Shown here: positions 1 through 60,167 of the stretch, in pieces
Position numbering within the stretch: position 1 is the first letter of the stretch
Layout of the letters: each line of letters opens with the position of its first letter
Origin: Thermoanaerobaculia bacterium
GTDB lineage: Bacteria; Acidobacteriota; Thermoanaerobaculia; Multivoradales; JAHEKO01
Assembly: GCA_945787635.1 (NCBI GenBank)
Contig: CALZIK010000025.1
Coordinates: 1-60,167 of the forward strand
Direction: 5' to 3'
DNA length: 60,167 nucleotides
Notes under the pieces: generated by a model
The model's input: only the letters and a program-made list of their open reading frames with translations
Database searches by the model: none
Told to the model about the DNA's origin: nothing
Translations under genes and position numbers: made by a program

Positions 1-2
1 CC

Positions 3-1742
3 TCCCTCGCCGAGGCGCTGCGCCTTCCGGCCAAGCTGGCGGCGGCGCTGCCGCCGGCGTTTCTGGTGGAGTCACCCGACGACGCGCGCAGGCTCGCCGC
101 GGCGCATGCGGGGGTCGCCTTCGTGACCCGCGACCGGCTCTGGGCTCAGTCGGGCCTGCTGCGCATACAGGGACGCGAGGCCCGGCCGGGAACGCTAACC
201 CGGGAGCACGATCTGGCCGGGACGATGCGCCGCATCGAGGAGCTCACCGACACCCTCGGTGCTCTCGACGAACGCGCTACCGAGGCCGAGGCCGCTCTCA
301 CCGCCGTCCGCCAATCCCGTGGCGAGGTGACGGATCGGTTGACCGAGTCTCGCCGGGAGTTCGCGGTGGTGGACGCTCGACGGGAGGACCTCGTGGGCCA
401 GCATCGTCGCCTCTCCGTGGAGCACGAGACCCTGCACGCCGAAACCGCGGAGATCGGCCAATCGCTGGCGCTGGTCGCTGACCGGACCGACGAGCTCGCC
501 GCGGAGCTCGAGCGCAACGAGGACCTCCACCAGCGGCTGGAGACCGAGTTCGACCAGGCCCAGCAGAACGCCGACAGAACGCGCAGCGAGCGCGAGCTCA
601 TGCGCGCCACCGGCGCCAGCCGTCGCGGCGGACTGGAACTGCTCGATCAACGTCTCGAATCGCTCCGCAACGACATCGAGCGCAGTCAGCGCGACATCGA
701 CGAGGCCAAGCGCGCGGTGGAAACCTGGCAGGCGGAGCAAGCAAGGCTCGTCGAGCGCCGTGAGGACCTCACTGGTAAGGTCTCCGACGCCGAGACCGCA
801 CTGCAGGAATCCCTCGAGCAGCGAGAGCGGGCGCAGGAATCGGTGATCGAGAAACAGGAGGCCCAGAACGCCGCCCGCGCGGTTCTTTCCGAGATAGAAA
901 CCGACATCGCTCAGCATCGCGAGCTACGCGATGAAGTGCGCGAGCGAGTCAACGATTTCAAGGTTCGAGAAGCTGCGGTCAAACAGGACCGCGAGCACCT
1001 GGCATCTCAGTTCAACGAGGCGTTCGGGGAGACTCTCCCCGAGACGCCCGGCACCGCGCCCGAGGACCTGAACGAGCTAGAGGTCGGCCTGGCGCAGCTC
1101 AAGGAGCGCCTCGACCGAACCGGGCCGGTGAACCTGCTGGCAGCCGAAGAGTTCGACGAGCTCGAAGAACGCAACCAGTTCCTGACCACGCAGCGAGCCG
1201 ACGTCGCCGACTCGGTGATTAGCCTCAAACAGACGATCCGGGAGATCAACCAGACTTCTTCGGAGCGGTTCCTGGAGACGTTCGTCAAGGTCAACGAGTT
1301 CTTCGGCCACGCCTTCCAGGACCTGTTCAGGGGAGGCCAGGCAGAGATGCGGCTCCTTGACGAAAAAGATCCACTGGAGTGCGGATTGGAGATCGTGGCC
1401 CGACCGCCTGGAAAACGGCTGCAGAACATCATGCTCATGTCCGGTGGAGAGAAGGCTCTAACGGCGATCGCGCTGCTCTTTGCGCTCTTCAAGACCAAGC
1501 CCTCCCCCTTCTGTATCCTGGACGAGGTCGACGCCCCTCTGGACGACATCAATACCCTACGCTTCGTCCAGCTGCTGCAAAAGATGGCCGCCGAGACCCA
1601 GTTCATCGTGATCACCCACAACAAGCTGACCATGGAGGCGGCGACGCGGCTGTACGGCGTGACCATGCAGGAACGGGGCGTTTCCAAGCTGGTTTCGGTC
1701 GAGCTCGACGACATTCATCCCGAGCAGCGGGCGACGGCCTGA
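3..1742 (+). CDS. smc: Chromosome segregation protein SMC, C-terminal part (5' end outside window)
   Basis: The frame is open from the window edge, so the visible 579 residues are the C-terminal half of a longer protein. It begins in what looks like the end of the hinge domain, continues as about 330 residues of Glu/Arg/Gln-rich coiled coil, and ends in the C-terminal ATPase head. The head carries the ABC signature MSGGEKALTA, the Walker B segment CILDEVDAPLDD and the switch His in VITHNK. SMC dimers with ScpA/ScpB organise and segregate chromosomes. The first in-frame ATG (66) is internal and not the true start. Identification is from the combination of long coiled coil and SMC-specific head motifs. 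The S1 protein downstream is 121 bp away and not obviously co-transcribed. Confidence 0.93.
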   Translation, partial: SLAEALRLPAKLAAALPPAFLVESPDDARRLAAAHAGVAFVTRDRLWAQSGLLRIQGREARPGTLTREHDLAGTMRRIEELTDTLGALDERATEAEAALTAVRQSRGEVTDRLTESRREFAVVDARREDLVGQHRRLSVEHETLHAETAEIGQSLALVADRTDELAAELERNEDLHQRLETEFDQAQQNADRTRSERELMRATGASRRGGLELLDQRLESLRNDIERSQRDIDEAKRAVETWQAEQARLVERREDLTGKVSDAETALQESLEQRERAQESVIEKQEAQNAARAVLSEIETDIAQHRELRDEVRERVNDFKVREAAVKQDREHLASQFNEAFGETLPETPGTAPEDLNELEVGLAQLKERLDRTGPVNLLAAEEFDELEERNQFLTTQRADVADSVISLKQTIREINQTSSERFLETFVKVNEFFGHAFQDLFRGGQAEMRLLDEKDPLECGLEIVARPPGKRLQNIMLMSGGEKALTAIALLFALFKTKPSPFCILDEVDAPLDDINTLRFVQLLQKMAAETQFIVITHNKLTMEAATRLYGVTMQERGVSKLVSVELDDIHPEQRATA

Positions 1743-1863
1743 TAGCGGCGATCGCGCTCCCGGCAACGGCGGCCTTGAACCGACCTCGCTCGAGGCCGTA
1801 TACTCTCCCTCCCCAAGGTTGGAAACCCACTAATCCTCTCCCCCGTAAGTCCATTCGAGTCGT

Positions 1864-3003
1864 ATGAGTGAAGAAGCGCCCACCGCGGACATGACCGCGG
1901 CCGCCCCCGAGTCCAAAGACACCGAAACCGCCTCGCCCACCGCCGAATCGACTTCCCCGCAGCTCACGGTGGCGGAGGCCGATCCGCCCAAGGCCAGTCC
2001 GATCGATTCCGGTCCGATCGAAGCCGAGCCGGTCGAGGCCGAAGCAGTCGAGTCCGGCCCGATCGAAGGCGAGGCCGAGGTGGCCGCGCCCGCACCCCCC
2101 GAGCCCGCCTCCGCCGGCAGTGACTCCGCCGAGGCCAAGCCGCCAGCCTCTCAGCCTTCGGTCGAGGGAACCGTGATCGGCTGGAACGACGGCGGCTTCC
2201 ACGTCGCCGTCAACGGCAAGAGCGGCTTCTGCCCTCGCTCGGAGATGGAAATGTCAGCCAACCTCGAGCCCAAGGATCTGGTCGACAAGACGTTCCGATT
2301 CAGCGTGCTCAGGGTCGACAAGAAGGGCAAGCGCATCGTGCTCTCGCGCCGAGCCCAGGTACAGGGCGAACGGCGGCAGGTGGTTGGCAAGTTGCGCGGC
2401 GAGATGGAGCAAGGCGAGGTCCTGTCCGGAACCGTCGCCTCTCTCACAGACTTCGGAGCGTTCATCGACCTGGGTGGCGTTCAGGGGCTGCTCCACGTTT
2501 CCGAGATCAGCCGCAAGCGCATCGATGACCCGCGCTCGGTGCTCCAGGAGGGACAGGAAGTACAGGTCAAGATCCTGAAGATCGAGCAGGGAGGACGACG
2601 CATCTCGCTGTCGATGAAGGCCCTGGAGCCCGATCCCTGGCGCGACGCCGCCAAGCAGTTTCCGCAGGGCGCCGTGGTCAAAGGCACGGTGGAGCGAACC
2701 GCCAACTTCGGCGCGTTCGTCGAGATCGCGCCCGGCCTCACCGGCCTGCTGCCCACCGCGAACATGTCACTGCCGCGCAACGCCAGCGCGGCGCGGGTCT
2801 ACCATCCGGGCAAGGAGATATCCGTTCAGATTCTCAGCGTGGACAGCCGGCGACGGCGGGTGTCGCTGGGTCTGGAAGGATCCGGCACCGAAGGCTCGAA
2901 AGCTGACCTCGACAGCTTCCGCCAGAAACAAGGCAAAGAAGAGACCTCGTTCAACGCCATGGCCGCGGCGTTTGAAAAAGCGCGGCGAACGCAGTCCGAC
3001 TGA
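1864..3003 (+). CDS. S1 RNA-binding repeat protein (ribosomal protein S1-like)
   Basis: The 379-residue protein has an acidic, Pro/Ala/Glu-rich N-terminal stretch of about 95 residues (low complexity, probably disordered) followed by three S1/OB-fold repeats at about 99-167, 185-252 and 270-335. The second has the classic core TDFGAFIDLGGVQGLLHVSE; the third has ANFGAFVEIAPGLTGLLP. The protein ends in a short basic, helical tail. S1 repeats bind single-stranded RNA; three repeats is fewer than the 4-6 of canonical ribosomal S1, so it may be an S1 homologue or an accessory RNA-binding protein. It converges on lon with only 9 bp between the stop codons. Confidence 0.88.
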   Translation: MSEEAPTADMTAAAPESKDTETASPTAESTSPQLTVAEADPPKASPIDSGPIEAEPVEAEAVESGPIEGEAEVAAPAPPEPASAGSDSAEAKPPASQPSVEGTVIGWNDGGFHVAVNGKSGFCPRSEMEMSANLEPKDLVDKTFRFSVLRVDKKGKRIVLSRRAQVQGERRQVVGKLRGEMEQGEVLSGTVASLTDFGAFIDLGGVQGLLHVSEISRKRIDDPRSVLQEGQEVQVKILKIEQGGRRISLSMKALEPDPWRDAAKQFPQGAVVKGTVERTANFGAFVEIAPGLTGLLPTANMSLPRNASAARVYHPGKEISVQILSVDSRRRRVSLGLEGSGTEGSKADLDSFRQKQGKEETSFNAMAAAFEKARRTQSD

Positions 3004-3012
3004 GACGCTCGA

Positions 3013-5517
<2,505 letters not shown>

Positions 5518-5635
5518 GATCAACCTTTCGTACCGGCGGCGCCCGTGACGATCCACCTACCCCCTACAAGGAAAAGCGTCGCGCGGATATTCCATCGGCG
5601 CGCGCGGCGCCGCCAGCGCGGATAGACTCGACTGC

Positions 5636-6427
5636 ATGCGAAGCGCCGGCAGATTCTCGGGAGGCGGTTCGGCCTTTGGGCTGAGCGGTCCCGTCCCCCG
5701 CGACGTTTGGATCCTTCTGGGCGTGGTGTTCGCGACCTTTTCGATGCGATTCTTCGCCGCGACCGCGGGCGTGCCCGCTCTTCTCGAGCTGACGCCGGCC
5801 GCCTGGCGGAGCGGTTTCCTGTGGCAGCTCGCGACCTATCCCTTTGTCGGCACCGGGGCTCCAGGCATCTGGTTCGTGATCGAGCTGCTGATCCTGTTTC
5901 TGTTTGCCCGCACCGTCTACTATCAACTCGGCCGCGCCAAGTTCTGGCGCCTCCTGTGCCTGCTCTCGGTGATCGCCGCCGGCGCCGCCGTTCTGGTCGA
6001 TATCGCCGGCACCCTGCTGCCCGGAGGTCGGCCCTGGTTACTGCCGTTCGCCCTGCTCCAGGGCCAGCGCATGCTCCTGGTTCTCCTGGTAGCGCTGTTC
6101 GCGGTTCTCAACCGCCAAGCCACCATCCTGCTCTTCTTCGTCCTGCCGATTCAGGCAAAGTGGTTCCTGCTGCTCGAGATCGTGTTCGCGTTCCTCGGGT
6201 TCCTGAGCACCAAGGACTTTCCCGGCTTTGTCGGAATCTGCGTCGCGGTGGGGTGCACGGTGTCGTGGTTTCACCCGGGTCGCGCCTCGGGCGCATTCGG
6301 CCGCGGCGCCAAAGAGCTCTGGCTCAAAATGCAGGCCGCCTGGTTTCGCTTCCGGCTCTCCCGGCTGAAGGAAAAGCGCGGCATGCGCGTGGTCCGCGGC
6401 GAAAAAAAGGACGACTGGATTCACTAG
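5636..6427 (+). CDS. Rhomboid-like multi-pass membrane protein, no catalytic Ser motif
   Basis: The 263-residue protein has six or so hydrophobic segments between about residues 24 and 210 and a basic cytoplasmic tail. The order of helices and the motif WQLATYPFVG resemble rhomboid/Der1-like proteins, but there is no GxSG nucleophile motif, so proteolysis is unlikely; it is better called a rhomboid-like pseudoprotease or DUF1751-type membrane protein. It starts 118 bp from the divergent lon start. Its TAG stop codon (6425-6427) lies inside the left CTAG end of the inverted-repeat element that follows. Function unknown. Confidence 0.75.
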   Translation: MRSAGRFSGGGSAFGLSGPVPRDVWILLGVVFATFSMRFFAATAGVPALLELTPAAWRSGFLWQLATYPFVGTGAPGIWFVIELLILFLFARTVYYQLGRAKFWRLLCLLSVIAAGAAVLVDIAGTLLPGGRPWLLPFALLQGQRMLLVLLVALFAVLNRQATILLFFVLPIQAKWFLLLEIVFAFLGFLSTKDFPGFVGICVAVGCTVSWFHPGRASGAFGRGAKELWLKMQAAWFRFRLSRLKEKRGMRVVRGEKKDDWIH

Positions 6428-6590
6428 TAGCCTGTAACACTCGAAGCGATCTAGATGGCCGAGCCATTCGTCGTCGAGGTCAAGGCGCGCCGACGCAGTC
6501 ATAGCGGTGCCTATGTCGAGGAGGCGCAACCTAGAGATCGGCGACCAGGGCCGGCCAGGTAGTATCGTCTTGGGTGTTACAGGCCACTAG
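6424..6590. mobile_element. CTAG-ended miniature inverted-repeat element, copy 1 (167 bp)
   Basis: The left end (6424-6440) and right end (6574-6590) form a 17-bp inverted repeat, CTAGTRGCCTGTAACAC, with one mismatch; similarity continues inward to about 34 bp per side (shared ACACNCNARNCGATACTA pattern). Internal DNA of about 100 bp has no convincing gene. The CTAG ends resemble the CTAG target preference of IS630/Tc1-type elements (TA duplication), so a non-autonomous MITE is the best guess. The element lies exactly between two convergent genes and its two CTAG ends supply both TAG stop codons. A shorter relative lies at 13385-13440. The long hairpin could also act as a bidirectional terminator. 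Confidence 0.75.
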
Positions 6591-7339
6591 GAACCCGAGG
6601 CGGCGAGACGGCTCGCGGCGCCTCTATCGAGAACCCAGCTCACCCGTTCGGCGCGCACCCGGGCCGCGGGCAGGAGTTGGTCTCGCTCCTCCAGCGCTCG
6701 ACGTACGATCTCGGCCTTGGCGCTGCCCGAGACCAGAAAAAAGACCTCCCCAGCCGCGGCCAGCAGGTCGAACGAGAAACTGATCCGGGACCTCGGCGGC
6801 ACCGGGCTTCGAGCCGCAACCACCAACCGTTCCGGCTCGACAACCTCACCCGGAAAGAGTGACGCCGTGTGACCGTCCGCGCCGACGCCGAGCAGAACCA
6901 GGTCGAATCTGGGAATCCCGTGGGGTCCGTTCGGTACTTCGCGGCGGATTTGATTCTCGTAGGAGTGAGCGGCGGTCGCCGGATCGGCGGCGAACGCCGG
7001 CGGATGGAGCCGCCTCGGAGAAATCCCCAGCGGCTCGAGGAGATCGCGGCGCGCCGCACCGACGTTGCTGTCCGGATCGCCGTCGTCCACGAAGCGCTCG
7101 TCGCTCCAGTAGAAGTCGACCCGCCCCCAGTCGACCGCGGGATCACCTTTTGAGCGCGCGAGCTGCCGATACACCGGCCGGGGGGTCTCGCCTCCTGCCA
7201 GCGCCAAAACTGCGGTTTCCCGCAGTTTCAGGGCGCCACGTAGGCGGCTGAGAATCTCCTTCGCCGCGCACTCGACAAAGTCCCGTGGGCCCGCTACCAC
7301 GACCTCCTGTGTCAGTGGATCAGGGACCTTCGGTGCCAT
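6587..7339 (-). CDS. pgl: 6-phosphogluconolactonase
   Basis: Hydrolyses 6-phosphogluconolactone in the oxidative pentose phosphate pathway. The 250-residue protein (start MAPKVPDP) has the family motifs LALAGGETPRPVY, the metal/phosphate loop FYWSDERFV and the catalytic LLGVGADGHTASLFPG. A longer reading to 7492 would overlap pgi and adds a low-complexity basic stretch, so 7339 is preferred; it lies 43 bp after the pgi stop and is preceded by AAGGA. It is the last gene of tal-pgi-pgl. Its TAG stop (complement of 6587-6589) is part of the right CTAG end of the inverted-repeat element. Confidence 0.93.
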   Translation of the reverse strand: MAPKVPDPLTQEVVVAGPRDFVECAAKEILSRLRGALKLRETAVLALAGGETPRPVYRQLARSKGDPAVDWGRVDFYWSDERFVDDGDPDSNVGAARRDLLEPLGISPRRLHPPAFAADPATAAHSYENQIRREVPNGPHGIPRFDLVLLGVGADGHTASLFPGEVVEPERLVVAARSPVPPRSRISFSFDLLAAAGEVFFLVSGSAKAEIVRRALEERDQLLPAARVRAERVSWVLDRGAASRLAASGS

Positions 7340-7382
7340 TGGATCAACGATCCTTCGGTCTAGGGGAATCCACCCGCGGCGA

Positions 7383-9026
7383 CTACCGCGAAAGAAGCTG
7401 GCGCAGCATCCAGAGCCCCTGCCGGCCGCGACCCTCGAGATCGACTCGCACCAGACGCCGGCCGGCCGCGGCCAGCGCCGCCGCATCTCCATCGGCCTGG
7501 GCGGTGATGACGCTCCCCAGTGAAGTCTCTTCGCCGGGCACGATGAAATCGGTCTGCGGCGATTGGATCAGCTGCAGAAACACGCCGGTGTTCGGGCCGC
7601 CTTTGTGGAGCTGGCCCGTGGAGTGAAGGTAGCGGGGACCGAAGGCGGCTGTGGCCGCGATCCCGGTGAGGTCGCGGACCCGACGCTGGAGCTCCGCCAG
7701 TTCGCGATCATTCTCAGACGACGGAGGGAGATACGCGAGAATCGCGAAGTAGTCCCCTTCGCCGGCCCAGCCCAGCCAGTTCTTGAGCGTCTCGGTCAGC
7801 CGGTCTTTATCGCCGGCCGAGACCAGCCCCGGCACCTTGGTTTCGATCGGCTTGCCTTCGAGAAGTTTCCTGGCCTCGGTCTTGGCGCCCTCGACATCCG
7901 GTTGATCGAAGGGATTGACCTCGAGCGCGATGGCGGCCATGGCGACCGCGGTCTCCCAGCGAAAAAACTCCGCGCCCAGGTCGTAGCGATCCCGCAGGGT
8001 AATCCGGATCGTCGGGTGCCCGCTCTGGGAAAGGGCCTCGAGGAACTGACCGAGGGGCTCGTCCTCGCCCTCCATGCCGATCCCAACGAAGGCCCGGTCG
8101 TCACCGTAGGCCTCGACCTCACCTCGGGGCTCGCCACAGACAGGCACGACCCCCCGACCGTCCTTGCCCAGACTCTCCGCCACCAGCTGCTCGATCCACA
8201 GCGGCAGGGCCGAGAGACCGGGTGAGGTCAGGAAAGTCAGTTTGTCCCGGCCGTGAAGCGCGAGCTCACCGATCGCGGCACCCAACTCGAGGCCGACGCT
8301 GACCGGACCGCGTAGGCAGTTGTCCTCCATCGCGGCCGCGCGCCGCAGCAGCCGCTCGGGATCGATTCCGACCATCGCCGCGGGCAGGAGACCGAACACG
8401 GAAAGCGCGCTGAAGCGACCCCCAACATCCGAAGGCGCGCTGAACACTCGCCGGTAGTCGTTGCGCGCGGCCAGGTCCGCCAGCATCGTGTCCGGATCGG
8501 TGATCGCCACGAAGTGAGAGCCCGGCTGTGAAAACCAGCGCTCGGCGGCGTGATAGAGCACCTCCGTCATGACCCGGGTCTCGAGCGTGGTCCCCGACTT
8601 GCTCGACACCACGAACTGAAAACCCTGCGGCCGCAGCGAGTCCACCAAGCTGCGGATTCCGTCCGGATGCGTCGAATCCACCACTCTTAAGCGGCGTCGC
8701 GTTGGCTTGAACACCCGCTCGAGAACCAACGGCGCGAGACTCGACCCGCCCATGCCGATCAGAATCGTGTCTTCGATACCGAGCTCGGCGGCCTCTGCGG
8801 CGCCCGCGAGAATCGCGTCGAGCCCGCCCAGCCAAGCGTCGCGCGGCAGAGTCATCCAACCGAGCCGGTCGGAGATCTCCGCATCGTCACCGACCCAGAG
8901 ACTCGGATCCTGATCTCGCAGCCGCCGCAACACGTCGGCTTCGTGCCACTGCTCGAGCCGCTGCTTGACCCGCCCGGCCGCCACGCCGAGATCGAGCTCC
9001 ATCGGCGGGATCTGTTCCCGTGTCAT
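7383..9026 (-). CDS. pgi: Glucose-6-phosphate isomerase
   Basis: Interconverts glucose-6-phosphate and fructose-6-phosphate. The 547-residue protein carries the SIS-fold motifs of the divergent Pgi group: ILIGMGGSSLAPLVL, the phosphate-binding VVSSKSGTTLETR, and GGRFSALSVFGLLPAAM. Its ATG overlaps the transaldolase stop codon as ATGA (9023-9026), a sign of translational coupling. In several bacteria transaldolase and Pgi are fused in one bifunctional polypeptide; here the two partners sit in the same order but are kept as separate, overlapping genes. Confidence 0.95.
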   Translation of the reverse strand: MTREQIPPMELDLGVAAGRVKQRLEQWHEADVLRRLRDQDPSLWVGDDAEISDRLGWMTLPRDAWLGGLDAILAGAAEAAELGIEDTILIGMGGSSLAPLVLERVFKPTRRRLRVVDSTHPDGIRSLVDSLRPQGFQFVVSSKSGTTLETRVMTEVLYHAAERWFSQPGSHFVAITDPDTMLADLAARNDYRRVFSAPSDVGGRFSALSVFGLLPAAMVGIDPERLLRRAAAMEDNCLRGPVSVGLELGAAIGELALHGRDKLTFLTSPGLSALPLWIEQLVAESLGKDGRGVVPVCGEPRGEVEAYGDDRAFVGIGMEGEDEPLGQFLEALSQSGHPTIRITLRDRYDLGAEFFRWETAVAMAAIALEVNPFDQPDVEGAKTEARKLLEGKPIETKVPGLVSAGDKDRLTETLKNWLGWAGEGDYFAILAYLPPSSENDRELAELQRRVRDLTGIAATAAFGPRYLHSTGQLHKGGPNTGVFLQLIQSPQTDFIVPGEETSLGSVITAQADGDAAALAAAGRRLVRVDLEGRGRQGLWMLRQLLSR

Positions 9027-10153
9027 TCAGAGGTTCCGGCAGAGGTTCCGGCCGCGGCTCCCGCCAGCGTCGTCGTTTTCGCCTCGAGAGTCTCCAGCAG
9101 ACGATCGAACGGAACCGAGAACTTCTCGAGGCCCTCTTCCTGAAGCTGCTCGGTCGCGGCGTTCAGATCGATTCCCAGCTCCGCCAGGGTCGCCAGCTCG
9201 CTCCGGACGCCCTCGAGGCCGCCCGCGAGGGTCGGCGCCACTTCTCCGTGGTCGCGAAACTCGTCCAGCGTCTTCGGCGGCACCGTATTGACCGTCTCGG
9301 GCCCGATCAACTCCTCGACGTAAACTACGTCGCGATACGCCGGGTTCTTGGTCGAAGTGCTGGCCCAAAGGACCCGCTGCGGCCGCGCGCCGGCCGCGCG
9401 CAGGTCGGCGAAGGCGGCGCCGTGAAAGATCTCGAGATAGCGCGCGTAGGCCATCTTCGAGTTGGCGATCGCTATTCGTCCGGTCAGCGCCTCGGCTCGC
9501 TTCCCCGCGCAGTCGGCGAGCTTCGCGTCGATCAGGCTGTCCACCCGGCTGACGAAGAACGAGGCCACCGAAGCGGCATTCCCGGGCTTCGACGCCCGCG
9601 TGACGCCACGCAGATACGCTTGCGCGACGGCTTCGTAGTGCGCTAGCGAGAACATCAGGGTGATGTTGACGTGAACACCCTCGGCCAACAGCGTCTCGAT
9701 GGCCGGAATGCCCTCGATCGTCGCCGGCACCTTGATCATCAGATTGGGCCGATCGACCTCCCGCCAGAACCGGCGCGCTTCGGCCAGAGTGCCGTCGGTG
9801 TCGCGTGCCAGATGAGGCGAAACTTCGAAACTCACGAAACCGTCCGCGCCTCTTGTCGACTCGAACACGGGCGCCAGCAGATCGGCTGCCAACTGGATGT
9901 CTCGAATCGCGAGTCGCTCGTAGAGCTTCTCCGTCGAGATATCGGGTTCGGCGTCGAGCGCCGCCTGGATCTCGGAGTCATAGAGATCGCTGCTACCGAT
10001 CGCCTTCTCGAAGATCGCCGGATTCGAGGTCACGCCGGTGACCCCGTCCTCCTCGATCAGGCTCTCGAGCTCACCGTTCTCGAGTAGGTCCCGGCGGATG
10101 TAGTCGAGCCAGATCGCCTGGCCCTGGTCGGTCAACGCGCGCAGTCTGTTCAT
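9023..10153 (-). CDS. tal: Transaldolase
   Basis: Transfers a dihydroxyacetone unit between sugar phosphates in the non-oxidative pentose phosphate pathway. The 376 residues match the long (Tal2-like) type: N-terminal DGVTGVTSNPAIFEKAI, Schiff-base Lys in NLMIKVPAT, followed by GVHVNITLMFS and the C-terminal VLWASTSTKNP. It is first of three overlapping or closely spaced genes tal-pgi-pgl. The 110 bp upstream, towards the P-ATPase gene on the same strand, has no clear terminator that I can see. Confidence 0.95.
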   Translation of the reverse strand: MNRLRALTDQGQAIWLDYIRRDLLENGELESLIEEDGVTGVTSNPAIFEKAIGSSDLYDSEIQAALDAEPDISTEKLYERLAIRDIQLAADLLAPVFESTRGADGFVSFEVSPHLARDTDGTLAEARRFWREVDRPNLMIKVPATIEGIPAIETLLAEGVHVNITLMFSLAHYEAVAQAYLRGVTRASKPGNAASVASFFVSRVDSLIDAKLADCAGKRAEALTGRIAIANSKMAYARYLEIFHGAAFADLRAAGARPQRVLWASTSTKNPAYRDVVYVEELIGPETVNTVPPKTLDEFRDHGEVAPTLAGGLEGVRSELATLAELGIDLNAATEQLQEEGLEKFSVPFDRLLETLEAKTTTLAGAAAGTSAGTSE

Positions 10154-10263
10154 CGGTCCTCCTGCCTCCTGGTCGGCGGCATCGTACCATCGGTTTGCGG
10201 CCGGGTTTCCTGCCGATCCAGGCCTGCCTCGCAGACCGAAAACGGGCTATCCCTCACGCCCTC

Positions 10264-12777
10264 CTAGAGCTCGAGCCGGCGCAGACGGAGAGCGTTTGCG
10301 ATCACCGACACCGAGCTCAGGCTCATCGCCGCGCTGGCCAGCATCGGCGACAGCAACCAGCCGAAGAACGGGTACAGGAGTCCGGCGGCAATCGGCACGC
10401 TGAGCGAGTTGTAGAGAAAGGCGAAAAAGAGATTCTGGCGGATGTTCGCCATGGTCGCCCGGCTGAGCTTGAGCGCCCGAACGATGCCGCGCAGATCCCC
10501 TTTGAGCAGAGTGACCCCGGCGCTCTCGATGGCGACGTCGGTACCGGTGCCCATCGCGATCCCGACGTCGGCACGTGCCAGGCCAGGCGCGTCATTGACC
10601 CCGTCACCGGCCATGGCGACGATCCGCCCGCGCTCCTGGAAGGCGCGCACGCTTTCGAGCTTGTCCTCCGGCCGGCGGTCCGCCTCGACCTTGTCGATAC
10701 CCAAGCGAGCGGCAACGGCCGCGGCGGTCTCGTGGTTGTCGCCGGTCACCATGACCACCTCGACTTTTCTCGCGCGCAGCTCCTCGACCAGCTCGGCGGC
10801 CGACTCCTTGACCGGATCCGCGATCGCGAATAGAGCCGCGAGCTCGCCGGCGTGGCTCAGAAACACCACCGTCGCGCCCCGTTCCCGCAGGGCGGCCACC
10901 TCGCCCCCAGCGGACGCTGTGGAAACCCCCAGCTCCGACAGGAAACTCGCGTTCCCGAGCACCACCGGCAGCCCGCCCGTGGAGCCCGAGACGCCCCGTC
11001 CGGGAGTCGCCTCGAAGTCGTCCACAGGAACAGGTTCGACGCCGCGCTCGCGCGCGCCGTCCATCACCGCGCGAGCCAGGGGGTGCTCGCTTCCCTTTTC
11101 GAGCCCGGCGGCCAGCGCCAGTACCTCGACCTCGGAGCGGGCGCCGATCGGCAGAACCGTCTCGAGTCGGGGGTGTCCTTCGGTGAGGGTACCGGTCTTG
11201 TCGACGATCAGCACCTCGGCCTTGCCCAGGGTTTCGAGCGCCTCGGCGTCTCGTATCAGGACGCCCGAGCGCGCTCCCCGCCCGGTCCCCACCATGATCG
11301 ACATCGGGGTCGCCAAGCCGAGGGCGCACGGACAGGCGATGATCAAAACCGCCACGGCATTGACCAGTGCGATCGGAAGTCGCGGCTCGGGCCCCCAGGT
11401 CCACCACACTGCAAAAGTCAGGGCCGCGACCGCCACGACCGTCGGCACGAAATAGCCCGCAACCCGATCCACGAGACGCTGCACGGGAGCCCGGCTGCGC
11501 TGCGCCTCGCCGACCATCTGGACGATGCGGGCCAGCAGGGTTTCGCTGCCCACTTTCTCGGCTCGCATGACGAACCCACCGGCGCCGTTGATGGTTCCGC
11601 CGATGACGCTGTCGTCGGGTTTCTTGGCCACCGGCACCGGCTCACCCGTAACCAGAGACTCGTCGACGTAGCTTCGCCCCTCTTCCAGGACCCCGTCCAC
11701 CGGAACCTTCTCTCCCGGTCGAACCCGCAGCCGATCGCCAACGTGGATGTCGCCCAGAGCGACTTCGGCCTCGCTCCCGTCGACAGCGATTCGCAAGGCC
11801 GTGGCGGGCGCGAGCTGGAGCAGCTCCCGGAGAGCCAGCGACGTGCGACTCCGCGCCTTGAGCTCCAGCACCTGTCCGAGGAGAACCAGGACCGTGATCA
11901 CGGCCGCGGCCTCGAAATACACCGGGATGCCGCCGCCGGCCGTGCGCATCGACTCTGGAAAGAGAGACGGCACGGCCAGGGCGAGCAGGCTGTAGCCGTA
12001 GGCGGCGCCGGTCCCGAGCGCGATCAGGGTGAACATGTTGAGGTTGCGCAGCCGCAACGAGTCCCATCCCCGCTGGAAGAACGGCCATCCTCCCCAAAGC
12101 ACCACCGGCGTCGCCAGCAGAAACTGTGCCCAGACGAGCATCCGATCGGAGCCTTGTCCGAGCCGCTCGGCCAGGCGCAGGCCCGGCACCATCTCCGACA
12201 TGGCGACCAAAAACACCGGCAGGGTCAGAAGGGCGGATATCCACAGGCGCCGCCGCATGTCGATGAGCTCGGGATTCTCGCCCTCGTCCATGGCCACCAC
12301 CTTCGGCTCGAGCGCCATTCCGCATTTCGGGCAAGTGCCCGGTCCGATCTGCTCGACCTCGGGATGCATCGGACAGGTGTGGACGGCATCGGGCTTGCCC
12401 GCAGGGACCGGGTCGCCGCCCCCATCGGACGGCTCGAGGTACCTGTCGGGATCCACTTCGAACTTCTCCCGGCAGCCCGCCGAGCAGAAGACGAACTCGG
12501 TGCCCGCGTGGTCAAGACGGTACTTCGCGGTCGCCGGATCGACGGTCATACCGCAGACCGGGTCCAAGGCCGCCGCCGCATCCGATAGCCCTTTGAGAAA
12601 GCTTTCCGGTGCCGCCGCGAACTTGTCCTTACACCCGGCGCAGCAGAAGACGAATTCCTTGCCGTCGTGCTCGAGACGATGCTTTGCCGATGCGCGATCG
12701 ACCGTCATAGTGCAGACCGGATCGAGCGCCTTGCTCATCGCGGGATGATGGTCTCGAGCGTGCTGCTCGGGGCTCAT
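10264..12777 (-). CDS. copA: Copper-translocating P1B-type ATPase with two YHS domains and a heavy-metal-binding domain
   Basis: Exports monovalent copper (or silver) across the inner membrane. The 837 residues read: two YHS modules (about 18-60 and 71-113), each with DPVCxMTVD and FVFCxAGC; a heavy-metal-binding module at 133-158 (TCPMHPE ... TCPKCGM); then the ATPase core with TGE, the CPC metal-site motif in IIACPCALG, the phosphorylated Asp in DKTGTLT, SEHPLA, TGDN and GDGVNDAP. No classic CxxC HMA domain is present; the YHS modules replace it. An alternative start 13 residues later (MSKALDPVC) would drop a His-rich extension. The His-rich start and the shared HMBD with the CusB-like protein at 36.7-38.3 kb point to a common copper/silver response. 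Confidence 0.93.
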
Positions 12778-12832
12778 GGCTCTTGGCGGCTTTCGACGGC
12801 AACGCGCGGGCCGATCCGGCTATTCCCCACGG

Positions 12833-13357
12833 TCAGGCGACCTCAAGCAGGACACGGTCGATCTGTCGCCCGTGTCTGCGTAGGTGCTCAATGAGAAATC
12901 GGAGCGCTTGCTCGAGGCTGAGCCTGCCCATTACGGGATGCCGGTATACCGCGCGACCGGCAAGCTCCGGTGGAAACTGCTCGATGAAGCTCTTCCAGTC
13001 CGTCCGTACCCGATCCCACTCCGCCTCGAGCTCGGAAAACTCGGCGGATTCCGGAACCTCGCCGGCGCCGGGTGGAGCCGAGACCTTGATCGGGCTGCGC
13101 ATCAAGAGGCCGAGCAGGGCACCCTTGCAGGCGGCGACCAGACCGCTCCTGGGAATCTCCTGGGGCCGCTGGGTCTTCTTTCGGAGGTAGGCCAGTGACC
13201 GGCTTTCGGCCGCGATCACGTGGGCCAGCACCTGCGCCGACGACCAACCGCCCGCAGCGGGGTGTCGATTGAGAGTCTCCGAGTCGAGTCCCGCCAAACG
13301 CCGCGTGAGATCTCGCCGCAGGTTCTCTAGCTCGGTCAATTGCTGCTGGTAGTTCAC
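12833..13357 (-). CDS. DinB-family four-helix protein
   Basis: The 174-residue protein has the DinB/YfiT pattern: an amphipathic N-terminal helix, WSSAQVLAHVIAAE with the first metal-ligand His, and the C-terminal EHLRRHGRQIDRVL with the paired His. DinB-fold proteins are small metal-dependent enzymes, many of them thiol-dependent transferases; the substrate cannot be told. It lies just downstream of the second CTAG inverted-repeat element, which occupies much of its 5' region (13385-13440). Confidence 0.8.
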   Translation of the reverse strand: MNYQQQLTELENLRRDLTRRLAGLDSETLNRHPAAGGWSSAQVLAHVIAAESRSLAYLRKKTQRPQEIPRSGLVAACKGALLGLLMRSPIKVSAPPGAGEVPESAEFSELEAEWDRVRTDWKSFIEQFPPELAGRAVYRHPVMGRLSLEQALRFLIEHLRRHGRQIDRVLLEVA

Positions 13358-13384
13358 TTCAGATCGTCCCCTTTCCGGCTCGTC

Positions 13385-13440
13385 CTAGTGGCCTGTGACA
13401 CTCGAAGCGATACTAGATCTTGGGTGGTACAGGCCACTAG
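13385..13440. mobile_element. CTAG-ended miniature inverted-repeat element, copy 2 (56 bp)
   Basis: A short relative of the element at 6424-6590. Left end 13385-13401 and right end 13424-13440 form an inverted repeat of CTAGTGGCCTGTRMCAC with two mismatches; the inner parts ACTCGAAGCGAT and TCTTGGGT match copy 1 on the corresponding sides, so this copy is essentially the two terminal repeats with the middle removed. The right CTAG again provides a TAG stop, here for the PH-domain gene at 13437-13940. It would fold as a nearly continuous hairpin of about 25 bp, located between that gene and the DinB gene. Confidence 0.75.
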
Positions 13441-13940
13441 TGTCGAAGATGTGAATTCTGCACTAGAAGATCCTCGATGAAGGCTTCCGGGTCTCCCGGG
13501 CTGAGCACCACCGCTCGGTGAGCCATGCGCAGGATGACCGCGTTACCGAAGTCAGTGACGAACGCCCGGTAGCTGCCGAGCTTCTTGTTCCGGTACCAAC
13601 CCGAGAACGAAAACAAACCGCCATTGCCGAAGGTCCGCCACGAACCTTGCATCGCACCCGGGTCGATCTCGGCGGACTCGAGCTCCCGAAGGTCCACGTC
13701 CGTTTCCCACAGCGGGCGCTGCACGTAGAGGTGCGCCCCGTCGAGACGGTACCCGCGAACGGCAAAGAGCATGCCGCCGAGAAGCACCGCCAGGCAGAGC
13801 CCACCCAGCGCAATCCCGGCGCCCGCCGGCTCGCGCGCGACTCTCCAAAGAAGCACCGCCACGCCGACGAGAATCGCCGACGAGAACACCGTCATGCCGA
13901 TCAGAAGCTTGCCCCAGGGCGCCGGATGCACCATTGGCAA
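13437..13940 (-). CDS. Membrane protein with bacterial PH-like domain
   Basis: The 167-residue protein has two N-terminal membrane segments (about 11-32 and 41-63) followed by a soluble region beginning VRGYRLDGAHLYVQRPLWET with D/E-L-x-x-L-E-S pattern, characteristic of bacterial PH domains (bPH family) in small two-helix membrane proteins. Cellular role unknown. It starts 1 bp after the stop of the upstream TPR gene, so the two are likely co-transcribed. The TAG stop is inside the right CTAG end of the inverted-repeat element, so the last residues (NSHLRH) run right up to the insertion. Confidence 0.7.
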   Translation of the reverse strand: MPMVHPAPWGKLLIGMTVFSSAILVGVAVLLWRVAREPAGAGIALGGLCLAVLLGGMLFAVRGYRLDGAHLYVQRPLWETDVDLRELESAEIDPGAMQGSWRTFGNGGLFSFSGWYRNKKLGSYRAFVTDFGNAVILRMAHRAVVLSPGDPEAFIEDLLVQNSHLRH

Positions 13941-13941
13941 C

Positions 13942-15534
13942 CTACTCGCCGCGCCCGGCGTCGACCGCCTCGGAATCGGCCTCGGGATCGGCGAACCTCA
14001 GGTTCTCGTCGAGCCGCCGAGCCAGCTCCTCGGAGGCGGACAGATCGCCCAGCGCGCGCGTCGCCACCAGGAGACCCGAAAGCGAAGTCGAACGTTGCGG
14101 CGTGCGCTCGAGCTGGCTCACGTAGGCCTGCCGCGCCTCGCTCCACTGACCCCTAGATGCCAGAACTTCGCCGAGCAGCTCCGAGGCCGGCTTGGCCAGC
14201 TGCGGCGGACCGAAGGCATAGGGCAAGGCGTGCTCGGCGGCGGCGGCTTTTCGCAGCAGATCGAGCGAACGATCGGGTCTGTCGCTCATCAAATCGAGCA
14301 GCGCATCCAGCTCGAGCCGGGTGATCGCCAGCAGTTCGTCGGCCTCCTGTGGCCACGGAGCCGCTTCGAGTTCGTTCAGGCTCGCCCGGACCTTTCGGAC
14401 GTGCCCGACATCGCCAGCCCGCCAGGCAGCGTAGGCGCGTGCGAACAGCACCAACTCCTCGCCCGCGCCGGGCAGATCCTGCCCGTCGGGATCGGTCCAA
14501 CGCTCGAGAGACGACCAGTCTTCCAGATCGATGGCGTAGCGGGCGCGCATCGCGCGGAAATGCCACAGCTCTCCCTCGGTCGGTTCCTCTTCGACCCTCG
14601 CCTCACAAGTCTCCAGCACGACCCCGGCATCCTTGGCGCGACCCTGTTGCAGATAGCCGTAGAGAAGCCAGTAGGGATAGTGGCCGCAGACCGTGAGTCG
14701 CTCACCGAGCTCGGCTTGACGCTCGGTTTGCACCTTGCGCGCGACCTCGTTGGCGGCCACCACCTCGTCCCACATGCCCAAGGCGACGAAGATGTGGGAG
14801 GTCATGTGCTGGGCGTGTGCCGCCGCCGGAGCGATCTTCGAGTAGGCGCGCGCCATCGGCAGCCCCAGCGGGGCGTGCACCGGATCGTCGAACGAGTGGA
14901 TCAAGTAGTGGGCGGCGCCCGGGTGCTCGCGGTTGACGTCCCAGACCTGTTGAGCGACGGCCGCGGCGCGCATGTAGGTCGCGAAATCGCGGCCCTCGTG
15001 CGCCGTTCCCAGAATCGAGAGCGCATAGAAGCTCGTCGCTTCGTGATCCTCGGGGTACGCCTCGGCGAGACGGCGCATGGCATGGCGGTACAGCTCGTCG
15101 CGCTCGAGCTTGCCCAGGCTCTCGCTCGCGTCGTCGGTTCCGAACAGCAGCTCGACGGCGCTCAAATAGGCCCGCTCACGGTCGGTACCGGCCTTGTCCT
15201 GGCGTTCCCGGGCCGACGGCGCCAGCCTTCCCAGCACCGAACGGGCCGCCTCGCGGTCCTGCTGATTCCAAAGCGGATGATTGTGGGTCATCGCTTCGCC
15301 CCAGTAGGCGAGAGCGAAGCCGGAGTCGATGTCTTGGGCTCGCCGGAAGGCTCTTGCGGCGTCCTCGTACTCGAAATTGTGGAGGTACAACACGCCCTCG
15401 AGGAAGTCCGCCTGGGCCGCTTCGACGCCCGAGTTCGGGAACGAGATGCGACCGAGCAACTGGGCGCTCGCGGCAACGGGCACCAGCATCAGAGCCAGTA
15501 CGGCAAGCGTGCGATTCCGCAAACGTAGCGTCAT
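13942..15534 (-). CDS. Secreted TPR-repeat protein
   Basis: The 530-residue protein has a signal peptide (basic start, hydrophobic 9-22, cleavage near AASA-Q) and then TPR-like helical pairs. Distinctive conserved segments are EAMTHNHPLW, EHPGAAHYLIHSFDDP and AAHAQHMTSHIFVALGMWDE, with regularly placed His residues, found in a family of secreted tetratricopeptide proteins common in Acidobacteriota and Bacteroidota. The His clusters could bind metal, but this is speculative. It is followed immediately by the PH-domain gene. No enzyme domain is visible. Confidence 0.8.
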   Translation of the reverse strand: MTLRLRNRTLAVLALMLVPVAASAQLLGRISFPNSGVEAAQADFLEGVLYLHNFEYEDAARAFRRAQDIDSGFALAYWGEAMTHNHPLWNQQDREAARSVLGRLAPSARERQDKAGTDRERAYLSAVELLFGTDDASESLGKLERDELYRHAMRRLAEAYPEDHEATSFYALSILGTAHEGRDFATYMRAAAVAQQVWDVNREHPGAAHYLIHSFDDPVHAPLGLPMARAYSKIAPAAAHAQHMTSHIFVALGMWDEVVAANEVARKVQTERQAELGERLTVCGHYPYWLLYGYLQQGRAKDAGVVLETCEARVEEEPTEGELWHFRAMRARYAIDLEDWSSLERWTDPDGQDLPGAGEELVLFARAYAAWRAGDVGHVRKVRASLNELEAAPWPQEADELLAITRLELDALLDLMSDRPDRSLDLLRKAAAAEHALPYAFGPPQLAKPASELLGEVLASRGQWSEARQAYVSQLERTPQRSTSLSGLLVATRALGDLSASEELARRLDENLRFADPEADSEAVDAGRGE

Positions 15535-15600
15535 TCCGACCTCCTCTAGAGACGGATCTCGGCGATCCGCCGGACCCGCCTCAGCGTACCGTAGCCTTGC

Positions 15601-15650
15601 CCGCCATTCGCCGTCATTCGCGGTTATTCGCGGTTATTCGCCGTCATTCG
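15601..15650. repeat. Five 10-bp tandem repeats (CCGYCATTCG / CGGTTATTCG)
   Basis: Five consecutive decamers, each ending in ATTCG, run from 15601 to 15650: one CCGCCATTCG, two CCGTCATTCG and two CGGTTATTCG. The last unit overlaps the final two codons and the stop of the RidA gene (TGA at 15644-15646 on the minus strand). The 10-bp period is near one DNA helical turn. It fills part of the 109-bp gap upstream of the TPR gene, so a role in its regulation is possible but unproven. Confidence 0.7.
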
Positions 15651-16141
15651 AAAACTGCGATGCATTCGATCTCGACACGGGCCCCCAACGCCAGACCGCT
15701 CGTCCCAAAAGCGCTCCGTGCCGGAAAATGCTCCGAGAAGAAGCTCCGGTAGACCTCGTTCATCGCCGACCACTCGGCGATGTCGGCCAGCATCACGGTG
15801 CACTTGACCAGGTCGCTCATGGACAGCCCTCGACGTTCGAGCGCCGTTCGGATGTTCTCCATCGTCTGGCGGGTCTCGGGGACGATGCCGCCGGGCGGAA
15901 GGCCGCGGCCGCCCTCGGTCAGGACCGCGCCGATCTGGCCGGAAAGAAACAGTAGATTGCCGACACGTACGCTCTCCGAGAACGGCATCGCGCTCCGGCC
16001 CGGAGCCGGATGAAACTCGATCGTCGAGGCATCCACTGCCGGCGAGGCGTCATCGTGGTTCGCGGCCGCCGGGATCGCGGCCAGTACGACCGCGAGGCCG
16101 ACGCCGGCCTTTCGAATCCAACTTCGACGTGTTCTTTTCAT
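15644..16141 (-). CDS. Exported RidA/YjgF-family protein
   Basis: RidA-family proteins hydrolyse reactive enamine/imine intermediates or have related roles; most are cytoplasmic. The 165-residue reading from MKRTRRSWIRK has a signal peptide (RR pair, hydrophobic 11-24, AAANHDD) and then the RidA fold with GNLLFLSGQIGAV, ETRQTMENIRTALE, VKCTVMLADIAEW and the C-terminal VEIECIAVFE. The start at 16141 is chosen over 16168 because GGAGG sits seven bases before it; in the longer reading that ribosome site would be coding (EEGE). The usual conserved Arg of deaminating RidA near RSAFGTSGLA appears absent, so it may be a non-deaminase Rid member. Confidence 0.82.
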   Translation of the reverse strand: MKRTRRSWIRKAGVGLAVVLAAIPAAANHDDASPAVDASTIEFHPAPGRSAMPFSESVRVGNLLFLSGQIGAVLTEGGRGLPPGGIVPETRQTMENIRTALERRGLSMSDLVKCTVMLADIAEWSAMNEVYRSFFSEHFPARSAFGTSGLALGARVEIECIAVFE

Positions 16142-16175
16142 TTCACCCTCCTCGATTCGCGGTGGCACAGATGGC

Positions 16176-16721
16176 TCATGATCTCGCCACGGTGCGGCGG
16201 ACCCGCTCGAGTTGCGCTCGATGCACCAGATCGTGCCCAGCGTAGAGTCGAATCATATGCCGCACAGTCTCGCGCCCTCGCTCGCTGTGCCGGCCCGAGC
16301 GATCGAGCTCGTCATCATCCAAGCTCTCGATCAAAAGCAGGTTGCGATCTCGCAACAGTTGGATCTCCGCGAGAACCATGGTGAGATCTCGACTCCCGTA
16401 GCGAAGGTACCTCGCCCAGCGATCCTGGTCGTATCCGGTCAGGACCGGGTCGGCCTCGGCCAGAACCATCCGCAGCCGGCACGCCCAGACCAGCTCGGAG
16501 TCCGACAGGTGTGCCAGGATCTCGATCATCGACCATTTCCCGTCGGCTTCCGGGCGTCGCAGCTCGGCCGCCTCCAACCCAGCGGTCCCGTCACGCAGCG
16601 CCTCGGGCAGCTGTCTGAGGATCTCGATCGGGTCGCGGTTTCCCACCAGCTCGAGCACCGCCTGGATGTATTGGCCGGCGTCGTCGGTCGCGGCGGCGTA
16701 GGAGTTCGTGAATATCGTCAT
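16176..16721 (-). CDS. DinB-family protein
   Basis: The 181-residue protein starts at MTIFTNSY, preceded by AAAGGACC; longer readings to 17171 are only the reverse frame of the upstream thioesterase. It has the DinB signature WSMIEILAHLSDSE with the first metal His, a middle helix with YDQDRWA, and C-terminal YAGHDLVHRAQLERV with the second His pair. It is likely a small metal-dependent hydrolase or transferase of unknown substrate. It follows the thioesterase gene by 14 bp and is probably in an operon with it. Confidence 0.82.
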   Translation of the reverse strand: MTIFTNSYAAATDDAGQYIQAVLELVGNRDPIEILRQLPEALRDGTAGLEAAELRRPEADGKWSMIEILAHLSDSELVWACRLRMVLAEADPVLTGYDQDRWARYLRYGSRDLTMVLAEIQLLRDRNLLLIESLDDDELDRSGRHSERGRETVRHMIRLYAGHDLVHRAQLERVRRTVARS

Positions 16722-16735
16722 CGTTTGTGGTCCTT

Positions 16736-17212
16736 TCAGGTCGAATGTTCGTTGCGCCATGACGGCGGCACCCGAATCGCCACGACCCTCCCCGTCGCAC
16801 ATTCGCTGCCTCCGGAGAACACAGAGCAGCTCACCACCGTCTTCTTGCCATCTGTGGTCTCGATCCGAGCGCGCAGATCGACCGGATCTCCGATCGGAAC
16901 GGGTGCCAGGAAGCGCACCTCCAGCGACCCCGTGACGCACCAGATCTGGGGATCCGATCCTATTTCTCGCGCTTCCGAGCGGTAGGCCCAGGCGGTCGCG
17001 GTGCAGACCGAATGGCAATCGACCAGCGTCGCGGTGATGCCGCCGTTGAGGAAATGCCGCGGTCCGGCGGCGTGCCCGGTTCCCGGTTCGAAGGTGCATA
17101 CCGACTCGTCTCCGTCCCAGAAACTCCTGATCCGCAGACCCTCGAGGTTGAGCGGGCCACAGCCGAAGCAATGGTTGTTCGGCATCAGATCCTGGAACGC
17201 GATCGGGCTCAT
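16736..17212 (-). CDS. PaaI-type hotdog-fold thioesterase
   Basis: The 158 residues begin with NNHCFGCGPLNLEGL, the usual N-terminal motif of PaaI-like acyl-CoA thioesterases, followed by the hotdog helix HFLNGGITATLVDCHSV, in which the Asn/Gly and acidic Asp sit at the catalytic positions, and by the strand VRFLAPVPIGDPVDLRARI. It probably hydrolyses a small acyl- or aryl-CoA ester. No strong ribosome site precedes the ATG at 17212; a second ATG nine codons in is a possible alternative start. Confidence 0.85.
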   Translation of the reverse strand: MSPIAFQDLMPNNHCFGCGPLNLEGLRIRSFWDGDESVCTFEPGTGHAAGPRHFLNGGITATLVDCHSVCTATAWAYRSEAREIGSDPQIWCVTGSLEVRFLAPVPIGDPVDLRARIETTDGKKTVVSCSVFSGGSECATGRVVAIRVPPSWRNEHST

Positions 17213-17324
17213 GGGTGACGACTTCGCGGACGCCCCGAGTGACAGCAGCTCTCGACGCGCTCGACCTTACAATTGTTGCACTTCCCGGCCGATCGGGCGG
17301 AAGATGACCTCTGAGGTGATGCCC

Positions 17325-18143
17325 ATGAATTCGCCCTTCGCAGCTGTACGAGCCCTGCTACCGGTTCTGGCGCTGACGCCCTGCGGGCTGGTCGTGGCGG
17401 CGACGTTCCCGAGCGACGCCGACGCCGAGCACTTCCTGCGCACGGCGGAGGTCATCGAGATCAAGGCGCTCGGAAAGGGCGTCACGCTCTCCCACCTGGT
17501 GACCCTGTCCGACGGGGACACGACCTCCAAGGCGGTCTGGAAGGTCATCAATGAGTACCAGCCGATCAAGCGATTCGACGACGGCGGCTTTCCCGAGCTC
17601 GGGTTTCGCGACAGCTACAAGAGCGAGATCGCAGCCTACCGGCTCGACCTTCTCATCGGCCTGGGCCAGGTTCCGCCCACCGTCGAGCGAAAGCTCCGCG
17701 GCGAGCGCGGCTCGCTGCAGCTCTGGATCGAGGACTGTAGGACCGAGGGAGAGCGCCGCCGAGAAGGAACCCAGCCTCCCGATGTCGCGGACTGGAATGG
17801 TCAGATGCGCCGCGCGAAGGTCTTCTTTCAGCTCATTCACGACGTCGACTACGTCAATCTGAGCAACCTGCTCGTGGATTCGAGCTTCAACCTCTACAAG
17901 ATCGACAGCTCGCGCGCCTTCCGCACGCAGACCGACCTGCTCGACCCCGACAAGCCGGAGAGATACTCGCGTTCACTGCTCGAGAGGCTTCGCAGCCTCG
18001 ACGAGGCCACGTTGAAGCGCGAGCTTGGCAAGTGGCTGAGCCAGAAGCAGCGCTCGAGTCTGCTCGAGCGGCGCGACCGGATCCTCGAGCGAGCCGAGCG
18101 CTTGACGGCGGCCCAGGGAGAGGCCGAGATCCTGTACCCGTAG
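17325..18143 (+). CDS. Secreted protein with kinase-like (HipA/PI-kinase/FAM20-type) fold
   Basis: The 272 residues from MNSPFAAVR have a signal peptide (hydrophobic 8-25, cleavage near VVAATF). The mature part has a candidate ATP-binding Lys (SKAVWKVI), a possible helix C Glu in the segment FRDSYKSEIAAYRLDLLIG, and a catalytic-like segment VDYVNLSNLLVD...YKIDSSRAF that parallels the D-x-x-N-x-x-N and metal-binding IDxxRAF of HipA/phosphatidylinositol-kinase-like proteins. It ends in an Arg/Glu-rich helix pair. The start at 17325 is chosen because GAGGTGAT precedes it; ATGs at 17304 and 17319 are in frame. Substrate unknown, and activity outside the cytoplasm would be surprising for an ATP-dependent enzyme. 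Confidence 0.6.
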   Translation: MNSPFAAVRALLPVLALTPCGLVVAATFPSDADAEHFLRTAEVIEIKALGKGVTLSHLVTLSDGDTTSKAVWKVINEYQPIKRFDDGGFPELGFRDSYKSEIAAYRLDLLIGLGQVPPTVERKLRGERGSLQLWIEDCRTEGERRREGTQPPDVADWNGQMRRAKVFFQLIHDVDYVNLSNLLVDSSFNLYKIDSSRAFRTQTDLLDPDKPERYSRSLLERLRSLDEATLKRELGKWLSQKQRSSLLERRDRILERAERLTAAQGEAEILYP

Positions 18144-18221
18144 TCGGCGACCGAGGCGCGGTCCCGTGAGCGCCCGATCGAGCGTGGTTCTCGGATAGGA
18201 GGCCTGGCCATCGTCGAGGAT

Positions 18222-18896
18222 TCAGAACGCGTCGGACTCGGGGTCCCAGAAAGGCCCTTCGAGGCCGATCTCGGCGAAGATCCGGCGCATTTCGGCCGGC
18301 TTCGGTCGATGCGCTTCGGGGCTCAACCGGTCGCCGTACCAGGCCAGAGCGAGACGCCACTGCTGCTCGAGAGTCACTACCGGGCGCTTGGGCAGGCCGC
18401 GCTCCAGGCACCAGGCTTCGACGTTTTCTTCCGACCGGAAGAAGAGCATGGTGCTTCATGTGTAGACGATGTCATCCCACCAGAGCGCGGCCGGCACCGC
18501 GTAATGCACAACGCACTCGTCTCCGAGGACCCTGCCGCCCCGAACCAGCAGTTGGAGCGGCTCGAGAGTCTGTTCGCACCGCGAGCGGATCTCGCCGTCC
18601 GAGTGGAGTGCCGCCGGGATGGCCAGGGCGTCCCAGGCGCAGTTGGCGAAATATTGCTTGCCAGCCACTTGCACGCGGTGCTGGGTCTCGACGCCCGAAA
18701 ACGGCGGCGCCATCCGGATGGTCTCCCCGTCCCCCTCGAGCACCAGAACCCGATTCGCGAACAGTCTCTGGTAGCCCTCACGAATCTCGTGCGAATCGCG
18801 GCCGGTGGCGGACGCCATCTCCTCCGCCGAGGGTGGCCGCGTGGTCTCGGCGGTGTGCCGGTAGATCGCCAGCTTGAGATCGGTATCCTGATCCAT
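18222..18896 (-). CDS. MerB-like (alkylmercury lyase fold) selenoprotein with in-frame TGA
   Basis: Two same-frame segments, 146 and 77 residues, are separated only by a TGA (18456-18458). Joined with selenocysteine they give a 224-residue protein of the size of the MerB-like family. The first part has an N-terminal winged-helix-like region and QYFANCAWDALAIPA, where Cys86 and Asp89 match MerB Cys96 and Asp99. The segment VYT-U147-STMLFFRS aligns with MerB CCHVHFFAS, which puts the TGA exactly on catalytic Cys159. A 7-bp hairpin with loop GGTC starts 12 bases after the TGA, as expected for a bacterial SECIS. The family cleaves carbon-mercury bonds in MerB; the substrate here is unknown. A nonsense mutation is the alternative explanation. 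Confidence 0.8.
18426..18443 (-). promoter_or_regulatory. Candidate bacterial SECIS hairpin
   Basis: In the mRNA, TTCTTCC and GGAAGAA form a perfect 7-bp stem around the loop GGTC. The stem begins 12 bases and the loop 19 bases after the in-frame TGA at 18456-18458. Bacterial SECIS elements sit immediately 3' of UGA with the apical loop about 16-37 bases away and a G in the first two loop positions; the well-studied E. coli fdhF loop also contains GGUC. Confidence 0.7.
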
Positions 18897-19034
18897 GGAG
18901 CGTCGGTGAATCCGCGGCCGATACTAGCGCAGCGCGGAGCAGGATCCTGAGTCGGCCGTTCTGACGAAGATTTTCTGACCGGAGCGCCAACCTTTGCTTG
19001 GAACGCCTGTATTTACTGACAGAAGGACAGAATC

Positions 19035-19850
19035 ATGCGTGATCGACGAGAACAGCTGATTTGGACCGAGCTCGATGGCGAGCTGAGCGAGGCCGAGGTC
19101 CGGGAGCTTGCTGAGCTTCGAGCGCCCGGCAAAGGCTCGGCGGAAGCCGACGAGCTCGAGGCCGAAATCCGTAGCCTGGCCGCCAGGCTCGACGAAGTCG
19201 AGTCGGTGGCCGCGCCTGCCGAGCTTCGGGGGAGTATTCTCGAAGCCGTCACTCGGCGCGGCGTCCAGGGCGGAGAGCAAAGCGGCGGACAAGCCTCGAT
19301 ACCCAGCCTGGGCCATTTTCCGGCCCGGATCCGGGCCGCGCCCGCCTGGACCAAATGGGCGGCCGTGGCGGCGGGGCTCTCGCTGGCGGTCGTCGCCCAT
19401 CAGATCGTCTTCGGACCCGGCCCCGAAGACACCGCCGGTTTGAGCGGAACGGTCCTGCCGGCGCCCTCGCCCGAAGACGGCTCGATCGCCCTGCCGAGCC
19501 CCACGGAGCTCGCCACGAGTATGGATTTTGTGCGACTCACCTCGCAGGGAAGCCGACTGACCGCCTCGTTTACACCCGGCGAGGGTGCCTTCACCTTCGC
19601 CTTTCGCGCGCCGGGTCTCGAGGTCGAGCACCTCGAATTTCAGGATGGCGCAACCGGCAGCCACGACCTCGATACCGATCAGCTCACCCTCCGGGTCCGA
19701 GGCCCGGGCCGGGCCGAGCTGGTCCTCGTTCTGGGCCACGCTGAACAGCCTTTTACATTCTCCGGCTTCGGCGACGGTATCCAGCCGTTCGAACGCGAGC
19801 TCTCTCTCGTAGCAGGGCACGCAGCCAACTTTCAAGGAGCCGATCGGTAG
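19035..19850 (+). CDS. Single-pass membrane protein, anti-sigma-like topology, unknown function
   Basis: The 271-residue protein has a cytoplasmic N-terminal region of about 110 residues (Glu/Leu/Ala-rich helices beginning EQLIWTELDGELSEAEVREL), one membrane segment (about 115-133) and a 130-residue outer region rich in beta strands. The N-terminal pattern of a short acidic DGELS helix before a single membrane span resembles anti-sigma factors, but there is no zinc-finger HxxxCxxC. AGAAGGACAG precedes the ATG. It sits 58 bp upstream of the nonapeptide-repeat gene, so the two are probably one operon and may act together. Family not recognised. Confidence 0.65.
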   Translation: MRDRREQLIWTELDGELSEAEVRELAELRAPGKGSAEADELEAEIRSLAARLDEVESVAAPAELRGSILEAVTRRGVQGGEQSGGQASIPSLGHFPARIRAAPAWTKWAAVAAGLSLAVVAHQIVFGPGPEDTAGLSGTVLPAPSPEDGSIALPSPTELATSMDFVRLTSQGSRLTASFTPGEGAFTFAFRAPGLEVEHLEFQDGATGSHDLDTDQLTLRVRGPGRAELVLVLGHAEQPFTFSGFGDGIQPFERELSLVAGHAANFQGADR

Positions 19851-19908
19851 TCAGATCATGTCGCCGGCAAAACAGCGACGCAGCACCAACCCTTTGGGAG
19901 GAGCCAAC

Positions 19909-21027
19909 ATGAGCAGCGAAAGCAAGAACAGCAAGTTTCTGTGGATCGCGATCGGAGCCGCAGTGCTCGCGGGCGCGATCTATTTTTCCGGTGTCATGCC
20001 ATCGGAGACAGACGTGTCCGGCACCATCAGCGGCGTCGAGCCGGCCCAGAAGTATCAGGAGGCGCCCGACGTTACCGCCGAGCTCGATGGCGAAGAGGCG
20101 CAGAGCTTCCTCAACAGCCACGAGTTCCAGGCGCTGGTCGAGAGCCAGGAGATGCGCGAAGCGCTGGCCAGGGACGAGCTCAGAAGCCTCTTCGCCAGGG
20201 ATGAGTTCAGGAATCTCTTCGCTCGCGACGAGTTTCGGAACCTCTTCGCTCGCGACGAGTTCCGCGATCTCTTCGCCCGCGACGAGTTCAGGAACCTCTT
20301 CGCCCGCGACGAGTTTAGGAACTTGTTCGCCCGCGACGAGTTCAGGAACTTGTTCGCTCGCGACGAGTTCCGTGATCTCTTCGCCAGAGACGAGTTCAGG
20401 AACCTCTTCGCCCGCGACGAGTTCCGTGATCTCTTTGCCCGCGACGAGTTCCGAACGTTCCTCTCGAGAGACGAGTTCCGCGATCTTCTCGCTCGGGATG
20501 AGTTCCGCGATCTCTTCGCCAGAGACGAGTTGCGCGATCTCTTTGCCCGTGACGAGTTCCGGGACCTCTTTTCGCGCGACGAGTTCCGCGACCTGATCGC
20601 CCGCGATGAGTTTAGAAACCTGATGGCACGTGACGAGTTCAGGAACTTGATGGCACGTGACGAGTTTCGCAATCTCTTCGCTCGGGACGAGTTCAGAGAT
20701 CTTTTCGCTCGCGACGAGTTCCGGAGTCTCTTCGCCCGAGACGAGTTTCGAAACCTAATGGCACGTGACGAGTTCAGAAGTCTCTTCGCTCGTGACGAGT
20801 TCCGCAGCCTCTTCGCCCGCGACGAGTTCCGGGACCTCTTTTCCCGCGACGAGTTTCGCAACCTTTTCGCCCGCGACGAGTTCCGCGACCTCTTCGCCCG
20901 GGACGAGTTCCGGAATCTCTTCGCCCGCGACGAGTTCCGGAACCTTCTCGCCCGCGACGAGTTCCGGGACCTTTTCGCGCGAAACGAGTTCCACTCGATG
21001 ATGCGGGACGAGCTGCGTGCGAGGTAG
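19909..21027 (+). CDS. Membrane-anchored nonapeptide (RDEFRNLFA) repeat protein
   Basis: The start at 19909 is supported by GGGAGGAG. The 372-residue protein has one membrane segment (about 10-28), a 55-residue linker, and then about 31 tandem nine-residue units from residue 88 to the end. Consensus is R-D-E-F-R-[ND]-L-F-A; positions 6 and 8 vary (N/D/S, F/M/I/L). Two degenerate units (HEFQALVES, QEMREALA) precede the perfect array. The DNA units of 27 bp differ mainly at third positions, which suggests selection on the protein sequence. Eighteen residues equal five alpha-helical turns, so alternate units would show opposite faces of a helix. I do not recognise the family. The topology predicts the repeat region outside the inner membrane. 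Confidence 0.85.
   Translation: MSSESKNSKFLWIAIGAAVLAGAIYFSGVMPSETDVSGTISGVEPAQKYQEAPDVTAELDGEEAQSFLNSHEFQALVESQEMREALARDELRSLFARDEFRNLFARDEFRNLFARDEFRDLFARDEFRNLFARDEFRNLFARDEFRNLFARDEFRDLFARDEFRNLFARDEFRDLFARDEFRTFLSRDEFRDLLARDEFRDLFARDELRDLFARDEFRDLFSRDEFRDLIARDEFRNLMARDEFRNLMARDEFRNLFARDEFRDLFARDEFRSLFARDEFRNLMARDEFRSLFARDEFRSLFARDEFRDLFSRDEFRNLFARDEFRDLFARDEFRNLFARDEFRNLLARDEFRDLFARNEFHSMMRDELRAR
20170..21024 (+). repeat. 27-bp coding tandem repeat array, about 31 units
   Basis: The array encodes the RDEFRNLFA units of the gene at 19909-21027. Individual units keep the GACGAGTT core of the Asp-Glu-Phe codons but differ in codon choice at Arg, Leu, Phe and Ala. Because 27 is a multiple of three, several other frames also stay open, including a 387-codon reverse frame that is not a gene. 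Confidence 0.9.
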
Positions 21028-21081
21028 GTTAGGACCCTGAAGAAGCTTCCTCCGTTCTCAACGGAACAGTCAGACTTCCAA

Positions 21082-21124
21082 AACCAGGCGGAGATGCGAC
21101 TTTCGCATCTCCGCCTGGTTTTTT
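21082..21124 (+). terminator. Strong rho-independent terminator overlapping the next start codon
   Basis: A perfect 18-bp stem (21082-21099 with 21103-21120) around the loop CTT is followed by a T-run; the last two stem bases plus four more give six T. It lies 55 bp after the stop of the repeat-protein gene. The only ATG that gives the downstream gene a signal peptide (21094) lies inside the left arm, so the hairpin may also control that gene. Confidence 0.9.
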
Positions 21125-24054
21125 GCGCGCATCTGTGGGCGTTCCTGGGTCTTGGCGCCCTGGTGACGTCACCGGTGACAGCCATCGAGCTCGAGTCCCG
21201 CCAGTCGGACTCGATCAATATCGTCTACGCCGGCCCGCTTTTTGCCTACCTGATCCCGCATATCGCGGCCTGTTCCGAGAACGCGCTCGCCTTCCACCGC
21301 GAGCTCTACGGCTACACGCCCTCCGAGGACGTGACCATCTTCCTCGAGGATTTCTCGGACTTCGGCAACGGCGGCGCGGACACCGTGCCCACCAACCGGG
21401 TCAAGCTGCACGTGGCGCCGTTCAACTACATCTACGACACGATTCCGGCGATCGACCGCATGTTCTGGATGGCCAACCACGAGCTGGCGCATGTCGCCAC
21501 CATGGACCAGGGCGCCGGCCGCGACCTGGCCTGGCGCCGGTTCTTCCAGGGCAAGGTGCTGCCCACGGCCGACAACCCGCTCTCGATCGGATACAACTAC
21601 CTCACCAACCCACGCTGGAGCTCGCCCCGCTGGTACCGCGAGGGCATCGCGGTGAACCTCGAGACCTGGATGTCGGGAGGCGTCGGCCGGGTCATGGGCG
21701 CCTATGACGAAATGGTGTTTCGCAGCAAGGTTCAGGGAGACGGCCATTTCTACGATCTGGTCGGGCTCGAATCCGAAGGCGCGGCGATCGACTTCCAGGT
21801 CGGCGTCAACGCCTATCTCTACGGCGCCCGCTTCATGGCTTACCTTTCGTACCAGTACGGACCCGAGAAGCTGATCGAGTGGACCCGGCGCGGGCCCGAC
21901 ACCCGCGCTCACTTCCTGACGCAGTTTCGCCATGTCTACGGCGCCGAGCTGGCGGATGAGTGGCGCCGCTGGATCGAGTTCGAAAAAGCCTGGCAAACCG
22001 GCAACCTCGAGCGAATCGCCCAACACCCCACGACCTCTTTCGTGGCGCTCTCGGACGTGCCGTTGGGCTCGGTCTCCAAGGCTTTTCTCGACGCCGACTC
22101 CGGCAAGATCCTGGTCGCGGTGCGTTACCCGGGCCAGTTCGCCCACATCGCGGCGCTCGATCCCGAGACCGGCGAGCTCAAGAAGCTCGCCAACGTCCGG
22201 GGCCCTGCCCTCTTTTACGTCACCTCGATGGCCTTCGACCCCGGCGGCCGGACGGTTTTCTTCACCACCGACAACAACGGCTGGCGCGATCTCAACGCGC
22301 TCGACGTCGCCACCGGAAAGACCCGCAGACTGATGAAGGACGCCCGAGTCGGCGACCTGGCGTTCAACCGGCAAGACCGTTCGCTCTGGGGAGTGCGGCA
22401 CATGAACGGAATCTCCACCGTGGTGCGAATGCCCGCTCCGTATGCCGAGTGGGAGCAGGTCCATTCGTGGCCCTACGGCAGCGACATCTACGAGATCGAC
22501 ATCTCTCCTGACGGCAAGCTGCTCGCAGGCTCGATCGCCGAGGCCGACGGCACCCAGCGGCTCGTGGCCTTCGAAGTCGCAACAATGCTCGAGGCCGAGA
22601 TCGAAGAAACCACCCTATTCGACTTCGAGACCGCCTCGCCGGCCAACTTCACCTTCTCACCGGACGGCCGCTATCTCTACGGCACGTCCTATTACTCCGG
22701 CGTCTCCAACGTCTACCGCTATGACCTCGTCGAAGACGATATGAGCGCGCTGTCGAATGCCGAAACCGGATTCTTCCGGCCGGTGCCCCTGAACGACCAA
22801 GAGCTTCTGGTGTTCAACTACTCGGGCGACGGGCTCTCACCGGGCACGATTCCGAATCGGGTGGTCGACCGGGTCAGCGCCATTCGTTTCCTGGGCCAGG
22901 GAATCGTGGAGAAACACCCGATCGTGCGCGAGTGGAAGGCAGCCTCGCCGTCATCGCTGAACATCGCCGAAATGACCACCGAAGGTTCGTATCGCGCCGG
23001 CGCCAGCCTGCGGCTCCGGTCCGTTTACCCGATCGTGGAAGGCTACAAGGACTCGGCGGCCTACGGCCTGCGCATGAGCTTCTCGGACGCGCTCAACCTC
23101 ACCGGCATCGACCTCACCACCTCGTTCACCCCCGACGACGAGGAGCTCAGCTCGAGTGAGCAGATTCACGCCGTTCTCGAGTTTCACCACTGGAACTGGG
23201 ACGTCACGGCGAAATGGAACGGCGGCGACTTCTACGACCTTTTCGGACCGACCAAGCGCAGCCGCGAAGGCTACTCTCTGGGCATCGGATACACCAAGAC
23301 CCTGGCCAACGACGAGGCCTGGGCCTGGCGCATCCGACCCGAGGTCGCGTACTACGGGGATCTCGAGGTCCTGCCGGATTACCAGAATGTCGGCGCCACC
23401 TCGGACGAGTTGATCAACGCCAGCGTCGAGCTCGACTACGAGTATTTGAGAAAGTCGCTGGGATCGGTCGAGCACGAGGCGGGCACGCGATGGCGGATCA
23501 TCGCCGACGGCAATTATGCGGACTCGAACCTCGAGCCCCTGCTTCTGACCAGCTTCGACAAGGGCTGGCTCACCGCTCTCGATCACTCCTCGCTGTGGTT
23601 GCGCGCGTCGGCCGGGCAGTCCTTCGGCGACGAGACCAGTCCATTCGGACAGTTTTTCCTCGGCGGCTTCGGCAACAACTACGTGGACCACCGCTCCGAG
23701 CAGCGCTACCGCGAGTGGTTCGCGTTCCCGGGCGTCGAGCTCAACGAAATCGGGGGCAAGAACTACCTCAAGGCGATGCTCGAGTGGAACCTGCCGCCGA
23801 TTCGATTTCGCAATGTCGGGGTACCCTCTTTGTACCTCAACTGGGTGCGCCTGTCGTTGTTTGGCGGCGCCGTACGAACCAACTTCGACGACTCGGTCCT
23901 GCGGCGCGATTGGACCAATCTCGGCGCCCAGCTCGACCTCAGGGTCGTGCTGTTCTCGGATCTCACCTCGACCCTGTCGATCGGCTACGCGAGCGCCGAG
24001 GAGCGCGACGGCGGATCGAGCGACGAGTTCATGATCTCGCTCAAGATCCTCTGA
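21094..24054 (+). CDS. Peptidase-MA-like / TolB-propeller / outer-membrane beta-barrel protein
   Basis: The 986 residues read as: signal peptide (hydrophobic 12-28, cleavage after SPVTA), a gluzincin-type metallopeptidase-like domain (about 30-290) with zinc motif HELAHVA and downstream Glu in YREGIAVNLE, a beta-propeller region (about 300-640) with repeats such as FSPDGRYLYG and ISPDGKLLAG, and a C-terminal region (about 640-986) of alternating strands ending in ISLKIL, typical of a BamA/surface-antigen-like outer-membrane barrel. It is probably an outer-membrane protein with a periplasmic protease-like domain. The start is odd: the ATG lies in the terminator stem with GGAG only one base away; the next in-frame GTG (21163) would remove the signal peptide. 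Confidence 0.78.
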   Translation: MRLSHLRLVFCAHLWAFLGLGALVTSPVTAIELESRQSDSINIVYAGPLFAYLIPHIAACSENALAFHRELYGYTPSEDVTIFLEDFSDFGNGGADTVPTNRVKLHVAPFNYIYDTIPAIDRMFWMANHELAHVATMDQGAGRDLAWRRFFQGKVLPTADNPLSIGYNYLTNPRWSSPRWYREGIAVNLETWMSGGVGRVMGAYDEMVFRSKVQGDGHFYDLVGLESEGAAIDFQVGVNAYLYGARFMAYLSYQYGPEKLIEWTRRGPDTRAHFLTQFRHVYGAELADEWRRWIEFEKAWQTGNLERIAQHPTTSFVALSDVPLGSVSKAFLDADSGKILVAVRYPGQFAHIAALDPETGELKKLANVRGPALFYVTSMAFDPGGRTVFFTTDNNGWRDLNALDVATGKTRRLMKDARVGDLAFNRQDRSLWGVRHMNGISTVVRMPAPYAEWEQVHSWPYGSDIYEIDISPDGKLLAGSIAEADGTQRLVAFEVATMLEAEIEETTLFDFETASPANFTFSPDGRYLYGTSYYSGVSNVYRYDLVEDDMSALSNAETGFFRPVPLNDQELLVFNYSGDGLSPGTIPNRVVDRVSAIRFLGQGIVEKHPIVREWKAASPSSLNIAEMTTEGSYRAGASLRLRSVYPIVEGYKDSAAYGLRMSFSDALNLTGIDLTTSFTPDDEELSSSEQIHAVLEFHHWNWDVTAKWNGGDFYDLFGPTKRSREGYSLGIGYTKTLANDEAWAWRIRPEVAYYGDLEVLPDYQNVGATSDELINASVELDYEYLRKSLGSVEHEAGTRWRIIADGNYADSNLEPLLLTSFDKGWLTALDHSSLWLRASAGQSFGDETSPFGQFFLGGFGNNYVDHRSEQRYREWFAFPGVELNEIGGKNYLKAMLEWNLPPIRFRNVGVPSLYLNWVRLSLFGGAVRTNFDDSVLRRDWTNLGAQLDLRVVLFSDLTSTLSIGYASAEERDGGSSDEFMISLKIL

Positions 24055-24132
24055 GCCGCGCCTCCGTAACCGGCCTCCCCCAAGCGACCCGGCTACCGGT
24101 CTACCCGGAACCCGGGCTGGTAGAGTTCCAAG

Positions 24133-25815
24133 GTGCTTCGCATCGTGGTCGCCTCGGATTCGGGCGGGTCTTTTTCCAGAGAGCTCGCCGAGGAACGGCT
24201 GACGATCGGCAGGTCGAGCACCGCGGGGTTGACCCTCGATGACCGGTTTCTCTCTCGCGAGCATGCCGTCTTGCTTCGCGATAATGACGAGCTCGTGATC
24301 GATGACCTCGAGTCCCGCAACGGCACGACCGTCAATGATGTCCGGATCGCGGGACCGACCCGGTTGCAACCGGGAGACCGAGTCGGCCTGGGCCGCTACA
24401 CCCTGACCGTCGCGCCCGCGACGACGACCGGGGCCGACGCCGCACACGCCCTGTCTGACTCGCTCGAGGCCAGCATCCTGATACCCGCCTCGAGGCTCCT
24501 GGAACAGGGCTTCGACTTCGCCACACCCGGTGCGAGCGTTCCGCAGGGGGCGGTGAATGAGCTCGAGCGCTATCTCGAGCGCCTGCGGCTGCTCGACGAG
24601 GTGCACCGGTCACTCGCCCGATCTATCTCTCTCGATGAGCTCCTCGAACTGATCCTCGACCGCGTCTTCGATCACCTCGGGCCCGAAGAAGGCGTCGTCG
24701 TCCTCAAACGGGAAGGCGGCACGTACGAGATCGTGGCTCGCCGGAGAGTCCCGGGGCTCGCCGGAAACACCTTCTACTCCGAGACCCTGATTCGGGAGGT
24801 CGCCGTCAAGCGCCAGGGCGCGCTGGTGCTGGACGCCCAGACCGACCAGCGCTTTGCCGAGGCCGCGAGCATTCTGGGCTCCGGGGTGAGGAGCATCGTA
24901 GCCGCACCGCTCGCGGTAGACGACGAGAGTCTGGGCATGATCGCGATGAGCTCGCGCCTGAGCGAGAGGCAGTTCGAGGAAAGAGATCTCGAGCTGCTCG
25001 GGTCTCTGGCCTCTGTAGCGGCACTGCGAATACGTAACGTCGGCCTCGCCGTTCAAGCCGCCGAACGGCAGAAGCTCGAGGCCGAGGTCGCGCTCGCCAG
25101 AACGATTCAGGAGGAGCTCCTGCCGGCCGAGCTGCCCGAGGTTCCCGGGTACGAGGTCGTGGGAATCAACCGTCCCTCACGCGGAGTCTCGGGGGATCTC
25201 TACCAGGTCGTCGAGACCGATTCACAGGGCAATTTCTATTTCCTGCTCTACGACGTCTCGGGCAAGGGTCTCGCCGCCGCCCTCCTAACCGCGACGATCG
25301 ACGCCCTCGCGGCGGCTCCGATCGCCAATGATCTGCCGGTAGACCGCCTGTTTACCCTGATCAACACGCGCCTGGAGCGGCGAACCTCGGCGGATCGTTT
25401 CGCGACGGCATTCGCTGCCCGAATGAGCACCGCAACAGGCCTGATCGAATACGCGAGCGCGGGACACAACCCGGCACTTCTGGTTCGATCCTCCGGTGCG
25501 CCGGAGCGCCTGCCCCGGACCGGCCTGCCGCTGGGCGTCATGACCGATGGCCGGTACGAAGCTCGAGAGCTCGAGCTCGCCGGCGGCGACCTTCTGGTGG
25601 TCTATACCGACGGCATCACCGAGGCCGCGAACCGGCAGACCGACGAGTACGGCCTCGACCGGCTGGAGCAGGTTTGCGCGCAAAACCGAGACCTTCCGAT
25701 CGAACGCATCGCCGCCGCCATCGAGCTGGATGTCGCCCAGTTCGCGGCCGGCGTGCCCTTCGAGGACGATCAAACGCTGCTGCTTCTTCGGCGATCGCCA
25801 CCGGGGCCGATGTGA
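24133..25815 (+). CDS. FHA-GAF-PP2C (SpoIIE/RsbU-type) serine phosphatase
   Basis: A 560-residue cytoplasmic phosphatase with a GTG start. Domains: FHA at 1-95 with LTIGRSS, FLSREH and SRNGTTVNDV (phosphothreonine reader); GAF at about 165-310; PP2C/SpoIIE at about 340-555 with metal-site motifs GVSGDLY, LYDVSGKG, VVYTDGITE and FEDDQT. In partner-switching systems such phosphatases dephosphorylate the STAS anti-anti-sigma protein. The two genes directly downstream encode the RsbW-like kinase and the STAS protein, so that role is well supported by context. The FHA input suggests control by a Ser/Thr kinase that is not in this window. Confidence 0.9.
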   Translation: MLRIVVASDSGGSFSRELAEERLTIGRSSTAGLTLDDRFLSREHAVLLRDNDELVIDDLESRNGTTVNDVRIAGPTRLQPGDRVGLGRYTLTVAPATTTGADAAHALSDSLEASILIPASRLLEQGFDFATPGASVPQGAVNELERYLERLRLLDEVHRSLARSISLDELLELILDRVFDHLGPEEGVVVLKREGGTYEIVARRRVPGLAGNTFYSETLIREVAVKRQGALVLDAQTDQRFAEAASILGSGVRSIVAAPLAVDDESLGMIAMSSRLSERQFEERDLELLGSLASVAALRIRNVGLAVQAAERQKLEAEVALARTIQEELLPAELPEVPGYEVVGINRPSRGVSGDLYQVVETDSQGNFYFLLYDVSGKGLAAALLTATIDALAAAPIANDLPVDRLFTLINTRLERRTSADRFATAFAARMSTATGLIEYASAGHNPALLVRSSGAPERLPRTGLPLGVMTDGRYEARELELAGGDLLVVYTDGITEAANRQTDEYGLDRLEQVCAQNRDLPIERIAAAIELDVAQFAAGVPFEDDQTLLLLRRSPPGPM

Positions 25816-25869
25816 CCCGCATGGTAATATCATCGAAACGGTACGACTCGGGGGAGTGAAGGAGGCCGG

Positions 25870-26286
25870 GTGGCGACTCTGCAAGGTGAGTTTCCACGGA
25901 AGCTATCCGCATTACGCGGGCTCCTGGACTTTCTCGGCAGTACGCTGGAAGAACACGCAGTGGATCAAGCATCGATTTTCTGGACTCAACTGGCGGCCGA
26001 AGAGATATTCACCAATATGGTCCGGCACAATCGTTCGACCGGCAACCGGATCGCACTCCACCTCGAAGTGTCCGCCGACGCGGTGACGACGCAACTCACG
26101 GACTACGGCGCCGAAGCCTTCGACCCGAACTCGGTACCGGCGGTGGACCCAACTCTCACCGCCGCCGAGCGCACGCCGGGCGGGCTGGGCGTCTTCATCG
26201 TGCGCTCCAAAATGGACGAAGTCGACTACCGCCACGACAACGGTAACATGACGGTCACCATGACCAAGTATCGGCCCATCTCGTGA
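25870..26286 (+). CDS. RsbW-like anti-sigma serine kinase (HATPase)
   Basis: The 138-residue protein starts at GTG 25870 after AAGGAGG. It has the GHKL ATPase N-box AAEEIFTNMVRH, the Asp of LTDYGAEAFDP and a Gly-rich GGLGVFIVRSKMDEV lid, the pattern of RsbW/SpoIIAB kinases. Such kinases phosphorylate a STAS partner on Ser and bind either it or a target protein. Its stop overlaps the STAS gene start (GTGA), so the pair are translationally coupled. Confidence 0.88.
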   Translation: MATLQGEFPRKLSALRGLLDFLGSTLEEHAVDQASIFWTQLAAEEIFTNMVRHNRSTGNRIALHLEVSADAVTTQLTDYGAEAFDPNSVPAVDPTLTAAERTPGGLGVFIVRSKMDEVDYRHDNGNMTVTMTKYRPIS

Positions 26287-26576
26287 CCGACACCTTCCAA
26301 GCTTCCTGGCCGTCGGATGACGTCGTTTCACTCAGCGGCCGCTTCGACGCGTCCCAGGCCGCCACGGCGGAAGCGGTCCTGGCCCGAGCCGAGTCCTCGA
26401 TCACGGTCGATTTCTCCAAGCTCGTCTATATCTCGAGCGCTGGAATCGGGACACTGCTGGCGGCGCACAAACGACTTCAAGAGCGTGGTTGCTCTCTCAA
26501 ACTCGTGAACCTGAACGACCATATTCGCGAGCTCTTCGAACTAGCGGGATTCGACATGGTTTTTGAGATCGAATAG
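26283..26576 (+). CDS. STAS-domain anti-anti-sigma factor (RsbV-like)
   Basis: The 97-residue protein is a single STAS domain with the core VVSLSGRFDA and the phosphorylation loop KLVYISSAGIGTLLAA, whose Ser is the expected target of the kinase encoded just upstream. The GTG start overlaps the kinase stop by four bases. It should cycle between phosphorylated (kinase) and free (phosphatase) forms to switch a downstream partner, for which the ECF sigma factor encoded next is a candidate. Confidence 0.9.
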   Translation: MTDTFQASWPSDDVVSLSGRFDASQAATAEAVLARAESSITVDFSKLVYISSAGIGTLLAAHKRLQERGCSLKLVNLNDHIRELFELAGFDMVFEIE

Positions 26577-26604
26577 GAGACCGGGAACCAACCGCGAACG
26601 TGCC

Positions 26605-27144
26605 ATGAAGGAGCGTAGCGACGAAGATCTGGTTGCAGCTTGCCGGAACGGAGAGACTGCAGCGTTTGCCGAGCTGCTCGATCGCTATCAGCTCAAGATC
26701 TTCAATGCCGCCTATCGCGTGACCGGCAACCGGCACGACGCCCAGGACGTCACCCAGGCCGCCTTCCTCAAAGCCTACGAGAAGCTGGATCAATTCGATC
26801 CTCAGTATCGCTTCTTCAGCTGGATCTACAAGATCGGGGTCAACGAGGCGCTCAACCTCGTTGGGCGACGGCGCTGGTCCGGGCTCCCCGAGGTCGAAGT
26901 GGCCGACGGCGCCGCCGGTCCCGAACGAAAAGCCCAGAGCCGAGAGATCGGTCGAGCGATTCAGTTCGCCCTGCTCGAGCTCAAGCCGGCGCTCCGGGTC
27001 ACGATCATCCTGCGCCATTTTCAGGGGCTTTCGTACCTCGAGATGAGCCAGATCATCGGCGTGCCGGTCAAGACCGTAAAGTCGCGCCTGTTCACCGCGA
27101 GGCGGGAGCTGCGCAGCAAGTTGAGCGGGCCCAGCCTCCTTTGA
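26605..27144 (+). CDS. ECF-type RNA polymerase sigma factor
   Basis: The 179-residue protein from MKERSDEDL has sigma-70 region 2 (DLVAACRNGETAAFAELLDRY; DAQDVTQAAFLKAYEKLDQF) and region 4 (ALLELKPALRVTIILRHFQG, then YLEMSQIIGVPVKTVKSRLF helix-turn-helix). It starts 28 bp after the STAS gene; the ATG at 26563 would overlap that gene. Its TGA overlaps the ATG of the PrsW gene (TGATG). No adjacent zinc-finger anti-sigma factor is seen, which is unusual and suggests control through the STAS/RsbW pair or a remote anti-sigma cut by PrsW. Confidence 0.92.
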   Translation: MKERSDEDLVAACRNGETAAFAELLDRYQLKIFNAAYRVTGNRHDAQDVTQAAFLKAYEKLDQFDPQYRFFSWIYKIGVNEALNLVGRRRWSGLPEVEVADGAAGPERKAQSREIGRAIQFALLELKPALRVTIILRHFQGLSYLEMSQIIGVPVKTVKSRLFTARRELRSKLSGPSLL

Positions 27145-28184
27145 TGACGGCACTTCTCGCGGCCACGGGTGCCGGAGGCTGGATCCTCTGCCTGGTCGTC
27201 GGCCTGCTGCCGGTACTGGCCTTTCTGGTCGCCCTGGTCCTGCTCGACAGCTACAAGCTGATCCGCTTTCGAGCCGTGGTGCTCACCGTCCTGGCGGGAG
27301 GTGGTGCCGCGATCTTGTGCCTGCTGATCAACGCGGAAATCTCGAAGCGTCTGAGCTGGGAGTTCTCCACCTACTCACGCTACCTCGCGCCTCTGGTCGA
27401 GGAGCTCGTCAAGGGCTCGGTGATTGCGATCGCGGTCTGGCGACGCCGCATCGGGTTTCTGGTCGATGCCGCGATATGGGGTTTCGCGATCGGCGCGGGC
27501 TTCGCGGCGGTCGAGAACATCCAGTATTTCCGAATCCTCCCGGAGCCCGATCTCGCGGTCTGGATGGTCCGCGGCTTCGGCACCGCCGTCATGCACGGGT
27601 CGGTGACCTCGATCCTCGCTATCGTCTTTCTGTACCTCTCCGACCGCTACGATTCGGTCTTGCCCCACCTGTTTCTCCCGGGTTGGATTCTAGCTGCGGG
27701 GCTCCACTCTTTCTTCAATCACTTCTACCTCTCACCGAATCTCACCACCGCCGCCCTTCTGGTCGGCACGCCCCTGGTGTTCGCGGTCGTCTTCGAGGTC
27801 GGCGAAAAGGCCACTCACAAGTGGCTCGGCACGAGCTTCGACACCGACCAGGACCTTCTCGGAGCGATCCGGCGCGGCCAGTTGTCGTCGACTCGAATCG
27901 GCGGGTATCTCCGTAAGCTCAAAGGTCGTTTCTCCCCCGCCGCCCTCACCGACATGCTCTGCCTGATCCGCCTTCACGCCGAGCTCTCGATCCAAGCCAA
28001 GGGCGTCTTGATGATGCGCAAGGCCGGGTTCGAGCCCCCGCCGGACCCTTCGATCCAGAGCCGCTTCGAGGAGCTGGCTTTTCTCGAAGGCTCGATCGGG
28101 CCGACGGGACGGCGCGCTCTGCGCCCGATCTTCTCGATGAGCCATCGTGAGCTCTGGCAGCTTCACATGCTGCGTGGAAAGTGA
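27144..28184 (+). CDS. PrsW-family intramembrane metalloprotease-like protein
   Basis: The 346-residue protein has eight or so membrane segments in residues 10-225 and a soluble C-terminal tail of about 110 residues. PrsW signature residues are present: APLVEELVKG (EE), GFAAVENIQYF (EN), MHGSVTSIL and the final LHSFFNHFY. In Bacillus subtilis PrsW makes the first cut in the anti-sigma factor RsiW. The start overlaps the stop of the ECF sigma gene by one base, strongly linking the two. The soluble tail is longer than in the minimal family and has no domain I recognise. Confidence 0.85.
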   Translation: MTALLAATGAGGWILCLVVGLLPVLAFLVALVLLDSYKLIRFRAVVLTVLAGGGAAILCLLINAEISKRLSWEFSTYSRYLAPLVEELVKGSVIAIAVWRRRIGFLVDAAIWGFAIGAGFAAVENIQYFRILPEPDLAVWMVRGFGTAVMHGSVTSILAIVFLYLSDRYDSVLPHLFLPGWILAAGLHSFFNHFYLSPNLTTAALLVGTPLVFAVVFEVGEKATHKWLGTSFDTDQDLLGAIRRGQLSSTRIGGYLRKLKGRFSPAALTDMLCLIRLHAELSIQAKGVLMMRKAGFEPPPDPSIQSRFEELAFLEGSIGPTGRRALRPIFSMSHRELWQLHMLRGK

Positions 28185-28223
28185 CGTTTCGGCACGCCGG
28201 AGAGACTCGGCTGACGGTGCCGA

Positions 28224-28817
28224 CTACCCGGAGAACCGCGGCAGGAAGCGCGGCACCTTCGCCGCGTACTCTTCGTACTCCCGTCCGAATCGCTGCCGGA
28301 GCTCGCGCTCTTCGAGCAGGACCATCAGCCAGCCCACCGGAATGCAGGCCGCCAGCATCACGTAGAGCCAGAGATAGTTGACCATCACGGCGAATCCGGT
28401 CACCCCGATCAGGGCGCCGAAGTACCTGGGGTGCCGCACGAGCGCGTACGGACCGTCGGTCAAGAGCTTGGACGAACGCTTCATTGAGATCTCGGGCAAA
28501 CCGGCCAACCCGGGAAAGGTGAGCTTCTTGAGCACCCGTCGATCCCAGATCGCACCGCCCAGGTAGAGCGCGCCGCCAATCGCGATCGTCGCCGGGTGGT
28601 AGCCGTAGTGCGCCCGCATCAGGGGCTCGCGTACCGTCCAGATCGCGTAGACCACGGCGAGGCAAATCGCCGTCACGATCGTGTAGGTCGGCCAGGGGCC
28701 GAGCTGGCGCCAGAAAGCCGCGAAAGGATGAATCAGAAACCAGTACAGGAGGGCCGCCGGGATGGTCGCGAGCATCAGGGCGGCGAGCCCATCGGCCACG
28801 GCTCGGAGCAGATCCAT
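28224..28817 (-). CDS. Isoprenylcysteine carboxyl methyltransferase-like (ICMT/PEMT) membrane protein
   Basis: The 197 residues include five hydrophobic segments and the conserved C-terminal motif of the family: YALVRHPRYFGALIG and EERELRQRFGREYEEYAAKVPRFLP split by two membrane spans. Members use S-adenosylmethionine to methylate lipids or thiols; the bacterial substrate is usually unknown. It stands alone and converges on the PrsW gene with 39 bp between stops. Confidence 0.88.
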   Translation of the reverse strand: MDLLRAVADGLAALMLATIPAALLYWFLIHPFAAFWRQLGPWPTYTIVTAICLAVVYAIWTVREPLMRAHYGYHPATIAIGGALYLGGAIWDRRVLKKLTFPGLAGLPEISMKRSSKLLTDGPYALVRHPRYFGALIGVTGFAVMVNYLWLYVMLAACIPVGWLMVLLEERELRQRFGREYEEYAAKVPRFLPRFSG

Positions 28818-28925
28818 TCGAAGAGTCTACCGCCCCCGGGCGCCTTCGGAGCCGAGGGTCTGGTAGCCTTTCGAAAAGACGGCAGACAGGGCGTGTTCGA
28901 GTCATACGACGTAGTCGGGTCGCGT

Positions 28926-28964
28926 TCTCCGGGACGCCGGCCGGGCAAGGTCGACTCCCGGAGA
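28926..28964. promoter_or_regulatory. Inverted repeat in the leader of the metallo-beta-lactamase gene
   Basis: TCTCCGGGA (28926-28934) and TCCCGGAGA (28956-28964) form a perfect 9-bp inverted repeat with a 21-base spacer, ending 30 bases before the GTG start of the next gene. It could be an operator or an RNA hairpin. The rest of the 177-bp gap holds nothing else I can support. Confidence 0.4.
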
Positions 28965-28994
28965 CACCAAGCAATTGCCAGCAAGGAGGGCAAC

Positions 28995-30464
28995 GTGGCT
29001 GAGACAGTGCGATTCGTGGACCAGTTCAAGACCAAGTTCGAGGACGGCAAGGGCAAGAAGATCCAACTCATCTGGGGCGATCCGGTGCGGATCGCAGACG
29101 ACGGCACGGTGCGGGCGCGGGGGCGCAGAGGCACGATTGTCCCCGACAACCTCGTCGATACGGCTCTGCTCGAGATCTACGTCATCGACGTCGGGCAGGG
29201 CGATGGCGTGCTCATGCGCACGCCCAACGACAAGTGGCACCTGATCGACGCGGGCACCAAGAACGCCAACCAGCAGCTCAAGAAAGGCGCTCCCAACTTC
29301 CTGCGCTGGAAGTTCATCAAGGACCTGGGGCGGGACGCCATCGAGCTCGAGAGCGTGATCCTCACGCACCCCGACCTCGATCACTTCGGTGGCATGATCG
29401 ATCTCTTCAGCAAGAGCCTGATCGGCTTCGGCTCGCTCCCGGATCGTCCGTTCGAGCTCAGCGTCAAGAACTTCTATCACTGCGGCATGGGCCGCTTTGC
29501 GGGCGCCGATCCACTCGGCAAGATGGAAGAGGGCGTGGTGGCTCCGTTTCCCCTGGGCAACCATGGCATCAAGGAAAAGGGCACCTTCATCACCGAACTC
29601 TTGTCGGACAAGAACAGCTTCGCGCAACCGGCCCGGCCGTTCACCGACGATTTCACCGAGCTCGCCGCGGGCGTCGGCACGGTGCCCGAGAACGTCATGC
29701 GTCTCGACACGTCGACCCCCTTTCTGCCCGGCTACGCTCCCGCGGACAACGCCGGCTGCACCATCCGCGTTCTGGGCCCGATCCTCGAGGCCACCCTCGC
29801 CGGAAAGAAGGGTCTGCGCAGGCTGGGCGGGGACTCGATCACCCGCAACGGCCACTCCATCGTCCTGCGAGTCGACTTCGGCAATGCTCGCATCTTGCTG
29901 ACCGGCGACCTCAATACGAAATCCCAGCAGCTGATGCTGAGCTACATCCCCGAGACCGATTTCGCGGTGGATGTCGCCAAGGGGTGTCATCACGGCGCCG
30001 ACGACATCGACCTGGGCTTCGTCAAGGCGATGGCCGCGCGCGCGACGGTGATCTCCTCGGGAGACAACGAGAACTTCGCGCATCCCCGGCCACGTGTCCT
30101 GGGAGCTTCCGCCAGGTACGGCCGCGAAGGCGTCGATGACAAGGGCAAGACCTCGCCACCCCTGCTCTACTCCACCGAGCTCGCGCGCTCGGTCGGCCTG
30201 ACCTTCGCCCCGGGAAAGACCTTCCTCATCGACGATGCCGACCCCGATACGCCGACGCGAATCGCGACCAAAAACGTCAAGTGGAACCCGCCCGGGCCGA
30301 TCGCCATGCGGGGCCTCGACGTCACCCCGCTGGGTACCGATCTCGTCTATGGACTGGTCAACGTTCGCACGGATGGCTCGACCATCCTCTGCGCGACCCT
30401 GGAAGAATCCGGCAGCGACTTCGATATCCGCGTGCTGAAAGCCGGAATCTCGCCTTCGGCCTGA
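28995..30464 (+). CDS. Stand-alone ComEC-like metallo-beta-lactamase-fold protein
   Basis: The 489-residue protein starts at GTG 28995, with AAGGAGGG at ideal spacing; the longer open frame upstream has no ribosome site. Around residue 60 it has IYVIDVGQGDGVLMRTP, followed by VILTHPDLDHFGGMI (metal-site HxxxDH), ILLTGDLN and KGCHHGADDIDL, the ligand pattern of the ComEC/Rec2 C-terminal nuclease-like domain. There are no membrane segments or signal peptide, so this is a soluble relative, possibly a nuclease. Middle (about 160-260) and C-terminal (about 400-489) regions are not familiar. It stands alone between divergent and unrelated genes. Confidence 0.8.
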   Translation: MAETVRFVDQFKTKFEDGKGKKIQLIWGDPVRIADDGTVRARGRRGTIVPDNLVDTALLEIYVIDVGQGDGVLMRTPNDKWHLIDAGTKNANQQLKKGAPNFLRWKFIKDLGRDAIELESVILTHPDLDHFGGMIDLFSKSLIGFGSLPDRPFELSVKNFYHCGMGRFAGADPLGKMEEGVVAPFPLGNHGIKEKGTFITELLSDKNSFAQPARPFTDDFTELAAGVGTVPENVMRLDTSTPFLPGYAPADNAGCTIRVLGPILEATLAGKKGLRRLGGDSITRNGHSIVLRVDFGNARILLTGDLNTKSQQLMLSYIPETDFAVDVAKGCHHGADDIDLGFVKAMAARATVISSGDNENFAHPRPRVLGASARYGREGVDDKGKTSPPLLYSTELARSVGLTFAPGKTFLIDDADPDTPTRIATKNVKWNPPGPIAMRGLDVTPLGTDLVYGLVNVRTDGSTILCATLEESGSDFDIRVLKAGISPSA

Positions 30465-30489
30465 CAGATTCGCGGATCACCAGTCGGCA

Positions 30490-30515
30490 GGGGACACCTT
30501 GAAAAAGGTGTCCCC
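30490..30515. repeat. REP-like palindrome with GAAA tetraloop
   Basis: A perfect 11-bp inverted repeat, GGGGACACCTT / AAGGTGTCCCC, around GAAA. Palindromes with a GGGGACACC arm recur as REP-like elements, often mobilised by Y1 (RayT) transposases, in several phyla. It lies between two same-strand genes and could also affect transcript ends; no T-run follows. Only one copy is in the window. Confidence 0.55.
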
Positions 30516-30565
30516 GAGGGGCCGAACTTCGGTCGAGCGTTCTCGTACTAAGCTGAGGTCCCACC

Positions 30566-32665
30566 ATGAAGATCCGCACCCAGATTACGCTCGCTTTTCT
30601 GCTCTTCGCGATTCTTCCGATGACGGCGATCGTCCTCTACAGCTACGTCTCGTCCCTGCGGACCGTCCGCCAGGCGGTTGAGGCCGAAGCCGAGATCCTG
30701 ACCGCCGACATGGAATCGCGGATGGGACAGGTGCGAGCCGAGATCCGGCACCGGGTCGAGCGCGTCGGCTCGCTCCCGCTGCGGCGCTGGGCCCTGGAAG
30801 ACGAGACCGAGCTCGAGCGAGAAGCGCTCTACGAGTCGGTCGTGGCCGAGCTCGGCGAGACCGCTCCTCTGGTCGAAAGATTCGAGTTCGTGCCGGAGTG
30901 GGTCGGGGCGGAGCCGGCTCTTGCGGCGCCCGCGCCGGTGCCGCCCGGAGAGAGGCCCCCACCACCACCGCGCGCTGCTCCCATCGTGATCGACATGCGA
31001 CAGATGCTCGCCACCGTCGAAGCCAGTATCGAAAATCTCGACCCGAGCTCGATCCAGGGCACCGACAAGGAGACGCTCATCGAGCAAGCCAGGCAGGGTC
31101 TCGAGTTGGTGCAGGAGCACGCCGAGCAGCTCAACCTCAAAACCGGGAGGATCCTCGAGATCCGTGCCGAGACCGACAGCGCGGCGCCTGACGACGTCCC
31201 TGATTCGCCCGCCCGCACCGCGGCCGACCGCCGCCGGGCCGAGCTAGAGCAGCAGATCTTCATGACCGGCGCCGCGGTTGCCGCCGCCGCGCCCGATAAG
31301 AGCGACGAGAGCGGCACGAGCTACCGGCTTCTCTTCAGCCAGGATCTGGAGGTTCCGGTCTATGAAGACGGGGCCCTGGTCGGAGAGGTCCGGGCGCAAG
31401 TCAAGAACGAGGAGGTGCTACGCCAGGTGCTCGCTCGCACCCGCCGCGATCGAGGCGAGCTTCCGTTCGCAATCGACGGCGAGGGCGGCCTGCACGCGGT
31501 GACCGACGACGATCGCGATCACATCGTGGCGATCGGTCTGGTCGAACCGATCGACCGCGAAGAGCTCAGCGAGCGCCGGGTCTTCGACAACTGGGTCGTC
31601 GTGACCAGCCCCGACGAGGCCACCGGCCTGACCTTCGGGATCGCCAAACCGATCGAGGAGTCCCTCGCCGAGATGCGCTCCACCGCGCTGCGCAACTTCG
31701 GCGTCGGCTCCGGCCTGATCGGCCTGGCGCTCCTGGGGGTTCTGCCGCTTTCGCGGCGAATGACCCACGGCCTGAATCTGGTCTCCAGGGGAGCCGAGCG
31801 GGTGGCCGGCGGCGACCTCGGCGCGCGCGTGCCGCTCGAGTCCAAGAACGAGATCGGCCAGCTCGCCCGCGCCTTCAACAACATGGCTGAAGACCTCCAG
31901 GAGAATCAGCAACGTCTGCTCGCGGGGGAACGGATGCAGGCCGAGTTCGACCGCAAGACCGAGGAGCTCGAGGAAGCGCGCCGGTTCCAGCTCTCGCTCC
32001 TGCCCAAGGCCCTGCCCGAGCACCCGGCCTTCGATCTCGCGGCGGTGATGAAGACCGCGACCGAGGTCGGCGGCGACTACTACGATTTTCGGATCGCCGA
32101 CGACGGCGCCTTGACCGTTGCGATCGGCGACGCCACCGGCCATGGCGCCAAGGCCGGTACCATGGTGACGGTGGTCAAGAGCTTATTCTCCGCCTTTCCG
32201 CCGGAGAGTGGCCTGGCCGAGTTCCAGGCTCAGGCCGCCGCGGCGATCAAGCGCATGGACCTGGGGCGGATGTCGATGGCTCTGACCCTGGCACGTCTGA
32301 GCGAGGCGGGCCTGAAGATCTCGGCGGCCGGCATGCCGCCGGTGCTCGTCCGCCGCGCCGTCACCGGCTCGGTCGAGGAGATCTCGATCGAGGGCATGCC
32401 TCTCGGAGGGCTCGACTTCGCCTATCGGGAGCGGTCGGTGGCGCTCGAATCCGGCGACATCGTCCTGCTCATGAGCGACGGCTTTCCCGAGCTTCCGAGC
32501 TCGGAGGGCGAGGTCCTCGGCTACGACCGCGCGAGCGCCAGCTTCGCCGCCGGCGGCACCGACCCGAACGGGATCATTCGGCACCTACTGGCGAGCGCCG
32601 AAAGCTGGGCCGAAGAGGCCGCTCCGGCGGACGACATCACGTTCGTCGCGATTCGGGTCCGATAG
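30566..32665 (+). CDS. Membrane HAMP-PP2C (SpoIIE-type) serine phosphatase
   Basis: The 699 residues read: membrane segment 8-28; an extracytoplasmic sensor region (about 30-370) with a Pro-rich stretch near 125-140; a second span (about 375-395); HAMP (about 396-450, GGDLGARVPLESKNEIGQLARAF); a short coiled coil; and a PP2C domain (about 470-699) with GGDYYDF, IGDATGHG, LMSDGFPE and DDITFVAI. It is likely a transmembrane sensor that dephosphorylates a STAS-type partner. This is the second RsbU-like phosphatase within 7 kb, so it may feed the same partner-switch operon at 24-28 kb; that link is inference. Confidence 0.88.
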   Translation: MKIRTQITLAFLLFAILPMTAIVLYSYVSSLRTVRQAVEAEAEILTADMESRMGQVRAEIRHRVERVGSLPLRRWALEDETELEREALYESVVAELGETAPLVERFEFVPEWVGAEPALAAPAPVPPGERPPPPPRAAPIVIDMRQMLATVEASIENLDPSSIQGTDKETLIEQARQGLELVQEHAEQLNLKTGRILEIRAETDSAAPDDVPDSPARTAADRRRAELEQQIFMTGAAVAAAAPDKSDESGTSYRLLFSQDLEVPVYEDGALVGEVRAQVKNEEVLRQVLARTRRDRGELPFAIDGEGGLHAVTDDDRDHIVAIGLVEPIDREELSERRVFDNWVVVTSPDEATGLTFGIAKPIEESLAEMRSTALRNFGVGSGLIGLALLGVLPLSRRMTHGLNLVSRGAERVAGGDLGARVPLESKNEIGQLARAFNNMAEDLQENQQRLLAGERMQAEFDRKTEELEEARRFQLSLLPKALPEHPAFDLAAVMKTATEVGGDYYDFRIADDGALTVAIGDATGHGAKAGTMVTVVKSLFSAFPPESGLAEFQAQAAAAIKRMDLGRMSMALTLARLSEAGLKISAAGMPPVLVRRAVTGSVEEISIEGMPLGGLDFAYRERSVALESGDIVLLMSDGFPELPSSEGEVLGYDRASASFAAGGTDPNGIIRHLLASAESWAEEAAPADDITFVAIRVR

Positions 32666-32960
32666 AGGTCGCGAGCCGGAACAGAATCAACGCGGCGAGG
32701 CCCCAGGCCGGGGGCAGCCACAGCGGAATGAGAAACAGCGCTTCGGCGTACTCCCAGGCCCCGTAGGCCACCGCGACGAGCTCCCCGCCCGGTCCCAGCA
32801 CGAATCCACAGGCGTACATCACGCCTGCCTGTTTGGACCACCACAGAACCAGGCAGACTGCGCTCCCGGCTATATAAATGGCGGTGAGCGTCAGGGGACT
32901 CTGCCAAAGTGCCGCGGCGCACAGCACGAGGACGACCCAGAGCGCGATGCAGGTGAGCAC
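32637..32960 (-). CDS. Small four-helix membrane protein (DUF2878-like)
   Basis: The 107 residues form four hydrophobic segments separated by short loops, with GxGGELVAVAYGAWEY between the second and third. It resembles small hypothetical inner-membrane proteins of the DUF2878 kind, but I cannot name a function. Its 3' end overlaps the convergent phosphatase gene by 29 bp. Confidence 0.55.
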   Translation of the reverse strand: MLTCIALWVVLVLCAAALWQSPLTLTAIYIAGSAVCLVLWWSKQAGVMYACGFVLGPGGELVAVAYGAWEYAEALFLIPLWLPPAWGLAALILFRLATSIGPESRRT

Positions 32961-33090
32961 CCGCCGCCCAGCCCGGCTCAGGATCGATCTCCGATCGTCA
33001 ACTCCGAGCCGGCCTTCGCGAACTTACTGGATTGCGCTCGCTCGCCCCGAATCATCGAGCAAATTGTAGCGTGAGTTTGACGCGACCACG

Positions 33091-33546
33091 TCAGTGCGAC
33101 TTCGACCTCGGACGCGACGACCAGTGGCTGTGGACAATTCGCCAGCCGTGGTCTCCACGTCGCAGAACGACCGTTTCGGTCCCAAGTATGTCGATTTCCT
33201 TGTCCCGAAAGCTCCCGCTCGTCTCCGATCGCGTGAGTACCCAGCCGGCCTCGCCTGCCGCGCCCAACCTCTCCTCGACGATCCTCTGGCTCGTCGCCAC
33301 TGAAACCTCCATATCCGCACCGAGGTGATGGGAAGCGTACTCGTCTCGGGAAAGCTCCGCTCCGCCCGACTCGAAGATGGTCACGGCGGGATCCAGAAGT
33401 GCGAGGACCGCCTCCCGATCGCCGGATGCCAGCGCTTCGTGAAACCCGGCCACGGTATCGGTCGGTGAGTCGTGGTCTTCATGCGCCGACAGCGATGCCG
33501 GCACGATCAAGGTCAGTACCAAAAACATCTTGAGGCGGTTCTTCAT
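33091..33546 (-). CDS. Secreted SnoaL/NTF2-like protein
   Basis: The 151-residue protein from MKNRLKMFL is preceded by GGAGGAG six bases upstream; longer readings lack a ribosome site. It has a signal peptide (hydrophobic 5-18, cleavage near SLSAHED) and an NTF2-like fold: TVAGFHEALASGDREAVLALLDPAVTIFE and a C-terminal GWRIVHSHWS, both hallmark segments of the SnoaL/DUF4440 group. It is the last gene of the Cus-type efflux operon, 82 bp after cusA, so it may aid periplasmic metal handling, but ligand residues are not obvious apart from HEDHDS at the mature N-terminus. Confidence 0.78.
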   Translation of the reverse strand: MKNRLKMFLVLTLIVPASLSAHEDHDSPTDTVAGFHEALASGDREAVLALLDPAVTIFESGGAELSRDEYASHHLGADMEVSVATSQRIVEERLGAAGEAGWVLTRSETSGSFRDKEIDILGTETVVLRRGDHGWRIVHSHWSSRPRSKSH

Positions 33547-33628
33547 TGCAGGTCTCCTCCGCCTGGTCGGAATTGAACCAACGCGGGTGCAGATTGAGCA
33601 AAGAAGTGACGCTCGGTCAAGAACTCCT

Positions 33629-36600
33629 TTATCGTGGGAACAAGGGCCCCTCGTCGAGCCGATAGGCGCGCCAGATGAAGTAGATGGCGGGAAACACCAG
33701 TAGCTCCGCCACGAACGAGGTAAAGACTCCGCCGACCATCGGCGCGGCGATGCGTCGCATGACATCCGAGCCGGTCCCGGTCGCCCAGAGGATCGGCACC
33801 AGCGAAAAGAAGGTCGCCATCACAGTCATCATCTTGGGGCGGATCCGCTGGACGGCTCCGTGATCGACCGCCTCGGCCAGCTGCGCATAGCTCTCCATCC
33901 GGCCCTTGCGCTTCCAGTCCTCGTAGGCGATGTCGAGATAGAGCAACATCACGACTCCGGTCTCCGCCGCCAGGCCCGCGAGCGCGATGACCCCAACCCA
34001 GACCGCAATCGACCAGTTGTAGTCGAGCGCCCAGAGCAGCCAGACCGAGCCCACCAGCGAGAACGGAATCGCCGATAGGACGATGGCCGTCTTGACGATC
34101 GACTTCAAGTGGAAGTAGAGAATCAAAAAGATCACCGTCAGGGTGAGCGGCACGATCAGCAACAACCGACCCTTCGCTCTCTGCATGTACTCGTACTGTC
34201 CGGACCAGAAGATCGTGTAGCCGGGTGGCACCTCGACCTGTGCGGCGACCTCGCGCTGGGCGCGTCGCACCCATGAGCCGACGTCGATTCCGCGAAGGTC
34301 GACATAGACCCAGGCGTTCGGCCGGGCGTTCTCCGTTTTGATGCCGGGAGGCCCTTGGCGAAGTTGGATATCGGCGAGTTGACCCAGCGGCACCTGGGCG
34401 CCGGTGGGTGATGCCACCAGAATCTCGCGCAACGCGACCGGATTGTCGCGCAGCTCTCGCGGATAGCGTACGTTGATCGGGTAGCGCTCGAGGCCTTCGA
34501 CGGTCCACGAGACGTTCATGCCGCCGACGGCGGACTGGATAACATCCTGTATGTCTCCGACGGTGAGCCCGAACCGGGAAGCCGCCAGGCGATCGATGTC
34601 GAAGTCGAGATAGCTGCCGCCCATGACCCGTTCGGCATAGGCCGAAAGCGTCCCGGGCAGCGGCTTGACCACGGCCTCGACATCCTTGGCGATCTGCTCG
34701 AGAACAGTGAGGTCGGGTCCCGCGACCTTGATCCCGACCGGCGTCTTGATTCCGGTCGAGAGCATGTCGATGCGGGTCTTGATCGGCATCGTCCAGGCGT
34801 TGGTCAGACCCGGAAACTGGATCGCTGCATCGAGCTCCGCGATCAGATCGTCCTTGGTCAACCCCGGCCGCCACTCCTCGGGGTCCTTCAGGATGATCGT
34901 GGTCTCGAGCATCGAGAGCGGCGCCGGGTCGGTCGCGGTCTCGGCGCGTCCGACCTTGCCGAACACGCTTTCGACCTCGGGAAACGAGCGGATGATCTTG
35001 TCGGTCTGCTGCACGATTTCCCGGGCCTTGGTGATCGAGACACCGGGGAATGTCGTCGGCATATAGAGCAGATCTCCCTCCCAGAGCGGTGGCATGAACT
35101 CCGAACCGATGGTCTGGAGCGGAATGAAGGTCAGCGCGAGGACGACCACCATGATGCCGATCACCGCCCACCGCCAGCGCAAGCAGAGGTTCAAGACCGG
35201 GGTGTAGAGAAACCGTAGAAACCGGGAGACCGGATGACGCTTTTCACTGAAGATCCTGCCCCGCACGAACCAGTACATCAGCACCGGCACTACCGTCACC
35301 GCGAGGATCGCGGACAAACCCATGGCGTAGGTCTTGGTGAACGCCAGGGGCTTGAAGAGACGTCCCTCCTGGGCTTCCAGGGTGAAGATCGGCATGAAGG
35401 AGACCGTGATCACCAGCAGGGTGAAGAACAAGGTCGGTCCGACTTCCTGGGCCGAGCGCATGATGATCTCGAGATGCGAGCGCTTGCCGCGCCACTCCTC
35501 GTAGTGCTTGTGGGCGTTCTCGACCATGATCACCGCAGCGTCAACGAGAACGCCGATCGAGATCGCGATGCCGCCCAACGACATGATGTTGGCCCCGAGC
35601 CCTTGGAACTTCATGATCACGAAGGCCAGGAGGATCGAGACCGGGATCGACACGATCGCGACGAAGGCCGAACGAAAGTGAAACAGGAAGACCAGACAAA
35701 CCAGGGCCACCACGATCAACTCCTCGATCAAAGTCTCGGTCAGCGTCTCGATCGAGCGCTCGATCAGCCCGGTGCGGTCGTAGGCGACCGAAATCTCGAC
35801 GTCGTCGGGCAGCCCGGCCTCGAGCTCGGCGAGCCGCTCCCTGACCTTGGCGATCGTCGAGAGCGTGTCGGCGCCCGAACGTACGACCACGATGCCACCG
35901 ACCGTCTCTCCCTCACCGTTCCAGTCGGCCATGCCGCGGCGGATCTCGGGTCCGATCGTGATGTTGGCGATGTCTTTGAGCAGAATCGGCACCCCTCCGG
36001 GGCCGCTGCCCAGAACCACCGCCTCCAGGTCCCTCACGTCCTTGACGTACCCCCGGCCCCGCACCATGAACTCGCGCTCGGACATCTCGACCAGACGGCC
36101 TCCGACCTCGACGTTCGAACGCTGAATCGCGCGACCGATGGCCTGAAGGGGTAGCCCGTAGGCCCGAAGCCGAACCGGATCGACCTCGACCTGGTACTGC
36201 CGGACGAACCCCCCGATCGAGGCCACCTCGGAGACCCCTTCCACCGAAGACAGACCGTACTTGAGATACCAGTCCTGGTAGCTCCGGAGATCGGCGAGCG
36301 AGCGCTCCTTTGAGTTGAGGGTGTACATGAAGGCCCAGCCGACGCCGGTCGCGTCGGGCCCCAGCTGAGGGGATACACCTCTGGGCAGGTCTCGTGTCAG
36401 ACCCGACAGGTATTCCAGGACCCTAGATCGCGCCCAGTAGAGATCGGTCCCGTCCTCGAAGATCACGTAGACGAAGGAGAAGCCGAAGAACGAGTATCCC
36501 CGGACCACCTTGGCGAAGGGCACCGCCAGCATTTTGGTCGTGATCGGATAGGTGACCTGATCCTCGACGACCTGTGGAGCCTGTCCGGAGAACTCCGTGA

Positions 36601-36748
36601 AGATGATCACCTGGACGTCGGAAAGATCCGGAATCGCATCGATCCTGGTTTCCTTGATTGCCCAGACTCCCGCCAGGATGGCGAGGACTAGACCGACCGT
36701 CACCAGGAGCTGGTTCTTGAGCGACCATTCGATCAGCCTATTGAGCAT
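33629..36748 (-). CDS. cusA: Heavy-metal RND efflux pump, CusA/CzcA family
   Basis: Inner-membrane proton-driven exporter of the HME-RND family. Its 1039 residues match the family: first span LLVTVGLVLAILAGVWAI, then DAIPDLSDVQVIIFTEFSGQAPQ, FGFSFVYVIFEDGTDLYWAR, the TM4 segment GGIAISIGVLVDAAVIMVENAHK with the acidic proton-relay residues, and WGGSEFMP-like porter motifs. The CusA-type signature and context with an HMBD-bearing CusB favour Cu(I)/Ag(I), but CzcA-type divalent metals cannot be excluded. Its start overlaps the end of the adaptor gene by 11 bp. Confidence 0.93.
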   Translation of the reverse strand: MLNRLIEWSLKNQLLVTVGLVLAILAGVWAIKETRIDAIPDLSDVQVIIFTEFSGQAPQVVEDQVTYPITTKMLAVPFAKVVRGYSFFGFSFVYVIFEDGTDLYWARSRVLEYLSGLTRDLPRGVSPQLGPDATGVGWAFMYTLNSKERSLADLRSYQDWYLKYGLSSVEGVSEVASIGGFVRQYQVEVDPVRLRAYGLPLQAIGRAIQRSNVEVGGRLVEMSEREFMVRGRGYVKDVRDLEAVVLGSGPGGVPILLKDIANITIGPEIRRGMADWNGEGETVGGIVVVRSGADTLSTIAKVRERLAELEAGLPDDVEISVAYDRTGLIERSIETLTETLIEELIVVALVCLVFLFHFRSAFVAIVSIPVSILLAFVIMKFQGLGANIMSLGGIAISIGVLVDAAVIMVENAHKHYEEWRGKRSHLEIIMRSAQEVGPTLFFTLLVITVSFMPIFTLEAQEGRLFKPLAFTKTYAMGLSAILAVTVVPVLMYWFVRGRIFSEKRHPVSRFLRFLYTPVLNLCLRWRWAVIGIMVVVLALTFIPLQTIGSEFMPPLWEGDLLYMPTTFPGVSITKAREIVQQTDKIIRSFPEVESVFGKVGRAETATDPAPLSMLETTIILKDPEEWRPGLTKDDLIAELDAAIQFPGLTNAWTMPIKTRIDMLSTGIKTPVGIKVAGPDLTVLEQIAKDVEAVVKPLPGTLSAYAERVMGGSYLDFDIDRLAASRFGLTVGDIQDVIQSAVGGMNVSWTVEGLERYPINVRYPRELRDNPVALREILVASPTGAQVPLGQLADIQLRQGPPGIKTENARPNAWVYVDLRGIDVGSWVRRAQREVAAQVEVPPGYTIFWSGQYEYMQRAKGRLLLIVPLTLTVIFLILYFHLKSIVKTAIVLSAIPFSLVGSVWLLWALDYNWSIAVWVGVIALAGLAAETGVVMLLYLDIAYEDWKRKGRMESYAQLAEAVDHGAVQRIRPKMMTVMATFFSLVPILWATGTGSDVMRRIAAPMVGGVFTSFVAELLVFPAIYFIWRAYRLDEGPLFPR

Positions 36749-38294
36749 GACCGCCCTCCCCCTCGCCGGCCGCGCCGGCCGGCTTCGGGGCCGGTTTCCG
36801 GCGCTGCGCGATCATCTTCTGGATGGCCGCCTGCAGGTTGGCCTCGGAATCGATCAGGAACTGAGCGGAAGTCACGACCCGGTCGCCCTCGGCGAGCCCC
36901 TCGAGAACCTCGACGTACTCCTCGCCCGGGTGTCCGAGCGTGACCGCGCGGGGCGCGAAGCGGCCCTCTCCCAGGTCCAGCACAACGACGCTGCGTTGCC
37001 CGGTTCGAAGGACCGCGAGAGAAGGCACGGTCAGAGCGTCTGGCGCGGCGACAGGCTCGAAAGTCACCGTGGCGAACATGCCGGCGCGCAGCCGGCCTCC
37101 CGGGTTGGGCACCTCGAGCTTCACCCTGAGGGTGCGGGTCTTCTCCGAGAACTCGGGCTCGATGAAACGGACCGTGCCACGGAAGGTCTCGCCGGGGAAA
37201 TAGGTGAACCTGACCTCAGCGGGAGTCCGCTCGCGAACCCACGCGACCTGATCCTCGAAGATCTCGACAGACAGCCACAACGAGGAGAGGTTGGCAATGT
37301 GGTAGGTCTCCATGCCCGGCTTGACCGCCATGCCTTCGAGCCCGGGCATGCGCTTCATGACCAGGCCGCTCGAAGGTGCCACGACCTTGAGCGTCCGGAA
37401 GATCTCACCGGTCTCCTCGAGCTCGGCGATCTGCTCCGGTGCGATGTCCCAGTACGAAAGCCGGGTCCGAGCAGCGTCCACAAGAGCCTCGGCTCTGCGA
37501 CGGGCGTCGGCGGCCGGGTCTTCCATGTTGGTGGCAAACTTCCTGGCGTATTCGATCGCCGACAGCAGCTCCTGCTCGGTCTGGACCAACTCCGGGGAGT
37601 AGACCTCGAACAACGGCTGCCCCCGCCTCACCGGTTCACCGACATAGTTGACGTAGACCTTCTCCACCCAACCCGTGTACTTGGTGGTGACCGTAACCAT
37701 GCGTTCCTGGTCGTATTCGAGGTACCCGACGGTTCGCACCTTGTGGGTGAGATCGCGCCGCTCGACCAGCGCGGTCTGGACGTTCATGTTTTGAACCACG
37801 GCCGGATTGATCGAGACCGTGGTCCCCGCGCCCATCGCCTGCTCGGCTTCGTCCGCGTAGAACGGCAGATAGTCCATCCCCATCTCGTCCTTCGCCGCCA
37901 CCGGCGACGTGATCGTCGGGTCCATCGGGTTGCGGTAGAAGAGGATCTCCCGCTCACTCGTCGAACCGAAGGGCGCCACCGCTCCGCGCCCGCTTAGTGC
38001 TCCGGCCACCCGCACCAGTTCCATGCCGCAGATCGGGCATTCGCCCGGATTCTCCTCCAGAATGTGTGGATGCATCGAACAGGTCCACAACTCTGCGTCT
38101 GGATCGCTTCCGGCTTCCTTCACCATTTCAGTCGCGCGCTGACCGGTGACCGGCTCGAGCCACGCATCGACCGGATGCAGGTTCAGGGGATCGAAGAAAA
38201 GAAGGTAGAAGACGACGAAGCTGCCGCCGATCCACAAAAGCGGCCCGAGCCACCGTTTCGACCTCTGTATCGCTCTCTTGTCGGTATTCGTCAT
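36738..38294 (-). CDS. cusB: Heavy-metal efflux membrane-fusion adaptor, CusB-like
   Basis: Periplasmic adaptor that joins the RND pump to the TolC-type channel. The 518 residues have a signal/membrane anchor (about 15-36), a heavy-metal-binding module at about 70-93 (TCSMHPHILEENPGECPICGM), a second Met/Pro segment (RNPMDPTITSPVAAKDEMGMDY) typical of CusB-type adaptors, biotinyl-lipoyl hairpin and beta-barrel domains (GWVEKVYVNYVGEPVRRGQPL). The metal module is of the same kind as in the CopA-type ATPase at 10.3-12.8 kb. ATGA overlap with the upstream TolC-like gene shows translational coupling. Confidence 0.93.
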   Translation of the reverse strand: MTNTDKRAIQRSKRWLGPLLWIGGSFVVFYLLFFDPLNLHPVDAWLEPVTGQRATEMVKEAGSDPDAELWTCSMHPHILEENPGECPICGMELVRVAGALSGRGAVAPFGSTSEREILFYRNPMDPTITSPVAAKDEMGMDYLPFYADEAEQAMGAGTTVSINPAVVQNMNVQTALVERRDLTHKVRTVGYLEYDQERMVTVTTKYTGWVEKVYVNYVGEPVRRGQPLFEVYSPELVQTEQELLSAIEYARKFATNMEDPAADARRRAEALVDAARTRLSYWDIAPEQIAELEETGEIFRTLKVVAPSSGLVMKRMPGLEGMAVKPGMETYHIANLSSLWLSVEIFEDQVAWVRERTPAEVRFTYFPGETFRGTVRFIEPEFSEKTRTLRVKLEVPNPGGRLRAGMFATVTFEPVAAPDALTVPSLAVLRTGQRSVVVLDLGEGRFAPRAVTLGHPGEEYVEVLEGLAEGDRVVTSAQFLIDSEANLQAAIQKMIAQRRKPAPKPAGAAGEGEGGHAQ

Positions 38295-39655
38295 GACTCA
38301 GATCGCTCCGTGTTCTTGTTTGATTCCAGTGCACCCCCGAGAGCGCCCTCGAGCTTCGCGAGACCGACCAGATAGTCGGTCCTGGCGCGAGCGACCGCGG
38401 TATGGGCCTCGAAGAGAACGTGCTCCGCGTCCAGGAGGTCGAGGGCGTTCAGGTTTCCGGTGATGTAGCCGGCCTGGGCGGATTCGAGAGCCTCCTCGGC
38501 CTGAACCACCAGGAGATCCTGAACCAAGCGCAGTTGCCGCCAACTGAGCGGAACTTGCTGCGCCAGGTCACCGATCGTCGCTTCAATCGCCGCTTCGATC
38601 TCTCGCTTGGCTTCTTGCGCCGCGCTCTCGAGCTCGATCGCCTCCTCGACCCCGGCGGCCAGCTTCCTGCGCCAGACCGGAAGGGTGACGGCTCCCTGGA
38701 TCGCGAGGATGTCGTCGCCGTTGTCCTCGGGCGGCTGCAGCCGGCCGGGGGTGTCGTCGCGCGGGTCGACCGCCGTGAACGTCAGGCCGACCTTGAAATC
38801 CGGGCGGTAGTCCTTCTCGGCCAACCGCACGAGGGCTTCGGCTCGGGCGATCCTCGAGTCCGCCGTCGCGAGCTCGGGGCGATAGCGATGCGCCGTCTCC
38901 ACCAATCGCCCGAGATCCAACCACACCTCCGAGGCGCTCGACAAGAGGCTTGGCGGTACCGGCAGCGACGAACCGGCCTCGCGATCGCGCAGGGCATTGA
39001 GCTGCGCCACGAGCCTGACGCGCCTCGTTTCGAGCTCGAGGAGGCGATTTTCGATCCGCGTGATCTCGGCCTGGAGCTTGATCACGCCCTGACCGCCGCC
39101 GACTCCGGTCGAGTAGCGAGCCCGAGCGATCTCTTCATGCTGCACCAGGTGAGAACGAAACTCCTCGGTGATCTCACGGTATCGCTCGAGAAAAGCCAAC
39201 TCGTAGAAGAGACGCCTGGACTCGGTGACCAGGGTCAGCCGTTTCGCCTCGACCTCGGATTCCAGGGCCGCGGCTTCATGGAGAGCAGCCTGCTCCTTGA
39301 GCGCCAGCTTGCCCGTCCAGGGCAGCCCCTGGACGATTCCCGCGGAGAGACGCTGAGGTCCGGTGCGGGTCTCGGGCGACTCCAGGAAGGTAGTCAGGCT
39401 GGCGACGGGATCCGGCAGCGCCCTGACCTGCGGCGCGCGCCCGGCCGCGGCTCGGGCACGGCCTTCTGCGGCAGCGACACCGGGGTTCCGCTCCAGGACC
39501 TCACCCACCACTTCCCGCAACACGGGATCTTCAATGCCTGCGACGATTCGGATTGCTGGTGAGGGATCCTGACTCGCCGACTGGCCGACCGTCGGCCAGG
39601 CAACCGCCAGAACTACGAGCGCAAACCGCGCGGAATACTGTTTTTCAAAACGCAT
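38291..39655 (-). CDS. cusC: TolC-family outer-membrane efflux channel
   Basis: The 454-residue protein has a signal peptide (hydrophobic 10-24, cleavage near GQSASQ) and the long helical hairpins of TolC-type proteins: RNPGVAAAEGRARAAAGR and GYITGNLNALDLLDAEHVLFEA mark the two structural repeats. It is the channel partner of the adaptor and pump encoded immediately downstream. The gene symbol is by position and family; the protein is not closely like E. coli CusC (no lipobox Cys). Confidence 0.88.
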   Translation of the reverse strand: MRFEKQYSARFALVVLAVAWPTVGQSASQDPSPAIRIVAGIEDPVLREVVGEVLERNPGVAAAEGRARAAAGRAPQVRALPDPVASLTTFLESPETRTGPQRLSAGIVQGLPWTGKLALKEQAALHEAAALESEVEAKRLTLVTESRRLFYELAFLERYREITEEFRSHLVQHEEIARARYSTGVGGGQGVIKLQAEITRIENRLLELETRRVRLVAQLNALRDREAGSSLPVPPSLLSSASEVWLDLGRLVETAHRYRPELATADSRIARAEALVRLAEKDYRPDFKVGLTFTAVDPRDDTPGRLQPPEDNGDDILAIQGAVTLPVWRRKLAAGVEEAIELESAAQEAKREIEAAIEATIGDLAQQVPLSWRQLRLVQDLLVVQAEEALESAQAGYITGNLNALDLLDAEHVLFEAHTAVARARTDYLVGLAKLEGALGGALESNKNTERSES

Positions 39656-39736
39656 GAAACTCCTCCAAAGATGATCTGCAGGGTCCCGGTCGCCCCAACC
39701 ACGGGACGATCCGGCACAGGTCTCTTCAGAAGAGAA

Positions 39737-40177
39737 TCAGAGCTGATAGGTCGAGAGCAGAGCGCAGCGATCCCGCGGGCGATGCGCGAGGCCGCCTGCC
39801 GCGGCCGGCGCGATCGCGGTGCCGGCCGGAGCGAGGATCGAGTCCATTGCGCTGACGGCATCGGAAGTCTGCAACCGAGGGGATCCGAAAGAATGCGCTT
39901 CGGATTCGCGAGTGCCGGCACCGGGCGCGCAGCAGTCGGCGGACGCCGGCGACGGCTCGCGATGACAGGGCGAAACGCCGGGAGACGCTTTCGCCTGGAC
40001 CATCGTGCCTGAATCCGACATCGCGTCGTGAAAGTCGGCCGAATGCGGCACCGAGGCGGCCTGCATCATCGGGCAGCCCGGCCTCATGGCGGCGGAGCGC
40101 GCGCAGACCTCAGCCGCGGGGATCGCAAGCATCGCGACCGCCAGCAACACTGCCAGGAAGGACCGGTTCGGGCTCAT
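39737..40177 (-). CDS. Small secreted Cys/His/Met-containing protein at head of metal-efflux operon
   Basis: The 146-residue protein from MSPNRSFLAVL has a signal peptide (hydrophobic 7-20, cleavage near VCARSA). The mature part contains scattered metal-ligand residues, notably RPGCPMMQ, HSADFHDAM, PCHREP and ADCCAPG, with little predicted fold. It is the first gene of the efflux operon, 81 bp before the TolC-like gene, so a periplasmic metal-binding or sensing role is plausible. No family recognised; the unstructured nature lowers confidence. Confidence 0.55.
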   Translation of the reverse strand: MSPNRSFLAVLLAVAMLAIPAAEVCARSAAMRPGCPMMQAASVPHSADFHDAMSDSGTMVQAKASPGVSPCHREPSPASADCCAPGAGTRESEAHSFGSPRLQTSDAVSAMDSILAPAGTAIAPAAAGGLAHRPRDRCALLSTYQL

Positions 40178-40186
40178 GACCACCGC

Positions 40187-40219
40187 ATAATACAGAAGAC
40201 GGCCGCGGCCGCAAGTCAA
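40187..40219 (-). promoter_or_regulatory. Possible MerR-type promoter of the efflux operon
   Basis: On the minus strand TTGACT (40214-40219) and TATTAT (40187-40192) are 21 bases apart, longer than the normal 17. The perfect 12-bp palindrome CGGCCGCGGCCG (40200-40211) sits in the spacer. Long-spacer promoters with an operator dyad between the -35 and -10 boxes are the hallmark of MerR-family metal regulators, although theirs are usually 19-20 bases. No regulator gene lies nearby. Confidence 0.4.
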
Positions 40220-40329
40220 GAGACCCACAAGCGTCCGCTTGCGAGTCCCACCCGTAGGGGTATTGCAGCGACCGCGAGGCCGTCCCTACGCTGTAACCCG
40301 CGTCGCGGACCCTCCGCCGGAGATCGGCC

Positions 40330-41154
40330 TTGTTCACGGACCTCTGGACCAGATTCCTCGAACTGAGCCCGGTCGGGCAGGCACTCGCAGGCACGCTGTT
40401 CACCTGGGGCCTGACCGCCCTGGGCGCGTCGCTGGTGTTCTTCGTTCGCCAGGAGAACAGAAAGCTCCTCGACGTGATGCTGGGTTTTACCGGTGGCGTC
40501 ATGATCGCGGCCAGCTTCTGGTCCCTACTCTCCCCGGCGATCGAGATGTCGGAGAGTCTCGGGAGACTCTCTTGGGTGCCCGCCGCAATCGGATTCTCCC
40601 TGGGCGCGGTGTTTCTTCGCCTGGCCGACTTCGTCACCCCGCACGTGCACCTAAAGGCGCCGATCGAGACGGCGGAGGGCATTCCCACCAGGCTCGAGCG
40701 CACGACCCTGCTGGTTCTCGCGATTACCTTGCACAACATCCCCGAAGGGCTGGCCGTGGGTGTCGCCTTCGGCGCCGCCGCCCACGGCCTCGAATCGGCC
40801 ACCGTCGCCACCGCGGTGGTGCTCGCGATCGGGATCGGCATCCAGAACTTCCCCGAGGGCATGGCGGTGTCGATGCCGCTCCGACGCGAAGGCTTCTCGC
40901 CGGCCAAGAGCTTCTGGTACGGCCAGCTCTCGGGAGCGGTCGAACCGGTGGCCGGAGTGCTTGGCGCCGCGGCGGTACTCACCTGGCAGCCGATCCTCCC
41001 CTACGCGCTGGCGTTCGCGGCCGGCGCGATGATCTTCGTGGTGGTCGAAGAGGTCATCCCCGAGGCTCAGAGCTCCGGCAACGGCGACGCCGCGACCATG
41101 GGCCTCGTCGCCGGCTTCGTGGTGATGATGATCCTCGATGTGGCCTTGGGCTAG
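40330..41154 (+). CDS. ZIP-family metal transporter
   Basis: The 274 residues (TTG start, GGAG eight bases upstream) have eight membrane segments. The metal-site helices are seen in LAITLHNIPEGLAVGVAFG (TM4) and IGIQNFPEGMAVSMPL (TM5), the paired HNxPEG/xNxPEG motifs of ZIP transporters such as ZupT. It imports zinc or other divalent metals into the cytoplasm. It is divergent from the efflux operon across a 152-bp shared region. Confidence 0.93.
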   Translation: MFTDLWTRFLELSPVGQALAGTLFTWGLTALGASLVFFVRQENRKLLDVMLGFTGGVMIAASFWSLLSPAIEMSESLGRLSWVPAAIGFSLGAVFLRLADFVTPHVHLKAPIETAEGIPTRLERTTLLVLAITLHNIPEGLAVGVAFGAAAHGLESATVATAVVLAIGIGIQNFPEGMAVSMPLRREGFSPAKSFWYGQLSGAVEPVAGVLGAAAVLTWQPILPYALAFAAGAMIFVVVEEVIPEAQSSGNGDAATMGLVAGFVVMMILDVALG

Positions 41155-41167
41155 CCCAGCCATTCCT

Positions 41168-41752
41168 CTAGGGAAACAGGCGCGCCACAGACCAGCCACC
41201 CTCGCGCCGGGTATAGACCCGCCGGTCGTGCAGTCGATGCGCCTTGCCCGACCAGAACTCGATTCGCTCGGGTTCGAGACGGTAGCCGCCCCAGAACGCC
41301 GGCCGCGGCACCGGCCGCACCGGGTAGCGCAGCTCGGCTTCGGCGAACCGCCGCAGCAGCTCGCCTCTTGACCCGAGCGGCTGGCTCTGCTTCGAGGCCC
41401 ACGCGCCCAGGCGGCTCAGCCGCGACCGGCCGGCCCAGTAGGCGTCCGACTCAGCCTCCGAGACTCGCGCCACCGGGCCCTCGACGCGTACCTGCTCCTC
41501 GATCGAGAGCCAGTGAAAGCAGAGAGCCGCCCGCGGATTCTCTTCCAGCTCGAGCGCCTTGCGGCTGCCGTAGTTGGTGTAGAAGACGAAGCCGTGCTCG
41601 TCGAAGCCCTTGAGCAAAACCATCCTCACTGCCGGCGCGCCGTCGGAGCCTGCGGTCGCCAGCGCGCAACGGGTGACATCGCCCGGCTCGCCGGCGGCCT
41701 TGGCGCGCTCGAAGAGCTCGCCGAACTGGGTGATCGGATTCTTGGCCTTCAC
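41168..41752 (-). CDS. pdxH: Pyridoxamine 5'-phosphate oxidase
   Basis: FMN enzyme that makes pyridoxal 5'-phosphate. The 194 residues carry the full PdxH pattern: NPITQFGELFERA, APAVRMVLLKGFDEHGFVFYTNY, SRKALELEENPRAALCFHW, VRVEGPVARV, and the C-terminal signature FWGGYRLEPERIEFWSG...LHDRRVYTR. It lies 31 bp downstream of the tryptophanase gene, which needs PLP, and is likely co-transcribed with it. Confidence 0.97.
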   Translation of the reverse strand: MKAKNPITQFGELFERAKAAGEPGDVTRCALATAGSDGAPAVRMVLLKGFDEHGFVFYTNYGSRKALELEENPRAALCFHWLSIEEQVRVEGPVARVSEAESDAYWAGRSRLSRLGAWASKQSQPLGSRGELLRRFAEAELRYPVRPVPRPAFWGGYRLEPERIEFWSGKAHRLHDRRVYTRREGGWSVARLFP

Positions 41753-41783
41753 GCGGGTCCGAGTCTATCGGTAGGCTCGCGCT

Positions 41784-43196
41784 CTAGGCCGACCTGGACG
41801 CCGGCGCCGGGCTCTTCGCTGTCGTGCCCAGCGGCTCGAAGACCGCCGAAAAATGCCGGAGCGCCGCCGGTTGTTTGACGATCCGGAAGCCTCCAATCGA
41901 CTCGCGCTGCTCGAAGGTCTCGCCGATGACCTCGATCACGTAGTCGATGTGGCTCTTGGTGTAGACGCGCCGCGGAATGGCCAGCCGTACGAGCTCGTTC
42001 TCCGCCGGGAACTCACGGCCGGTCTCCGGGTCGCGCCGTCCGAGCATGACCGAACCGATCTCGACCGAGCGGATGCCGCCCTGGAGATAGAGCGCCACCG
42101 CGAGCGCCTGCCCGGGGTACTGCGACCTCGGAATGTGCGGAAGCGCGCTCGCGGCGTCGATGTAGATGGCGTGGCCGCCCGGCGGCTGCACGATCGGGAC
42201 CCCGGCCGAGGCCAGATGCTCGCCCAGGTACCTGGTCGAGGCATGCCGGTAGCGCTGGTACTCGGGGTCGAGGGCCTCGTAAAGGCCGACCGCGATCGCT
42301 TCGAGGTCCCGGCCGGCCAGGCCGCCGTAGGTCGGAAATCCCTCGGTCAGGATCAGCAGCTCTTCCTCCTGGAGGGCGACCTCGTCGTCGTTGGTACACA
42401 GAAAGCCACCGATGTTGGCCATCCCGTCCTTCTTGGCGCTCATGGTGCAGCCGTCGGCGAGCGAGAACATCTCGCGGGCAATGTCGATCAGTGCCTTGTC
42501 TTCGTAGCCCGGCTCTCGACGCTGGATGAAATAGGCGTTCTCGGCGAACCGGCAAGCGTCCAGATAGAAGGGCACGCCGCGATCGCGGCTGAGCACGGAG
42601 GCGGCTCGCAGGTTGGCCATCGACACCGGCTGCCCGCCACCGCCGTTGTTGGTGATCGTGACCATCGTGAACGGCACCGCACCGGGGTTGCCGTCGAGGG
42701 TCCTCTCGAGAGCCTCGAGATCGATGTTGCCCTTGAACGGATGAGACGCCCCGAGGTCGTGCGATTCTTCGCACGGGAGATCCAGAGCCTTGGCGCCGGT
42801 CGCTTCGATGTTGGCCCTCGTCGTGTCGAAATGGGTGTTGTTGGGCACCACATGCCCGGGACGGCACAGAGTCGCGGCCAGAATCCGCTCGGCGGCTCGT
42901 CCCTGGTGCGTGGGGATGACGTGCCGAAAGCCGTAGATGTCTCGTACCGCGTCTTCGAAGCGGCGAAAGCTGTCGCTGCCGGCGTATGACTCGTCGCCCC
43001 GCATCATCGCCGCCCATTGCGCTGCGCTCATGGCACCGGTGCCACTGTCGGTGAGCAGATCGATCAGAATCGCGGCCGCCGGCACCTTGAAGAGGTTGTA
43101 GCCCGCCTCGTGGAGACAGTGTTCTCGGTCCTCCCGGCTGGTCATCCGGATCGGCTCGACCGACTTGATGCGAAACGGCTCGATGATCGTGGGCAT
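41784..43196 (-). CDS. tnaA: Tryptophanase (PLP-dependent beta-eliminating lyase)
   Basis: Splits tryptophan into indole, pyruvate and ammonia. The 470-residue protein starts at MPTIIEPFRIKSVEP, with GGGAGA seven bases upstream. Family motifs: IDLLTDSGTGAMS, MMRGDESYAGS, PTHQGRAAE, the PLP-Lys in TMSAKKDGMANIGG. The close relative tyrosine phenol-lyase differs at substrate residues: here HFDTTRAN (as FDTT in tryptophanase, versus FTTT in the phenol-lyase) and VEIGS (versus MERG with the phenol-lyase Arg381). Both favour tryptophanase. No leader peptide like tnaC is seen upstream. Confidence 0.85.
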   Translation of the reverse strand: MPTIIEPFRIKSVEPIRMTSREDREHCLHEAGYNLFKVPAAAILIDLLTDSGTGAMSAAQWAAMMRGDESYAGSDSFRRFEDAVRDIYGFRHVIPTHQGRAAERILAATLCRPGHVVPNNTHFDTTRANIEATGAKALDLPCEESHDLGASHPFKGNIDLEALERTLDGNPGAVPFTMVTITNNGGGGQPVSMANLRAASVLSRDRGVPFYLDACRFAENAYFIQRREPGYEDKALIDIAREMFSLADGCTMSAKKDGMANIGGFLCTNDDEVALQEEELLILTEGFPTYGGLAGRDLEAIAVGLYEALDPEYQRYRHASTRYLGEHLASAGVPIVQPPGGHAIYIDAASALPHIPRSQYPGQALAVALYLQGGIRSVEIGSVMLGRRDPETGREFPAENELVRLAIPRRVYTKSHIDYVIEVIGETFEQRESIGGFRIVKQPAALRHFSAVFEPLGTTAKSPAPASRSA

Positions 43197-43306
43197 AGTT
43201 GATCTCCCTGGACCCGTCGGTCCACTCCGATTCTCGCGCCCGCCGGGAGCGGGCGCCACACCCCGCGGGCCGGAAGCATCCCCCGCCGGAACGGGTGGGA
43301 GAGCGG

Positions 43307-43627
43307 CTATTCGTCCTCTACGACCACCGCCGTGCCGAAGACCAGCAACTCGGCCGCCATGGTCATGACCATCGAGGTCGAGAAACGCACCTCCACGACG
43401 GCGTTCGCGCCCAGCGAACGCGCTTCCTGGATCATCCGGTCGAGAGCCTGCTCCCGAGCCTCGGCGAAGAGCTTGGTGTACTCGCTGATCTCGCCGCCGA
43501 CCAGGTTGCGCAGGCCGGCCATCACGTCCTTGCCCAGGTGACGGGCGCGGATGGTGTTGCCGCGCGCCAGCCCGAGGGTTCTAACGATCTTCTTGCCTTC
43601 TATCGTCGCAGTGGTAGTCACGATCAT
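43307..43627 (-). CDS. YbjQ/UPF0145-family protein
   Basis: The 106-residue protein is a complete member of the UPF0145 family, with TATIEGKKIVRTLGLARGNTIRARH, ALDRMIQEARSLGANAVVEVRF and a conserved C-terminal strand. These small pentameric domains are of unknown function. Its start overlaps the stop of the anti-sigma gene (ATGA), so it belongs to the sigma/anti-sigma operon. Confidence 0.9.
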   Translation of the reverse strand: MIVTTTATIEGKKIVRTLGLARGNTIRARHLGKDVMAGLRNLVGGEISEYTKLFAEAREQALDRMIQEARSLGANAVVEVRFSTSMVMTMAAELLVFGTAVVVEDE

Positions 43628-44094
43628 TTCTCGACCCTCCGGTAGCGGTCGCTCTTGCGAGCCCGAAGCCGGTCGATCACGACCGACAGCAACAGGAGGA
43701 CCACCGCCGAGAGCCCTCCAAACGCCGCCAGCTTCTCGCCGAGGCTCTGGGTTCCCTGCCAGGCCTCGCCGAGGGCGAAACCGACAACGCCCACCACCCA
43801 GACGATCAGCATCAACCAGCCGACCCCGAAGGCCAGGCCGCTCGCGCCGCCTCGCGGGCGCTCATCCCATTGGTCATCGGACGGCACACGAAACTCCGTC
43901 CCCATCGTGGTCTTTCGCATCATCGCCAGTTCCTCCGTCAGTTTGCGACACTCGCCGCAGTCCACCAAGTGCACCCTCACCCGCTGCTCCTCTTCCTGGG
44001 TCAAGGCGTGATCGAGGTACCCGGTCAGCAGGGACTCGTCGAACGGCCTCCCGCAACCGGGCTCGGTCAACGCCAGGTCCTTTCGTTCAGTCAT
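43624..44094 (-). CDS. Zinc-finger anti-sigma factor
   Basis: The 156-residue protein has a zf-HC2-type motif near residues 28-50 (YLDHALTQEEEQRVRVHLVDCGECRKL, supplying His-x3-Cys-x2-Cys), and two membrane segments (about 88-108 and 124-140) ending in a short basic tail. Zinc-finger anti-sigma factors bind and hold ECF sigma factors at the membrane. Its start overlaps the sigma gene by 8 bp. The double span is less common than the single span of most of these proteins. Confidence 0.88.
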   Translation of the reverse strand: MTERKDLALTEPGCGRPFDESLLTGYLDHALTQEEEQRVRVHLVDCGECRKLTEELAMMRKTTMGTEFRVPSDDQWDERPRGGASGLAFGVGWLMLIVWVVGVVGFALGEAWQGTQSLGEKLAAFGGLSAVVLLLLSVVIDRLRARKSDRYRRVEK

Positions 44095-44764
44095 GGGAGG
44101 CGCCTCCCTTCGAGATCTGCTCCGCAGTGCCGCGGCCCGGGTCGAGATAGGCAGCCCGCAGCTTCTTGCGCGCCGCGTGGAGCCTCGACATCACGGTCCC
44201 CAGCGGGATCGACAAGACCCGGGACAGCTCTTCGTAGGAGAGATCGTGATAGTCGCGCAAGACGAGGATCTCGCGGTGCTTGGTGGGCAGACCCGAGACA
44301 GCGCGCCAGAGACGCCTCCGGGTCTGACGGGTCACGGCGTCGTCTTCCGGGCTCGCAGCGCGATCGACGATCTGATGCCCCAGATCGGGCCCGACCTCGA
44401 CGGCCAGCGGCTCGTTTCGGCGGAGCTTGCGCTTCCGCCACAGGTCGCGGACGAGATTCCGGACGACCGTGAACAGCCATGGCCTCAAGGGCCGCTCGCG
44501 ATCCAGACTACGGATGTGGCTGAACAGTTTGAGCATCGCCTCCTGCGAGACGTCCAGCGCGTCGTCCGGATTTCCGGTCATCTGCAGCGCCAGGACGAAC
44601 GCCGCCTTTCGGTGACGACGGGTCAGCTCGGCGAGCGCCCCGCCATTGCCCTGTTGCGCGCTGGCAAGAAGATCCCTTTCCGCCTCGGCGTCGTCCGATC
44701 GTCGTGACAGGGACGATGGGTCCGATAACGCACCAGCTTTCGTCAGGGTAAGAGCTCCGTTCAC
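44087..44764 (-). CDS. ECF-type RNA polymerase sigma factor
   Basis: The 225 residues contain sigma region 2 (DLLASAQQGNGGALAELTRRH; DALDVSQEAMLKLFSHI; RPWLFTVVRNLVRDLWRKR) and region 4 (LPTKHREILVLRDYHDLSYEEL; LSIPLGTVMSRLHAARKKL). It heads an operon with the zinc-finger anti-sigma factor and YbjQ. The N-terminal 20 residues are Ser/Asp-rich and outside the conserved fold. Confidence 0.93.
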   Translation of the reverse strand: MNGALTLTKAGALSDPSSLSRRSDDAEAERDLLASAQQGNGGALAELTRRHRKAAFVLALQMTGNPDDALDVSQEAMLKLFSHIRSLDRERPLRPWLFTVVRNLVRDLWRKRKLRRNEPLAVEVGPDLGHQIVDRAASPEDDAVTRQTRRRLWRAVSGLPTKHREILVLRDYHDLSYEELSRVLSIPLGTVMSRLHAARKKLRAAYLDPGRGTAEQISKGGASHD

Positions 44765-44868
44765 GCCTAGGGTACGCGCGGGCAGGCGGATTATTCGAGG
44801 CGCCGGCCGAAACTCGGCGAATCGATCGAGAACCGGCTGGCTTCAGCCCACCGATCGCGGTTCCAACG

Positions 44869-47800
44869 TCATTTCTTTCTGGTTCCGGTCACTGCCTCTG
44901 TCGGCCGAGTCCACGACTGCTCGGCTGCCATCCTGTGCTTGTACTCGACCTGGCTCGCCTTCTTGCCGCGCCCGCGGAACCGGAAGGTGAGCCGAAGCAG
45001 AGCGTCTTCGGCGTTCGTTTCGCAGAAGACATGTGGGTGGTCAGCATCCGGGACCAGGAGAAGCTTGGTCTCGTCCCTGGTCCGCGCATAGAGAACCGTG
45101 GTCAACTTCCCGCGGGCATCGTCTTGCGGAGCCCCCCAGATCTCCAGATCCCACGCCGCACCGTCCGGATCGACTTCGTAGACTCCCACGTAGTCGTAGC
45201 GCTTGAGAAACCTCGGATCCGGCCACACCGGCGCGAGCTTCTCTTTTATTGACTTCTTCGTCGACTTGGTCACCGACTTCTTCGCCGACCTCTTTACCGG
45301 CCTTTTCGCCGGCTTCTTCGCCGGCGCCTTGCTCGGCTTCGCCGACGTCCCCGGCGGCGGGTCTCCCGCGGTCGGGAGTCTCTCTTTCGGAGCTGTCTGC
45401 GTCGCGCGCGCCCCGGCGTTCCGCCTGCCATCCTCCCCTCCGGTCGACTCGCCGCCCTCGGCGACCCAGACGCCGGTCCATGTCTGCGTCGGCTTCGCGC
45501 CCTTGTCCAGATTTGGCCCCATCTCCCACTTCAACCGGGTCCTTTCAGTGCCTTCGCCGAGCTCGAAAACGAGCCGATTCTCGAGGTCATCCGTGCAGAA
45601 GACGTTCTCTTGAAGAGCGCCGCCCACCTCGACTCGGTAGAGCGGCTGAGAGAGAAGCGCGACGTGCGAGGCCGCCGCTGTGGCCTCTTCGACCGTTTCG
45701 CCGATCTCGAGGTTCGCGAACAGAACCGCCGAGGTCGACTCGAAGAGCGCGTCAAGACCCCAACCTTCCGCCGCGATCTCGACCTCGAGCTCTTCCCCGA
45801 GCTCATTGGTGCACACATAGAGCCCGAGATAGGGATCCCTCCAAGCGGCGTCGACGCTGGCCGACCGCTGGGTGCTCTGGTCGAGATCCAAGATCGGCGC
45901 GAACCGGCTCCCTCCGCCGTCGGGATCTCGGAGCTTGCTGACAAGATCGTCCAAGGTTTCCAGCAACGGGATCGACGGATCGCACTCCCACTCGCGGCGC
46001 AAGTCGTTCATCCGTCTGCGGGCCTCGAGCGACAGCTCGTTCTTGGGAAGGGCGTCACCGCCAAGATACGTCTTCATGAACTTCTCGAAGAACCCGAGTT
46101 GCTTGTCGTAGAAATCGCGAAACCACAGCTCGTTGTATACGAACGGCAGATATCCCGGGAAGGACCATGGGCGGTTCACCGATCGGTGCAAGAGATCCAC
46201 GGGCAACTCCGCTCGCAGATCGACCCGCATCCAGAAGGGATCGATCACCTCACAGACCAACGTGTCCGATCCCGAAGGGCCCTCCTCGCGGCTCTTGACT
46301 TTCAGACCCAGCGCATCGACGATGTCCCAGCTCGGTGTGCGATGGAACCGAACCTGGTAGCTGCCGCGCATGGGCTTGAGAAACAGGCCGTCGTCTTCCT
46401 TGATCTCACCGTGGCCCTTGCGCTTCCTGATCACGCGCTCGAATCCGACGACCGACTGATAGCAAGGCCGGTCCGGGCTGTCTTCGTCGCGAAACTCCTT
46501 CAAGCTTAGATTGCGCAGACGAACACCATCCGCGAACGCCTCGAGGTGCTTGGCGCAAAATTCCATCAATGCGGACGACTTGACGGAGGACTCACCGTCG
46601 TCGGACTCCTCCACCAGCCGCTCGACCTCGAACAGCTCCTGATCGACGGCCTCCTGGCCGACACCGATCGCCGGATAGTCCAAGGCGCTGAGGCTCAAGA
46701 GTCGGTCCTTGGCGACCGGCCCGTCGTGCTCGAGCCAGGGGTCTACACCGTTGAGAATCCGGCAATAGGTGGTCGGCAAACCCAGCACCTCGCGGCCCTC
46801 GGTGACCGCGATCGGCGAGTCCGCGAACATGTAGGGCCAGTGGAGCCAGGACAGGTCGCACTTCTGCGGCGGCATCATCGGCAGGCCTTCGAGTCCCTCG
46901 GTGCCCCAGCCGATCAACTCCTCGCTCTCGGCCACGAAGGCGAAGCCCACCTCGTTGCGCGCCCACCAGCCGATGTCGTTGGCGGTCGACGACATGCGTC
47001 CGTAGCTCGTGACCACGAGAAACACCCAGGAGTCGTTCTTGCCACCCTGGCTGCGTGGAACCGCTCGGTAGGGCGTCTGCCTGCCAACGGAAGGAAGCGC
47101 TTCCTGCAGACGCGCCGAAGATGCCCTGAGTGGCAGAACGCGAATCGTCACGTCGTGAAAATCGAACGGCCCCTCGACGGCTTCCACGACCGGTCCGAGG
47201 ACGGTGTTGAACTCGGGCAGCCGTGTGGAGGTGGTCCCGATCCGTTCGATGCCATCCGCGATCGGAACGACGGGGTCGAGCCGCTGCTCCCCGTGCCAGG
47301 CGTTCCAGCCGCTTTGATGGCCCGACTCGCCTTCCTTGGTCTCGCCCTTGGCCATTTCCGCCCGCCAGCAGATCCGACGTGCCGGCTCGTAGCGAAAATC
47401 CAGCGACATCCAGAACGGCACCAGCGGCTTGAGCACCGCCGCCGGCTTGCCGTCCCTGCGAATCTCCGCGTCCACTTCGAGCCCGAGGGACTCGAGGATC
47501 GGGTAGGCGTCATGGCGATGGAGCACCACCGAGATCCCGCCGGTGGGATCGCCCCGCAGCAACTCGGCGCTGCCCATCAAGCCGCCGTGGTTGAATCGCC
47601 GAACGTGCATCCGAGAGTTGTTCAGCGCCTGGTAGCAGGCGGCTCTAGGAACCGGCGCCCGAAACTGCTTGAGGTTGATCTGGTTGCCGTAGAGATCCGG
47701 CGGCATCTGAGTGAGCGAACGGAAAAGCTGGGTAAGCAGAGAAACGATCGGAGCGGGAGACGCTTCGCTTGCAGCACCGCCCGGCGCGCCGGTCGGAGTC

Positions 47801-48579
47801 ACCAGCTGAGCGAGCATCTCCATGAGGTCGGGAGCGGCGCCGAGCGTGCTGAGCACTGACTTCGACATCCGCAGGAACGGATTCATCACGTAGTTGAGGT
47901 CGGCCGGCATCTCGATCCTAGGAGTCTCCTGCTCGATCTCCAGAAGGGTCTGAAACTCGGTCTCCCGGCCGGCATAGAGCTCGGGCAGGACCAGGGTCTG
48001 CAGGGTCAGAAGGCGGCGGCGGAGCCGCGGATCCCGCAGCCAGGGGTTGAGACCGGCCTCTAGCCGACACGGGACCTTGGGCCAGCCGTAGACCTCGCGC
48101 CCGGCCGCCACCGACCAGTCGTCGTCGACGAAGATGAACGGCGAGACCGTTGCGAACTCATGGATCATCACCGACTCGCCACCAACACCCGAGGGCGCCG
48201 CGTTCCACTGATTCCAGTGGCCGATCAGCGGTACGGTGAAAAGGATCTCGTTTTGCGCCGACCAGCCCAGGTTGGAGGTTGCCGCCGACATGCGCCCGTA
48301 GTTGACGACGGTCAGCAGCACGTAGGGAGCCGCCGGCCGGAACCTGGCGATCTCCGGCGGAACATCCATGTTGAGGTAGCGGTCGCAGAACCGCTGCAGG
48401 CTGTTCATCTTCGCCCGCAAGGGGAAGCACCGCATGGTGACGTCCTCGAAGTCGAGGGCGCCCAAGCTGGCCTCGACACGGCGATGGCCGAGACCGGCGA
48501 ACCTCATCGGCCACCGCGAGTCACGACGCAACTGCTCCGCGATCTCGCGGGACGAGCTGTTTTTACCGGTCTTCCCCAT
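44869..48579 (-). CDS. Giant protein with two acetoacetate-decarboxylase-like halves and Lys/Ala/Pro-rich tail
   Basis: From the chosen ATG (MGKTGKNSS) it has 1236 residues; the frame also runs up to 48699 and the start is uncertain. Residues about 40-410 and 470-800 align to each other segment by segment: NYGRMSAATSNLGW with SYGRMSSTANDIGW, SVAAGREVYGWPKVPCRLE with AVTEGREVLGLPTTYCRIL, CYQALNN with CYQSVVG, and PFWMSLDF with PFWMRVDL. The GRExxxxPK pattern matches the acetoacetate decarboxylase active site, where the Lys forms the Schiff base. The first half keeps that Lys (168); the second has Thr (603). A third part (about 840-1070), a histone-like Lys/Ala/Pro tract (about 1085-1125) and a final 100-residue region follow. 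No signal peptide. Function unknown. Confidence 0.7.
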   Translation of the reverse strand: MGKTGKNSSSREIAEQLRRDSRWPMRFAGLGHRRVEASLGALDFEDVTMRCFPLRAKMNSLQRFCDRYLNMDVPPEIARFRPAAPYVLLTVVNYGRMSAATSNLGWSAQNEILFTVPLIGHWNQWNAAPSGVGGESVMIHEFATVSPFIFVDDDWSVAAGREVYGWPKVPCRLEAGLNPWLRDPRLRRRLLTLQTLVLPELYAGRETEFQTLLEIEQETPRIEMPADLNYVMNPFLRMSKSVLSTLGAAPDLMEMLAQLVTPTGAPGGAASEASPAPIVSLLTQLFRSLTQMPPDLYGNQINLKQFRAPVPRAACYQALNNSRMHVRRFNHGGLMGSAELLRGDPTGGISVVLHRHDAYPILESLGLEVDAEIRRDGKPAAVLKPLVPFWMSLDFRYEPARRICWRAEMAKGETKEGESGHQSGWNAWHGEQRLDPVVPIADGIERIGTTSTRLPEFNTVLGPVVEAVEGPFDFHDVTIRVLPLRASSARLQEALPSVGRQTPYRAVPRSQGGKNDSWVFLVVTSYGRMSSTANDIGWWARNEVGFAFVAESEELIGWGTEGLEGLPMMPPQKCDLSWLHWPYMFADSPIAVTEGREVLGLPTTYCRILNGVDPWLEHDGPVAKDRLLSLSALDYPAIGVGQEAVDQELFEVERLVEESDDGESSVKSSALMEFCAKHLEAFADGVRLRNLSLKEFRDEDSPDRPCYQSVVGFERVIRKRKGHGEIKEDDGLFLKPMRGSYQVRFHRTPSWDIVDALGLKVKSREEGPSGSDTLVCEVIDPFWMRVDLRAELPVDLLHRSVNRPWSFPGYLPFVYNELWFRDFYDKQLGFFEKFMKTYLGGDALPKNELSLEARRRMNDLRREWECDPSIPLLETLDDLVSKLRDPDGGGSRFAPILDLDQSTQRSASVDAAWRDPYLGLYVCTNELGEELEVEIAAEGWGLDALFESTSAVLFANLEIGETVEEATAAASHVALLSQPLYRVEVGGALQENVFCTDDLENRLVFELGEGTERTRLKWEMGPNLDKGAKPTQTWTGVWVAEGGESTGGEDGRRNAGARATQTAPKERLPTAGDPPPGTSAKPSKAPAKKPAKRPVKRSAKKSVTKSTKKSIKEKLAPVWPDPRFLKRYDYVGVYEVDPDGAAWDLEIWGAPQDDARGKLTTVLYARTRDETKLLLVPDADHPHVFCETNAEDALLRLTFRFRGRGKKASQVEYKHRMAAEQSWTRPTEAVTGTRKK

Positions 48580-48957
48580 CTGAGGTGCGCCGCAAACTGC
48601 GAGGAGCGGCGTCAGTATACCCCCGGCAGCAGGGCCAAGGTATCGGCTGCGAGGGGCGGTACCCGGACCGAGGGTGGGGCCGCAAACCTCTCTCTCCACG
48701 GTCGGGACCTGCCCGTAGAGGTGGTGTAAAGTACCGCGATCATTGAAAAAGTTTACTTGCTCACAGGCAACTACGCGCCGATAGAAGACTCGAAAACCGT
48801 TAATGACAGTTCGACGACGACTGAGAGGGCATTGGCCTGCCGGCGCTCGAGCTCGAGCCGCTGTGAGACGTTACATAGCGGTCCAAAGCCGATCTGTTCA
48901 GACTGCGCTTGTTCGTTGTGCGAACAAGCGAAACCAAGCACGGGAAAGGAGCGTCTG
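48580..48957. other. Divergent intergenic region (378 bp)
   Basis: Lies between the giant ADC-like gene and the decaheme cytochrome. The half nearest the ADC-like gene is open as a possible N-terminal extension of it (to 48699). The stretch 48725-48905 is less GC-rich than its neighbours and probably holds promoters, but I cannot fix -10/-35 boxes. The hairpin at 48906-48930 is listed separately. Confidence 0.5.
48906..48930. promoter_or_regulatory. Perfect 10-bp inverted repeat upstream of decaheme cytochrome gene
   Basis: CGCTTGTTCG and CGAACAAGCG are separated by TTGTG and end 27 bases before the start codon and about 10 bases before the AAGGAG ribosome site. It may be a dimeric-regulator operator or an RNA hairpin that limits translation of the electron-transfer genes. 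No T-run follows, so it is not a terminator. Confidence 0.6.
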
Positions 48958-49866
48958 ATGAGAGCTCGAAGAAGACTGGCGATGGGAATGGGGCTGGTGT
49001 TGCTTCTCGTTCTGGGGGCCGGCGTTGCGATTGGCGCCGACCAGGAAGAGATGGCCGCGAGCTACGTCGGCAGCGACATGTGCGTCGAATGCCACGAGGG
49101 CTATCAGGAAAAGCTTGCCAAGACCCAACACGGGAAGGCCGGCTTCGCCAAGCTGTCGGACCGCGGCTGCGAGTCCTGTCACGGGCCCGGCAGCCAGCAC
49201 CTCGAAGACCCCGAGGCGTTTCAACCCCGGGTCACGGACCTCAGCAAGGCCGATCAGTCCGCAATGTGCCAGACGTGTCACGACGGCGGCAGTCAGTTCT
49301 TCTGGGAAGGCAGCGCGCACGACACCCGCGGTCTGGCGTGCACCGATTGTCACGGCGTACATGACTACAAGTCCGAGACCGCCCAACTCAAGGCGAGCTC
49401 CTCGATGGAGCAGTGCTTCTCCTGCCACAAGGATGTCCGCGCCGAAACCTGGAAGCGATCTCACCATCCGATTCGGGAGGGCCAGATCGGCTGCGCCGAC
49501 TGCCACAACCCACACGGCGCGCAATCCGACAAGATGGTCAACGCGGCCTCGATCAACGACCAGTGCTACTCGTGTCATGCCGAAAAGCGCGGCCCGTTCC
49601 TCTGGGACCACGCCCCGGTTCGCGAGGCCTGCACCAACTGTCACACCCCACACGGATCCAACCACCTGAAGCTGCAGAAGACCTCGGTCCCCTACATCTG
49701 CCAGCAATGCCACTCGAACACGCGCCACCCCGGGACGCTCTACGACCGGACCCGGCTCGCCGACGGGACCAACCCGGCCAACCGTGAGTTCAGTCGCGCC
49801 TGCGTGAACTGCCACTCGGCGATCCACGGCAGCAACCACCCGTCCGGATGGGCTCTCTCGAGGTAG
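48958..49866 (+). CDS. DmsE/MtrA-type periplasmic decaheme c-type cytochrome
   Basis: The 302-residue protein starts at 48958 after AAAGGAG; it has a signal peptide (RRR then hydrophobic 9-26, cleavage near AIGADQ). It has exactly ten CxxCH heme sites (CVECH, CESCH, CQTCH, CTDCH, CFSCH, CADCH, CYSCH, CTNCH, CQQCH, CVNCH) with distal His residues such as HGKAGF and HGVHDY. MtrA/PioA/DmsE proteins carry electrons across the periplasm and through an outer-membrane barrel. The barrel gene follows 10 bp downstream. No outer-surface MtrC-like cytochrome is in the window. Confidence 0.95.
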   Translation: MRARRRLAMGMGLVLLLVLGAGVAIGADQEEMAASYVGSDMCVECHEGYQEKLAKTQHGKAGFAKLSDRGCESCHGPGSQHLEDPEAFQPRVTDLSKADQSAMCQTCHDGGSQFFWEGSAHDTRGLACTDCHGVHDYKSETAQLKASSSMEQCFSCHKDVRAETWKRSHHPIREGQIGCADCHNPHGAQSDKMVNAASINDQCYSCHAEKRGPFLWDHAPVREACTNCHTPHGSNHLKLQKTSVPYICQQCHSNTRHPGTLYDRTRLADGTNPANREFSRACVNCHSAIHGSNHPSGWALSR

Positions 49867-49876
49867 GAGGATTTCG

Positions 49877-52048
49877 ATGATCAAAAAGACACAAGCGCAT
49901 CTTTTTGCAGCGAGCATCCTGCTCGCTCTACTGGCCGTCGGGCTCCCGGCGCACGCCGCGGCTTCCGAGCATGACGATTTCAAGCTCTGGGTCGAGGCGG
50001 TCGACCTCTGGGTGATCGAAAAGGACCAGGACACGAGCTCGTCCCAGTTTCAGGAGTACCGAGACCTTTCGAGCGGGTTGTGGGCCGGGCTCAATCTGTT
50101 CGGCGAAAGCGCCGAGGGCGGAGATCGCAACTTCGCGGTCCGGCTGCGCGGCATCGGCCGCGACGACGCCCGCTACACCTTCGACTACCGGCTCGAGGGT
50201 GAGTACTCCTTCAGCCTGGACTACAACCAGATCGTTCACCGCTTCGGCAACGACGCCGGCATGCCCTGGGACCGGCCCGAGCTCAACCGGCTCGAGTTTC
50301 CCGATCCGATCCAGGGCGTGAGCCAGGACGACATCCTGGCGTTCGTCGCCAGCGCCGATCGCATCGACCTGGGCCTCAGACGCGACCGCACCCGGGCGCG
50401 GTTCGATCTGGGCAAGATGGGCAAGATGGCCTGGTCGTTCGACTACGCGCAGGAGAACCGCAACGGTGACCGTCCGCTGGCCGTCGCCTTCGGCTTCGGC
50501 AACGTGCAGGAGATCCCTGAACCCATCGACTACACCACGACCGGAGCGGAGATCTCGGGCGAGTTCAACGGTGAGAAGGGCGGTGTCAGATTCGGCTACC
50601 GCATTTCGAAGTTCGAAAACCAGAATGACTCCGTCGTCTGGGACAACATCTTCAATGCCGTCGAAGCCGACCGCAATCCCTCCCGCGGCAGGTATGATCT
50701 CGCACCAGAAAACGATTCTAAGATGTTCTTCGTGGACGGGCGGGCTCGAGTGGGAGAGTGGTGGTTCAACGGCAACCTGGTCCAGAACACGATGAACCAG
50801 GACGACTTCCTGCTGCCCTACACCATTAACACGGGGATCACTGGTGTAAACCTCGACGGCTCGACCTTTCCAGCCGCGTCGGCGGGTGTCCCGGTCACCA
50901 ATGCCGATAACGAGGCGGAGATCCTGAACGCCTCCGCCAACGCCGGCACCCAGCTCGGCGAGGACTGGACCCTGACACTGCGCTACCGGACCTACGATTA
51001 CGACAACAACTCACCGCGCATCGAGTTCCCGGGCTACTCGCGCCTGGACGAGCGTTGGAGCGACGATCACCTGATCACGGTGCCCTACTCCTACAGCCGC
51101 GACAATCTTGGCGTCGAGCTGGGCTGGGACGTCAGCAATACGACGAACCTGGCACTGGCCTACACGCAGGAGAGCTGGGATCGCGAGTTCCGCGAGATCA
51201 ACGACTCCGACGAAGACATTCTCAAGCTCAGCCTCAACAGCCGGCCCAATGACAAAATGACCGTGCGCGGCAGCTGGGCGACCGGCGACCGCTCGATCGG
51301 CACCTACCGTACCGAGGCCCAGTTGGTTTTCTTCGTCGAGGAGCACGGTATCGACAACCTGCCGGGCCTGCGCAAGTACGACGAGGCGGCGCGTGACGTC
51401 GACGACTACGAGATTGCGGTCCAGCTGTTCCCCAAGGACTCGTGGAACTTCAGCTTCGGTCTTTCCGGCCGGGACGAGGACTACGGCGCAAGCGAGTTCG
51501 GCCTGATTACGGACGAGACCGGCAACTTCAACTTCGAGCTCGGCTACACGCCCGGGGCCAACTTGAACTTCTACCTCTTCGGCCACAACGAGGACCGGGA
51601 CGTCTTCCAGCGCAACCGCCAGTCCGGAAGCACGCTCTCGACCGATCCCGAGGACACCTGGACCGCGGCGTTCAACGAGGACACCATGACCTGGGGCCTG
51701 GGCCTGAACTCGAAGAACGACAGCGGCTGGACCTGGGATCTGTCGGTCCATATGTCGGACACCGACGGCGAGATCGACTTCGAAACTCCGCCGGGGGGCT
51801 CACCGAGCGCGGCAGTCGACATCTCCAACTACGAGGACATCGAACTCGTGACCGCTTGGCTCAAGGTGAGCTATGAGCTCAACGAAAGCGTCTCCTGCGG
51901 CGCCTTCTATCTCTACGAGGATTACACCATCGACAGCTTCATCCGTCAGGGGCTGCAGCCCTTCCTGGCGGGCACGCTGCTCTTGCTGGGGAACGACGGC
52001 GACTACAAGGCCAACGTCTTCGGAGTCCACGTGAAGCTCAAGATCTAG
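49877..52048 (+). CDS. MtrB/PioB-family outer-membrane porin of an electron conduit
   Basis: The 723-residue protein has a signal peptide (hydrophobic 8-24, cleavage near AHAAAS) and then regular alternation of polar/hydrophobic residues typical of a 26-strand barrel. Family features are the repeated GRDDARYTFDYRLEGEYSFS and FDYAQENRNGDRP strands and a C-terminal strand ending VHVKLKI. It encloses the decaheme cytochrome as a transmembrane electron conduit. The N-terminal CxxC of Shewanella MtrB is absent; the only Cys I see is near residue 676 (SCGAFYLYED), so it is closer to PioB-like types. TAGGAGG supports the start. Confidence 0.93.
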   Translation: MIKKTQAHLFAASILLALLAVGLPAHAAASEHDDFKLWVEAVDLWVIEKDQDTSSSQFQEYRDLSSGLWAGLNLFGESAEGGDRNFAVRLRGIGRDDARYTFDYRLEGEYSFSLDYNQIVHRFGNDAGMPWDRPELNRLEFPDPIQGVSQDDILAFVASADRIDLGLRRDRTRARFDLGKMGKMAWSFDYAQENRNGDRPLAVAFGFGNVQEIPEPIDYTTTGAEISGEFNGEKGGVRFGYRISKFENQNDSVVWDNIFNAVEADRNPSRGRYDLAPENDSKMFFVDGRARVGEWWFNGNLVQNTMNQDDFLLPYTINTGITGVNLDGSTFPAASAGVPVTNADNEAEILNASANAGTQLGEDWTLTLRYRTYDYDNNSPRIEFPGYSRLDERWSDDHLITVPYSYSRDNLGVELGWDVSNTTNLALAYTQESWDREFREINDSDEDILKLSLNSRPNDKMTVRGSWATGDRSIGTYRTEAQLVFFVEEHGIDNLPGLRKYDEAARDVDDYEIAVQLFPKDSWNFSFGLSGRDEDYGASEFGLITDETGNFNFELGYTPGANLNFYLFGHNEDRDVFQRNRQSGSTLSTDPEDTWTAAFNEDTMTWGLGLNSKNDSGWTWDLSVHMSDTDGEIDFETPPGGSPSAAVDISNYEDIELVTAWLKVSYELNESVSCGAFYLYEDYTIDSFIRQGLQPFLAGTLLLLGNDGDYKANVFGVHVKLKI

Positions 52049-52077
52049 GCCGGGCTTTTTCGGGCTGGGACCTCCTT

Positions 52078-52111
52078 GGCGCCGCTCCGGAAGGGGCGGC
52101 GCCCCCTTTTT
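52078..52111 (+). terminator. Rho-independent terminator after the cytochrome-porin genes
   Basis: GGCGCCGCTCC (52078-52088) pairs with GGGGCGGCGCC (52093-52103) around GGAA, followed by CCC and five T. It ends the two-gene electron-transfer operon and lies 80 bp from the convergent sulfatase-fold gene. Confidence 0.85.
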
Positions 52112-52191
52112 CTTCCCGAGCTCCGCTCAGCCCGTGGACGGCCCCGCGACGCTGGTGTTTGAAGGACCATGCCCGGCGCCGTTAGCGCCGG

Positions 52192-54171
52192 CTATCGATT
52201 ACGTCGGCGGATGCCCGGGTATCTCTTGGGCAGCGGCAGGTCCAGTTCGGTCACATCGTAGCCGTTCGCCCTGAGGTGATCGACGATCTCGAGCTCGACC
52301 TCCTCGGCTCCGGGAAGCTCGAACGGGTCGCACGAAGCGGTGTGACTCTCGAGGTCGTCGACGCGCATCCGCCGAGCGTCGAGGTCCAGGCGGTAGGCCC
52401 GCTGGCAGACGATCGTGGTGACCGACCCAAGAGCGTAGAACGGCGGGCCCACCTGACGCGGATCCACCCGCCAGCCCAGCGTGGTCGCCTCCCCGCCGAC
52501 CTTGGTCTTCTTGGCGCTGATGACTCTGCGCATCCGCCCCGGATCCGAACGCAGCAGCGACAGACCACTCATCCAGTCGGGGACCGGCGAGCCCAGGTAG
52601 TCGAGAACCGTGGGCGCAATGTCCAGGTTGGCCGTTGTGCTGGTGATCGTCCTGGCGTGTTCTCCGCCCGGAAAGCGAAACAGAAGCGGCGTCCTGCTCT
52701 CGGTGGTGAACCTCATGCCGTGGTCGGAGAAGACGACGATCAAAGTCTCGTCCCATAGGCCGAGTTCGCGGAGCTTCGCCTCGATCCGGGCGAAGTAGCC
52801 ATCCACGGACAAGAGGGCGTCGTCGAAGAAGTTGGGGTCCCAATCCTCGCGCTGCACCAGACCCCGAGAGAAGCTCGTGGTCGGGGAGCTGAACATCGGA
52901 CCGTGTGTCGTCATCAGGTGGACGTGGGCAAAAAACGGTCGCCGAGCCCTGTCTAGAAAAGACTCCAGCTCCTGGATCCGGCCGTCGTCATTGCCGCGTT
53001 CGGTGCCAGCGAGCTTGACTTCGGAGTAGGCGTCACTCATCGCCCGTCGGCTGGTGAGGTGCAGGAGCCTGCTCACGAGCCGATCGATCATGGTCTCCAT
53101 CAGGTAGGTCGTCGCGTATCCGAACGACCCGCTCAACCGCCAAGCCGCCCGGTAGGTTCCCTGCTTGCGCCCGTTGGACTCGTCGAAGCCCTCACGCAGG
53201 TTCAGGTCGTAGGCGTCGGCATAGTGGCGGAGCGTGATGCTGGTGGTCGAGTAGCCGAGACGTTTGAGCGCCGCCGGAAGATGGCGATAGGCATCCTCGC
53301 CCTTCAGGATGTCCGGCGGGAAGATCAGTCCGGTCTCGGTTGGTAGACGGCCGGTGAGAATCGAAGCGATCGAGGCACCAGTGTGGGCGGCATTGGGGAA
53401 GTTGTTCTCGCCGATCAGGGACGTCGAAGCGAGCCGCTCGATCGCCGGAGTGGTTCGTCGTTCGTATCCGTAGGCGGACATGTGCCCGGCGTCGATCCCG
53501 TCTCCGGAGAAAAACAGGATATTGGGTCCTCGGGAAGGCTCGATCATTGCGCCAACCGTGGATCCGGCGTCGCCGACGCCCCTCCCGAAACCAACCAGGA
53601 GAATCGTTCCGGCGAAGCATGCAACCGGCAGGAGCCGACCGATCCAGCTCCACGCGCGAGCCTCTCGGCGGGCCGAGCGGGTCCACTTCCCGACCAGCCG
53701 ATACGAACCGGCCAGCAGGCCGGCGAGCAGCATGAGATAGGCGCTTCGTTGCGCGAAGCTCGACGTGCTTTGCACGCCCCAGCCGAGCACCGTGTAGGTG
53801 AAGTTGTCGACCAGCAGGAAACCGAGCGCGCCGAGCGCCAAGCTTGCGGGCACCCGCGCCGCAGCCGTCGCCAGCTTGCGAGCGCGCTCACCCCTGAGAA
53901 TCCATGTCATGACCTGGATGGGGAACAGGGCACAACAACCCCACAGTGCGGCCACCAGCGTTGAGGCTCCCAGAACCGACGCTTTCTGCCCCGGACTCAT
54001 GGCGCTCAAAAACGACGGCTTGGTGACCTGAAAGAGCCACTCCATGAAGACGAGCAGGGCGAAGCTCGCCACCGTGCCCAGGGCGAGAGCCGACCATCTC
54101 GAGCCAACGACTCGCCTGCCGTCGGAGCCACCGAGCGGCGGCAGCGTTGTCGAGTGGCCAGCCGTAGCCAC
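52192..54171 (-). CDS. Membrane sulfatase-fold enzyme with Thr at nucleophile position (phosphotransferase-like)
   Basis: The 659-residue protein has four or five N-terminal membrane segments (within about 28-205) and a C-terminal alkaline-phosphatase/sulfatase-fold domain from about 225. Metal-site motifs FFSGDGIDAGHMSAYGY and VVFSDHGMRF are present. Aligned from the conserved ILTGR, the nucleophile position is Thr (AHTGASIASILTGR) where sulfatases have Cys in C-x-P-x-R; so it lacks the formylglycine maturation site and is more like LtaS/EptA-type phosphotransferases, which use Thr. It probably transfers a phospho-group to, or hydrolyses, a surface glycan or lipid. It is last in a minus-strand surface-glycan operon. 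Confidence 0.78.
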   Translation of the reverse strand: MATAGHSTTLPPLGGSDGRRVVGSRWSALALGTVASFALLVFMEWLFQVTKPSFLSAMSPGQKASVLGASTLVAALWGCCALFPIQVMTWILRGERARKLATAAARVPASLALGALGFLLVDNFTYTVLGWGVQSTSSFAQRSAYLMLLAGLLAGSYRLVGKWTRSARREARAWSWIGRLLPVACFAGTILLVGFGRGVGDAGSTVGAMIEPSRGPNILFFSGDGIDAGHMSAYGYERRTTPAIERLASTSLIGENNFPNAAHTGASIASILTGRLPTETGLIFPPDILKGEDAYRHLPAALKRLGYSTTSITLRHYADAYDLNLREGFDESNGRKQGTYRAAWRLSGSFGYATTYLMETMIDRLVSRLLHLTSRRAMSDAYSEVKLAGTERGNDDGRIQELESFLDRARRPFFAHVHLMTTHGPMFSSPTTSFSRGLVQREDWDPNFFDDALLSVDGYFARIEAKLRELGLWDETLIVVFSDHGMRFTTESRTPLLFRFPGGEHARTITSTTANLDIAPTVLDYLGSPVPDWMSGLSLLRSDPGRMRRVISAKKTKVGGEATTLGWRVDPRQVGPPFYALGSVTTIVCQRAYRLDLDARRMRVDDLESHTASCDPFELPGAEEVELEIVDHLRANGYDVTELDLPLPKRYPGIRRRNR

Positions 54172-54179
54172 CAGCCGAG

Positions 54180-56219
54180 CTACCCGCAGCCGGCGATCGA
54201 ACTGGCGACAAAGTCCGACCGAGCGCCCTCGGTGATGGCTGAGTACGCGACCGCCACGTCACACTTGAGCACCAGGAAGTCACTCGGTTCGAGCAGGAAG
54301 GTTGCGCCACCCTCCGCCAACTCGATCGATCTCTTTTCCGACCGGTTGACGACCACCTCGAGGCCAGATTGGTACCGGACCCTGAGGATGCCGAGCCGTT
54401 CGGCGAGCCGGCGATCCACGCGGGCAGGAGAGATCGAGGGCAGGACGCTGCGCAGCGCGCCCGACAGCGACAGCCACTCGCCGCCCACCCGGTAGTCGAT
54501 CCGCTCGACCTCACTCGAAAGATACTCGGGCTGGAGAACGCTCAAGAAATCGTATTTGCGCTGCAGTTCGAGCTCGTTGAGCGGTTCGAAATAGGTGCGG
54601 CCCAAGAAGCCGGCGTTGCCGAAGGCAATCTCGGTGGCCAGGTAGCGGCGAAACTGCGCCGGCGAATACTCCCGTTTGCGTTTGAAGAACCGCGAAAAGT
54701 AGCCCGCACCGTGCGGCACAAAGAGCGAGTGAAGCACCCGCAGCTTGTAGTCGACGATCGCCGGAGTTCTCGTGCCCCGCACACCGTCGATCTCCTGGTG
54801 CAAAGAGCGTGGGTCCGCTTCGATGGCGTCCACGTATCCCGCCCAGATGCGGCTCGAGCCGCCCTTGCCCTCACCGGCGACAGGCCCCTCGTGCTTCCTG
54901 CGGACGTACGACAGCAGCCGACGGTAGTGCTCGAAGGTGGCGAGCTGGCGACCGGCGCCTTTGACTCTGGCGTCAAAATCCACCTTCATGGAAGGCAAGA
55001 TGGCTGAGTGCACGTCCAGGTAGGAAGCGGAGGTCAAATACTTCTCGTGTAGCAGGGGCTCCACTTTGCGGGCGTGGCGCTCCGCCTTGGACGGCTTCAT
55101 CAGGTAGCTCTGCCCTCCGGTCGGCGACTTCCAGGCCTCGATCGGCTGGCCGCTGGAGCTCAGCGCGAGGTGCCCGGCCTTCCACGCGTTCGAGTTCGGA
55201 TAGAAGTCGACGTAGTTCGTGTGCAGAGCAAAGAGATAGCCGTTGTCGCGTGCCAGCCGCGACACCTCTTTGAGGCCATCCTTGCCACCCATCTCCGGCG
55301 ACGGCGGCAGCGTCGTCGGCAGCCCATTGTCGTACCCGTGGCGCTGCCAGATGTGAACGATCGCAAAGACGTTGTCGAAGCCGCGGGCCACCACTTGGCC
55401 CAGATCGGCCAGGTAGGCGTCGAACGACCGCCGCCACAGATCCACCACCAGGTACCGGGAGAGTTTCTCCCGATATGGAGAGACCGGATTGTCGGGGCGG
55501 AAGAAGGTGTCTTCGATTCGCGAAGACACGGTGATGCGAACCGTCTCGCGAAGCGAGTTACGCGAGCCGTCTGAAAGCGTTCTGTAGAAGGCCCATGGGG
55601 CGAAGGACGCGGAGGTCGACGACACATAGTGCTTCGTCGGCCAGACTTCCGATGCGTTAGACAGCCTTGGATCGAGTAGCGCGGACGTAAAAAGGCCGCG
55701 AGAAAACAGGACCTTGTGCCCGTAGGGGAGGTCGACGATCTTGGGCTCGGGCGTATCCTCCGAGCGCAAAAGATCGAAGAGGATGACGGCGTCGGAGTCG
55801 GAGCGGTAGTCCAAGACCAGGGTTTTACCCTCCAGGCGAACCTCGACCGTGAAGTCGAACCGCTTCCCTTCGAAGATCCATCGAAACTTGGCCTTGTGGA
55901 AATCGTCGGCTACCGTCTCTCTCAGGAGGAGCACCTCGTGTCGGTCTTCAAGGGCGTCGACGATCTCGCCGGCCAGGAAGAACTGGGTGATGCCGCCTTT
56001 GAACGCCGGGTAGAACGAGATCTCACCGGGCTTATCGCTCCGCGCGACCTCGAGATCGCTGAGCGTGCCGGTTTCCGGCGTGAAGCGATAGACCACCTCA
56101 CCGGTAGCGTCCTGGTAGGTAAAGTCCACGCCCCAGGCGGGGCCGGTCAGGCCTGCCAGAATCACGCAGCCGGCTCGCAGCCGTTTGAAGCCTGAACGCA
56201 CTGATGTCACGGCGGCCAT
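54180..56219 (-). CDS. Secreted TIM-barrel glycoside-hydrolase-like protein (DUF5696/GH101-like)
   Basis: The 679-residue protein from MAAVTSVRSG has a signal peptide (hydrophobic 16-28, cleavage after PAWGV). An N-terminal beta-sandwich (about 30-270) precedes a barrel-like region with HIWQRHGYDNGLP, LFALHTNYVDFYPN and SASYLDVHSAILP, where the Asp of LDVHS is in the position of the catalytic acid in endo-alpha-N-acetylgalactosaminidase-type enzymes. Active site not proven. A longer frame to 56357 has no support. It lies 8 bp from the downstream sulfatase-fold gene. Confidence 0.65.
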   Translation of the reverse strand: MAAVTSVRSGFKRLRAGCVILAGLTGPAWGVDFTYQDATGEVVYRFTPETGTLSDLEVARSDKPGEISFYPAFKGGITQFFLAGEIVDALEDRHEVLLLRETVADDFHKAKFRWIFEGKRFDFTVEVRLEGKTLVLDYRSDSDAVILFDLLRSEDTPEPKIVDLPYGHKVLFSRGLFTSALLDPRLSNASEVWPTKHYVSSTSASFAPWAFYRTLSDGSRNSLRETVRITVSSRIEDTFFRPDNPVSPYREKLSRYLVVDLWRRSFDAYLADLGQVVARGFDNVFAIVHIWQRHGYDNGLPTTLPPSPEMGGKDGLKEVSRLARDNGYLFALHTNYVDFYPNSNAWKAGHLALSSSGQPIEAWKSPTGGQSYLMKPSKAERHARKVEPLLHEKYLTSASYLDVHSAILPSMKVDFDARVKGAGRQLATFEHYRRLLSYVRRKHEGPVAGEGKGGSSRIWAGYVDAIEADPRSLHQEIDGVRGTRTPAIVDYKLRVLHSLFVPHGAGYFSRFFKRKREYSPAQFRRYLATEIAFGNAGFLGRTYFEPLNELELQRKYDFLSVLQPEYLSSEVERIDYRVGGEWLSLSGALRSVLPSISPARVDRRLAERLGILRVRYQSGLEVVVNRSEKRSIELAEGGATFLLEPSDFLVLKCDVAVAYSAITEGARSDFVASSIAGCG

Positions 56220-56266
56220 CCTAGCCCGGTCGGAGCGCCGAGCCAACAATCCATCGCCCGGCCGGA

Positions 56267-57718
56267 TCAGCGGACGATCTTTTTGGTCCGCTTTCCGTCG
56301 ATGTTTTTGACGCGAATCGAGATCTTCTGGTACGGAAACGCCGGCCGCCACACCCAATCGAGGTTGTCAAGCAGCTCCACGCCCTCGGGCGGATTTAAAT
56401 CGAAAGGTCGCGTAACGCCGTCGACCGTGACCTTGATTCGAAACCCCGCGAAGAAATCACAGTTCCTGAATACGATCGCGCCGTCCTCCAGCCGTTCGAC
56501 GCGAGGGCCCTTGTAGGGACTGTCGGGATAGAGACGGCGCTGGATCACCTCGAGAACAGCGAAATGATAGGGCTCGACTCCACGCGACTGACCTTGCCGC
56601 CAGAACTCCCGCCTGCCCTTCTCAGTGGGATAGATGGTCGTGGCCTCGGCCCAGCCGTTGAGCGTTCCCACCCAAATGTAACGGCTGCCGTCGATCGGTT
56701 CGGAGTAGGCGTCGGCCAGATCGAGCCAATCCCAGAGGTCTTGCCGACCCTGCGCCAGAATCTGGATCGAGGTTCCTCCGGTGCCGATTCGCGTTCTGAA
56801 CTCGACGTCGTCGTACTGAAACGAAAAGGCCGGGATCATGTCCGTGTTGCCGCCATTGCTCTGGAAGTAGCGTTCGAAGCTGGGCAGAACGTCCTGGACG
56901 CTCTGAAACCGTCCCTGGGACACGACATCCGGCGTTGCCGCGGTGAAGCCCGTACGGCAGTCGAGAGGCGGCTCGTCGCCCCTCTGGCCGAAGACATCGC
57001 CACAGATGTAGACCCCGCTACTCCTCAGGCTCTGAAACAGCTCATCCGCGTTTCTGACCAGCTCGCGCGCCGCCCAGACGTGAAGCACGGGCTTTCCGTC
57101 GATTCGCCAATAGTTGGGATGGTCGAAGTACTTCTCGCGCAGAAAGACCATGTCATCCTGGAACATCTGCCGAATGACGGGCCGGGAGAAATCCACCGGT
57201 CCCGGTCCGTGCCCACGCCATACGGACGCAAGAACCGGATCGTAGAAAATATTCCAGCGGCCCTCGGTCCGCTCGAGCAACGGCAAGAAGGTCTTGCGAA
57301 GATTGCGGTCGATGAGGTCCCGGGGCGCGAACCACTCGACGCTGAAGATGGCGTTCCGGCCGGTTTGCCCGGTGTAGCGGAATAACCACTGCATCTCCTG
57401 CAACTTGACCAGGTCGTTGGAGCTCGAGGTCAGTCCGAGGAGCGGCTCGAAAGGCAGGATCCGGTGACCGTCGACAAAGTAGTTGATGCCACCTTGCCGA
57501 GGCTCGGAAAACCAGAGGTTCTCCTGGGCGATGAGCACCGGGGGTCCGCCGCCTTCGTCAACGGGGTCGTCCGGGCAGCCGACCTCCCCCGAAGGCGCCA
57601 CCGGGCAGTCGAAGCCCCCCTGCGCTTCGGCACCGGCAGCCAGGCTCAATAGCAACGCCAGGGCCGTAAGGGCCCCGGCACCAGCGGCCCGCAGACCAAC
57701 CCAATTGTCTTGCCTCAT
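56267..57718 (-). CDS. Secreted GH99/WbsX-like glycosidase-family protein
   Basis: The 483-residue protein has a signal peptide (hydrophobic 12-28, cleavage near AEAQGG). It carries the family segments of GH99/GH71-like TIM barrels: KYFDHPNYWRIDGKPVLHVW, WFAPRDLIDRNLRKTFLPLL and GTLNGWAEATTIYPT (in place of the NEWAEGTTIEP pattern). Related proteins are endo-mannanases or are encoded in O-antigen and capsule clusters. The usual catalytic Glu in NEWAEG is replaced by Gly (NGWAEA), so hydrolytic activity is uncertain; the second Glu is kept. Confidence 0.72.
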   Translation of the reverse strand: MRQDNWVGLRAAGAGALTALALLLSLAAGAEAQGGFDCPVAPSGEVGCPDDPVDEGGGPPVLIAQENLWFSEPRQGGINYFVDGHRILPFEPLLGLTSSSNDLVKLQEMQWLFRYTGQTGRNAIFSVEWFAPRDLIDRNLRKTFLPLLERTEGRWNIFYDPVLASVWRGHGPGPVDFSRPVIRQMFQDDMVFLREKYFDHPNYWRIDGKPVLHVWAARELVRNADELFQSLRSSGVYICGDVFGQRGDEPPLDCRTGFTAATPDVVSQGRFQSVQDVLPSFERYFQSNGGNTDMIPAFSFQYDDVEFRTRIGTGGTSIQILAQGRQDLWDWLDLADAYSEPIDGSRYIWVGTLNGWAEATTIYPTEKGRREFWRQGQSRGVEPYHFAVLEVIQRRLYPDSPYKGPRVERLEDGAIVFRNCDFFAGFRIKVTVDGVTRPFDLNPPEGVELLDNLDWVWRPAFPYQKISIRVKNIDGKRTKKIVR

Positions 57719-57890
57719 TGCTCGGCTTCCCCTGTCTCTCCGATCGAATCCCCATCGGTGCGGAAGGCGCTCCGCCGCAGTACGCCTTGTGGATCGGCAG
57801 ATTCTAACCTTTCGAGGTCGCCTCGCTCAAGAGCGGGGCTCGCCGAAGCTCCAGTCTTCACCCGGGCGGTCTCGGCCGCTGTGCAGTCCG
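57719..57890. other. Gap between SGNH-hydrolase and GH99-like genes
   Basis: This 172-bp stretch lies between two minus-strand genes. I see no gene, clear hairpin with T-run, or repeat; the genes are probably still one transcript or served by an unrecognised promoter. Confidence 0.4.
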
Positions 57891-58895
57891 TCACTCGGGC
57901 GGGATCGAACCGCAGCCCGAGGGTGGCAGCACCGCCTCCAGGTATCCCGACCGTAGGAGGTGCCGAGCGAACCGCCTGGCCAATTGATCGCTCGGATGCC
58001 ACAAGTCTTCCGGGCTCTCGGTCAGCGCCATCCGGTCGCGCAACGACCGCTCGAGCACCGGCAGCAGGTCGTGGTACGGAATCTCGAGCTGATCGAATAT
58101 CTCGAGGCTGAGCGAGCGACTCCGGCGCTCGTACACGGTCCACTCCTCGAGCGGCTTGAGAACCGGTAGGAGCACGATGTCGAAACCGACACCGTTCGTC
58201 TCGAGCTCGGCCTTCAGAGTCGCCAGAGCCGCTTTGGTCTCCGTGCCGCTGGTGACCGGATCCGACTCCAGCATCCGGGCGATCCGCGCCCCTAGGTAGT
58301 GCCGGTACAAGTGGCTCCAACCGGCCAAGGCAACGTCCCGCTTCGATAGGTAGGCCTGAGGGTTTGCCACCACCACCTCGCCCCGGTTGTCGCGAAACAC
58401 GACCGGCGTTGCGATGAAGTCGTTGTTGTGAAACACGAGAGTCACGTGGTCCGGATCGACGCGATAGTTCCACCGGAGGTAGTACTCGACTTCCTGGCCG
58501 GTATTGAAGCCCTCGACGCCGGCGTTCCAGAACTCGATCGGACTCTCCCTGCAGCGCTGAACGAGTACCCGCTGCATGCGCCAGCGGTGAGTCACCGAAT
58601 CGCCCAGGAACAAGACCCTGGTCACGCCGCTGGCCTTCTCCACCGGATACTCGTTGACAACCGTGCCGAGCTCGGAGTACTCACCCGCACCGAAAACCGG
58701 ACGGTAGCCGAGGTCACTGTCCACCACATAGCTTCCCTCCCAGTTCGTGGGCAGGGTGTCCCACTGCCAGTGAGGGAAAAGCTCGGCCACCGGAGCCAGC
58801 CATCGCGTTGCCGTCTCCGCGGCCAAGAACGAAGCCACTACGGCGAACGCCGACAAGCCCAGCCTGGCCCAAACGCTGGAGAATCGGCTCGACAT
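57891..58895 (-). CDS. SGNH/GDSL-hydrolase-like membrane-anchored protein
   Basis: The 334 residues from MSSRFSSVW start with a signal anchor (about 8-28). The SGNH block I nucleophile is in VLFLGDSVTHRWR; block III appears as FHNNDFIA, and the block V DxxH is in SPEDLWHPSDQLARRFA. Such enzymes are esterases, often acyl-ester hydrolases on glycans. It is the first gene of the minus-strand glycan operon. A longer frame to 59183 overlaps the divergent gene and is not supported. Confidence 0.78.
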   Translation of the reverse strand: MSSRFSSVWARLGLSAFAVVASFLAAETATRWLAPVAELFPHWQWDTLPTNWEGSYVVDSDLGYRPVFGAGEYSELGTVVNEYPVEKASGVTRVLFLGDSVTHRWRMQRVLVQRCRESPIEFWNAGVEGFNTGQEVEYYLRWNYRVDPDHVTLVFHNNDFIATPVVFRDNRGEVVVANPQAYLSKRDVALAGWSHLYRHYLGARIARMLESDPVTSGTETKAALATLKAELETNGVGFDIVLLPVLKPLEEWTVYERRSRSLSLEIFDQLEIPYHDLLPVLERSLRDRMALTESPEDLWHPSDQLARRFARHLLRSGYLEAVLPPSGCGSIPPE

Positions 58896-58977
58896 TCGGC
58901 TGCCGAGTATCTCACTTCGCCGCCCGAGCAGGTCCGAGCAGCCGGCTGTTACTCTCCGCCACCGGAGGTTGCAATCG

Positions 58978-59946
58978 GTGGCCAAACGAGCTCTCGCCCT
59001 CGCCCTGGGGCTCATTCTGGGCTTGCTGCTCCTCGAGGGGGCGATGCGGTTGATCGCCGGCCTGACGCCGGACGCGCAGCCGCCGGAGATGCGGCCGATC
59101 CCCGGTGGAGCGCCAATCGTGACGCGATGGCCGGAAACGGCGGACGACGGATTCAAGATCCTGGTGGTCGGCGACTCCTTCACTCTCGGCCGCGGAGTTA
59201 AGCTCGAGGAGGTCTACCCGGCCCGGCTCGAGGCCACGCTCCGAGCGGACCGACATCCGGTGCAAGTGACCAGCTACAGCTTTCCGGGCTGGAACTCGCG
59301 CGCCGAGGCTGAAGCGGTCGCCCGCGACCTCGACCGGTACGCGCCGGATCTTCTGATCGTGGGGCATTGTCTGAATGACGCCGAGAAACTCCCGACCGCC
59401 CGAGCCACAGTGAACCGGCCAGAGCTGCGGCCCTGGCAGCCCAGCGGCCGGTTCGAAACCTTCCTGGCCGCCCACAGCCTCGCATTCGGGCGAGCTCGCC
59501 GAGCGATCGACACGCTGCGGCTCCGACCAATGCTGCGCGACTACTACCGAGAGCTTTACCGGGACGAGCGCGGACGAGAGATCTGGAGGCGATCACTCGC
59601 CAGGTTGCAACAGCTGGCCTCCCAGCGATCGATCCCGACGGTCCTGGTCGTGTTCCCGATCTTCGACTCGGATCCGGGCAAGAATTATCCGTACCGGGAT
59701 CTGCACCGAATCGTCGCGGAAACCGGCTCGGCGCTGGGCTTCGAGGTTCTCGACCTGCAGCCGGCCTACGCCGGTATCGACGGCCGCGCCCTCGCCCTAG
59801 TGCCGTTCACCGACCCTCATCCGAGCGCCCTCGGCCACGACATCGCCGGTCGGGAAATCGCGAAGTTCCTGATCGAACGGGGCCTGGTGGTCTCCAAAAG
59901 ACCTCCGCCCGACGACCGTAGGCCCACCCTCCCGGTGGCCCGCTGA
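58978..59946 (+). CDS. SGNH/GDSL-hydrolase-family protein
   Basis: The 322-residue protein has an N-terminal signal anchor (hydrophobic 5-20). It shows SGNH block I ILVVGDSFTLGRGV, block II around FPGWNSRAE, block III IVGHCLNDAEK and the final DPHPSALGHDIAG (DxxH). GTG at 58978 is chosen as start since GGAGG lies nine bases upstream; the TTG at 58969 touches the ribosome site. It is divergent from the other SGNH gene with 82 bp between, and converges on the regulator at the window end. Likely acyl-esterase activity on surface sugars, by context. Confidence 0.8.
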   Translation: MAKRALALALGLILGLLLLEGAMRLIAGLTPDAQPPEMRPIPGGAPIVTRWPETADDGFKILVVGDSFTLGRGVKLEEVYPARLEATLRADRHPVQVTSYSFPGWNSRAEAEAVARDLDRYAPDLLIVGHCLNDAEKLPTARATVNRPELRPWQPSGRFETFLAAHSLAFGRARRAIDTLRLRPMLRDYYRELYRDERGREIWRRSLARLQQLASQRSIPTVLVVFPIFDSDPGKNYPYRDLHRIVAETGSALGFEVLDLQPAYAGIDGRALALVPFTDPHPSALGHDIAGREIAKFLIERGLVVSKRPPPDDRRPTLPVAR

Positions 59947-60167
59947 TCAGGTGATGAAGTCGACGATCGACTTGCCGTAGAGCCGGGCAAAGCGGCCGAG
60001 TTCCAGCGGATCCAGCGCTCGCTCGCCGCGTTCGATCTTGGACACCAGCGACGCGGACAGCCGGACCGCTTTGCCGACCGCCGCCTGCGACAGCCCGGAC
60101 TCGCCGCGCAGCTCGGCGAGCTTGCGCGCGATCTCCCGCTGGGCCTTGGCCCTGTGCCGCGCGGTGA
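59947..60167 (-). CDS. XRE-family helix-turn-helix regulator (5' end outside window)
   Basis: The visible 73 C-terminal codons contain a complete HTH_3 domain: AELRGESGLSQAAVGKAVRL, SASLVSKIERGERALDPLEL and ARLYGKSIVDFIT before the TGA at 59947-59949. The N-terminus is beyond the window, as no start codon is seen. It touches the convergent SGNH gene stop (no gap). Targets are unknown. Confidence 0.85.
   Translation of the reverse strand, partial: TARHRAKAQREIARKLAELRGESGLSQAAVGKAVRLSASLVSKIERGERALDPLELGRFARLYGKSIVDFIT

Follow-up and report, generated by a model that had tools for sequence, protein, structure and literature searches.

The window, that is, the whole stretch of 60,167 nucleotides analysed here, carries on its minus strand a MerB-like reading frame (18896-18222) composed of 146 codons, an in-frame TGA (18458-18456), 77 codons and a terminal stop TGA (18224-18222). 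With selenocysteine (Sec) at the internal TGA, the coding sequence (18222..18896, minus strand) is predicted to encode a selenoprotein of 224 residues with Sec147, and homologues align to it over residues 1-224. The first-pass annotation had described the two halves of one protein as lying in the same frame and being parted by the TGA alone, which was confirmed by translation. Standard gene finding cuts the gene into fragments of 146 and 75 residues, the split that had been foreseen. The Pfam MerB profile (PF03243) matches the protein across the TGA, with residues 66-188 aligned to profile positions 1-126 (E-value of 2.7e-31; 108.6 bits against a cut-off of 27).

Three residues, Cys96, Asp99 and Cys159, are required in MerB (PMC8261052, PMC4525700). 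When aligned to solved MerB chains, the protein has residue 147 (codon 18456..18458, minus strand) in the Cys159 column, Cys86 (18639..18641, minus strand) in the Cys96 column and Asp89 (18630..18632, minus strand) in the Asp99 column, the same assignments that had been made from the sequence of the stretch alone. Of the MerB catalytic set, Cys96 and Asp99 are therefore kept and Cys159 is replaced by the predicted Sec. Cys86 is invariant in alignments A1 and A2, and MerB Cys117 is also retained, as Cys106. The motif at the Sec site is Thr-Sec-Ser (YTU-STM).

An AlphaFold model of the protein, built from 38 homologues, was obtained with a pLDDT of 96.9 and a pTM of 0.93. Its best match among solved structures is MerB2 (5c17; Z 19.4, rmsd 3.0 over 187 residues), and MerB (3f2f) matches with a Z of 15.8. 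The N-terminal domain of the model is similar to winged-helix regulators, LexA and MntR among them, as in MerB.

Elsewhere in the window, a 389-residue protein is encoded on the plus strand (19858-21027) and consists largely of about 30 copies of the 9-residue unit DEFRNLFAR; the corresponding repeat array (20173-20992) is a 27-bp tandem repeat encoding these units.

Codons at the TGA column among homologues

Named relatives place the window's genome in the class Thermoanaerobaculia of the Acidobacteriota. The class was sampled with 149 genomes, 26 of which contain the MerB-like gene. The Cys159 column is occupied by TGA in 22 of these 26, the window's own genome among them, and by a Cys codon (TGC or TGT) in the other 4. 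In public genome contigs, 231 relatives were confirmed, and among the best 80 of these the column is TGA in all 78 scorable loci; the remaining two (L099 and L124) have frame shifts near the Sec column and were left unscored. These public loci are partly the same records as the class genomes. In all, the TGA is conserved at the Cys159 column in about 100 homologues, far above chance, and the frame is open to either side of it. In the public scan, going by record titles, the Sec form was found in Acidobacteriota, Planctomycetota, Verrucomicrobiota, Chloroflexota, Gemmatimonadota, Actinomycetota, Calditrichota, KSB1 and others. Since 78 of the best scorable relatives all have TGA, the Sec form seems to predominate in the lineage rather than to be an oddity.

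The Cys96 and Asp99 positions are retained in every scored Sec member of the public loci. Where a residue other than Sec occupies the column, it is nearly always Cys. Cys or TGA, which the first-pass annotation had asked to be looked for in this column, was found in homologues. One Acidobacteriota homologue (L148, G300:C12), with a Trp codon (TGG) in the Sec column and Ser in that of Cys96, is probably a member whose site has been lost. A Cys-type sister group (L046, L048, L049 and L145), a single starred clade in the tree, lacks the SECIS and has Cys in the Asp99 column as well (CxWC). None of the viral contigs searched encodes a relative, and plasmids gave only distant matches, with identities of at most 30% among the ten matches listed.

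The two fragments returned by standard gene finding are what would be expected if the TGA were a true stop, in a pseudogene, an assembly error or a pair of split genes. However, the same TGA recurs in about 100 assemblies with both flanks in frame, Phe, Trp and other residues C-terminal to the TGA column are invariant in the homologue alignment, and the hairpin that follows is under selection. A pseudogene or a sequencing error is thus ruled out by conservation, the latter because the same TGA is kept across about 100 genomes, and the probability left to a true stop of any kind is practically nil.

The hairpin 3' of the TGA and the selenocysteine machinery

A 7-bp hairpin with a GGTC loop had been noted 19 bases 3' of the TGA. 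It is present on the minus strand (18426..18443; TTCTTCC-GGTC-GGAAGAA), and the 19 nt are the distance to the loop (18433-18436), the stem starting 12 nt from the TGA. The hairpin overlaps the codons for Phe-Phe-Arg-Ser-Glu-Glu. The window has 1347 TGA trinucleotides when both strands are counted, and the Sec TGA is the only one followed by a GGTC-loop 7-bp hairpin 15-30 nt downstream. Rfam matched no family in 18000-19200.

Codon choice within the hairpin is strongly constrained. The Arg codon is CGG in 74 of 78 genes, against a background of 29% elsewhere in the same genes; Ser is TCG in 73 of 73 and Glu is GAA in 66 of 77, each against 35% elsewhere in the same genes. In a set of 90 distinct sequences, pairing is kept in 94% of stem cells. 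Two-sided stem changes number 35, compared with 12 +/- 5 after shuffling and 2 to 9 with the partner shifted along, counts of a kind that is inflated by kinship. Several of the compensatory changes nevertheless look independent in the alignment: the stem variants CTG..CAG or CGG occur in Terriglobia and in one Deltaproteobacteria MAG, and the Anaerolineae variant TTTC..GAAA (TTTCGGTCGAAA) changes Glu to Lys in the protein and retains the base pair. In the two Anaerolineae loci concerned (L115 and L120), the Glu-to-Lys replacement was observed in step with a C-to-T change that preserves the SECIS pair, a sign that RNA structure overrides protein there. The hairpin also survives a 6-nt deletion in homologue L045, and it was not found in the four Cys members of the class. 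As read from this codon constraint, the compensatory changes and the absence from Cys members, the hairpin is a SECIS element under selection, which bears out the earlier assignment.

In the formate dehydrogenase type of SECIS, as in E. coli fdhF, the stem-loop lies within the coding sequence directly after the UGA and has a small loop with G and U. The window hairpin is alike in its position and in its small G- and U-containing loop, but differs in having the loop GGUC and a 7-bp stem made from Phe-Phe-Arg-Ser-Glu-Glu codons that is near invariant across phyla. A guanosine in a small apical loop belongs to the bacterial SECIS consensus (PMC1088965).

The machinery for Sec insertion was sought in the window's genome, which is 97.7% complete, and the set was found to be complete, with tRNA-Sec (selC), selA, selB and selD all present. 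The selD gene of this genome (G000:C151:2790-3722, L018) itself contains one in-frame TGA and probably encodes a selenocysteine-containing SelD, and contig C195 has another SelD-like match. At the level of the class, selA occurs in all TGA-bearing genomes, and because it is present in 140 of the 149 genomes, its co-occurrence with the Sec gene is uninformative as a test.

An in-frame UGA alone leaves the inserted residue unspecified, and the codon might accordingly be read as another residue, either because genetic code 4 or 25 applies or through generic read-through. Against this, the MerB-like gene itself ends in a TGA, which is followed by no comparable GGTC hairpin, the alternative residue at the Sec column is nearly always Cys, SelA, SelB, SelC and SelD are all encoded, and the arrangement recurs in many phyla. 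A change of genetic code is rejected because TGA also terminates this gene and the Sec machinery is present, and recoding to anything other than Sec is extremely improbable. Sec at the MerB Cys159 position, the central proposal of the first-pass annotation, is supported by the TGA or Cys at this column, the SECIS element and the Sec machinery, and none of the three conditions that had been named as refuting it holds. The window gene is predicted, with a probability of roughly 0.93, to encode a selenoprotein with the MerB fold, a figure that does not extend to the lyase chemistry. Insertion of Sec in the cell is very likely.

Relation to MerB, SaoL and a second MerB-like family

The window protein shares with MerB and MerB2 (PF03243, NF009710, NF033555; 3f2f, 5c17) the fold and the Cys96, Asp99 and Cys117 positions, and the Cys159 column would hold a catalytic chalcogen in both. 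Unlike MerB, it has the predicted Sec in place of Cys159 and Ser at the Cys160 position, it lies outside any mer operon, and it scores below the cut-offs of both curated MerB models (68.1 of 193 bits for NF009710 and 56 of 200 bits for NF033555).

A MerB-like selenoprotein is listed in two reviews, in the earlier one under pfam03243 (PMC9312934) and in that of 2026 as SaoL, the SAO system's MerB-like organometallic lyase (NF040728), with the motif CU (PMC13188914). Two older papers cited for such a protein leave MerB unmentioned in the main text. As SaoL is already published, the presence of Sec in a MerB relative is not in itself a new claim. The SaoL model, at 159 positions, stops close to the Cys159 column (residues 74-144 of E. 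coli MerB correspond to model positions 74-145); from this length, the Sec of SaoL probably occupies this column or one next to it. That the window gene is SaoL itself could be argued from this shared site and from NF040728 being its third-best NCBIfam match. However, the match reaches 46.7 bits, about a third of the cut-off of 140, the Cys adjacent to Sec in SaoL is absent here, where Thr precedes Sec, and homologues of the window gene have no conserved neighbours. Identity with SaoL is very unlikely; the two are alike in being MerB-related selenoproteins. Compared with SaoL, the hosts of the window family are Acidobacteriota, Planctomycetota, Chloroflexota, Gemmatimonadota and others. As far as the open-licence literature was searched, the window family is distinct from SaoL and wider, and the family, its spread and its SECIS are new.

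The same genome encodes a second MerB-like gene (G000:C81:12534-13277, minus strand; L002:1453-2196), in which TGA occupies both the Cys96 and the Cys159 columns and Asp99 is kept. The TGA pair recurs in other genomes of the class, found by protein search, and in further Acidobacteriota, in about 15 genomes beyond its own (L153, L155, L156, L163-L173 and L177). When 16 two-TGA sequences were lined up at both sites, a conserved hairpin was found after each TGA (first TGA, CGCCCTT-CGTGC-AAGGGCG; second TGA, TTCTTCT-GGTC-AGAAGA). In a profile comparison with the window family, the three catalytic columns align (probability 99.1), and the predicted structure matches MerB2 (5c17; Z 22.1). On the tree, the two-TGA sequences form one clade apart from the window's family. 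No NCBIfam model scores above its cut-off for this family, and no conserved neighbours were found. The two-TGA family is probably a double selenoprotein MerB, and it is the more surprising of the two families. That the class runs two selenium MerBs, the window's with Sec in place of Cys159 and the other with Sec for both Cys96 and Cys159 and a SECIS for each of these two, is put at even odds.

Predicted chemistry and implications

In the proposed mechanism, SelB with Sec-tRNA(Sec) would bind the hairpin just 3' of the UGA, and Sec would be inserted at residue 147. The predicted metal site would then consist of Cys86, Asp89 and Sec147, standing for Cys96, Asp99 and Cys159 of MerB. At neutral pH a selenolate is ionised, and its hold on mercury is tighter than that of a thiolate. 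An organometal, such as methylmercury or a similar R-Hg compound, or possibly one of another soft metal or metalloid, may be bound via the thiol and the selenolate, and the metal-carbon bond would be broken by protonolysis with assistance from Asp, as in MerB. By analogy with MerB, organometal lyase chemistry is mildly favoured for the window protein.

A MerB-fold selenoprotein that is no organometal lyase, acting instead as a metal sensor, a chaperone or a Cys86/Sec147 redox protein, is a credible but less probable reading. Neither a mer operon nor conserved neighbours were found among homologues of the window gene, and the window's genome has no MerA above the cut-off (best match 378 of 454 bits). 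The scores far below the MerB cut-offs point the same way, as does the N-terminal resemblance to LexA and MntR, which MerB likewise has. On the other side, the three MerB catalytic positions are retained in every Sec member, and Cys117 is retained as Cys106. Other genomes are known to carry MerB but lack MerA (PMC8261052). Given the lack of mer neighbours and of MerA above the cut-off, the substrate of a selenium-dependent lyase could differ from organomercury.

MerB censuses and automatic annotation are based on complete reading frames and on Cys159, and genes with the UGA are therefore cut in two and missed. The occurrence of the same arrangement in about 100 genomes suggests a widespread selenium enzyme overlooked by gene finders. 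The Sec form allows sulfur and selenium to be compared in one fold and at one site. Through it, possible organomercury breakdown by bacteria of soils and sediments is tied to the supply of selenium. The two-TGA family, if active, would act as an organometal lyase whose metal site is a bis-selenolate, and the breakdown of organomercury or other organometals in soil would then have a large, hitherto uncounted selenium-dependent branch.
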